A DNA stretch of 38,641 nucleotides from Candidatus Bathyarchaeota archaeon (GCA_903901015.1 CAIUPH010000042.1:1-38641), one strand, 5' to 3'; shown: positions 1 to 38,641, counted from the first letter of the stretch. The notes: generated by a model not told the origin, from the sequence alone. Numbers and translations are program-made.

Positions 1-1
1 G

Positions 2-130
2 TTTCAGTTTTATTGGAACTTTATTAATGAGTTTAAACGAAGCGCTTCTCCGGCAAGAATTGAGGGTTTAACGGATCACGTCTGGACATGGCATGAACTG
101 TTCCATTTCCATTTAAGTATCTTAAATTAG
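2..130 (+). pseudogene. C-terminal fragment of a DDE-type IS transposase
   Basis: The frame is open from the left edge of the window to a TAG at 128-130, giving 42 residues. It contains SPARIEGLTDHVWTWHELF, which resembles the conserved end of many DDE transposases (a TPAxxAGLTDHVWTxEEL-like motif just after the catalytic domain). No terminal inverted repeat is visible downstream, so it may be the end of an element that continues to the left or an old remnant. The assignment rests on one short motif recognised by eye. Confidence 0.55.
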
Positions 131-170
131 GACATTACCGATTTTTCATTTACACCTACACGTTATTCCC

Positions 171-293
171 ATGAAATCCGATGAGGGTTTCAGTCACGGC
201 GTCGCATATCGCAGCGCCGCCAGTTTGCGTGAAGCTGAAGAATTGAAGTTAGATGCCCAAAAAATTAGAAACCAACTAATAAAAGACACGTGA
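171..293 (+). CDS. possible small protein, 40 aa, unknown
   Basis: An ATG at 171 opens a 40-codon frame ending at TGA 291. The product is mostly polar and its second half (SLREAEELKLDAQKIRNQLI) would form an amphipathic helix. Codon use looks protein-like. No clear Shine-Dalgarno sequence precedes it, and it lies just after a transposase end, so it could be a remnant of a longer gene. No family is recognised. Confidence 0.3.
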   Translation: MKSDEGFSHGVAYRSAASLREAEELKLDAQKIRNQLIKDT

Positions 294-467
294 TAACAGC
301 CTGAGAAATTGTGATTCCACTGTTTTCTGCTTTATTTAAGGGAAGGAGGATTACTGTGGAGGTCGCGAAATTTCAGCGTTGAATTTTTCTGATTATTCAT
401 TGAAGTGTGTTTAGTCGATTTGAGCGTTGAAGCAAGCACGCTTTTTTTGCTACAGAAATAGGCACAC

Positions 468-476
468 CTATAAAAG
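468..476 (+). promoter_or_regulatory. TATA box for the 115-aa hypothetical gene
   Basis: CTATAAAAG is a near-ideal archaeal TATA box. Transcription would start about 25 bases downstream, near 498-502, just ahead of the ATG at 517. An upstream in-frame TTG at 427 lies before this box, which argues for the ATG at 517. Confidence 0.55.
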
Positions 477-516
477 GGTGAAAAACAATCATTGGTCAAT
501 CAAAAGACGGATAAAC

Positions 517-864
517 ATGACCGAGCAACCAAACGAGCAAAACAGCAACAATGAATCATCTCCTCAGATTGAGAAACTTTTAATTGACAATGACACCATG
601 AATTTTCCATTCCATGCCGCTTACCTTGTTTATGAGGAAGCTTTTGACAAGGCAACTGAGGCTCAAGCTAAAACTGAGTTAAACCAGAGCATCCAAGACC
701 TCAAAGAAAACAAGATAGACCTCGAAACGTTCTATCGAAATTTGGCGCCCTTCAGAAAACTCGACGTTCCCCGACAAGAAAGGTTCTCTATGCAGACGCA
801 GCGCAAGAAGGATTGGCGTAAGAAGACGCAGAGGCAAGAAAGAATCAAACGGCACAAGAAATAA
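517..864 (+). CDS. hypothetical small basic protein, 115 aa
   Basis: The chosen start, ATG 517, follows a strong TATA box at 468-476. The N-terminal 20 residues are polar and Asn/Glu-rich (TEQPNEQNSNNESS). The middle (about residues 20-80) is predicted helical, with alternating acidic and hydrophobic residues. The last 30 residues are very basic (RKKDWRKKTQRQERIKRHKK), which suggests binding to nucleic acid or ribosomes. There is no membrane segment and no Cys cluster. It stands alone, ending in a T-rich tract, with the CoA operon starting 217 bases later. I do not recognise the family. An upstream TTG at 427 would add 30 residues but precedes the promoter. Confidence 0.65.
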   Translation: MTEQPNEQNSNNESSPQIEKLLIDNDTMNFPFHAAYLVYEEAFDKATEAQAKTELNQSIQDLKENKIDLETFYRNLAPFRKLDVPRQERFSMQTQRKKDWRKKTQRQERIKRHKK

Positions 865-872
865 TAAAAACA

Positions 873-884
873 TTTTATTTTTTT
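873..884 (+). terminator. T-rich terminator after the 115-aa gene
   Basis: A TTTTATTTTTTT tract lies 8 bases past the stop codon at 864, as expected for archaeal U-tract termination. No stem is needed or seen. Confidence 0.4.
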
Positions 885-980
885 GAATTGTCGGCTATTC
901 TATAATTCATATCTTCGATTTTCTTTCTTATTTTTAGGTAAACTTGTGTCAATCGTGTTTTAAGTCGATTTCAGGTTAAT

Positions 981-1002
981 TTGTTTAAACATGTTTAAAC
1001 AA
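981..1002 (+). promoter_or_regulatory. 22-bp perfect palindrome upstream of the CoA operon
   Basis: The half-site TTGTTTAAACA meets its exact reverse complement with no spacer, giving a perfect 22-bp dyad. It ends 79 bases before the ATG of the ECF S-component gene. It is AT-rich and symmetric, as expected for the operator of a dimeric regulator. No T-tract follows it, so a terminator is less likely. The regulator is not identifiable from the window. Confidence 0.45.
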
Positions 1003-1081
1003 TTCAAAGGGAAGTTTTATCTGCAAAAGAGTTTCCTCAAGAGGGTTAAACATTAACCAATGTCTGGAGCAAAAAGGTAAC

Positions 1082-1855
1082 ATGTCAGAAACCAAAGCGT
1101 TCAAGGTTGTTTCCATCGCAATATGTGCAGCTCTTTATGCTGTTGTCGGGTACATAACAAGTTTCGGTTTTAACTTGGGCGGTGTAGCCTTTTGGCCTGC
1201 CGCTTTCATTCCTGCAATCTTCGCCGTTCTTTTCGGTCCATGGGTAGGAGGCACTGGCGCAGCCATAGGAATATTCATCAGAGACATGGCTTACCACGGT
1301 AACCCGCTGCTTAGTTTAACTGCAGGTGTATCGGCCAATTTTGTAGCTTTCTTCATTATAGGATACTTTGCGCAAGCGAAACTTAGCCGAACAAAAACAA
1401 TTTTAGGATTAGTAATTGGAAGCGCAGTGGTTTTGGGAGGTTTATTATTGCCGACGGTATTGTTGCCCGCTGAGTCCGTGAGTTTTACCTCCTTTTCGAC
1501 TTTACTGACCTTAGTTTTATTCAGCGTCTCCATGGGTGTAAGTTTAATCTTGTTTTTGGTTATTACACGATATTGGCCTGAATTCAAAGCCTTCGGGATT
1601 GGCGCAGTAATTGGGCAGGGTATAGGTGCAGCAATTGTTTCTATCGGCGTTTGGGGTTACAGCCAACTGTTTTTCTCTCCAACAAACTACTTCACATCTG
1701 CCATACCAGCAACCTTTGTACCGTTGATTTTCGTGTGGACCATCGTAACCGAAATACCCTTTGTGCTGCTGCTTTCACCGCCAATAATAAAAGTATGTTA
1801 TCTGGCATTTCCATTCCTTAAACAACGCCAAGAAACCTTAGAAAAGGCGAAGTAA
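1082..1855 (+). CDS. ECF-type transporter S component, likely for a CoA precursor
   Basis: A 257-aa integral membrane protein with about six hydrophobic segments (near residues 9-30, 35-55, 80-95, 105-160, 170-190 and 205-230) and a short Lys/Glu-rich tail. The N-terminal layout, with a start such as AICAALYAVVGYI and then a Gly/Pro-rich loop (GVAFWPAAFIPAIFAVLFGPWVGG), is typical of substrate-binding S subunits of energy-coupling-factor importers. The ATPase and T subunits are not in the window, so it probably shares a common ECF module. It abuts pantoate kinase (TAA at 1853-1855, TTG at 1856), which suggests uptake of pantothenate, pantoate or a related precursor. The substrate is inferred from context only. 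Confidence 0.7.
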   Translation: MSETKAFKVVSIAICAALYAVVGYITSFGFNLGGVAFWPAAFIPAIFAVLFGPWVGGTGAAIGIFIRDMAYHGNPLLSLTAGVSANFVAFFIIGYFAQAKLSRTKTILGLVIGSAVVLGGLLLPTVLLPAESVSFTSFSTLLTLVLFSVSMGVSLILFLVITRYWPEFKAFGIGAVIGQGIGAAIVSIGVWGYSQLFFSPTNYFTSAIPATFVPLIFVWTIVTEIPFVLLLSPPIIKVCYLAFPFLKQRQETLEKAK

Positions 1856-2794
1856 TTGCCTATCAAAACCGCCAAAGCCTTCGCGCCAGCGGCAATTTCC
1901 AGCTTCTTTGAAATCCACGACACCCAAGACGGCAAACCAATTGCGGATTTGGAGAAAGTTGGCGCTATAGGCGGGGGGTTCGGGCTTGAAAAGGGAGTCC
2001 TTACAACAGTGACCGCGGAGGAAGCGAAAAAGAACAGCATAGATGTTTTCATTAATTCCAAACCTGAACCCAAAGCAAAAACAACTATACAGGTAATAGA
2101 AACGCTCCTGGCTAAAACACCCGCAAAATACGCAGTCACCGTTGAGCACAAAATCGAAGTCCCCATCGGCACAGGATTTGGAACCAGTGCATGCGGAGCA
2201 TTAACCGCAGGTTTAGCCATCAAAGAAGCCTTAGCATTGCCCTTGACGTACAACCAGATTGGTAAAGTAGCGCATGTCGCCGAAATCCAATGCAAAACCG
2301 GGTTGGGCACCGTGAGTTCCCTGACGTTTAGCGGCGGCTGCGTATTCGTGACTGAACCCGGCGCACCAGGCATCTGCCAAATCGACCGTATACCCCTCTC
2401 TCCCGACTACGTGATAGTGGCAGGTTATTTCCCATCAAAGATTCTCACAAAATCCCTGCTGTCTTCCCCCGAGAAAAAAAGGGAAATCAACCACTACGGC
2501 AAAAAAACCTTAGAAGCCATACTGGCTGAACCGAGTTTGGAGAATTTTCTGGATTGCTGCTGGGAATTCTCGCAGAAAGCAGGGTTCGCAACTGAGAACA
2601 TCCGCAAACTTGTAGCGTCAGCGAAGAAAGCCGGTGCCGTGGGTGCAGCCCAAAACATGATCGGCGAAGCCGTCCACGCCGTCGTAAATGAAGAAAACGC
2701 CCACTCGGTAGCAGAAGCTTTTAAGCAAACCTTGCCCTCACAACAGGTAATAGTTTGCAAGATTGATTTTCAAGGCGCTAGGCTGGTAAAATGA
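1856..2794 (+). CDS. pantoate kinase, archaeal GHMP family
   Basis: PoK phosphorylates pantoate to 4-phosphopantoate, the archaeal route to coenzyme A that replaces bacterial PanC/CoaA order. The 312-aa product has the family N-terminus (AFAPAAISSFFEI, residues 8-20) and the Gly/Ser-rich GHMP ATP loop (PIGTGFGTSACGALTAG, about residues 103-119). The start is a TTG directly after the stop codon of the ECF gene, so translation is probably coupled. The gene ends in an ATGA overlap with coaD. Length and motifs match archaeal PoK, and the neighbour supports the role. The partner phosphopantothenate synthetase is not in the window. Confidence 0.88.
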   Translation: MPIKTAKAFAPAAISSFFEIHDTQDGKPIADLEKVGAIGGGFGLEKGVLTTVTAEEAKKNSIDVFINSKPEPKAKTTIQVIETLLAKTPAKYAVTVEHKIEVPIGTGFGTSACGALTAGLAIKEALALPLTYNQIGKVAHVAEIQCKTGLGTVSSLTFSGGCVFVTEPGAPGICQIDRIPLSPDYVIVAGYFPSKILTKSLLSSPEKKREINHYGKKTLEAILAEPSLENFLDCCWEFSQKAGFATENIRKLVASAKKAGAVGAAQNMIGEAVHAVVNEENAHSVAEAFKQTLPSQQVIVCKIDFQGARLVK

Positions 2795-3270
2795 AACAAT
2801 ACAAGAAAGTGGCAGTTGGCGGAACCTTCGATACACTCCACCGCGGACACAAAGCCCTCCTTGACAGAGCATTCGAAGTTGGAGAAAACGTTGTCATCGG
2901 CTTAACCTCAGACACGTTTGTCTCAAAAATGGGTAAACCCCACAAAACCGCGCCATACAACCAAAGATGCACAGAGCTCCAAGCTTACCTGGAAAAAAAC
3001 GATTTAGCAAAAAGAGCCCAAATTGTCCCGTTAAGTGACCCTTACGGCTTAACAACTTCGGGGAAGGGCTTAGAAGCATTGGTTGTCAGTGAAGAAACAC
3101 AGAAAACAGGTCAAGCCATTAACGTAGTGCGCCAAAAAGCCGGGCTATCACCGCTTGCAATCGTTGTGGTGAATATGGTTCCCGCAGACAACCACGCGCC
3201 CATTTCAACTACACGAATCCGCAAAAAAGAAATCGACCGCAACGGCCACCTGTTAAACAAGAGCTTTTGA
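2791..3270 (+). CDS. coaD: phosphopantetheine adenylyltransferase, archaeal type
   Basis: Transfers AMP from ATP to 4'-phosphopantetheine to make dephospho-CoA. The 159-aa product has the nucleotidyltransferase motif GGTFDTLHRGH with HRGH at residues 17-20, and the second signature STTRIRKKEI near residue 140. Both belong to the archaeal/eukaryotic PPAT branch, which has low similarity to bacterial CoaD. It overlaps the pantoate kinase stop by 4 bases, so the two enzymes are co-translated as a CoA operon with the upstream transporter. Confidence 0.9.
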   Translation: MKQYKKVAVGGTFDTLHRGHKALLDRAFEVGENVVIGLTSDTFVSKMGKPHKTAPYNQRCTELQAYLEKNDLAKRAQIVPLSDPYGLTTSGKGLEALVVSEETQKTGQAINVVRQKAGLSPLAIVVVNMVPADNHAPISTTRIRKKEIDRNGHLLNKSF

Positions 3271-3365
3271 TTTCTTTTGTTTCACGCTTGCGCAATCAGC
3301 CCCAACCAAACAACCCACACACAAACGCACTTGCAGAATGGTCAGCCATAAAACTACTGCAAACC

Positions 3366-3653
3366 CTACTGGAAAAAATAGCCAACTTTACTCGTATGTT
3401 TTTCACGTGTAGAAATCGAATAAACAATTATCGTTCGCTCTGGCGAAAGCTCAAATCGTATCCTGACAAGCTGCCCAACTCTAACACGATAATGATACTG
3501 GTACCCCTGCAGCTTCTTGATGTCCAATTTATTGGATAACCCCTCAGCCTCCAGGGTCTTCAAGGCGGTAAGTATTCGAGTCTGCTGGTCTTTGGGCATT
3601 TTTCGGAGTTGTTTCTTTGCTTTACCTTCGACAAGAACCGTGTATTTGGGCAA
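3366..3653 (-). CDS. RelE/ParE-superfamily toxin
   Basis: A 95-aa basic protein with the RelE fold pattern: YTVLVEGKAKKQLRKMPKDQQTRI helix pair, then KLQGYQYHYRVRVGQLVRIRF, then a strand such as RTIIVYSIS. Members of this superfamily cleave mRNA on the ribosome or act on gyrase. The YRVRVGQLVRI stretch is the usual RelE core with Arg residues. It lies 4 bases downstream of a 70-aa acidic partner, the normal antitoxin-toxin order. A plus-strand reading frame over this gene is a shadow. Confidence 0.82.
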   Translation of the reverse strand: MPKYTVLVEGKAKKQLRKMPKDQQTRILTALKTLEAEGLSNKLDIKKLQGYQYHYRVRVGQLVRIRFELSPERTIIVYSISTREKHTSKVGYFFQ

Positions 3654-3657
3654 AAAA

Positions 3658-3870
3658 TCAGTTCCCTTTGGTTAACTCACTCAAAGGCTCAAGGGACAAC
3701 TTCTTGTTCTTCTTTGCCGCTTTATACTCTTCTATAGCCATGACATCTTCTTTGGTGGGTTCTTCACAGCCGATTAGCCTTTCCTCCACCAACTCATTTA
3801 GCCCCTGCACTTTCTTGTTTAACGCTACAAGCAGACTCTGAATCTCTTTAAGTTCAGTTTCAGAGGTCAT
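3658..3870 (-). CDS. antitoxin partner of the RelE-type toxin
   Basis: A 70-aa, acidic, helical protein from ATG 3870. It is Glu/Lys/Leu-rich (ETELKEIQSLLVALNKKV) with a short C-terminal segment typical of RelE-binding antitoxins. No ribbon-helix-helix or HTH is obvious, so autoregulation is uncertain. A TTG 15 bases upstream would add five residues, but the TATA-like GTTAAATATTTC at 3897-3908 sits about 27-38 bases before ATG 3870, which fits a near-leaderless mRNA from the ATG. The pairing is inferred from adjacency. Confidence 0.7.
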   Translation of the reverse strand: MTSETELKEIQSLLVALNKKVQGLNELVEERLIGCEEPTKEDVMAIEEYKAAKKNKKLSLEPLSELTKGN

Positions 3871-3896
3871 AACAGTCAACCCCAATTATACGCCCA

Positions 3897-3908
3897 GAAA
3901 TATTTAAC
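3897..3908 (-). promoter_or_regulatory. TATA box for the toxin-antitoxin pair
   Basis: GTTAAATATTTC on the minus strand, ending about 27 bases before the antitoxin ATG. This is compatible with a leaderless or short-leader transcript. Confidence 0.45.
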
Positions 3909-4054
3909 AGTTATCAACAAACAAAGACTCTGCTTCACAGGTTTAGGGAAACGGCAGAATAAAGCAATACCCCATTCTAAACACATCTCCATTTTTACCG
4001 TCAACCAGGGAAATAAGAAGTATAATTGCTCGAATTACTTTCAGTCTATTGCTC

Positions 4055-4070
4055 GGCAAGAGGTCTTGCC
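4055..4070. repeat. short inverted repeat next to repeat copy 1
   Basis: GGCAAGA, GG, TCTTGCC form a 7-bp perfect stem ending 17 bases before repeat copy 1. It may be a small hairpin or an operator. The rest of 3909-4054 holds no recognisable gene. Confidence 0.35.
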
Positions 4071-4087
4071 TCAGTGCTGTTCATTGA

Positions 4088-4292
4088 TTCTTGTGGAAAA
4101 AAAAGTACGCTATACATGGATTCACATCCACACCGCGGAGCTTTCAACATGGACCCATGCAGAGCATGTGAAGAAAAATGATTATCTCACATTGCAACAG
4201 GCGCTGAAAAACGTTGCAAACACAAAAACCAAACGCATCCACTTGCAGTCTTGTGGCATCCTGTAAACCGTTTTAGCCACATAAAGAGAAAA
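4088..4292 (+). repeat. 205-bp dispersed repeat, copy 1, with a 57-codon frame
   Basis: This stretch matches 16686-16890 in reverse orientation, with equal length, no gaps and about 20 substitutions by eye (about 90% identity). Both copies hold a frame starting at GTG (4093 here), reading V-K/E-K-K...YTWI...STWTHAEHV..ND, and ending in LQSCGIL-stop at 4266. Identity continues about 26 bases beyond the stop codon, so the conserved unit is the DNA, not only the peptide. No terminal inverted repeats or target duplications are visible. It may be a small mobile or MITE-like repeat or a small gene family. Confidence 0.75.
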
Positions 4293-4353
4293 GAAAACAT
4301 ACCGCTAAACATAAGGGGCATGATATATTGATCGTAACCCGAATTCCGCAGCC

Positions 4354-5439
4354 TTAGGCTACGATGTCTTGCAATCGTTTTTTCTTGATTGCGTCTTTGA
4401 ACTCCATGGCTATGCGTCTGCCCATGTACATGTTCGCGCCGTATTTCAGGTAAGCGTAGGGTGAGGTTCCGATACCGACATTGGTTCCTGCAACGATGCG
4501 TGCGCTGATTTCGAAGGTGAAGATTTTGAGGTCGTCGGTTATGACGGTTTCGAGGCAGAAGGGTCCGATGATGCCTGGGGGCGAGAGCTCGCGGGCTTTT
4601 TTGTGGACGTTTTCGCCCATGCGCATGATTTCGGGCAGGAGCGATTCGCGCAGAACGATGGGAAAGTTTCCTACAACGGTGTAGGTTGGGTTTATGTCGA
4701 TTTCCAGCTGCTGGCACGCGGGGATTTTGCCAATCGAATCCACTGCGGATTCGTAGCGCCTGTCGATGCAGAGCATTTCCACGTCGTCGTTGATGATGGA
4801 GCTGAAGTAGCTGGGGTAAACGTTCACGCCCAACGCATACTCCTGCAAGTGAATACACAATAAATCGTCCTGCGTTAACATGCCGCGTTTAACCATCTCG
4901 TTGAATTGCTTGTAGAAGTTCTCAGACGAATTCGCGAGGAAGTAGCCTCTGCCGCCTTTAGCACCTTGAAGTTTAGCGATGATTAAGCGGTCAATGTCTT
5001 CAGGGGTTTTTAATGTTGCTGGCAGCTTGAGTCCGGCTTGTCTGAGCCAGTCCTCCTGGGATTTGCGGTTGGCTTCCCATTTGAGCAGTTGGCGGTTGCC
5101 AAACATTGGCACCATGAGGCTGTCGGTTAACTCTTCAGTGCTAAGGTATGCGGTGAATGAGCCGTGCGGAATCAAAACCACGTTCAATTTGCGCAGACGT
5201 TCCTGCAGTTTCTCGTTGAGGAGTTCAGTGAAGTCTTTAACTATGATTAATTCGTCAACCAAAGGGTACTTCTGGTACATTATCGCATCTTTCTCTTTAC
5301 AGATGCAGACAGTTCGGAACCCTTCTTCTTTGGCGCCCTTGAAAATGTTCAGTGAACTATGCGAACCCAACGTGCCGATTGCAATTTTGTTTTGGTCGTA
5401 TTTCTCGATGATTTTGCCGATTTCTGGGCTGCCAATCAT
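4354..5439 (-). CDS. purP: formate-dependent FAICAR synthetase (PurP)
   Basis: Archaeal PurP makes FAICAR from AICAR, formate and ATP in late purine synthesis, without folate. The 361-aa length equals the usual PurP. Seen motifs include GTLGSHSSLNIFKGAKEEGF near residue 23, VPMFGNRQLLKWE, the ATP-grasp glycine loop KLQGAKGGRGYF (about residues 153-164), DRRYES, and PPGIIGPFCLE followed by EISARIVAGTN near the C-terminus. It is the canonical member of two adjacent paralogues. The ATG overlaps the stop of the upstream paralogue (ATGA), so it is the last gene of a purC-purP-purP operon. Confidence 0.9.
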   Translation of the reverse strand: MIGSPEIGKIIEKYDQNKIAIGTLGSHSSLNIFKGAKEEGFRTVCICKEKDAIMYQKYPLVDELIIVKDFTELLNEKLQERLRKLNVVLIPHGSFTAYLSTEELTDSLMVPMFGNRQLLKWEANRKSQEDWLRQAGLKLPATLKTPEDIDRLIIAKLQGAKGGRGYFLANSSENFYKQFNEMVKRGMLTQDDLLCIHLQEYALGVNVYPSYFSSIINDDVEMLCIDRRYESAVDSIGKIPACQQLEIDINPTYTVVGNFPIVLRESLLPEIMRMGENVHKKARELSPPGIIGPFCLETVITDDLKIFTFEISARIVAGTNVGIGTSPYAYLKYGANMYMGRRIAMEFKDAIKKKRLQDIVA

Positions 5440-6533
5440 GTTACCACTTCAGCAAGCCTATGCTTCCGTAGCGCCCGTTTAATCTCCATCGCAACTCGTT
5501 TGCCTGGACCCACTTCGACGCCGTACTTGTACTTCATGTAGGGCGAAGTCGGCTCAACGCATGGGCATCCTGGAACACGAGGGCTAACGTCGAAGACGCG
5601 GAACTCCAAATCCTTAGTAACTGCGCCCTGTAGCGCAAAGAGCCCAATCATTCCTGGCGGGAACTCTTTCTTGCATATTTGCACCCAGCGTTCTGCAGCT
5701 TCAAAGATTTTTTCCAGCTGACTCTCACGCATCGTTACGCCCATGTGGCCGATTTCGATGTTTTGCGTGGCTATTTTGAGTTCGAGTTGTTCTTTTGCAG
5801 GCAAATCAAGAACGCCGTCGAGGTCTGTTTGGATGCGTCTGTCGAATCCTATCAGATCAATTTCATCGGACAGGGGCGACCAGAAATAGTTAGCGTTGAA
5901 TTTGGCGCCGATGACGTATTCTTCGATGACGGATTGATTAAGGGCTTCGCGGGTGATGATGCCTGCTTTTATTCGTGTTTGGGCTTCCCGCTCATATTCC
6001 TCGGGGGTTGACGCGTAGAAGAAGGCGCGTTCAATCGTTCTACCTTTCTCGGGAACTTTCACGATGACTGGGCAGTCAATGTCTTTGGGAGATTTGAATG
6101 CTTTTGGAATTTTTATGCCTGCTTCTTTGAGAAGCCAGAGCTGGTTTTTGGGAGCATTGCGTTCCTCGGTTTTAAGCAGGTACCTGTTGCCCATCAGCGG
6201 CACAGCGAATTTTTGTTCAATAGCCTCGTAACCCGCGTATACGCTTAAAGAGCGGTTGGGAACAAAAACCGTGTTTAAATCTGTCAGTTCCTTCACGGTT
6301 TCTGGGTTCGTTATATCCGAGAACTTGTCAAGGAAGATGAATTTGTCGAAGACGTTTCGGTAGTAGCGTGCGTAGGTTTTTTCTCTGCCTTTTTGGCATA
6401 CGACTACTGTTTGGAAGCCTTCTTGTTTGGCGCCCGACGCTATTTCAAGGGCGGAGTGTGAACCTAAAACGCCGATGCGGATTTTCTTCTGGTCGTACTT
6501 GCTGATTACTTCTTTTATTTTTTCGTTCATCAT
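5436..6533 (-). CDS. PurP-family paralogue with altered ATP-grasp loop
   Basis: A 365-aa PurP homologue with the same order of motifs: GVLGSHSALEIASGAKQEGF, VPLMGNRYLLK, EEYVIGAKFNANYF, FDRRI and FPPGMIGLFALQ. It departs at key places. The GGRGYF glycine loop is replaced by EKGRTIERAFF, and the ARxxGGTN element near the C-terminus becomes SPRVPGCPC. Some archaea carry two PurP groups, and this one matches the divergent kind. It may be a second subunit, act on a related substrate, or be catalytically weak. It is coupled to purC upstream and to the canonical purP downstream by 4-base overlaps, so a role in the same purine step is likely. Confidence 0.82.
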   Translation of the reverse strand: MMNEKIKEVISKYDQKKIRIGVLGSHSALEIASGAKQEGFQTVVVCQKGREKTYARYYRNVFDKFIFLDKFSDITNPETVKELTDLNTVFVPNRSLSVYAGYEAIEQKFAVPLMGNRYLLKTEERNAPKNQLWLLKEAGIKIPKAFKSPKDIDCPVIVKVPEKGRTIERAFFYASTPEEYEREAQTRIKAGIITREALNQSVIEEYVIGAKFNANYFWSPLSDEIDLIGFDRRIQTDLDGVLDLPAKEQLELKIATQNIEIGHMGVTMRESQLEKIFEAAERWVQICKKEFPPGMIGLFALQGAVTKDLEFRVFDVSPRVPGCPCVEPTSPYMKYKYGVEVGPGKRVAMEIKRALRKHRLAEVVT

Positions 6534-7588
6534 GCTCTTTCACCCATATACTCCATGTACGCTTTAATTACTTTGGCAAGTTTCGGGGCATCGAACAGTC
6601 TGTGGCTGGTCATTTCGTTTGCTGCCGCCATGTACATTTCGCTTATGATTGTTTTAAGTTTGGGGTCAAGTTTTGGCGGCTGCGACTTACACAGTGCCTT
6701 CCAATTTTGGATTCCTTTAGCTTCCCCGTCTTTTTTTGCCTGCTCCAAATCCGCATACCAACTGGTGTTCTTGTAGAACTGCCTTGCAACTTCCTTGCTG
6801 ACGTGCACGCCGTTAAAAGTAAACCTGCACTCGTCGAGAGTTCCCAGCACATCGACGATCATGAGTTTTCGTTTGTCGTCAAAGGCTAACTCGATTTTGC
6901 CATCCTCATTCTTTAAACCCGCGTTTGAGGCGGCTTTAGTGATTGTTTCGTCTGCCTTCAGCAGGACAGATTTTACATCATCCAGTTCTGAGTTGGTTAA
7001 CCCAGCTATTTTCTGAGCCTCATCCCACGTGATGTAGCGATCGGTTTCTTCCAGCTTCGTGCTGACGTCAAAAATGGGTTTGGCAAGGTTTTCGCCGGGT
7101 TTTGGCTGGTGGTCCAAGCCGAGGTCTTTTAAGGCAATTTTGCCTTGTGCTAGCCGTTTGAAGACCGATGAACCTTCAGGCAGGCCGTTGCGGTAGATGA
7201 TTTCAAGCGGAATGAGGCAGTTCTTCAATGTTGGGGTGTAGCCGCTGTAGTCATGCTGGATTTTGCCGTTGGCTACGCTTGTTTTGGGCTTGTAAACGTT
7301 AACCAACGCCACTTCCATAACGCTTGAGGGCTGCTTCAACTTGGCGAGTTTAACTGCTTTGCCGCTTGCATCCACCAAACCCCGGTAGTGGGTCTTGACT
7401 CCAATCTTTTCCAGCTGTTCAAAACAGTAAGCACCCATGAGGCACAGCGCCGCACCTTTGCCTTCGATGTGATCGGGCATTTCTCCCCAGTCGAACACGC
7501 TGTAGCGATCTGAGAAGAGGAATCTGCCGACTCCCATGGCGGTCTTGGTTGGTTTTTTGGTTACTTGTAAGTCTTTTACGCTACCCAT
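6530..7588 (-). CDS. purC: SAICAR synthetase
   Basis: Joins CAIR and aspartate with ATP to make SAICAR, two steps before FAICAR. The 352-aa product is of the long PurC type. It shows the N-terminal Lys/Gly segment KPTKTAMGVGRFLFSDRYSVFDW, the family signature LIPLEIIYRNGLPEGSS near residue 125, and VDVLGTLDECRF with the preceding KIELAFDD. A GAGG sits 12 bases before ATG 7588, and a TATA-like element lies about 40 bases upstream. It leads the operon with two purP-family genes. Confidence 0.9.
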   Translation of the reverse strand: MGSVKDLQVTKKPTKTAMGVGRFLFSDRYSVFDWGEMPDHIEGKGAALCLMGAYCFEQLEKIGVKTHYRGLVDASGKAVKLAKLKQPSSVMEVALVNVYKPKTSVANGKIQHDYSGYTPTLKNCLIPLEIIYRNGLPEGSSVFKRLAQGKIALKDLGLDHQPKPGENLAKPIFDVSTKLEETDRYITWDEAQKIAGLTNSELDDVKSVLLKADETITKAASNAGLKNEDGKIELAFDDKRKLMIVDVLGTLDECRFTFNGVHVSKEVARQFYKNTSWYADLEQAKKDGEAKGIQNWKALCKSQPPKLDPKLKTIISEMYMAAANEMTSHRLFDAPKLAKVIKAYMEYMGERA

Positions 7589-7627
7589 CTTGATTGCCTC
7601 AAACTGTTTCCTAAATATTGTTTTTGT

Positions 7628-7638
7628 GCTTATATCGC
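7628..7638 (-). promoter_or_regulatory. TATA-like element for the purC-purP operon
   Basis: GCGATATAAGC on the minus strand, about 40 bases before the purC ATG. The rest of the 256-base gap (7589-7844) shows no gene or strong hairpin. Confidence 0.35.
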
Positions 7639-7844
7639 TTTATCTAGTGCTTCCTTCAGAAAAAGAGAACATATCATATTTGGAGCCTAATAGAGATTCA
7701 TTGCAGAAACTATAGAGGGGGTCGAAACGGCTTTTTTCTCGAAGGGGTAGGTCGTATTGGCGCAGAACCAGCGCATTAGCATGTTGAAAATCAGTGCTTA
7801 AAATAAAGGTGTAATAGAAGAAAAGAGCCCAAGAACCCTACAAC

Positions 7845-10250
7845 TTATGGTCTTTTGGTCAGCACCAAGTTGTCCTTGTCAAAAGCGTACTCGCCAAACC
7901 TCGCCGTGTAGTAGAGCCTCAGATATTCAGCTGCGAAACGCGGCTGGAACGGCAGGTCCTGCGGCATAAGCCGATCTTTCACTTTGAGGCGCTCTTCGAT
8001 GGCTGCTTCCGCCAGCGGATAGTTGAGCAGGAACTCTTTGCGTTCGCTGTAAACCCCCAGGGTCTGCACTGCCTCATCCACATAAGAGAGGTACTGGGGC
8101 AGGTTTTCCATTATCTGGTTGATCTTGTAGCTGGATGGGTTTGCAAGGGTTTCAGTTGCTATCTTTAGAAGTTCGCGTAGGGTGCTGTTTTTCTCCCAGA
8201 GGTAATCTTTTGTGGGCAATAAGCGGTCGATGGCTTCTTCATCGCTGATTAACCCAGCGTACAGCATGGATAAGACGTCGTTTGCGATTTCGAGGAACCC
8301 CTGCACGTCATCTTTCAGGGCGATAACGTCTAAAATGTCCAGTTTTTCTTTCTCCGCTCTCTCCGCAGCGGCGCTCTTCATTGCCTCAGCCCTCTTGGCG
8401 TAACCCAGCACTTTAGGGGTGTTTTCGCCGAAGACAGGAGGCAAAACCTCGCTTTGGAGGCTCAGGACAGCTATCGGCGCCAGCGACTTTTGCAGGTAAC
8501 GCATGGACACTTTGATTTCCGAGCCGTACTGCCGCTTCCAGTTGTTGACCGAACTGTACAGTGCCTCTATGGCTATCCAGGGCGCTTCTTTCGTGTCCAG
8601 TTTCTCGTTTGCAAATTCCACTGCGCGGCACTTCTGTGGAAGCGAAGGATCATAAAGGGGTCTGATGATGCCGTAGATCGGCTCGATAACCTCAACTACC
8701 TCTTTAGTGAGGGCTCTCCCGGCGTCCAGAACCTGCCTGATGGCTTCGATTCTCTGTTCCAGTGTCATCTCCTTTTGGTAAGCAGTGTTCACGCTTGTTT
8801 TGATATCTAACCCCGTGTCTTTGAGTTTTCCTTCCCAATTCGAGAACTCGCAGTACGCAAAAACCTGATATTCAGCCAAGATAACGTTAAGTTCCGCCTC
8901 TAAAGCATCGATATCTTTGCTTAAATTGCCAAGTTCTCCGAACTTTTTATCTAACTCTGACTGATCATAGGTTCGCATGAGAATTTTTTTGAGCGATTCA
9001 TCGACCGAGTCTTTGATGACTAACATTTTGCCTTCAGGAGAACTCACAATCACTGGAATGTTTTCCTTCACTTTGTCCAATTGACCTTCAATGAAACCTA
9101 ATTTATCTTTGAGTTCTTGAGCCCTCTTGGTAACCTCAGAAATTGACGTCGCCTGCTTTGGCGTAGTATCAATGAAGAGTACAGGTAACGTGAGGATAAG
9201 TGTCCCAAAAATCCCCAACACCATCGTTGTAGCGCTAACGTCAGCCGTAAACGCCAACGGTACTTGGAGAGCACTTAACAGCACAAAAAACACTGCTGCT
9301 GCAATGGTAGCAGTGAAGCATTGGAAAAATTTGTCGCCAGCGCCGATGATACCCTCTTTAATCATCATTCTTGTGAAGAACATGAGCGTCACAGCCAGCC
9401 CAACCACGATAACCACAAACATCAGTATGCCTGGAATAGAATCTCGATACTGAGTGACTGCATCGCCAATCGTGCGACCTGGCCAGCCAGGAATCCATGT
9501 GATTTGTCCAGCAATATCATAAACAACTTTGGACAGATCATAGAGTCGAAACTGACTCACGGAGCCGCCGATGTCTTTAGCAATCGAGGTTAAAGGAACA
9601 AGAAGCGGCGGACTGGAGCCAGGCTCAAGCCACCAATCGGATCTAACAATCGGTAAAACGGTGTATTGGAAATACTGCATGATCTGTAGGGGTACCGTAA
9701 GCAACACGTAATAGACAACCGTGAGAGTGACATATTTTTTGAAGTATACCGCTGAAGCCAAAATCAACGGGATAGCCAAAAAGTAAAGTGGAGCAAAGAA
9801 AAGCATGGTGACCGCCAGTATGCCAAAATCAATTGCAAGAGCGCTCTTGTAGCGGTTAGAAGTTAGGGGTAAAGCCACAAACAACGCCAGCCAAACAACG
9901 ACAAACGCCGCACGAACCGGGGTATTGCCGAGGAACGAAATAAAGTATAATTCAGCCAGATGGTACATCAAACCAAAACCGATAATGGCGCCGCCGATGG
10001 GCATGCCTAACCGTGGACTTTTATAAACAACAAACGCCACCAAAACTGCTAATAGAATTGGGAGGGGCTGGGGGAAAATCGGCAGAAAAGACATACCCAG
10101 AGCCATAGCAGTGGCGGTAAACAGAAAAGTGAGTATCTTAAGGGTTGAAGATTCAAGGTTACGTTCCTGCTCTTCCTTTTCCTTTCTCTTCTGCTTACGG
10201 GTTTTATACCAAGAGCTAACACCAGAACTCTTAAGGGAGGGCTTCTTCAC
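7845..10250 (-). CDS. polytopic membrane protein with long helical cytoplasmic domain
   Basis: An 801-aa protein in three parts. Residues 1-35 are strongly basic and cytoplasmic (TRKQKRKEKEEQER). Residues about 36-375 hold roughly ten hydrophobic segments, with a larger extracytoplasmic or re-entrant loop rich in Trp/Pro/Ser near residues 200-260. Residues about 376-801 are soluble and mostly helical, with coiled-coil-like heptads (SISEVTKRAQELKDKLGFIE) and no Cys cluster or known enzyme motif. The start is a GTG at 10250. It is transcribed divergently, 64 bases away, from the degenerate tubulin-like gene. I do not recognise the family. From its neighbours it is plausibly a membrane platform for tubulin-like filaments, but that is inference. 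Confidence 0.75.
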   Translation of the reverse strand: MKKPSLKSSGVSSWYKTRKQKRKEKEEQERNLESSTLKILTFLFTATAMALGMSFLPIFPQPLPILLAVLVAFVVYKSPRLGMPIGGAIIGFGLMYHLAELYFISFLGNTPVRAAFVVVWLALFVALPLTSNRYKSALAIDFGILAVTMLFFAPLYFLAIPLILASAVYFKKYVTLTVVYYVLLTVPLQIMQYFQYTVLPIVRSDWWLEPGSSPPLLVPLTSIAKDIGGSVSQFRLYDLSKVVYDIAGQITWIPGWPGRTIGDAVTQYRDSIPGILMFVVIVVGLAVTLMFFTRMMIKEGIIGAGDKFFQCFTATIAAAVFFVLLSALQVPLAFTADVSATTMVLGIFGTLILTLPVLFIDTTPKQATSISEVTKRAQELKDKLGFIEGQLDKVKENIPVIVSSPEGKMLVIKDSVDESLKKILMRTYDQSELDKKFGELGNLSKDIDALEAELNVILAEYQVFAYCEFSNWEGKLKDTGLDIKTSVNTAYQKEMTLEQRIEAIRQVLDAGRALTKEVVEVIEPIYGIIRPLYDPSLPQKCRAVEFANEKLDTKEAPWIAIEALYSSVNNWKRQYGSEIKVSMRYLQKSLAPIAVLSLQSEVLPPVFGENTPKVLGYAKRAEAMKSAAAERAEKEKLDILDVIALKDDVQGFLEIANDVLSMLYAGLISDEEAIDRLLPTKDYLWEKNSTLRELLKIATETLANPSSYKINQIMENLPQYLSYVDEAVQTLGVYSERKEFLLNYPLAEAAIEERLKVKDRLMPQDLPFQPRFAAEYLRLYYTARFGEYAFDKDNLVLTKRP

Positions 10251-10259
10251 GCAATCAAC

Positions 10260-10282
10260 TACCTAAAACCTTATTTTAGGTA
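10260..10282. promoter_or_regulatory. inverted repeat in the divergent promoter of the tubulin-like cluster
   Basis: Arms TACCTAAAA and TTTTAGGTA are perfect complements across a 5-base loop. The site fills the middle of the 64-base space between two divergent starts (GTG 10250 minus, ATG 10315 plus). AGGT, part of each arm, recurs just before the ATG. It could be an operator controlling both genes, or a hairpin in the minus-strand leader. Confidence 0.5.
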
Positions 10283-10314
10283 AACTCTTCTTAAAGTTTA
10301 TGTAGGTAACTCGG

Positions 10315-11790
10315 ATGAAAGATGGCAAAGGCACATTTGACGTGCTAGCAAGCATTGAGAAACATATTGAATCTCTAAAACCAATGTTGCCGAAACAAGC
10401 CTTAGTGTGCATCGGCGAATACCCCATAAAAACTCTCCTAAAAAAACCAAGCATCAACAAAGAAGGCACACTGCCAATTCTGATCGAAAAATCCAGCGAT
10501 GAAATCTACAAGTGGCTTCCAAAAGGCTATGAAGCCAATTTAGTTTTGGGCTTTGAAGACGCACACATCGACACCCACTTCTGGTACAACGTTTTACCTA
10601 CAGTTTCAAAGGATAATTCAGTGATCGAGAGTTTAAAGAAAAAGCCCACTGAAAAAATCCGCACAGCCATAATCTTTTCATCGATTTGGGATGGAATTGG
10701 AAGCGCTGCTCTACCAACGTTGATTGAGAAATTCAAAGCTGTAAACATGGATAGCCTCTCGATAGCGGTTTTGCCCTCGAAAATACAACCCGCCGACGCC
10801 CATTTCAATGCTTACGCCGCGTTGAAAACGTGCTCTGTCGTCGATGGCGCAACTGTTCTGCTCATGGAGAGAGACCAAATTGAAAGCTATGAGGGCGTTG
10901 ACCGAAAAGGCGAATTACTCAAGGGAAACATGGTTGCCAATTACCTCTTGAACCTGTTTTTAGCTAAAGACTCGCTTGTTGAAGAAATATCTGAGTTATC
11001 AAGGACTTTCAACATAAAATTATTCACTCCTATAGTGGTTGCGGGTGCAAGTTACAGGATTTACGGTTCCATAGAAAACATGTTAAACACTGCTTTGCTG
11101 AAACCGTTTTTAACGTTTGATTTGTCAAACGCCTCTTTACTGTACGTACTTTTACGCATGTCATCGACCCTGAAAGATAAGCTGCCCAGAGGAAAAATCG
11201 AGTTAGCAATAACAAACTGGTTTAAGGAAAAAACAACCCTACAATCAATCTACATAACTGAGCCAGTCTACACCGAAGACATGACCGATCGAATAGATGC
11301 GGTTTTGTTTGTGGGCGGTTTTGACACTTCCGTGTTGTTTGGTGATTTGGAGAAGAAGGTTGAACCGCTCAAAAACAGGGCAGTCGAGAGGGGTTTGATG
11401 TCTGCGGATTGGCGTGTTGAATTCAAAATTGAAGAACCTCCCAAGCCGGATCCGCTCAAAGTTGAAGAGCCACCAACAATCACTGAAGCGCCACTCTTGA
11501 GTGTTGAGGCGCCAAAAGTGGTGGCCAAAGCGCCAGTTGGCAAAGAAACAGAAAACACTAATACTCCTGAGATTGCTTCGGAAGAAGTGAAACCTGCTGA
11601 ACCGCCAGCATTAACTGTTGCAGTTCCTAAAATCGTTGAAGAGCCGCAGGCACCCATTGAACCAACTCAAGCTGCCGAAAAGCCAAAAATTACAAAACCA
11701 AAGAGAACTCGCAGAACCAAAAAGTTATCTACAAACAAAAAAGAAAAAATAGAAAAGGTTGATGCGCAGAAGGAACAAACTTCTGCCTAA
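10315..11790 (+). CDS. degenerate tubulin/FtsZ-like protein with Pro/Glu-rich tail
   Basis: A 491-aa protein. The core (residues about 1-370) follows the tubulin order. A strand leads into FSSIWDGIGSAALPTLIEKF (about residues 119-139), at the place of the GGGTGSG loop and helix. Then comes SIAVLPSKIQPADAHFNAYAALKTCS, which parallels the segment IAFVITPCGGDDPPAKGCSAFVAMNELS of the 883-aa neighbour. The GTP-binding glycine loop is eroded and there is no clear N-terminal GxGxxG, so nucleotide binding is doubtful. Residues about 370-460 form a Pro/Glu/Ala/Val linker with EEPPK- and EAPK-like repeats, followed by a basic tail (KPKRTRRTKKLSTNKKEK). It ends 8 bases from the convergent GTPase gene. 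The homology call rests on motif comparison by eye. Confidence 0.6.
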   Translation: MKDGKGTFDVLASIEKHIESLKPMLPKQALVCIGEYPIKTLLKKPSINKEGTLPILIEKSSDEIYKWLPKGYEANLVLGFEDAHIDTHFWYNVLPTVSKDNSVIESLKKKPTEKIRTAIIFSSIWDGIGSAALPTLIEKFKAVNMDSLSIAVLPSKIQPADAHFNAYAALKTCSVVDGATVLLMERDQIESYEGVDRKGELLKGNMVANYLLNLFLAKDSLVEEISELSRTFNIKLFTPIVVAGASYRIYGSIENMLNTALLKPFLTFDLSNASLLYVLLRMSSTLKDKLPRGKIELAITNWFKEKTTLQSIYITEPVYTEDMTDRIDAVLFVGGFDTSVLFGDLEKKVEPLKNRAVERGLMSADWRVEFKIEEPPKPDPLKVEEPPTITEAPLLSVEAPKVVAKAPVGKETENTNTPEIASEEVKPAEPPALTVAVPKIVEEPQAPIEPTQAAEKPKITKPKRTRRTKKLSTNKKEKIEKVDAQKEQTSA

Positions 11791-11798
11791 CTTAGTTT

Positions 11799-14450
11799 TT
11801 ACTTTTTGTTATTGCCATTGTTGTTGGCGTGGTTGCCGTTTATTTCCTTGATGATTTGTGAAGCGTGGACTCCGTGTTCCAGTAGGAATGAGCGCGAGAG
11901 GTATCTTTCGAAATCGCTGGATTTGCTGTAGAGCAGTTGCATTTCGTCGTAGGATTCCATGTCTTCGGGTTTGCCTCGTCCGCCGACCACCATGACTCTG
12001 GTTGTCCAAGCATCTCTTGATTCAATGACTCGTACAGTGATTGTTCTTGAGACTTCGCTGGTTACATAGCCGGCTAGCGCAGTGTAGACTTCTTGAGAGA
12101 GGTCCTCTGACCACATGTGTGGTGGGGTGGAGACGGTTACCCATATGTAGTCGGTCTTGTAGGTGGGTTTGAATCCCATGACGCTTGGTGTTTTGAAAGC
12201 TCGGATAACGCTTTTCATGTAGTCTTTGAAGTGGTCCATGTCAAAGATTTGCCTGAAGATTACTTCGCGGGTTAATGTGTCTTCTTGTTCCGTGAGGATT
12301 TTGAATATTATTTTTAGTTGTTCGTGTTCGGTTAAGTCCGCTGTTTTCTCAAAGTAGGGTTTTTGCGCACCTATCTCAGCAATCTTGGCGTTGTATTCAT
12401 TGTGTAAATCAACGATTTTGTTCAAGCGCTTGCGGTATTCAGAAACTAACTCGAACCGTTTTGCCAATTTTTCGTAGAGTTTGATTGTGCTGTCAACTTT
12501 GTTGAGGTTTTCAATTGCGAAAGCCTCTTCCTGCTCTACTCGCTTGAGTTCCCTGTCTATATCCAACAGTTGTTCTCTGGCATACCGTTTGCTGCTGAGG
12601 AACTTTCTCACCTGCCGCTCCATTTTTGTTTTGTCGAATTCTTTGCGTTTCTTAATCTCTTGAACCCTCATGACTTCGTTGTCGAAGTTTCCTCGTTTCT
12701 GCATGCGTTGGGTTAGGATTTCGTTGACGTATGTTAGATGTTCGTCGATCATTCTGGCTTCGTCGGCTGGTGTCCTTAGCATAAGTTGGATAATTAGGTA
12801 GATGGTTCCTAGTTCGGTTTGGATGTTCTCTAAGTCTTCAAGTTCGGCTTTGCATTCAGGCAGAACTTTATAGTATCGCATCAATGCGTCTGTTAGGTAC
12901 CGGGTTTCGTCGTAGAATCTGAGGATACTTAGTGATCTTTCCGCAAGTTCAGCTATGTTGACTAGGTCGTCTAGAACTTTCTTTTGTCTTAGGTTGAAGG
13001 TTTGTGAGCTTGGAATAAGCTGGTTTAAGCGTTCAACAATTGCTGCTTTTCGCTGAGGGAATTCTAAATAGGTCTTTGTTAGATTCGTTAGCAAGACTTC
13101 TAAGTTGTCTAGTTTTCTGTTGCCATCTTTGCGCAGAGTCAAGTTTATGATGGTTTCTTCGATGGGACCTATCTTACCCATGAGTTTTATGGTGGAGAGG
13201 AACTTCATTATGTCAGCTAGCCAGTTTTTGACCTGTATCTCCGTTCCTTTAACATGTAACATTGTATCGTCTTCAAGTTGGGGGTTGCTGTTTATGGTGG
13301 TTTTCAGTTTTTCCTCGAACTGTTCTTCATTGAAGGTGCCTGTTTTTATGAGGTAGTTCTTGAAGAGTTCTCTTATGATTTCGCTGTCTACTTTAATGAC
13401 GTTGTTAATTTCTTCGAGGATGTCAAGTTTTTCTTTTCTTGATTCCTGCAGCAGTTGCATTCCTTCAAAATTCAACTTGTAAGCCATAATGTAGTCTTCA
13501 ACTGGATAGGTCACTTTTGTCATACCCAAGGTATGAGATGAATTGTTAGTTAGGCCCACTTCAGTTCCTATACCGCCCAACAGGTCTGCCAAGTCAAAGT
13601 CCATTAAGACATACAGTAGGTCTACGACCATTTGATCCATTTCTTGTCTTGCGCTTACTATGTTGCCGACCTTAGAGAAGGCTGGCAATAAAGGTAGGTA
13701 GACTAAGGCATTGATTGGGTTTCGGTAAATTTCCCCATAATTTTTGATGACATACTCATTGTAATCTTTGTTAAGCAATAGTGAAAGTTCGTTCATGGCT
13801 ACGAAGGCTGAGCATCCTTTTGCTGGAGGATCATCTCCACCGCACGGAGTAATAACGAAAGCTATGATTGGGACACCTGAACCCAACACTTTTCGCAGGT
13901 GCCTAGCAAAGTCAAAGAACACACCGCTTCCAGTGCCACCACCAAGTCCATAAACCAAAACTACTGTTGGAGTCACAATGGACGAAAGCGCCTGTTCTTT
14001 AAACGAGTTAATGCAGTTACGAATTATGCCTAGTTGGTAGTAGTTTAGGGCGTAGATTGCTTTCGCAAGAGCTCTTCTTCGACCCGCACCACCAGCCATT
14101 GGTGGAATAGCCATTGTGTTTTGTAGCCAAGGGACAAAGGTTTCGAGTTTTGAACCTTCACCAATTAAGTATTCACCATATTTTTGGTTGATGAAGTCAA
14201 ACATTGCTTCGGCAGTGGGAAATTTGACTGATTGAGCGGTCAAACGCATTCGTTCACGTGGGACACCAGCTTTAATCATTGATCTGACTGTTTGCTCATA
14301 TGTTTCTTGTAGGCTTCTGATTTCTGGGTCAGCTATGTCTATGGCTAAAAGAGAAAGACGAGTCAGGTCATTCTCTAATAGTTCTTTGGTTTTTTTGTTT
14401 GATAAGAAAGTTTCAACTATGTTGGTACCTGCTGAACCAAGACCAATCAA
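11799..14450 (-). CDS. large tubulin/FtsZ-like GTPase with helical insertion
   Basis: An 883-aa member of the tubulin superfamily. The N-terminal GTPase shows IGLGSAGTN (2-10), a Gly-rich T3-like loop PPMAGGAGRRR (116-126), the tubulin signature GLGGGTGSG (168-176) and a T7-like catalytic loop DFDLADL (284-290) that keeps the two spaced acidic residues of FtsZ. Residues about 330-730 are long charged helices (EFDKTKMERQVRKFLSSKRY). A beta-rich part (YIWVTVSTPPHMW, VMVVGGRGKPEDME) near 770-840 looks like the tubulin C-terminal domain, and an Asn-rich tail follows. The start is unclear: the frame has only TTG 14450, which trims the first strand (SVQL lies just upstream). It follows the 318-aa anchor gene by 33 bases. 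Family: FtsZ-like or Tubulin_2-like, not cell-division FtsZ itself. Confidence 0.85.
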   Translation of the reverse strand: MIGLGSAGTNIVETFLSNKKTKELLENDLTRLSLLAIDIADPEIRSLQETYEQTVRSMIKAGVPRERMRLTAQSVKFPTAEAMFDFINQKYGEYLIGEGSKLETFVPWLQNTMAIPPMAGGAGRRRALAKAIYALNYYQLGIIRNCINSFKEQALSSIVTPTVVLVYGLGGGTGSGVFFDFARHLRKVLGSGVPIIAFVITPCGGDDPPAKGCSAFVAMNELSLLLNKDYNEYVIKNYGEIYRNPINALVYLPLLPAFSKVGNIVSARQEMDQMVVDLLYVLMDFDLADLLGGIGTEVGLTNNSSHTLGMTKVTYPVEDYIMAYKLNFEGMQLLQESRKEKLDILEEINNVIKVDSEIIRELFKNYLIKTGTFNEEQFEEKLKTTINSNPQLEDDTMLHVKGTEIQVKNWLADIMKFLSTIKLMGKIGPIEETIINLTLRKDGNRKLDNLEVLLTNLTKTYLEFPQRKAAIVERLNQLIPSSQTFNLRQKKVLDDLVNIAELAERSLSILRFYDETRYLTDALMRYYKVLPECKAELEDLENIQTELGTIYLIIQLMLRTPADEARMIDEHLTYVNEILTQRMQKRGNFDNEVMRVQEIKKRKEFDKTKMERQVRKFLSSKRYAREQLLDIDRELKRVEQEEAFAIENLNKVDSTIKLYEKLAKRFELVSEYRKRLNKIVDLHNEYNAKIAEIGAQKPYFEKTADLTEHEQLKIIFKILTEQEDTLTREVIFRQIFDMDHFKDYMKSVIRAFKTPSVMGFKPTYKTDYIWVTVSTPPHMWSEDLSQEVYTALAGYVTSEVSRTITVRVIESRDAWTTRVMVVGGRGKPEDMESYDEMQLLYSKSSDFERYLSRSFLLEHGVHASQIIKEINGNHANNNGNNKK

Positions 14451-14483
14451 CTGAACGCTGTTTTGGTAGATTCGCGTAGTCTA

Positions 14484-15440
14484 TCACATCCCAACTAATC
14501 TTTTTAGCCTGTCTTTAACTGACTCAAGACTTGAGGACATTGCTCTATCGATTTTAGAGACTCTGATCGTTAAACCTTCTAAGTCTTTGATTTGGTCTTC
14601 AACTACAAGCTGGAAGTAGCTAATTTTTCCACGTATTCTCAAGAACAAGACCACGAATATAACCGCTACAACTGCTAACACAGCTATTACAGGTATAAAG
14701 AGCATTTCCGTCGCTGAAGTTACTGGTGCATTTGAGGCATTAAGACTGCTTAAGAGAGCTGTTGCATCTTTAACGTCACCTGCGTTAGCTATAGTTCTGG
14801 ATGCGTTGAGAACGTTGGTGAAGATATCGATGTATCCTTGGGCAACTCCGCTTGATATGAGTCCTTTCAGCTTTGTTTCTTGTTGAGAATAGAGTACATT
14901 AAAGTTGGCTAAACCCGGGCTAGTTGCCTGAACTGTTATTTGGTCGAGGGCAGTTCCACCTGAACCTCCGTATAAACTAACAAGGTTAATAGTCTGTGCC
15001 AGGGGTGAGACGCTGGTTGGAACCTTACCATATAGAACCATATCAAAGGTTTCTCCCGCGGTCGATTGGAACGTTGTAGATTGGGATGCTGGGTTGTAGT
15101 TTGTGCCCATATCGTACGTTGTGCTTTGAAGGTCCCAGTAGCCGCTGGGATGAGAAGTAGATTTTTGTAGGCTTGTTGAAAGTCTCAATGTATCTCCGAC
15201 TTGTGCAATAATGTTTATTGTGAATGTGACTTTGATGTCGGCTCCAGGTAATACTGGTGCCAAAGTGTTTGTTGTATTAGTTATGGGATCATATTGAACC
15301 AGGAGTTGCCCTGACGAATCTTCAATTGTGTATGTCGTTATCCATTGTCCTTCACCAACAGCTTTAGCTGGCGAGAAGGACATTATCATCATAGTTGTTA
15401 AAATGATTAGTAAACTTAGAGCTAGAATTTTGTTTTTCAA
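14484..15440 (-). CDS. secreted-domain membrane anchor with cytoplasmic coiled coil
   Basis: A 318-aa protein. Residues 1-27 are a signal peptide (KNKILALSLLIILTTMMIM, then AKA). Residues about 28-240 form an extracytoplasmic, Ser/Thr-rich beta domain with Ig-like or adhesin-like character. Residues about 246-270 are one membrane helix (LFIPVIAVLAVVAVIFVVLF), and the last 48 residues are a cytoplasmic coiled coil (VEDQIKDLEGLTIRVSKI). The start is TTG 15440, with GGAG 12 bases upstream and a TATA-like element at 15471-15482. It is the first gene before the tubulin-like GTPase, in the same frame, with tandem TGA-TAG stops between them. The likely role is a transmembrane link between an outside structure and the GTPase filament. 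No named family is recognised. Confidence 0.78.
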   Translation of the reverse strand: MKNKILALSLLIILTTMMIMSFSPAKAVGEGQWITTYTIEDSSGQLLVQYDPITNTTNTLAPVLPGADIKVTFTINIIAQVGDTLRLSTSLQKSTSHPSGYWDLQSTTYDMGTNYNPASQSTTFQSTAGETFDMVLYGKVPTSVSPLAQTINLVSLYGGSGGTALDQITVQATSPGLANFNVLYSQQETKLKGLISSGVAQGYIDIFTNVLNASRTIANAGDVKDATALLSSLNASNAPVTSATEMLFIPVIAVLAVVAVIFVVLFLRIRGKISYFQLVVEDQIKDLEGLTIRVSKIDRAMSSSLESVKDRLKRLVGM

Positions 15441-15470
15441 TTTGGGACACTCCTGAACTTTTTAGTTCTT

Positions 15471-15482
15471 AATACTTATAAC
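15471..15482 (-). promoter_or_regulatory. TATA box for the anchor-GTPase operon
   Basis: GTTATAAGTATT on the minus strand, about 31-42 bases before TTG 15440. This fits a short leader containing the GGAG. Confidence 0.45.
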
Positions 15483-15558
15483 ATTTGCGCTATTCTAGTA
15501 TAGATTGAAAAAGCCATTGGATTTAACTTTTTTAGCGCTTAATCGATTTTGGGTCTCT

Positions 15559-15590
15559 CTTAACAAACGCTCCTTGCAGAGTTTGTTAAG
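15559..15590. promoter_or_regulatory. 10-bp inverted repeat between divergent genes
   Basis: CTTAACAAAC and GTTTGTTAAG are perfect complements separated by 12 bases, in the 293-base space between the anchor gene (minus) and the RHH fusion gene (plus). The spacing of one to two helical turns suits a dimeric or tetrameric regulator such as an RHH protein. It could also be a transcript hairpin. No gene is convincing in this gap. Confidence 0.45.
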
Positions 15591-15651
15591 TCTGCTTTGC
15601 AAAAGTAGGCGCTGGATTTCGCAAATAACGTGAATCCGTGTTTCATGAAGC

Positions 15652-15660
15652 TTTAAAATA
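15652..15660 (+). promoter_or_regulatory. TATA-like element for the RHH fusion gene
   Basis: TTTAAAATA lies about 75 bases before ATG 15734, leaving a leader of about 50 bases. Confidence 0.35.
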
Positions 15661-15733
15661 CATCCAATCGATATTGAGCAGGATAAAAGATAAGAGAATT
15701 CAAGCGCACTAAATTTCATGAAAGTGACTAATA

Positions 15734-16663
15734 ATGGAAGTCATAAACGTACGTTTACCCGACAAATTAACTCAAGACATAGATAAACTATCCAAAAAAC
15801 ACAGCCTCACCCGCTCAGAAGTCATGCGCCAAGCCTTAACCATCTACCTGCACCTGACCGAAAACGCCGGCACCATGCTGAGACCAACAGTTTTCCAGGT
15901 GAAACCTGCCCAAATAAGCTACACACGAAGAGGCGACGTTTCAATCCTAAAGGTTCCAACGGGACACGCCATCGTAGCAGGATCAACCTCATCTGGAGCG
16001 GTTGGACCCAAAGAAATGGACAAAGTTAAAGTGGATGGGCGTGTGCTGGGAAAGTTCTTGGCAAGAGTAGCCTTGATGGATGTTACCACAACGGGTGCGT
16101 TTCCGCTGCTTTTGTCTGTTACGTTGGGCGTGGAAAAGGAGCCCACAGGCAACGCCATACTTGAAGGGATAAGGCGGGAAGCCAGAAGCATCGGGCTTGA
16201 CCCAAACCAGGTGCTGATGGAGAAAACAGAGGAAAACTTTGCAACCGTGCAGACGGGCGCTGGATTAACCGTGGTCGGCTTCGCAAATGAGGAGGACCTT
16301 CGGATTGGAAAAACATGCCCCGGCGACTTAATCGTCGCAATCGGAAAACCCAAGGTAGGAGACGAAGTCATCGCGGCAGAAGCCCGCAACGAAATCGCAG
16401 ACCTCAAAAACGTAACTCAGCTCTCACAGAGAAAATACGTCCATGACATCTGGCCAGTCGGCGGATTCGGAATTGCCAGCGAAGCCAGAATGATGGCGTA
16501 CGGCGTCGGCAGACAAATAAAAATCTGCGAGGCAGCGGGGCTGGATTTGAATAAGTCCGCGGGTCCAGCCACAGTCATATTGGCAACCATCGACAAAGAC
16601 AGGCTGGAAGATTTAACAGCACTAATCCCCAAACCCATCAACACAATAGGAGAAATCCTATAG
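15734..16663 (+). CDS. ribbon-helix-helix / AIR-synthase-like fusion
   Basis: A 309-aa protein. Residues 1-45 form a CopG/NikR-type ribbon-helix-helix: strand VINVRLPDKLTQDID, then helices ending in TRSEVMRQALTIYL. Residues about 65-309 look like an AIR-synthase/SelD/ThiL-type ATP-binding fold: GSTSSGAVGPKEMDKVKVDG, then TTTGAFPLLLSVTLGVEKEPTG, GAGLTVVGFANEEDLRIGKTCPGD, and HDIWPVGGFGIASEA. A DNA-binding domain joined to a nucleotide-binding sensor suggests a ligand-responsive regulator, but no ligand can be read from the sequence. The gene is divergent from the anchor-GTPase operon and shares the inverted repeat at 15559-15590 with it. Purine genes lie 8 kb away. Confidence 0.75.
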   Translation: MEVINVRLPDKLTQDIDKLSKKHSLTRSEVMRQALTIYLHLTENAGTMLRPTVFQVKPAQISYTRRGDVSILKVPTGHAIVAGSTSSGAVGPKEMDKVKVDGRVLGKFLARVALMDVTTTGAFPLLLSVTLGVEKEPTGNAILEGIRREARSIGLDPNQVLMEKTEENFATVQTGAGLTVVGFANEEDLRIGKTCPGDLIVAIGKPKVGDEVIAAEARNEIADLKNVTQLSQRKYVHDIWPVGGFGIASEARMMAYGVGRQIKICEAAGLDLNKSAGPATVILATIDKDRLEDLTALIPKPINTIGEIL

Positions 16664-16685
16664 CAAACTCTGTTTAACGCGGTTT

Positions 16686-16890
16686 TTTTCTCTTTATGTG
16701 GCTAAAACGGTTTACAGGATACCACAAGACTGCAAGTGGATGCGGTTGCTTTTTATGTTTGCAACGTTTTTGTGCGCCTGTTTCAATGTGAGAAAATCAT
16801 TTTTCATCACATGCTCTGCATGGGTCCATGTTGAAGAGCCCGCGGTGTGGTTGAGAATCCATGTATAGACTATTTTTTTCTTCACAAGAA
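16686..16890 (-). repeat. 205-bp dispersed repeat, copy 2, inverted relative to copy 1
   Basis: Reverse complement of 4088-4292 at about 90% identity, same length and no gaps. The 57-codon frame starts at GTG (16885-16883) and ends at TAA 16712-16714. Several replacements change amino acids (for example AEL to AGS), yet the frame stays open. Flanking DNA on each side differs from copy 1, so the copied unit is well defined. The remaining part of 16664-17068 shows a promoter but no further gene. Confidence 0.75.
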
Positions 16891-17010
16891 AAGCAAATTG
16901 AGATGTGGATTCTAACAGGTTAGTGAATAGCCCACCCTCCATAGTTTTCTGCATAGCACCCCTCGGCTCCAAATATGCCAGTGCAAAGCATTCGTGTTGT
17001 TCGTCGTTTC

Positions 17011-17020
17011 CTTAAATACC
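17011..17020 (+). promoter_or_regulatory. TATA box for the flavin reductase-Tag pair
   Basis: CTTAAATACC lies about 50-58 bases before ATG 17069. A GAGGG sits close to the start codon. Confidence 0.45.
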
Positions 17021-17068
17021 CAGACCAACACATTTCAAATAGAGCAAAAACAGTTTTGAGGGTAAAAA

Positions 17069-17623
17069 ATGAAGACTGAACTTGGAGCAAAAAACTGCCT
17101 CTACCCAATGCCTACAGTTCTTGTTGGGGCACTGGTTAATGGCAAACCTAACTATGTCACAATCGCACACGTTGGCATAATGGATTTGGAATCGGTTTCG
17201 CTGGGCATGAACAAACGCCACTACACCAACCAAGGCATAAAAGCAAACAAAACCTTCAGCGTGAACATTCCCTCCGCAGCGTTAGTTAAGCAAACCGATT
17301 ACTGCGGATTAGTTTCGGGAAAAACCGCGGCGAAAGCTGACATTTTCAAAACGTTCTATGGAAAACTCAAAACCGCCCCCATGATAGAACAATGCAGCAT
17401 CAACATGGAATGCGAACTCGTCAAAACCGTGGATTTCCCAAACCACGACGTATTCATAGGCAAAATAACCAACACATACTGCGACGAAGCAATCCTCACC
17501 GAAGGCGAAGTAGACTTCGAAAAAGTGCAGCCTATCCTGTTTGTGATGAATAACCAGAGCTACTATGGCTTGGGCAAAAAATTCGCAAAGGCGTGGAGCG
17601 TTGGGAAAGAACTTAACAAATAG
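17069..17623 (+). CDS. flavin reductase-like FMN-binding protein
   Basis: A 184-aa protein with the FMN-binding split-barrel layout of flavin reductase-like proteins: CLYPMPTVLVGALVNGKPNYVTIAHVGIMDLESVSLGMN at the N-terminus, then a Thr/Ser/Asn-rich segment (NKTFSVNIPSAALVKQTDYCGLVSG), and DVFIGKITNTYCDE in the barrel. Members reduce flavins or carry FMN as electron-transfer proteins. The electron donor and substrate cannot be read here. ATG 17069 has GAGGG about 12 bases before it. Tag follows after 24 bases and is probably co-transcribed, without an obvious functional link. Confidence 0.82.
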   Translation: MKTELGAKNCLYPMPTVLVGALVNGKPNYVTIAHVGIMDLESVSLGMNKRHYTNQGIKANKTFSVNIPSAALVKQTDYCGLVSGKTAAKADIFKTFYGKLKTAPMIEQCSINMECELVKTVDFPNHDVFIGKITNTYCDEAILTEGEVDFEKVQPILFVMNNQSYYGLGKKFAKAWSVGKELNK

Positions 17624-17647
17624 ACCTCTTGGTGTGGACGGTAAACT

Positions 17648-18220
17648 ATGGCTGCGCCGCTGAAAAGATGTTGGAACGTTGACAAACCCCTATACGTCAG
17701 GTACCACGATGAAGAATGGGGCATCCCACTGCACGACGACCAGAAGCTGTTTGAGTTTTTGGTGTTGGATGGTTTTCAGGCGGGGTTGTCGTGGTGGCTG
17801 ATTTTGGAGCGCCGCGAAATGTTCAGGGATGCGTTTGACTGCTTTGACCCCGCGAAAGTTGCAAAGTACACGGCGAAGGATGTTGAGCGCTTGATGGCGG
17901 CTCCAGGCGTGATTAAGAACAAGGCTAAAATCTTGGCGACAATAACCAATGCCCAGCAGTTTCTGCAGATCCAAAAAGAATTCGGCTCATTCGACGCCTA
18001 CATCTGGCAGTTTGTTCAGGGAAAAACCATCCAGAACGCCTTCAAAGAGTTCTCCCAGATGCCAACCGAAACCGAAGAATCCCGAGCGATGAACCAAGAC
18101 CTCAAGAAAAGAGGCTTCAAGTTTGTTGGACCCACAATCTGCTACGCATTCATGCAAGCCGCGGGACTGGTAAACGACCATTTAGTAGACTGCTTTAGGT
18201 ACGTCCAGCTTAACCGTTAA
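17648..18220 (+). CDS. tag: DNA-3-methyladenine glycosylase I
   Basis: Excises 3-methyladenine from alkylated DNA, the first step of base excision repair. The 190-aa length equals the bacterial Tag family. It starts RCWNVDKPLYVRYHDEEWG with Cys8 and His20, continues with LVLDGFQAGLSWWLILERRE (about residues 38-57), and ends with LVNDHLVDCFRY. The Cys/His at both ends match the zinc-binding set of Tag. Tag is more common in bacteria, so it may have been gained by transfer, though base composition by eye does not stand out. Its end overlaps the convergent YkgJ-type gene by 4 bases. Confidence 0.92.
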   Translation: MAAPLKRCWNVDKPLYVRYHDEEWGIPLHDDQKLFEFLVLDGFQAGLSWWLILERREMFRDAFDCFDPAKVAKYTAKDVERLMAAPGVIKNKAKILATITNAQQFLQIQKEFGSFDAYIWQFVQGKTIQNAFKEFSQMPTETEESRAMNQDLKKRGFKFVGPTICYAFMQAAGLVNDHLVDCFRYVQLNR

Positions 18221-18783
18221 ACGCACGGTTTCTGTTCATTTAGGACGTTGAAGAGGGCTAATTCTTCTTCGGTAATTCCTGCTCGGCTCAGTTTTATTGT
18301 GCATGCTTGGAGTTGTTTTTCGGTACATTTGGACGCTTTAACGCTTGCATCTGTAAAATGGCAGGTTTCTTTGGCGGCTTTTCCTTTCTTTAAGGCTGCA
18401 CGCTGCTTTTTAAATCGGTTAAGTGCTTCGCAATCTCGGGTCAACATGCCAAACGCGGTGTTTGGGAAGAGTCGGCAGCCCATAGGTCGAATCTCATATA
18501 TGGAACAGGTTTTATCCGCTAGAAATGGGCAAGGAGTGCGCATGATATATTTGTCGTATTTGGCTTCGTTTGCTTCAAACATCGTTCCCAGCTCTTCTGT
18601 GAGGGCTTTCATTTTAGCGTGGACTTCTGGGTACTCTTGGGGTTTGGCGGTGATTTCGCCTGCCGCCAAAAAATCGTCAAGAGTGCAGCAGACTCCACAT
18701 TTGCTACAAAGGAAAGGCAGGTTAACTGACCAATTGCCTGTTTTGTTTTTAAATTCTAAGTGCAGATAGAAAGTGTCAACCAT
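18217..18783 (-). CDS. YkgJ-family cysteine cluster protein
   Basis: A 188-aa protein with the CxxCxxCC cluster (CSKCGVCC, about residues 26-33) and a second group, CPFLADKTCSIYEIRPMGCRLFP, typical of the YkgJ/UPF0153 family. The eight conserved Cys are thought to bind zinc or an iron-sulfur cluster, and no reaction is established for most members. The C-terminal third is Lys/Cys-rich and variable. The start ATG 18783 has no evident Shine-Dalgarno sequence. Confidence 0.82.
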   Translation of the reverse strand: MVDTFYLHLEFKNKTGNWSVNLPFLCSKCGVCCTLDDFLAAGEITAKPQEYPEVHAKMKALTEELGTMFEANEAKYDKYIMRTPCPFLADKTCSIYEIRPMGCRLFPNTAFGMLTRDCEALNRFKKQRAALKKGKAAKETCHFTDASVKASKCTEKQLQACTIKLSRAGITEEELALFNVLNEQKPCV

Positions 18784-18825
18784 TGTGCGTTCAACAAAAA
18801 GATACTGCCTTTTTTGCTTAATAGC

Positions 18826-20163
18826 TTACTGTTTTTCGCTGGTTTTCTTGTCGAAGTTCCTGTCAACGGACACCAATATCACCGCAACCCAAATTATGCC
18901 CAAAATAAGAAGCACAAGCTCTGCAATGGAAGTGATGTCGAATCGGGATAGTGCCTCGTCAAACGATACATCGCCCATTGATAGGGGTGAGCCGGGCATA
19001 TTTTTGGGCGTTGGGCACGGGGTGGGAACGGAAGTTGGGGTAGGCGCTTGAGTCGGGGTTGGAGGCAGGGGAGTTGATGGCGGCGGAGACGGGGTTTTTT
19101 TGGGGCCTAAATCAACGTTTTGAGGATAATTCAAGTAGATGTTGGGAAGAGGTGGGACGGAGGGATCAAGCTGGGTTAAAAACGGATTAAAAATAATTGC
19201 GCCCACATAATTGTAGGTTTTGGAATCAAGAATCATCTGGCTAATTGCCACAGAATCTGTTGTTCCCCACCAATTGTTCGTTGCGTCAAGGCTGGTTGAA
19301 GTAAAGGGCAGAAGGTTGGCTTGGTTGTTATTGAAAATGTTATTGTTCTTTAGAGTTCCTGAACCGCCTGAAACTTGAAGTCCGATAGAATTTTGGGTAA
19401 CAGTGTTGAATTGAATGTTTCCGGTGAATCCGCTAATGCCAAAGGTATTCCCTGCAACCACATTGTATTCAACAACTGAACTGCCATAGAGGTTTATCCC
19501 GTAATTGTTGTTTATGATTAAATTGTTTTGGATTACAGCGGTCCCGGATGTATAAATCCCAGTTGAATGTCCGTTGCCCGCGATTGTATTGTAGGAGATG
19601 ACCGGTGACCCACCTGCAACGTTTATGCCGGTGTTTTGGCAGTTTAAGGTGTCGTTGAAGATTTGCGGGGCACCGCCCGTGACACTTATCAAAGAGGGTA
19701 CAGAGAGGGCGCTACTGAAGGAAGTGCTGTTTATTTTTGGAGACCCGTTAATCGTTAAAGTGACGTTGGCAAAAACAATATTTTCGATTATGCAGCCTGT
19801 GCCGGTTTGCTCGTTCCAAGCTGTGGAACCGTATGAGAATTCGATGCGTTGATTATTGTAGGAAGTTGCGTTTGAACCAAAAACTATGTTGTTGTCGCTT
19901 GTGCCACTGGCGTTTAGGGTTCCGCTAACTCGAATATAGTATGTGCCAAGGTTCACAGTGACTCCCGGCTCAATCGTTAAGGTTACGCCGGTTGGCACGG
20001 TTACTTGTCCCGTGAGCGTGTAGGGGCTCTTCGCCAGTGTCCAAATTGTGTTGGGAGCGATTGTTCCATTCACGTTAGTATCAGCGTGAACATCGCCGAC
20101 AAAAAGCAAACCACTGCTAAATAGAATCGCTACGATTAACAGTGTACATGCCAACTTTTTCAT
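18826..20163 (-). CDS. secreted, membrane-anchored parallel beta-helix protein
   Basis: About 445 aa from ATG 20163; an ATG at 20178 would add five residues, but GAGTGATGG sits just before 20163. A signal peptide (KKLACTLLIVAILFSSGLLF) is followed by a beta-sandwich-like entry (TLTGQVTVPTGVTLTIEPGV). Asn/Gly-rich turns repeat every 20-25 residues (IQNNLIINNNYGINLYG, VEYNVVAGNTFGI), the pattern of right-handed parallel beta-helices in surface and pectate-lyase-like proteins. Then comes a Pro/Thr linker (about 60 residues), a membrane helix (IAELVLLILGIIWVAVILV) and a short charged tail. It is probably displayed on the cell surface. No catalytic residues can be named. Confidence 0.82.
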   Translation of the reverse strand: MKKLACTLLIVAILFSSGLLFVGDVHADTNVNGTIAPNTIWTLAKSPYTLTGQVTVPTGVTLTIEPGVTVNLGTYYIRVSGTLNASGTSDNNIVFGSNATSYNNQRIEFSYGSTAWNEQTGTGCIIENIVFANVTLTINGSPKINSTSFSSALSVPSLISVTGGAPQIFNDTLNCQNTGINVAGGSPVISYNTIAGNGHSTGIYTSGTAVIQNNLIINNNYGINLYGSSVVEYNVVAGNTFGISGFTGNIQFNTVTQNSIGLQVSGGSGTLKNNNIFNNNQANLLPFTSTSLDATNNWWGTTDSVAISQMILDSKTYNYVGAIIFNPFLTQLDPSVPPLPNIYLNYPQNVDLGPKKTPSPPPSTPLPPTPTQAPTPTSVPTPCPTPKNMPGSPLSMGDVSFDEALSRFDITSIAELVLLILGIIWVAVILVSVDRNFDKKTSEKQ

Positions 20164-20349
20164 GATTCCATCACTCATAGTGGACGCTTGAAAATTTAAA
20201 ACTATCCAGAAGAATCGGTCAAGGTTTCTTGACGAGGCTAAGTCAAAATTTCTTGACTACCCTCTTTTAGTTACAATATGTCTTTCGTCAGGTTTTTTAT
20301 CCCAATTCAAAGGTTTGTGCTGCCTGTAAGCACCCGCAACAAAAGAAAC

Positions 20350-21783
20350 TTACCTAATTTTTCGGTCAACTAACCTGCCGTTGCAATTAATCAGCTTTAT
20401 TTCAAGCGGCATCTGGCCGACGGCGTGGGTTGCACAGCTCAGGCACGGGTCGAAAGCGCGGATGACTGCTTCCACGCGGTTAAGCATCCCTTCCTGCAGC
20501 TCTTTTGCCTTAACATACTTCTTAGCTACCTGCGTGACGGCCATGTTGTAGGCGATGTTGTTGTGTTCGGTGGCGATTATCATGTTGTTCCAAGTTATCA
20601 TTCCCTGCGGGTCAACCTTGTAGTGGTGAATCAGGGTGCCTCTTGGCGCTTCAGCGATGCCGACGCCTTCATAGTTGTTGACGAGTGCTTTGGATGTGAC
20701 GTGGTCAGAGAGGATTTCAGGGTCTTCAAGAAGGCTTTTGGCGGTTTCAATGCAGAACAGCATTTCGATTAGGCGTGCGTAGTGGTAGTGGAAGGTGCTT
20801 TGGACCACACCGTTCTTGCCCAGCTTCTTGAACTGTTTAAGTTCCTCGTCAGCTAGCGGTGTGCCGCAGTGGGATGCAACGTTAAGCCTTGCCAGTGGTC
20901 CGACGCGGTATGCCCCATTTGGGTAACCGACTACTTTGAAGTATGGGAACTTCATGAAAGAATACGGTTCCACGGCTTCACCGATGAAGTCGCGGTACTT
21001 TGCGGGGTCAACGCATTCCGCGGCAACTCTGCCATCCTTGTCCATTATGCGGATTTTGCCGTCATAGTGCTCCAAACCGCCGTCGGGCGTCACCAATCCC
21101 ATGTAGTAAGATGGGAAATTGCCGAAGTTCTCTACTTCTTCCTCAAGCCCACTCAGCATATTCTTGTACATCTCAAGCGTCTTCTGTGTTGCCTCTAATG
21201 CTTCGGGCAGGTTGGCGTAGAGGTAATCGGCTCTTTCCTTTGTGAGCGGCCATTTGGCGCCGCCTGGCAGTATCCAATCGCTCGAATGGACTCTTTTGCC
21301 CGCGACTTTCTCGATGATTTCCTGCCCGAACTTGCGCAGTTTAATACCTCGCATGGCGAGTTCAGGCTGCTTCTCGATTAATCCAAACACGTTTCGCTGC
21401 GATGGGTCAGAGTCAAAGCCCAGCAGCAGGTCAGGTGAGGACAGGTGGAAGAAGTTTAATGCGTGCGACTGAATTAGCTGCCCCATGTGCATGAGGCGCC
21501 GCAGTTTCACGGCGGTTTCGGGAGGCTTTACGCCGACGATGGCGTCGCAGGCTTTCGCGCTGGCTAACAGGTGGCTAACTGGGCAGATGCCGCAGGAACG
21601 GCTAGTTATGCTGGGCATTTCGTAGAATGGTCTGCCTTCTGTGAATTTTTCGAAGCCACGGAAATCAACGACTTTGAAGAGCGCTTCTCGTACCGAGTCG
21701 TCTTCGTTTAGGATTATGCTTACTTGTGCGTGTCCCTCGATGCGTGTGACGGGACTTATGAGAATTTTCTTTTCATTAACCAT
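20350..21783 (-). CDS. [NiFe] hydrogenase large subunit (HoxH/HydL type)
   Basis: Carries the NiFe(CN)2CO active site for reversible hydrogen oxidation. The 477-aa protein has both nickel motifs: [10 protein letters not shown] with Cys64 and Cys67, and DPCLSCATH with Cys447, Cys450 and His453. A C-terminal extension of 24 residues follows His453, so the precursor should need cleavage by a maturation endopeptidase, which is not in this window (nor are hyp genes). The start ATG 21783 has GGAGG upstream and overlaps the small-subunit gene by 8 bases. The sequence fits cytoplasmic group 3 enzymes with no signal peptide or membrane partner. Confidence 0.92.
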
Positions 21784-22318
21784 ACTTCGATCTTCCCTCC
21801 ATAACAGGTGCTCTACCAGCCAACAGCTCAGTCAACACGTAGTTTATGAGGTCAGCGTGCGGTGGGCACCCAGGAATATAAAAGTCAACTTTAACGATTT
21901 CATGCAACGGGCGAGCTTTGATAAGCAGTTTGGGCACGGCGGTGGGAACAGCGGCGTTGAGGTCCGCGGGGTCTTTGTAGGCGCGTTCTAAAACGGCTTG
22001 GTCACTGTGACGCCAAGAATTGCGCAGCGCGGTAACGTTGCCTGTGACGGCGCAGTCGCCAAGGGAAACCAGGATTTTTGTTCTGCCGCGAACTTTCTTT
22101 AGCATCGCCAACTGCTCCTCATTTGCCACGGCGCCCTCGATAAGCGTGACGTCAACGTTCTCGGGAAACTCCTTAACATCTACAAGGGGGCTGTAAACCA
22201 AAGTTATCTTCTTAGCTAAATCCACAAGCCGCTCATCCTGATCAAGGAAGCTCATATGGCAGCCTGAGCAGCCGCTAAGCCAAACCGTCGCCACACGGAC
22301 TTTTGCGTTTGTGCTCAT
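21776..22318 (-). CDS. [NiFe] hydrogenase small subunit (HoxY/HydS type)
   Basis: Transfers electrons from the active site through one proximal [4Fe-4S] cluster. The 180-aa length is the short, single-cluster form found in HoxY-type enzymes; longer small subunits carry three clusters. Ligands seen: CSGC with Cys17 and Cys20, GDC with Cys89, and GCPP with Cys151. No twin-arginine signal is present, so the enzyme is cytoplasmic. The ATG overlaps the upstream gene stop by 4 bases and follows GGAGG. Confidence 0.92.
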   Translation of the reverse strand: MSTNAKVRVATVWLSGCSGCHMSFLDQDERLVDLAKKITLVYSPLVDVKEFPENVDVTLIEGAVANEEQLAMLKKVRGRTKILVSLGDCAVTGNVTALRNSWRHSDQAVLERAYKDPADLNAAVPTAVPKLLIKARPLHEIVKVDFYIPGCPPHADLINYVLTELLAGRAPVMEGRSKYG

Positions 22319-23022
22319 TTGCGGTTCCTCCGCTCAACAATAAACTCGGCAACATCCCGTTTCTTGGTGTGCTCGATTGGTTCACCTTCAACATAGATGG
22401 CTCCAACAGGGCAAACTTTGGCGCATTTGCGACACGACGTGCAGCTACATGAGTTGCCCCATTTCTCATCTAAATCCATGATGACCTGTGAGTCTTTGCC
22501 GCGGAGTTTTAGATCAAGGGTGTGAACGCCTTCGATTTGGTCGCAGACGCGGATGCACCTAGTGCAGAGGATGCATCGGTTTCGGTCGATTACCAAGAAG
22601 TCGTGGGTGGAGTCGATTTCTTCGCGGCTCCAGTTACGCTCGAACATGACGTGGTCGACGCCGAGTTGGTTAGCCATGGCTTGGAGTTCGCAGTGGTCGT
22701 CGGCGACGCATACTGAGCAGATGTGGGTGCGTTCGGCAAGGAGCAGTTGCACCGCTATCTTTCGGTATTCTTTGAGTTTGTCAGATTGGGTTGTTACATC
22801 CATGCCTGGTCCGATGGGTGTGGTGCAGGCTGGGAAAAGTTTGGGTGTGCCGCTGACTTCAACAAGGCAGAGTCGGCAGCCGCCGTAAGCAGTTAAGCCT
22901 TCAAGGCTGCACAATGTTGGGATTATGATGCCGACGTCTTTGGCGGCTTTGAGGATTGTTGTACCTTCTGCAGCCGTGACGTCTACGCCGTCGATTTTCA
23001 GTTTAACCGTGTTAGTGCTCAT
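22315..23022 (-). CDS. hydrogenase electron-transfer subunit (HoxU/HydA type)
   Basis: A 235-aa iron-sulfur wire between hydrogenase and diaphorase. It carries a plant-type [2Fe-2S] cluster (Cys38, Cys49, Cys52, Cys66), an HxCxxC...CELQ group (His100, Cys102, Cys105, Cys111) of the HoxU kind, and two [4Fe-4S] sites (CILCTRC with RVC, and CSCTSCRKCAKVCP, about residues 150-205). This matches the N-terminal part of NuoG without the molybdopterin-like part. GGAGG precedes ATG 23022, and both ends overlap neighbours by 4 bases. Confidence 0.9.
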   Translation of the reverse strand: MSTNTVKLKIDGVDVTAAEGTTILKAAKDVGIIIPTLCSLEGLTAYGGCRLCLVEVSGTPKLFPACTTPIGPGMDVTTQSDKLKEYRKIAVQLLLAERTHICSVCVADDHCELQAMANQLGVDHVMFERNWSREEIDSTHDFLVIDRNRCILCTRCIRVCDQIEGVHTLDLKLRGKDSQVIMDLDEKWGNSCSCTSCRKCAKVCPVGAIYVEGEPIEHTKKRDVAEFIVERRNRK

Positions 23023-24641
23023 TCTATTTCCTCCTCACCGCGGGATTTGAAGCATTTACCCGCGTCACACCGCTTCTCAACAATATGTTGGATGTATTCG
23101 TCCTTGAAGTACCGCAACGTTGTAATCACTGGGTTTGGCGCTGTTTGACCAAGACCACAAAGGCTCCCGTCACGGATGAAGCTGCTGGATTTCTCAAGAG
23201 TTGTTATGTCACTCATTTCGCCCGCTCCATTGGTGATTTTGCCAAAGACATCTTTCAGTCTGGCTAAACCCGCTCGGCAGGGGGTGCATTTTCCGCAGGA
23301 TTCGTCCACGCAGAATTCCGTGAAGAACCGCGCTGTGTCAACCATGCAGGAGTCTTCGTCGAGGACGACGATTCCACCTGAACCCATGATTGCGCCAACC
23401 TTCACCAGCGAATCGTAATCGATGGGAATATCCAGCAGTGTGTCGGGTAAGCAGCCGCCTGAGGGTCCGCCGACAAGAACAGCTTTGAATTTTTTGCCAT
23501 CAGGTACTCCGCCACCGACGTCAAACACAACTTCCCGCAGCGTAATACCCATGGGCACTTCGATAAGCCCTGGATTGTTAACTTTGCCCGTTAACGAGAA
23601 ACATTTGGTTCCTGTGCATTTAGGCGTACCAGTCTTTGCGAACCATGCGCCGCCGTTTTGGATGATGAGGGGAATGTTTGCGAGGGTTTCCACGTTCTGA
23701 ATCAACGTGGGTTTCTGCCACAGGCCAGAGTTCGCTGGGTACGGTGGACGCGGACGAGGCATCGCCCTTTTTCCTTCAACCGAAGCGAGGATGGCGGTTT
23801 CTTCTCCAGCCACGAATGCGCCTGCGCCAAAACGGAGTTCCAAGTCAAATTTGAATGGTGTTTCCAGTATGCTTTCGCCAAGAAGCGTCATGGCTTTTGC
23901 TTGGGCGATGGCTTTCTGGAGGGTCTGGATGGCAAGCGGGTACTCTGAGCGAATGTAAATGTAGCCTTTCTCGGCGCCTATCGCGTAGGCTGCAATGAGC
24001 ATGCCTTCGATGATGGCGTGTGGGTCTGCCTCGGCAAGGGTTCGGTTAGCGAAAACTCCAGGGTCACCTTCATCGAGGTTAGCGACAATGTACTTGGGCG
24101 AGTTTTGTGCCCGCGCGACAAGACTCCATTTTTGCCCAGTGGGAAAACCTGCGCCGCCCCTTCCTCTAAGACCACTCGCTATCAGTTCGTTAATGACGGC
24201 TTGCGGGGTGTCTGTTAAGCATTTTAAGAGTCCGCCGTAGCCGCCCATGTTGATGTAGTCTTGGATTCTGGATGGATCAATCTTTCCAGCGTTTCGCAGT
24301 ACGAGGCGGTGCTGTTTTTTGAAGTATGCATTGCGTTCGTAGAGCATGTCTTTGACTGGTAAACCCAAAACTATGTGGTCGCGCACGATTTCTCTTACGC
24401 GTTCGGGTGTGACGCTTTGGTAGAGGTAGTCGCCTGGCTCAACAAGCACCGCTGGACCCACTGAGCAGGTGCCGATGCAGCCTGTACGTGCAACCTTGCA
24501 TTCCTTCTCCACGCCGAACTCTTTCACTGCGTCTTCGAAGGCTTTGAGAACTTTAAGCGCGCCAAATGGTACGCATCCGCTTGAGCAGCAAACGTTGATG
24601 CGGTATTTGTAAGCGTTTTGGAACTCGAGTTCCTGCGCCAC
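23019..24641 (-). CDS. hydrogenase diaphorase subunit with NADH/FMN site (HoxF/HydB type)
   Basis: A 540-aa NuoF-like flavoprotein. The N-terminus is a thioredoxin-like [2Fe-2S] domain (Cys18 or Cys19, Cys23, Cys55, Cys59). It is followed by the NuoF core: SGLRGRGGAGFPTGQKW, VANLDEGDPGVFANRTL, FGAGAFVAGEETAILASVEG and PYPANSGLW, which bind FMN and NAD(H). Near the C-terminus ESCGKCTPCRAG and SLCGLGQTAP bind a [4Fe-4S] cluster. The protein stops soon after EKRCDAGKCF, a motif that in HydB/HndC-type proteins leads into an extra ferredoxin domain, absent here. The start is GTG 24641, 13 bases after the upstream gene. It probably reacts with NAD(P)+, with ferredoxin bifurcation possible. Confidence 0.9.
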   Translation of the reverse strand: MAQELEFQNAYKYRINVCCSSGCVPFGALKVLKAFEDAVKEFGVEKECKVARTGCIGTCSVGPAVLVEPGDYLYQSVTPERVREIVRDHIVLGLPVKDMLYERNAYFKKQHRLVLRNAGKIDPSRIQDYINMGGYGGLLKCLTDTPQAVINELIASGLRGRGGAGFPTGQKWSLVARAQNSPKYIVANLDEGDPGVFANRTLAEADPHAIIEGMLIAAYAIGAEKGYIYIRSEYPLAIQTLQKAIAQAKAMTLLGESILETPFKFDLELRFGAGAFVAGEETAILASVEGKRAMPRPRPPYPANSGLWQKPTLIQNVETLANIPLIIQNGGAWFAKTGTPKCTGTKCFSLTGKVNNPGLIEVPMGITLREVVFDVGGGVPDGKKFKAVLVGGPSGGCLPDTLLDIPIDYDSLVKVGAIMGSGGIVVLDEDSCMVDTARFFTEFCVDESCGKCTPCRAGLARLKDVFGKITNGAGEMSDITTLEKSSSFIRDGSLCGLGQTAPNPVITTLRYFKDEYIQHIVEKRCDAGKCFKSRGEEEIE

Positions 24642-24654
24642 TATCTTCTCTAAA

Positions 24655-25146
24655 TCAGCTAGTTTCAGCTTTAACTCCCCCGAGTGCCTGTTTGATTTTC
24701 TGTATGACTAATTCTTTGGTTGCTTTGCCGATTACTTCATAATCTACAACAATGTTTGGAGCCATAGCACATGCACCGATACAACGGGTTAAAAGCAAAG
24801 ACAACTTGCCGTCGGCGGTTGAGCCTCCGCGTTTAAGGTCAAACTCTTGCTCTATAGCCTCCAAAATCTGCTCAACTTCATTCACGTAGCAAGCAGTGCC
24901 CAAGCAACCAGTTACAACGTGTTCGCCTGATTTCTTGAGTTTGAAGAAGCTGTAGAAGGTTACTACGCCGTAGACGTGGCTTGGAGGCAGGTTCAATGAA
25001 CCGGAAATATCCATCAGCAGCTCCTTGTCCAAGTACCCGTAGATTTCTTGGGCGCGATGAAGGATTTCCAGGAGCGCGCTCTCTTGGTAATCGTGTTCTT
25101 TCAGGACTTTTTCAAGCATTGCGCGTCGTTTGTCGTCTTTAATCAA
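24655..25146 (-). CDS. hydrogenase NuoE-like [2Fe-2S] subunit (HoxE/HydC type)
   Basis: A 163-aa thioredoxin-fold [2Fe-2S] protein that pairs with the NuoF-like subunit. Ligands appear as GCLGTACYV (C-x4-C) and TRCIGACAMAPN (C-x3-C). The N-terminal helix bundle (LLEILHRAQEIYGYLDKELL) is typical of NuoE. The start is TTG 25146, with GGGAGG about 10 bases before. It is the first gene of the five-gene hydrogenase operon, with a TATA box near 25206-25220. Confidence 0.9.
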   Translation of the reverse strand: MIKDDKRRAMLEKVLKEHDYQESALLEILHRAQEIYGYLDKELLMDISGSLNLPPSHVYGVVTFYSFFKLKKSGEHVVTGCLGTACYVNEVEQILEAIEQEFDLKRGGSTADGKLSLLLTRCIGACAMAPNIVVDYEVIGKATKELVIQKIKQALGGVKAETS

Positions 25147-25205
25147 GAACAGTTTCCTCCCTTAAGCGTCAATAACATTGAACGGCTGAAAGTTTACAGA
25201 AGCCC

Positions 25206-25220
25206 GAAATATAAAAGCAT
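25206..25220 (-). promoter_or_regulatory. TATA box for the hydrogenase operon
   Basis: ATGCTTTTATATTTC on the minus strand, about 60-74 bases before TTG 25146. All five genes downstream are packed with gaps of 13 bases or less. Confidence 0.5.
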
Positions 25221-25313
25221 AGAGGGACGCAAAAGACTTAGAAACTTAGTTTTCAACCAGTATAATTTTCTTAAGTGAAAAGAATGAAAAAATAAGCGCT
25301 TAAAGGGGAGAAA

Positions 25314-28139
25314 TTAGGCAGGTGCGGCTTCTTGCGGTTCCTTGACGGCTTTTTTGGTTTCTGAAACCGTTATTTCCTCGGCTACTGGTTTTGCCGGTAT
25401 TGATTTTGGGGGTTCAGGCAGCTTTACTGCGCATCGGAAGTCGATGTCTTCTCCTTTGAGGTTCAGTGTAGCTTTGACGGTGCCGTCGGTTAAGTATTCA
25501 ATGTTGAAGCCCATCTTCTTGGTTAAGCTCAATGCTCGGTAGTTGTCCTGCAGTATGATTGCGTTAACGTTTTCAACGCCTTTTTCTTTAGCAATATCAA
25601 GTGTGTAATCAACCATTTTAGTGCCTAAACCTAAGCCTTGCCAGTAATCGCTAACCAGGAAAGCCATTTCGCCGCTTTTTTCGTCGGATTCGATGCTGAG
25701 GCGGCTGACGCCGAGTATTTTGCGTTTGCCGTTCTCCACCATTTCAGCGACGAGGGCGACTTCACGGTCGTAGTCAACGTTGCAGTAGCGGACTCGGACT
25801 TCGTGAGGTGTGTCTTTTAGCATCTGGAAGAAGCGGTAGCGTATGGATTCTTCTGAGAGGCTCTGGAACATCTCAAGCCACATTGGTTCATCTTCGGGCT
25901 TTATGGGGCGCAACAGGACTTCTTGGCCGTTCTTGAGCAGCCACAGAATCTCGTATTTCTTGGGGTACGGACTGATAACCATGTGTTCGTGGGGCTCGAA
26001 TTTCTTGCAGACCTTGTCTTTGTCGACAACTATGCGTGCGTCAAGGATAGTTGCGTCTTTTTCACTGATTAACAATGGGTTTATGTCGATTTCTTTTATC
26101 TGTGGAAAATCAACGAGTAGCTGCGAGAACATAAGCACGGTTTCATCGAGTTTTTTAAGGTCCACTGCAGGTGCGTTGCGCCAGCCTTTGAGCAGGCGGT
26201 AAATCTTGGTTTCTTCCATCATTCGGTGAATAAGCGTAGTGTTAAGCGGTGGCAGACCAATCGAGTAGTCTTTGAAGAGTTCCACACCTACTCCTCCCAT
26301 ACCGAAGAGAATTACGGGTCCGAAGACAGGGTCGGTTTTTCCGCCGAGGATAATTTCGTGGCCTTTCTTCTCAATCATGGGTTGAACGGTGACACCGATT
26401 ATCTGGGCGTTGGGGTTGTAAGCGGTTGCTCTTTGAATCAATAGTTCAAATGCTTCGCGGACTTCGTGGGGCGAGTTAACGTTGAGGATTACTCCTCCAG
26501 CATCGCTTTTATGGATAATTTGAGGCGACAGAATCTTGAGGACAACTGGGAACCCCATTTCCTGCGAGAAAGCAACGGCTTCTTCAACGTTGTTTGCAAC
26601 TGCGGTTTTCACGACTGGAAAATTGTAGTATTTGAGTATTTTTTTGGCTTCGTCCTCGGTTAAGACTTCGCGTCCTTCGAATACGGCGTTCCTGAGTATT
26701 GCCATGATGGGGCGTTTTGGAGGTGAAGCATCCACAGGCAGTTCCTCGGGGGTTTCGTATAGTAGGTCTATGTTGCGTGAGTAATTGTACATAGTCATGT
26801 ATGTTTTGATGGCTTGTTCGGGTGTTGAGTAAGTGGGGATGTTGTTTGCGTTGAGGATGCTGTTTGCTTCCTGTACTGCGCCAAAACCCATGAACGAGGT
26901 TAAGATGGTTTTGTTCTGGTAGGATTTTGCGCGTACAAGCTCAACGATGTTCTTGGCTATTTCAACCGATTCAGAAACTGCCTGCTGCGTAAAAATAATC
27001 ATTATTCCATCGATGTTGTCGTCGTTTAAGCAGCATTCAACCGCGGCTTTGTACCGTTCAGAACGTGCATCGCCTAAAACATCGATTGGGTTACCATGGC
27101 TCCAGAACGGAGGCAAAATCCCGTTAAGAGTATCCATCGTTTTCTGGCTTAACTTAGCTAATTTGCCGCCTTGCCCAATCAAAGAATCCGTCGCCATAAC
27201 GCCGGGTCCGCCTGCGTTAGTGATTATTGCGAGGTTGGGTCCTTTAGGCAGCGGCTGTGTTCCTAAAACTTCAGCGGAGTTAAACAAGTCAGCTATTTCA
27301 CTGACTCTAACTACACCTGCGCGTTTAAAGGCTGCATCGTAGATACCGTCTTCGCCTGACAGCGAACCAGTGTGGGAAGCTGCGGCTTTTGCGCTTTCGG
27401 AGAATTTGCCTGATTTAACAACGATGATCGGTTTGGTTCTGGCGAAGTGTCTTGCTGCACTCATGAACTTGCGGGCTTCCGTGATGCCTTCAACGTACAT
27501 GAGAATGCTCTTTGTTTTTGGGTCAGAACCGAAGTAATCGATTAAATCGCCGAAGTCCACGTCTATCATGGAGCCGACTGAAACGAAGTTGCTAAAACCG
27601 ATGTTTTCGTGTATTGCCCAGTCGAGGATTGCAGAGCCCAATGCTCCGCTCTGTGAAAGGAAAGCTACGTTGCCGGGTTTAGGCATCTTATCTAGGAAGG
27701 TTGCGTTGAGATTGTTTCTCGGGCGGATTATGCCAATGCAGTTTGGTCCAATGACGCGGATGCCGTATTTTCTGGCGGTTGCAATAATCTGCTCTTCCAA
27801 AGCTTTGCCTACTGGACCTGTTTCCTTGAATCCAGCTGAAACAATGATTGCGCCCTTAACCTGTGCCCTGCCGCATTCCTCCATAACGTCTGGAACGGTT
27901 TTGGCTGGGGTAGCGATGATTACTAAGTCGACTGGTTCGGGAATCATGTCGACTGTTTGGTAAGTTTTAACGCCCAAGATTTCGGGCTTTTTGATGTTAA
28001 CGAAGTAAACTTTTCCGGTGTAGCCCATCTGAGTAAAATTTTTTACTATTGCGTAGCCAACTGAGCCCTCTACGTCGCTGGCTCCTATGATAGCTACGTT
28101 TTGTGGATTGAAAACCTTGTCAAGATTTGTGGTAACCAT
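25314..28139 (-). CDS. ADP-forming acyl-CoA synthetase fused to a GNAT domain
   Basis: A 941-aa fusion. Residues 1-480 are the alpha part (CoA-binding AIIGASDVEGSVGYAI, then a ligase domain with SHTGSLSG and His256). Residues about 490-720 are the ATP-grasp beta part (VVLKILSPQIIHKSDAGG, with a second conserved His). Residues about 735-890 are a GNAT acetyltransferase with the acetyl-CoA loop WQGLGLGTKM. A low-complexity Pro/Glu tail ends the protein. ADP-forming synthetases make ATP from acetyl-CoA or aryl-CoA and release the acid. Both His are kept, unlike Pat-type lysine acetyltransferases, which are reported to lack the catalytic His, so synthetase activity is likely. The GNAT part may acetylate proteins. 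ATG 28139 has AAGGT upstream. Confidence 0.88.
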   Translation of the reverse strand: MVTTNLDKVFNPQNVAIIGASDVEGSVGYAIVKNFTQMGYTGKVYFVNIKKPEILGVKTYQTVDMIPEPVDLVIIATPAKTVPDVMEECGRAQVKGAIIVSAGFKETGPVGKALEEQIIATARKYGIRVIGPNCIGIIRPRNNLNATFLDKMPKPGNVAFLSQSGALGSAILDWAIHENIGFSNFVSVGSMIDVDFGDLIDYFGSDPKTKSILMYVEGITEARKFMSAARHFARTKPIIVVKSGKFSESAKAAASHTGSLSGEDGIYDAAFKRAGVVRVSEIADLFNSAEVLGTQPLPKGPNLAIITNAGGPGVMATDSLIGQGGKLAKLSQKTMDTLNGILPPFWSHGNPIDVLGDARSERYKAAVECCLNDDNIDGIMIIFTQQAVSESVEIAKNIVELVRAKSYQNKTILTSFMGFGAVQEANSILNANNIPTYSTPEQAIKTYMTMYNYSRNIDLLYETPEELPVDASPPKRPIMAILRNAVFEGREVLTEDEAKKILKYYNFPVVKTAVANNVEEAVAFSQEMGFPVVLKILSPQIIHKSDAGGVILNVNSPHEVREAFELLIQRATAYNPNAQIIGVTVQPMIEKKGHEIILGGKTDPVFGPVILFGMGGVGVELFKDYSIGLPPLNTTLIHRMMEETKIYRLLKGWRNAPAVDLKKLDETVLMFSQLLVDFPQIKEIDINPLLISEKDATILDARIVVDKDKVCKKFEPHEHMVISPYPKKYEILWLLKNGQEVLLRPIKPEDEPMWLEMFQSLSEESIRYRFFQMLKDTPHEVRVRYCNVDYDREVALVAEMVENGKRKILGVSRLSIESDEKSGEMAFLVSDYWQGLGLGTKMVDYTLDIAKEKGVENVNAIILQDNYRALSLTKKMGFNIEYLTDGTVKATLNLKGEDIDFRCAVKLPEPPKSIPAKPVAEEITVSETKKAVKEPQEAAPA

Positions 28140-28295
28140 TAATTTTACCTTCTGCTGTAGGGTCGTGCAGACGCCGCGAATTAAAGCTTATTGTTCCTGA
28201 ATCACTATTCTTGAATATTATTCCGCATTCTGAGATTAAAAACTAGTGTTTAACGATTGCACCCTTATGAAAAGCAACCTTGTAAAAAACTGGAG

Positions 28296-28742
28296 TTACT
28301 GGAAATTCTTTTTGATTTCGTCAAGCGAGAGGACCTCAATACCGCTGGCGGCTAACATTTGCTCTGCTTTCACGGTGTCGCTGGGCCGCAGAATCAACGC
28401 AACTTTGCCGTTCACATGAACCGCCGAAGAATAAGCGTACTCGATGTTTATGCCGCCGTCGCCCAGAATCTTGGTGATTTTCGACAGTCTGTCTTGTTTG
28501 GAGCTGAAAATCGCCGTAACCTCGGTGTTCTTTTTCGATTTTGCAAGGTTGAACCCTTTGTCTTCCAGGAGCTTTGCGGCTTTTTCGGGTTCCTCCGTTA
28601 TCAACCTGACTAAACCGAATTCGCCCTTATCAGCGATGGATAATGCGAAGACTTTGATTTTGTTCTCGTCTAGCTGTGTCATGGCTTCGAAAAGCGAACC
28701 AGGATGGTTATCGAGGAAAATGCTTACTTGCGTTATAGGCAA
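28296..28742 (-). CDS. tandem ACT-domain protein
   Basis: A 148-aa protein made of two ACT domains: residues about 3-70 (VSIFLDNHPGSLFEAMTQLDENKIKV) and about 72-140 (AIFSSKQDRLSKITKILGDGGINIEYAY). There is no DNA-binding or enzyme domain. ACT domains bind amino acids or similar ligands, so this is probably a free-standing sensor. Such small ACT proteins often sit by IOR and PaaK genes, which begin 290 bases away in the opposite direction. The start is TTG 28742. A TATA box at 28775-28786 gives a short leader. Confidence 0.82.
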   Translation of the reverse strand: MPITQVSIFLDNHPGSLFEAMTQLDENKIKVFALSIADKGEFGLVRLITEEPEKAAKLLEDKGFNLAKSKKNTEVTAIFSSKQDRLSKITKILGDGGINIEYAYSSAVHVNGKVALILRPSDTVKAEQMLAASGIEVLSLDEIKKNFQ

Positions 28743-28774
28743 ACTCTACACCAATACCAGAATAGTCAGCTGTG

Positions 28775-28786
28775 GATATTTAACTT
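28775..28786 (-). promoter_or_regulatory. TATA box for the ACT gene
   Basis: AGTTAAATATCC on the minus strand, about 33-44 bases before TTG 28742. Confidence 0.45.
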
Positions 28787-28982
28787 TAACCAAAAGACGT
28801 TTTTAATTAGTAGAAGATAATGGAAGACCCCTTTACTCATTGCCTTATTGCTGTTGCTTTTCATTAGACATCGAAAAGCCGCAAAAGTTTCAGCTATTTA
28901 GTGGTAGTTAGAATCCAGATAGAGTCTGCTGAAATTGCACTTAAACAAAAAGCACCTACGGAAGTTGTCGTCTTCGCCAAAC

Positions 28983-28990
28983 TTTATATT
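28983..28990 (+). promoter_or_regulatory. TATA box and Shine-Dalgarno for the Liv-PaaK-Ior operon
   Basis: TTTATATT sits about 41-48 bases before TTG 29031. GGAG at 29017-29020 is 10 bases before that start and supports it. The rest of the 288-base gap (28743-29030) shows no gene. Confidence 0.5.
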
Positions 28991-29030
28991 TCCACATGGA
29001 TAATTCCTTGCTAACCGGAGAAAACCAAGT

Positions 29031-29774
29031 TTGCTGCAATGTACCGAAGTGTCCAAGGGGTTCGGAGGCCTTCAAGCATTAAAAAACGTCGATTTCACAG
29101 TTAACGACGGCGAAATAGTTGGGCTCGTGGGACCCAACGGCTCGGGCAAATCCACGCTACTCAACCTCATCAGCGGCGTCTACAAACCCGATTTGGGAAA
29201 AATCCTGTTCTCCGGCGAAGACATCTCAAAGCTTCCGCCCTACAAAATCTGCGCCAAAGGCATCACCAAAACCTCGCAGACCGTCCAGTCTTTCCCCGAA
29301 ATGACCGCGCAAGAAAACGTGCTGGCAAGCGTAATGTTCAACCAGAAAAAAGTCTCGGGTAAAACCGATGCGTCGGTGAGGGCTCATGAGCTTTTGGCGT
29401 TTGTGGGGTTGGGAAAAGAAAAGTTCAGTGTTCCAGCAAAAAACCTAAATGTTATCGAACTGCGCCGCATCCAGCTTGCTAAGGCGCTGGCAACCAATCC
29501 AAAGCTGCTTCTGCTCGACGAGTTGCTTACAGGTTTAACTCCCAAGGAAAGCGACGAAGCAGTCGATCTGGTTAAGCTGATTAACAAACAGGGAGTTTCG
29601 GTTCTTATTGTTGAGCACGTTATGCGGGTTATCATGGGGCTGTGTGACCGCGTGGTCGTGTTGCACCACGGCGAAAAAATCTGCGAAGGACCCCCAAAAC
29701 AAGTGGTCTGCAACGCGGATGTAGTGAATGTTTACTTGGGTAAACAGTTCAAGTTCGGCGAGGAAGAAGAGTAA
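29031..29774 (+). CDS. livG: branched-chain-type ABC transporter ATPase, LivG-like
   Basis: A 247-aa ATPase of the Liv/hydrophobic-ligand importer family. The Walker A GPNGSGKST is at 34-42. The signature region reads NLNVIELRRIQLAKAL rather than LSGGQ, a variant known in a LivG subfamily, not a sign of damage. Walker B is LLLLDELLTGL and the H-loop is IVEHVMRVIM. The start TTG 29031 follows GGAG. It overlaps livF by one base (TAATG). Its partners livKHM lie 5 kb downstream, separated by PaaK and IorAB, which hints at import of an aromatic or branched-chain acid feeding those enzymes. The substrate is inferred. Confidence 0.87.
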   Translation: MLQCTEVSKGFGGLQALKNVDFTVNDGEIVGLVGPNGSGKSTLLNLISGVYKPDLGKILFSGEDISKLPPYKICAKGITKTSQTVQSFPEMTAQENVLASVMFNQKKVSGKTDASVRAHELLAFVGLGKEKFSVPAKNLNVIELRRIQLAKALATNPKLLLLDELLTGLTPKESDEAVDLVKLINKQGVSVLIVEHVMRVIMGLCDRVVVLHHGEKICEGPPKQVVCNADVVNVYLGKQFKFGEEEE

Positions 29775-30478
29775 TGCTGGAAATCGAAAACTTATCCGCC
29801 GCGTACGACATGGTGCAGATCCTAAGGGACGTAAACTTCAGGGTGGAAGAGAAAGAAATCGTCAGCATCATTGGACCCAACGGCGCAGGAAAAACAACCC
29901 TCGTAAAAACAATCATGGGTTTCATACATCCCAAAACTGGGACTATCAAGTTTAAGGGCGAAAACATCGAGAAACTGCCCACCTACGAGATAGTCAAGAA
30001 AGGACTCACCATGATTCCTGAGGGCAGAGAGATTTTTCCCCGCATGACCGTTGAAGAAAACCTGATGCTTGGAGCCTACACCATAAAGGACAAAGCCAAA
30101 ATCAAAGAAACCAAAGAGAAAGTCTTCGACATTTTCCCCGTCATCAAAAAGAAGGATAAGGCGCTAGCTCAGACTCTTAGCGGCGGCGAACAGCAGATGC
30201 TCGTTATCTGCAGAAGCCTCATGTCGAATCCTCAGTTGCTAATCCTCGATGAGCCCTCGCTGGGTTTGGCACCGATTGTTGTGGAGAAAGTCCTGGATAC
30301 CGTACGCACAATCAACGAGGAGGGCGTGACGGTGCTCTTGGTGGAGCAGAACATTCAAGACAGCTTGAACGTGGCTGACCGCGGCTACGTTTTGGAAGAA
30401 GGCAGGATAATATTAGAGGGCAAGAGTAGGGAACTTTTATCTAATAGTCACATAAAAGAAGTGTATCTAGGCCTTTAA
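29774..30478 (+). CDS. livF: branched-chain-type ABC transporter ATPase, LivF-like
   Basis: A 234-aa ATPase, the second nucleotide-binding subunit. Walker A GPNGAGKTT is at 34-42, the signature LSGGEQQM near 135, Walker B LLILDEPSLGLAP, and the H-loop LLVEQN. It has the standard LivF length. ATG 29774 overlaps the livG stop, so translation is coupled. PaaK follows after 20 bases. Confidence 0.9.
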   Translation: MLEIENLSAAYDMVQILRDVNFRVEEKEIVSIIGPNGAGKTTLVKTIMGFIHPKTGTIKFKGENIEKLPTYEIVKKGLTMIPEGREIFPRMTVEENLMLGAYTIKDKAKIKETKEKVFDIFPVIKKKDKALAQTLSGGEQQMLVICRSLMSNPQLLILDEPSLGLAPIVVEKVLDTVRTINEEGVTVLLVEQNIQDSLNVADRGYVLEEGRIILEGKSRELLSNSHIKEVYLGL

Positions 30479-30498
30479 AGCAGAGAGGGGCAAAGAAT

Positions 30499-31818
30499 TT
30501 GGCAGATGGCAAATACTGGAACGAAAAAATTGAAACGATGCCGAAAGAAGACATAAAAAAGCTTCAGCTCCAAAAACTCAAACTCCAAGTTAAACACTGC
30601 TATGAAAACAGCAGTTTTTACCGTAAAAAATTCGACTCTGTAGGCTTAAAACCCGCAGATATAAAGTCGCTTGATGACCTGCAAAAGATTCCTTTTACAG
30701 TAAAGAGCGATTTGCGGGATAATTACCCATTCGGTATGGTTGCCGCTAAATCCGATGAAATCGTGGAGATTCACGCGTCCAGCGGAACAACCGGCAACCC
30801 AATCATCGGAGCCTATACCCAAAGCGACATGGATATGTGGCAGGAACTGATGGCACGCTCCATCTACACAACAGGAGGCAGACGCCAAGACGTCATCCAC
30901 ATCGCCTACGGCTACGGCTTGTTCACAGGCGGTCTGGGCTTTCACTACGGCGCCCAAAAAGTCGGCGCAAAAATTGTTCCCGCAAGCGGCGGAATGACCC
31001 AGCGCCAAATCAAACTCATGAAAGACTTAGATGTCTCCATCTTAGCCTGCACCCCCAGCTTCGCAGTTTACCTGGCAGAAACCATGGCGCAGGAAGGAGT
31101 AATTCCGCAAAAAGACCTTAAACTCAGGCTGGGCATGTTCGGCGCTGAGCCGTGGTCGGATAAAATCCGAGAAAGAATAGAGAAAGAAATGGGCATTCAA
31201 GCTTTCGACATTTACGGATTAACTGAACTTTGCGGTCCAGGCGTCTCCATCGAGTGTCCTGAACACAAGGGACTTCATGTTTGGGAAGATCACTTCATCG
31301 TGGAAACAATCGACCCCGACACAGGCGAAGTCTTGAGTCCTGGAGAAGAAGGGGAACTGGTCTTTACAGCGCTTAGCAAAACAGGGTTACCTATGCTGCG
31401 TTACAGAACAAGAGACATCTCCACAATTAACACCGAAAAATGCGCCTGCGGAAGGACGCATGCAAAAATGGCACGGGTAACCGGAAGATCCGATGACATG
31501 CTGATTATCAGGGGAGTAAATGTTTTCCCGTCCCAAATCGAGTTCGCGGTCATGTGCTTCTCTGAACTCGCCACTCAGTACCTGATTGTTCTTGACAGAC
31601 CAGGCGCACTGGACACTTTCGTGGTCAAAGTTGAGTTGTCTGAGCAGGCTGCCAAAAACCCCGCGACAGATAAAAACGCGCTTAAAAACGACATCCAGAA
31701 ACGAATACACATCGTTACAGGCATATCTGCCGACGTGGAAATCGTTAAGCCAGGCGAGCTTCCAAGAACCGAGGGCAAAGCAAAAAGAGTATTGGACCTG
31801 CGCAAGGGCAAAATGTAA
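30499..31818 (+). CDS. phenylacetate-CoA ligase family protein (PaaK-type)
   Basis: A 439-aa AMP-forming ligase with the family landmarks: SSGTTGNPIIGAYT (about residues 94-107), VIHIAYGYGLFTGGLGFHYGA, MFGAEPWSDKIRERIE, IYGLTELCGPG and TGRSDDMLIIRGVNVFP near the C-terminus. PaaK enzymes activate aryl acids to CoA esters with ATP going to AMP. Archaeal homologues near IOR genes are widely seen. An alternative is a coenzyme F390 synthetase, a close relative, but IorAB next door favours aryl-CoA chemistry. The start is TTG 30499 with GAGAGGGG just upstream. IorA begins 11 bases after the stop. Confidence 0.85.
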   Translation: MADGKYWNEKIETMPKEDIKKLQLQKLKLQVKHCYENSSFYRKKFDSVGLKPADIKSLDDLQKIPFTVKSDLRDNYPFGMVAAKSDEIVEIHASSGTTGNPIIGAYTQSDMDMWQELMARSIYTTGGRRQDVIHIAYGYGLFTGGLGFHYGAQKVGAKIVPASGGMTQRQIKLMKDLDVSILACTPSFAVYLAETMAQEGVIPQKDLKLRLGMFGAEPWSDKIRERIEKEMGIQAFDIYGLTELCGPGVSIECPEHKGLHVWEDHFIVETIDPDTGEVLSPGEEGELVFTALSKTGLPMLRYRTRDISTINTEKCACGRTHAKMARVTGRSDDMLIIRGVNVFPSQIEFAVMCFSELATQYLIVLDRPGALDTFVVKVELSEQAAKNPATDKNALKNDIQKRIHIVTGISADVEIVKPGELPRTEGKAKRVLDLRKGKM

Positions 31819-31829
31819 GGATAAAATTT

Positions 31830-34022
31830 ATGACTTCCAAGATTGCAGCAGATAAGCCGGGCAGTTTTGCTCTGCTTAACGGTGACGAGGCGGTTGCACG
31901 CGGGGCAGTAGAAGCCACCGTTAAAGTTGCCGCAGCCTACCCCGGGACGCCCGCCACAGAAATCTTGGAGTCCATAGCTGAAGTCGCCAAGGAATTCGGC
32001 ATATACGCGGAGTGGAGCATCAACGAGATTGTTGCCGCTGAAGTTGCTGCGGGCGCTTCGATGGCTGGGGTGCGCTCGATGGTTTCTATGAAGCACGTCG
32101 GCTTGAACGTTGCTGCAGACGCCGTCATGACCCTGGCTTACACGGGCGTTGAAGGCGGATTGGTAATCGCAGTCTGCGACGACCCCGCTCTGCATAGCAG
32201 CCAAAACGAGCAGGACACAAGGTTTTTCGCGGTACACTCTAAACTGCCATTGCTCGATGCCGGCAGCCCGCAGGAGGCCCACGACATGGCGCGGGAAGCT
32301 TTTGAAATCAGCGAAAAACTCGGCCTGCCCGTCATTCTCAGGCTTACAACAAGGGTTGCTCACGGCAAAGCCAGAGTTAAACTTGGAACGTTCCAGAAAA
32401 TCAGCCGCCGCGCAGACTTCGATAAGAACGGCTCAAAATGGGTTATGGTGCCCTCGAATGCGATTCGCCAGCACCGTGTTTTAGAGGGCAGATTAGCTGA
32501 GGCAAAGCGGCTCGCTGAAAACTCGGGTTTCAACGTACTCGAAGACAACGGCTGCGAAATCGGCATCGTGGGAAGCGGAGTAGGATACTACTATGCTCGG
32601 TCTGTTTTGAATACCAAAAAGTTTTCCTGGTTAAAACTTGGGTTTGTGCATCCGTTCCCGGAGGAAGCCGTTAAGAAATTTGCTTCAAAAGTCAAAAAAC
32701 TCATAGTAATCGAAGAGTTAAGACCCTACATCGAAGAGAACATTCAGCGGCTGTGCCTTCAGGTTTCTGGCAAAATCCAGCTGGGACTGGAAGAAATCGG
32801 CGAGTTCACCCCCGACAACATCCGCCAAGCACTCGCCAAACAGGGATTAACAACCCAAACTGAGAAGCAGGAGCCCGTTGACCTGCCGCCAAGACCCCCC
32901 GCGCTGTGCCCAGGATGCCCACACCGAGCCTTCTACTACGCCCTAAACATGGTGAATCAATCCGTCAACTGCGACACCGACAAATGCGTGGGCTGCGACA
33001 TATGCGAATACGCCTGCTCCTTCGAGAAAGAAAAAGTTTTCAACCCGCTTAAATCGCGTATCCGCTCAGTTCGGATTAACCAAACCTTAAACACCGCCGT
33101 CACGTGCAAAGCCTGCATAAACGCGCCCTGCATCAAAGCCTGCCCCGAAGAAGCCATAACCCAGTCCAAGGAGACAGGCTCAATCGTCTTGGACGAGACG
33201 AAGTGCAAGGGCTGCGACTGGTGCATCGAAGCCTGCAAATACGGAGCCATAACACGCCACCCCACAACCCACAAAGCCATGGTCTGCGATAGATGCGACG
33301 GCGACCCCAAATGCATCCCAGCCTGCCCCGAAAGCGCCCTGAGCTTAGGCGGAAAATCAAACGACAAAATCGTCACGGGCGACATAGGCTGCTACACTCT
33401 GGGTGTTCTGCCCCCGGTGAACGCGGTTCAATCGTGCCTCTGCATGGGCGCGGGAATTTCTCAGGCGGCGGGCATGATCCATGCGGGCGTTAAGGATAAG
33501 GTGTTTTCGGTTATTGGCGATTCAACATTTTTCCACGGCGGCATGCCGGGGCTGCTCAACATTGTCTACAACAAAGCTAACGTTTGCGTGATCGTGATGG
33601 ATAACAGCGTGGTCGCCATGACCGGGCACCAGCCGACGCCTGGTTCAGGAAAAACCGCCATGGGCACCGACGCCAAAATCGTAAAAATCCAAGACATCGC
33701 AAAAGCCGTGGGAATAGAAAAAGTCGAAGTCATCGACCCCTACGACATCAAAACCGCAACCGCTAAAATCAGAGAAACCATAGAGTACAACGGTCCATCC
33801 GTCATCATTTCCCAGCGTCCCTGCCCCCTCTTAATCGAACGCGGCAAACCCCGAGAAATCAAAGAAGAATGCAACGCCTGCGGAATATGCGTCAAAGCCT
33901 TCGGCTGCCCAGCCATTAGCCTCCAAAAAGACCACGCAGAAATCGACTCATCGCTCTGCTACGGCTGCGGCGTATGCGAAACCGTCTGCCAATTCGACGC
34001 CATAAGGAGAAAAGAAAAATGA
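31830..34022 (+). CDS. iorA: indolepyruvate:ferredoxin oxidoreductase alpha subunit with inserted four-cluster ferredoxin domain
   Basis: Oxidises aryl 2-oxo acids (indolepyruvate, phenylpyruvate) to aryl-CoA, reducing ferredoxin; uses TPP. The 730-aa product is longer than the usual 600-650. The N-terminal half is normal (AYPGTPATEILESIAEVAKE; CPGCPHR at 360-366). An insert of about 120-130 residues then splits the TPP region: Cys sets at 386-396 (CVGCDICEYAC), CKACINAPCIKACP, CKGCDWCIEAC and CDRCDGDPKCIPACP (to 499), the four-cluster pattern of DmsB/HycB-type ferredoxins. The TPP core resumes with GDIGCYTLG at 517. The usual two C-terminal clusters are present (about 681-720). IorB overlaps by 4 bases. 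Confidence 0.9.
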   Translation: MTSKIAADKPGSFALLNGDEAVARGAVEATVKVAAAYPGTPATEILESIAEVAKEFGIYAEWSINEIVAAEVAAGASMAGVRSMVSMKHVGLNVAADAVMTLAYTGVEGGLVIAVCDDPALHSSQNEQDTRFFAVHSKLPLLDAGSPQEAHDMAREAFEISEKLGLPVILRLTTRVAHGKARVKLGTFQKISRRADFDKNGSKWVMVPSNAIRQHRVLEGRLAEAKRLAENSGFNVLEDNGCEIGIVGSGVGYYYARSVLNTKKFSWLKLGFVHPFPEEAVKKFASKVKKLIVIEELRPYIEENIQRLCLQVSGKIQLGLEEIGEFTPDNIRQALAKQGLTTQTEKQEPVDLPPRPPALCPGCPHRAFYYALNMVNQSVNCDTDKCVGCDICEYACSFEKEKVFNPLKSRIRSVRINQTLNTAVTCKACINAPCIKACPEEAITQSKETGSIVLDETKCKGCDWCIEACKYGAITRHPTTHKAMVCDRCDGDPKCIPACPESALSLGGKSNDKIVTGDIGCYTLGVLPPVNAVQSCLCMGAGISQAAGMIHAGVKDKVFSVIGDSTFFHGGMPGLLNIVYNKANVCVIVMDNSVVAMTGHQPTPGSGKTAMGTDAKIVKIQDIAKAVGIEKVEVIDPYDIKTATAKIRETIEYNGPSVIISQRPCPLLIERGKPREIKEECNACGICVKAFGCPAISLQKDHAEIDSSLCYGCGVCETVCQFDAIRRKEK

Positions 34023-34606
34023 ACCTAGACGTAGTCTTCAGCGGCGTAGGCGGCCAAGGAGTCGTCGTGCTAAGCGACATATACTGTGAAGCTGCCATGC
34101 TCGACGGCTTTGACGTGGCGAAAGCGGAAATTCACGGGATGGCTCAGCGCGGCGGTTCAATCGTTGCGTACGCAAGAATCGGCGCCAAAGTTGAGTCGCC
34201 TCTGATTGAAACCGGGAAGGCGGATGCAATTGTTGGTTTTGAAATCCTGGAAACCGCAAGAGCCCTGCCCATGCTAAAGCAGCACGGCACAGTTATCGTT
34301 AACAAAAAATACATTCCGCCAAACTGCATGGTTGCCGGCGCTAAACCCAAGAAAGCGGAGGATTTGATGGCTTTGGTGAGGGCAAAAGCGCTGGTTCACG
34401 AAGTAGACGGCATTGGAATCGCACAAAAATTGGGCAATCTGCTCGTTGTAAACACGATTCTTCTGGGGGCATTATCGGCGCTTCCAGAGATACCCGTAAA
34501 GACCGTGTCGTTTGAGCAGGCAATAGCGGGAAAGATTAAAGAAAAATATGTAAACTTGAACCTAAAAGCCTTCCAGCTGGGCAGAGAAAGCGTGTTAATG
34601 AGTTAA
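34019..34606 (+). CDS. iorB: indolepyruvate:ferredoxin oxidoreductase beta subunit
   Basis: A 195-aa gamma-type (POR-gamma fold) subunit that forms IOR with IorA. It has the conserved VFSGVGGQGVVVLSDIYCEAAM start, KAEIHGMAQRGGSIVAYARIG, and NTILLGALSALPEIPV. ATG 34019 overlaps the iorA stop. A longer in-frame start 45 bases earlier lies inside iorA and is not needed. Confidence 0.9.
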   Translation: MNLDVVFSGVGGQGVVVLSDIYCEAAMLDGFDVAKAEIHGMAQRGGSIVAYARIGAKVESPLIETGKADAIVGFEILETARALPMLKQHGTVIVNKKYIPPNCMVAGAKPKKAEDLMALVRAKALVHEVDGIGIAQKLGNLLVVNTILLGALSALPEIPVKTVSFEQAIAGKIKEKYVNLNLKAFQLGRESVLMS

Positions 34607-34660
34607 TTTTATTAGCTGTTTGCTTTGATATAGCAGACAAAACACAAAGAGGATGTAAAA

Positions 34661-36043
34661 ATGCAAAGGAAATTACTCGCTATAATTGTAGTAGTGATAA
34701 TAGTCGTTGCAGCAGTTGCAGCAATAGAATTAACCCCCAAAACCCCATCAACACCATCGGCTGACGCACGAAACATCGTAATAGGCTTGGTTGCACCGTT
34801 GAGCACATCGATTGGACAGGACATGTCCGACGCAGCGCAGTTGGCCGCTAAAGAAATCAACGATGCAGGCGGCATCTACGTGAAAGACTGGAACACAAAC
34901 GTCAACGTTTCAATCGTGAACGTAAACACAATCGACGACGCCCCAAGCAACGCCAAGACACCAGTGGTTCAAGCAGTAGAGTCCGAGCACGTTGACATGC
35001 TCATAGGCGGCTACGGCAGCGCTGGAACACTTGCCAACGAAGTAGTAGCAATTGATGATAAAGTGCCATACATAATCACAGGAGCCTCAAACCAGCTGGT
35101 CACCAGAAGAGGACCACAAGGAAACTACGGCGGCTTTGGCGTAAATGGAGCAAACAGCATAACTGATTCAGAAGGCGTGAGTTACATATTCCACTACTGC
35201 ACTACAACATACCACTATAGCAAAACAGTCGTTGACTTCTTCGCCACAGTGATGAAACCAATGGTTGCACCTGACCGAAACTTCAGCTTAGCAATACTCT
35301 ACCGCAACGATGCATTTGGTCAAGGAGTTGACCAAGCTACAAAATACTGGATACAGAACGAAAGCCTTCCGATTACATTAACTGAAAGAAACTATGACCC
35401 CACAACAGCAAAGACCTCTGGATACCAAACTGACCTCACAGCAGTCGCCGCTTCACATCCAGACGCAGTGTTTATTGTCGATAACCCTGATCAAACACCC
35501 CTTATCATCAAGCAAGGATGGAACGAGGTCGGATTGAAATCTGTTTACATCGCAGTAGAAAACAACCAGGACCCAACATTCTACAACCTCCTCGGAAGCA
35601 CCGGTGACGGACAACTACTCGAGTCGAAGATGGACCCATTCATGACACCATCATACTCACAGGTAGTACAAACTTACGTTGAGAACTTCAACAAAACCTA
35701 CCCGCATGTGATGCCTGGAATGATGGGCGCTGACACATACGACGCATTCTACATAGCCAAAGATGCAATCACACGAGCAGGAACAGTCAACAAAACAGAA
35801 GTCCGCGACGCAATCGAAAACACTAATATGAACCAAATGCTGATCCAGACAAAGACAGGCAAAATACAGTTCAGCACAGGCATCAACTACCACGAAATAG
35901 ACCCAGTAACCTTCATTGAACAGCTCAAGTGGGATTCAACGAACAGCCACCTGACCTCACAAATCGTTTGGTCACCATCGGGCTCAACCAACCTCAAACA
36001 AGCAAACTTTACTCTGCCAACAGGCTATCAGCCAGCACAGTAA
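34661..36043 (+). CDS. livK: ABC transporter substrate-binding protein, LivK-like
   Basis: A 460-aa extracytoplasmic receptor. Residues 1-25 are a single hydrophobic N-terminal helix (LLAIIVVVIIVVAAVAA) that probably anchors the protein or is cleaved, with a Thr/Pro-rich spacer next. The periplasmic-binding fold type I starts at NIVIGLVAPLSTSIGQDM, continues with LIGGYGSAGTLANEVVAIDDKVPYI and ends in a Thr/Ser-rich tail. Ligand residues cannot be named, so the substrate is open. GAGGATG precedes the ATG. A hairpin with a T-rich tract lies downstream. Confidence 0.87.
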   Translation: MQRKLLAIIVVVIIVVAAVAAIELTPKTPSTPSADARNIVIGLVAPLSTSIGQDMSDAAQLAAKEINDAGGIYVKDWNTNVNVSIVNVNTIDDAPSNAKTPVVQAVESEHVDMLIGGYGSAGTLANEVVAIDDKVPYIITGASNQLVTRRGPQGNYGGFGVNGANSITDSEGVSYIFHYCTTTYHYSKTVVDFFATVMKPMVAPDRNFSLAILYRNDAFGQGVDQATKYWIQNESLPITLTERNYDPTTAKTSGYQTDLTAVAASHPDAVFIVDNPDQTPLIIKQGWNEVGLKSVYIAVENNQDPTFYNLLGSTGDGQLLESKMDPFMTPSYSQVVQTYVENFNKTYPHVMPGMMGADTYDAFYIAKDAITRAGTVNKTEVRDAIENTNMNQMLIQTKTGKIQFSTGINYHEIDPVTFIEQLKWDSTNSHLTSQIVWSPSGSTNLKQANFTLPTGYQPAQ

Positions 36044-36049
36044 GAAAGC

Positions 36050-36078
36050 AGGCTTCCAAGCCTCTCTTTTCTTTTTCT
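36050..36078 (+). terminator. hairpin and T-rich terminator after livK
   Basis: AGGCTT and AAGCCT form a 6-bp stem with a 2-base loop, followed by CTCTTTTCTTTTTC. This can stop part of the transcription after livK, as often seen for abundant binding proteins. Confidence 0.5.
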
Positions 36079-36084
36079 CGCATA

Positions 36085-36093
36085 TTTTAAATA
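36085..36093 (+). promoter_or_regulatory. TATA-like element for livH
   Basis: TTTTAAATA lies about 53-61 bases before ATG 36146 and could restart transcription for livHM and the thioesterase. Confidence 0.35.
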
Positions 36094-36145
36094 GTTAACA
36101 TGAGAATTTATGTCAACCACCCCACTCAAAAGAGGATAAGTTACC

Positions 36146-37024
36146 ATGGACATAACGGCACCGACAATAATTCTAACATTAGTGTGGGGTGTCGCTATCG
36201 GTTGCATATACATCCTCTTGGCAACCGGATTAAACATAATCTTCGGCGTCATGAAACTCGTGAACTTTGCACATGGACAACTACTAATGATAGGTGCATT
36301 CTTAACTTGGAGCATCTCGGTTTCATTGGGGTTAAACGCTTACGCCGCAATCGTGGTTTCGATGGTGGTAGTTGCGGCGCTGGGTGTTGCTGTTGAACGG
36401 CTTACCTTCCGCAGGGTCCTTGGCACCGACAAACTCAACGAGATTTTCGTCAGCCTCGGCTTGATCTACATCTTTGAGAACGCAGCCATGCTTCTCTGGG
36501 GAACAGGTTCAAAACAGATTACCAGTCCCTTTTATGGTTCAAGCTTGAGTTTACCTGGTATATCCATCACTTACGACCGCATAGTCGCCGTTTTCGTAGT
36601 CATCGCCGCCTTGGTTGCATTTGGGCTACTGCTGAAGAAGACAAAGATTGGGTTAGCCATGCAGGCAACCAGCCAAGTCAGCAGCGCCGCCATGCTCATG
36701 GGCATAAACGTCGAAAAAATCTACATGTTCACATTCGCCCTCGGAGCAGCTCTCGCGGCGTTAGCAGGCGGGCTCTACGGCGTCATATTCTCGTTCGACT
36801 TCCAAGTCGGCGCCATGCCCACAATCATAGCATTCGCAATCATAATACTCGGCGGGTTAGGAAGCATCAAAGGCGCCATCGTCGGCGGATTACTCTACGG
36901 AATCGCCGAGCAGTTAGCCACCCTGTTCTTGGGAGGCATCTGGGGAAGCGCCGTCGCCTTCGCCCTGCTCATAGTCGTCCTCATAATCAAACCCACAGGT
37001 CTCTTCGGTCAAAAAGGAGAATAG
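36146..37024 (+). CDS. livH: ABC transporter permease, LivH-like
   Basis: A 292-aa integral membrane protein with about eight hydrophobic segments. The family pattern is clear: TGLNIIFGVMKLVNFAHGQLLMIGAF near the start, and the coupling-loop region ALGAALAALAGGLYG (about residues 200-215). It pairs with LivM. ATG 36146 has GAGGATAAG upstream. Confidence 0.9.
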   Translation: MDITAPTIILTLVWGVAIGCIYILLATGLNIIFGVMKLVNFAHGQLLMIGAFLTWSISVSLGLNAYAAIVVSMVVVAALGVAVERLTFRRVLGTDKLNEIFVSLGLIYIFENAAMLLWGTGSKQITSPFYGSSLSLPGISITYDRIVAVFVVIAALVAFGLLLKKTKIGLAMQATSQVSSAAMLMGINVEKIYMFTFALGAALAALAGGLYGVIFSFDFQVGAMPTIIAFAIIILGGLGSIKGAIVGGLLYGIAEQLATLFLGGIWGSAVAFALLIVVLIIKPTGLFGQKGE

Positions 37025-37025
37025 A

Positions 37026-38120
37026 ATGCAAACAAAACAAGCCATCACCGCGTTCCTGCATTCCAAAGGCTTCCAGCTCCTGCTGGTTACCTTCGCCGTC
37101 TTAGCGGTGCTGCCTATATTCATAACTGACAGCTTCTTTCTGTACATCCTTACACTCATCTTTGTCTTCGCCATCTACGCCGCAAGCTGGAATTTCCTCG
37201 CCAATTCAGGGCAGGGCTCGCTTGGACACGCCTTGTTCCTGGGCATCGGCGGGTTCTCCTCAGCCATCGTCGGAGGCAGAATAACAACCGCTTTAATTGG
37301 GGCAATGGGCGTAACCCGAATGCCCATCGGCGCCTTGTCCGTGCTGATTCAGGTTTTGGTGCTTCTCGTCGGCGGCTTGGTTTCCGCTGGAATCGGCTTG
37401 CTGATTGGCTTAGCATGTGTCAGGTTGAAGACGTGGTATCTGGCTATGGTGACATTCGGTTTCTCAGTCATCGCCAGCACGCTTTCCAGCCAGTTTGACT
37501 CTTTCACCAACGGCATAAATGGTTTCGCGCCAGCCACCTTCGTGCCCGGCGGATACCCCTTCTACATTCTGGTAATCGCCTTCGCGGCGGCATCCGTCGC
37601 AGCCATGTACCTGATTATGAAGTCGCGGATGGGGCTGGCTTTCAGGGCAATCCACGGCAACGAAGCAGAAGCAAAGATGATTGGAATCAACACAGCAAAG
37701 TACAAGCTCATAGCATTCGTTATCAGCACGTTCTTCGCGGGTATCGCAGGCGGATTGTACGCTTTTTTCACAAGGTTCATCGACAACTCAATTTTCTCGC
37801 CAGCCAACTCTTTCCTGCCCCTTATCATGAGCGTCATCGGCGGATTAGGAACAGTGGCGGGACCAGTAATCGGCGCTATCTTCTTTATTTCAATCCAGCA
37901 AATCTTTGCGCTTCCCAGCGTAGTCAACTACCTGCAAACTTCTCTTGGCTCAGTCTTCCCGGGAGTAAACAACGTAGGACCGCCTATAAGCTACTTGATA
38001 ATCGGCGTGATTCTGCTGTTAATAGTGATTTTCACGCCCAAAGGGTTGATAGCGCTGTTTCGCAGGTTCTACAGTTACATCACTGCGAAACCCCAGCCTA
38101 AGGAGATTAAAACTAAATGA
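37026..38120 (+). CDS. livM: ABC transporter permease, LivM-like
   Basis: A 364-aa membrane protein with about ten hydrophobic segments. Landmarks: WNFLANSGQGSLGHALFLGIGGF, RLKTWYLAMVTFGFSVIAS, the coupling region STFFAGIAGGLYAFFT, and PKGLIALF near the end. ATG 37026 is one base after the livH stop, with GGAG in the end of livH as a ribosome site. The stop overlaps the thioesterase ATG. Confidence 0.9.
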   Translation: MQTKQAITAFLHSKGFQLLLVTFAVLAVLPIFITDSFFLYILTLIFVFAIYAASWNFLANSGQGSLGHALFLGIGGFSSAIVGGRITTALIGAMGVTRMPIGALSVLIQVLVLLVGGLVSAGIGLLIGLACVRLKTWYLAMVTFGFSVIASTLSSQFDSFTNGINGFAPATFVPGGYPFYILVIAFAAASVAAMYLIMKSRMGLAFRAIHGNEAEAKMIGINTAKYKLIAFVISTFFAGIAGGLYAFFTRFIDNSIFSPANSFLPLIMSVIGGLGTVAGPVIGAIFFISIQQIFALPSVVNYLQTSLGSVFPGVNNVGPPISYLIIGVILLLIVIFTPKGLIALFRRFYSYITAKPQPKEIKTK

Positions 38121-38479
38121 AAGGCACAGACTACTTCGCCGAGCAGCTTGGCATCCAAATCGTGGAAGCAAAAGACGGCTACGCCAAAGTAACCATGAAA
38201 ATCCAGAAAAACCACCTCAACGGATTGGGTTTCACTCACGGCGGCGCAATTTTTTCTCTGGCAGATTACGCTTTTGCGCAGGCATGCAATTTCGGCGACA
38301 ACGTTGCGGTGGCAGTTCAGGTCAGCATAAATTTTCTCAAACCCTCAGTCGAAGGCGACACCTTGACGGCCGAGGCGACGCGGGTTTCAGACGGCAAAAC
38401 TATAGGACTGTACAACGTTACGGTGCGCAACCAAGATAAGCAGGTGGCGTTTTTCTCGGGGTTAGCCTTCAAAAAGTAG
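38117..38479 (+). CDS. PaaI-type hotdog thioesterase
   Basis: A 120-aa hotdog-fold thioesterase. It has the core GFTHGGAIFSLADYAFAQ with HGG and the following Asp, which fits PaaI-type CoA thioesterases acting on aryl-CoA, and the strand VSINFLKPSVEGDTL. It overlaps livM by 4 bases (ATGA) and ends the operon. It would release aryl acids from CoA, a safety valve beside PaaK and IOR. Its specific substrate is inferred from context. Confidence 0.85.
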   Translation: MKGTDYFAEQLGIQIVEAKDGYAKVTMKIQKNHLNGLGFTHGGAIFSLADYAFAQACNFGDNVAVAVQVSINFLKPSVEGDTLTAEATRVSDGKTIGLYNVTVRNQDKQVAFFSGLAFKK

Positions 38480-38530
38480 CTGCCCCCGCCGAGCGCTATA
38501 TAGACGTATAGAAAAACTGTTGCAGCCAAC

Positions 38531-38540
38531 AATATTTTTA
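38531..38540 (+). promoter_or_regulatory. TATA box for tRNA-Cys
   Basis: AATATTTTTA lies 26-35 bases before the tRNA 5' end, the usual spacing for an archaeal tRNA promoter. Confidence 0.5.
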
Positions 38541-38565
38541 TGTCAGCCTTGTCCTAGAATCTTAT

Positions 38566-38641
38566 GCTGGGGTGGCCGAATCGCTGAGGCGGTAGCCTGC
38601 AGAGCTGCTTTATATGGGTTCAATTCCCATCCCCAGCTCCA
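38566..38641 (+). tRNA. tRNA-Cys (anticodon GCA)
   Basis: A complete 76-base cloverleaf folds by hand: acceptor GCTGGGG with CCCCAGC, D-stem GCC/GGC, anticodon stem GTAGC/GCTGC with loop CTGCAGA (anticodon GCA), a five-base variable loop, T-stem ATGGG/CCCAT with loop TTCAATT. The discriminator is T, normal for tRNA-Cys, and CCA is encoded. There is no intron. Confidence 0.95.

Follow-up and report, generated by a model that had tools for sequence, protein, structure and literature searches.

Four neighbouring genes in an archaeal genome, encoding two tubulin-like proteins and two membrane proteins, raise the question of whether they build one machine and, if so, of what kind. The window (the whole 38,641-nt stretch of DNA analysed) belongs to a 2.05-Mb genome (G000; 97% complete) that we placed in the genus of Candidatus Bathycorpusculum (Bathyarchaeia). 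The first-pass annotation had read the genes at 7845-15440 as possible parts of a shared apparatus linking cell surface and cytoskeleton. We examined each protein, the inheritance of the block, and its relation to known tubulin-type systems.

Gene layout of the locus

All four open reading frames were present with the coordinates and strands originally reported. We refer to them as MEM801 (polytopic membrane protein; 7845-10250, minus strand, ORF confirmed), TUB491 (second tubulin; 10315-11790, plus strand), TUB883 (tubulin-like GTPase; minus strand) and SEC318 (anchor; 14484-15440, minus strand). TUB883 was first given as 883 aa from a TTG start (11799-14450), and extends to 892 aa (11799-14477) with the ACG start discussed below. 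From the SEC318 stop to this start the gap is 6 nt; an 8-nt gap separates the convergent genes TUB883 and TUB491, and a 64-nt gap the divergent genes TUB491 and MEM801.

TUB883 is a predicted GTPase of the FtsZl1/Tubulin_2 family

Pfam searches, alignments and structure prediction were combined to characterize TUB883. The protein matched Tubulin_2 (PF13809) with 55.3 bits (cut-off 27; E = 8.7e-15), and its distant relatives also exceeded this cut-off; the score against PF00091 was 30.6 bits, below the curated cut-off of 33. Alignment placed a T1 GTP loop, GLGSAGTN, at 14421-14444 (minus strand) and a T4 signature loop, GGGTGSG, at 13923-13943 (minus strand), the latter invariant in the TUB883 alignments and reading GGGSGSG in the divergent locus L085. 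By hhalign, TUB883 aligned with a bathyarchaeal FtsZ from T4 to T7, with VLMDFDLADL opposite SLINLDFADF, the T7 catalytic loop (E = 2.3e-4 overall, from a single comparison). The resulting T7-like loop, DFDLAD (13584-13601, minus strand), pairs with NLDFAD of FtsZ, and D-x-[AS]-D is kept in all distant relatives. By its sequence, TUB883 is thus assigned to the FtsZl1/Tubulin_2 family and, by motif, is apparently an active GTPase; of the earlier description of an apparently active 883-aa tubulin-like GTPase, only the length needed correction.

With an N-terminal GTPase domain, a long coiled coil and an extra C-terminal part, TUB883 shares the layout of the FtsZl1/Tubulin_2 proteins described by Makarova and Koonin (2010, PMC2875224). 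T6-H7 of FtsZl1 was not confidently identified in that study, whereas a T7-like loop can be assigned in TUB883. AlphaFold2 predicted a helical or coiled-coil region of ~430 residues (about 326-770; 12168-13502, minus strand) with pLDDT mostly 85-94, the modelled helices covering residues 326-743; the GTPase half was modelled only moderately (pLDDT about 40-85), and the model matched tubulins weakly in Foldseek (best 0.028). A conserved C-terminal beta-alpha-beta-beta pattern occupies residues 777-832, a low-confidence region of the model. By eye it could be an FtsZ C-terminal domain pushed away from the GTPase domain by the helices, but profile comparison of this stretch with FtsZ_C was not significant, and column-shuffled controls scored higher. 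TUB883 differs from CetZ/FtsZ proteins, despite its alignment with bathyarchaeal FtsZ, in falling under the PF00091 cut-off and in showing no FtsZ_C domain in this comparison.

A conserved ACG start codon in TUB883

Several features of the alignment argue against the TTG at 14450 as the start of TUB883. Initiation there would fall within the first beta strand (LIGLGSAGTN), and the position is not conserved, being CTG, CTA, CTC, TTA or GTC in most relatives. In the stretch reaching nine codons 5' of it, nearly every relative of the same GTDB family has R/K-x-Y-Q-N-S-V-Q. Of the 22 distinct sequences, 20 have ACG as the codon preceding this motif, and the other two have ATG and TTG. In the window, this ACG lies at 14475-14477 (minus strand), 6 nt past the SEC318 stop, and GGGATGTGAT-type sequence stands immediately 5' of it, at that stop. 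Conserved-ACG loci span several genera (the window, L036-L048, L056, L057 and L093), and more distant TUB883 relatives mostly start with ATG.

ACG accounts for 8.5% of the remaining threonine codons in these genes. Because the ACG is conserved while the codon just upstream varies freely among relatives, because invariant internal threonine codons differ in their third base, and because the TTG is not conserved, we concluded from the alignments that translation truly begins at the ACG, giving a predicted protein of 892 residues. Quite apart from the module, this would be an unusual archaeal example of a non-standard initiator that has stayed in use over a long time. Its position right after the SEC318 stop would probably hold TUB883 translation low and coupled to that of the anchor.

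TUB491 is a degenerate tubulin by predicted fold

Single-sequence searches with TUB491 were marginal: PF00091 gave E = 0.044 (14.5 bits), below its cut-off, and no Pfam model scored over its own. Searching the PDB with a family profile was far more informative, as all 38 matches at E ≤ 1 were tubulin-superfamily chains (best 2.1e-6). The AlphaFold2 model (pLDDT 84.5, pTM 0.84) most closely resembled CetZ2, TubZ, CetZ and FtsZ in Foldseek (CetZ2: E = 3.5e-16, TM 0.67/0.76), giving the confident tubulin/CetZ fold that the annotation of a degenerate 491-aa tubulin had anticipated.

The nucleotide motifs are degraded, setting TUB491 apart from CetZ/FtsZ proteins. T1 reads CIGEYPIK; T4 reads WDGIGSA (10687-10707, plus strand; alignment) where GGGTGSG is expected, and LGEGVTAG in other lineages; and inspection by eye recognised no T7 D-x-x-D. 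Given the confident fold and the degraded T1 and T4, TUB491 is, on the model, a tubulin, and probably one without GTPase activity. Its Pro/Glu/Lys tail (residues 369-491; 11419-11787, plus strand) is variable in the alignment and almost absent in some relatives, which marks the Pro/Glu tail noted earlier as optional in evolution.

Profile comparison detected no link between TUB883 and TUB491 (E = 0.49; 0.0067 with wider profiles), and their kinship therefore rests on fold and on the match of each to tubulins. In BtubA/BtubB and other two-tubulin polymers, two tubulin-fold proteins are likewise encoded side by side. The present pair differs from BtubA/BtubB in that TUB491 has lost its GTP loops and TUB883 has a large helical region, and the sequences are not close.

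SEC318 and MEM801 are predicted membrane partners

Hydropathy and alignment of SEC318 indicate a signal peptide, a secreted beta-rich domain, one TM segment (residues 247-265) and a cytoplasmic tail of ~50 residues. The tail (residues 269-318; 14487-14636, minus strand) has a mean pairwise identity of 79.7%, vs 46.4% for the outer domain, and includes the motif DQIKDLEGLT-R---IDR. Conservation inside and divergence outside are what a tail docking on a conserved cytoplasmic partner predicts, suggesting that these near-invariant 50 residues are likely a docking site.

For MEM801, family-averaged hydropathy gave 9 hydrophobic segments between residues 40 and 360, followed by a 440-aa part with none. 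The membrane region (residues 38-361; 9168-10139, minus strand) probably makes 10 passes, as the charges, judged by hand, would fit 10 passes with both termini inside; the cytoplasmic region (residues 362-801; 7848-9167, minus strand) is helical by composition. The predicted topologies thus agree with the first-pass reading of a secreted-domain anchor and of a polytopic protein with a long helical cytoplasmic part. SEC318 had no Pfam match above cut-off and MEM801 none at all; PDB and Pfam matches that might have suggested functions for either were weak and inconsistent, and were disregarded.

The four genes are inherited as one module

Next, we searched for each of the four families in the same set of 201 Bathyarchaeia genomes. 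TUB883 was found in 32, MEM801 in 30, TUB491 in 30 (leaving out G424, where the profile match overlaps an FtsZ-type PF00091 gene) and SEC318 in 29, with all four together in 26. Pairwise co-occurrence yielded Fisher p = 1e-27 to 1e-32, values that overstate the evidence because the test takes genomes as independent; its strength lies in there being no intact counter-example except the divergent G078, where a lone TUB883 relative adjoins a Cdc6 gene. In the discordant genomes G005, G209, G320, G483 and G024, the absent gene falls past a contig end or in near-end sequence, and G459 carries diverged versions of all four families.

Gene order is similarly stable. Every locus of the Bathycorpusculum genus with enough flank reads SEC318> TUB883> <TUB491 MEM801>, and the same order recurs in other Bathyarchaeia down to ~51% TUB883 identity; across complete Bathyarchaeia loci, order and orientation are constant, divergent ones excepted. 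Within the genus the block often occupies the same chromosomal site, syntenic between relatives. In G023 it is missing exactly: RHH309 (RHH/AIRS) directly adjoins the phosphoribosyltransferase gene that elsewhere flanks MEM801, and the block was therefore gained or lost whole.

Relatives extend to other classes of the phylum (L086-L090). There the SEC318 and TUB883 relatives lie side by side, a MEM801 relative comes directly or almost directly beside them, and a TUB491 relative completes the set of four, with gene order either kept or rearranged; TUB491 and MEM801, divergent in the window, are in tandem elsewhere. Profile comparisons with the outer-class relatives gave E = 1.4e-12 for MEM801, 5.6e-29 for SEC318 and 3.4e-7 for TUB491. 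In G357 and G459, TUB491 takes a zinc-ribbon form, which gave E = 9.5e-8, and the outer TUB491 forms pooled gave 2.5e-16. Together, these data establish the four genes as one inherited module, and a single functional module is highly probable. The proposal of a shared machine accordingly withstood both the co-occurrence check, the four families being found together almost perfectly and in fixed order, and the fold check on TUB491.

Relation to known FtsZl1 systems

FtsZl1 was described as a family with vWA, protein kinase and P-loop GTPase neighbours (PMC2875224), and the block could be nothing more than this membrane-remodelling or vesicle system, as described by Makarova and Koonin, with partners specific to its lineage. 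TUB883 belongs by sequence to Tubulin_2 (FtsZl1) and has a coiled coil, and the same study suggested a role in membrane remodelling and reported TM neighbours particular to certain lineages. However, no vWA, protein kinase or P-loop GTPase gene was found in the block or the ten nearby window genes scanned, and the phylum holds the vWA type as a separate variant: L091:49-3171 (G420) is a classic vWA and FtsZl1 gene pair distinct from the four-gene block. Nor does PMC2875224 describe a second tubulin. We consider this identity unlikely, though it deserves some weight.

The comparison instead favours a variant of the FtsZl1 kind lacking the vWA partner, with a degenerate second tubulin, a ~10-pass membrane protein and a secreted-domain anchor in place of the vWA, kinase and P-loop GTPase set. 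Two Sulfolobales FtsZL1 proteins are mentioned in the literature. SSO1376 of the related archaeon S. solfataricus is an FtsZl1 in Crenarchaeota with an interrupted gene (PMC2875224); in G357, which shares its phylum with the window genome, the module is present but its TUB883 gene is split in two frames, which is reminiscent of that interruption. Compared by description, SSO1376 differs from the window block in that its neighbours are not presented as a module in PMC2875224. Neither the four-gene module nor the TUB491 family is described in the literature searched; the search covered few subscription papers and preprints, and we therefore do not claim priority.

Division, conflict and partition as alternative roles

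Many archaea divide by tubulin-fold proteins, and a search of G000 with PF00091 returned no other match, as would be expected if the block were a division machine replacing FtsZ. Against this, the near-complete relatives G001, G010 and G026 carry neither the module nor any PF00091 match, G007 and G014 have an FtsZ/CetZ-type gene as well as the module, and the block is patchily distributed. ESCRT-III-like matches, which also speak against a division role, were found in 32/32 genus genomes, with weak E-values, and the S. acidocaldarius control likewise fell under the curated cut-off. Because near-complete relatives lack both the block and PF00091 while others have both, the block is accessory and a role as the division machine is improbable.

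An anti-virus or conflict system, which would perturb the membrane once triggered, could also fit the patchy occurrence of the block, its loss in one piece and its combination of a GTPase with membrane proteins. PADLOC matched none of the four proteins, and the often constant site within the genus and slow TUB883 evolution (69-86% identity to the window protein within the genus and neighbour genus) are unlike fast-moving defence islands, making such a system hard to credit. A TubZ-type DNA-partition system on a mobile element, for which the Cdc6/Orc1 gene beside the lone divergent relative (L085) might speak, is very improbable, as the block has no DNA-binding partner and two membrane proteins as constant members, its site is syntenic between relatives, and none of the viral contigs searched encodes a TUB883 relative.

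A proposed membrane-attached tubulin-type machine

Joint retention and joint loss of the four genes over a good part of a large archaeal group make it very probable that they encode a single, apparently undescribed membrane-attached cytoskeletal machine other than the division machine. In the mechanism that we propose, TUB883 would bind GTP and assemble on the inner face of the membrane, with its helical region extending to the partners. TUB491 may serve as a pseudo-subunit unable to hydrolyse GTP; it would join, cap or nucleate the polymer of TUB883 and, judging from gene neighbourhood, could couple it to MEM801. SEC318 would hold the assembly in place by its near-invariant cytoplasmic tail, with its outer domain touching the S-layer or another surface structure, and GTP turnover would move, bend or organise membrane and surface. 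We infer that the proteins co-assemble, that GTP drives the polymer, that the SEC318 tail is the docking point, that the machine is linked to the surface and, as to purpose, that it has a cell-surface-to-cytoskeleton role. Taken whole, an accessory membrane-attached tubulin-type machine, with a GTP-driven polymer and tethers to membrane and surface, is an account that we modestly favour. More tentatively, the module may be a machine of ancient origin in the phylum: a catalytic tubulin carrying its own helical arm would co-assemble with a pseudo-tubulin on a polytopic membrane protein dedicated to them and on a membrane-spanning surface anchor, making a cytoskeleton-to-surface motor or scaffold that has no described counterpart.

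To our knowledge, FtsZl1 proteins, known since 2010, have no established function. For one phylum, the module supplies them with a constant set of partners, four families that stay together across classes, and it names two membrane partners along with a tail as the likely docking site. TUB491 would add a branch of the tubulin superfamily with degraded GTP loops.

Additional observations at related loci

In G015, a ~3.7-kb insertion (L031:1200-4900) separates TUB883 from TUB491 and contains two ORFs, one of 495 aa that by eye resembles perforins (MACPF) and one of 232 aa; contigs of G004 and G012 break at the same place, which suggests similar inserts. The divergent TUB883 relative of G078 is a 961-aa ORF without membrane partners, followed directly by the Cdc6/Orc1 gene (L085:10405-14637). 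In the outer lineages L086, L088, L089, L090 and L193, a fifth gene of ~250-300 aa, missing from the Bathyarchaeia block, adjoins the module; its copies are detectably alike only between L088 and L089 and, weakly, between L193 and L090. Flanking the block in the window, 15734-16663 encodes a ribbon-helix-helix protein, part of which is AIR-synthase-like. In many relatives this gene stands beside GHMP kinase, cytidylyltransferase-like and ECF transporter genes, and its product is possibly a regulator of the CoA pathway.
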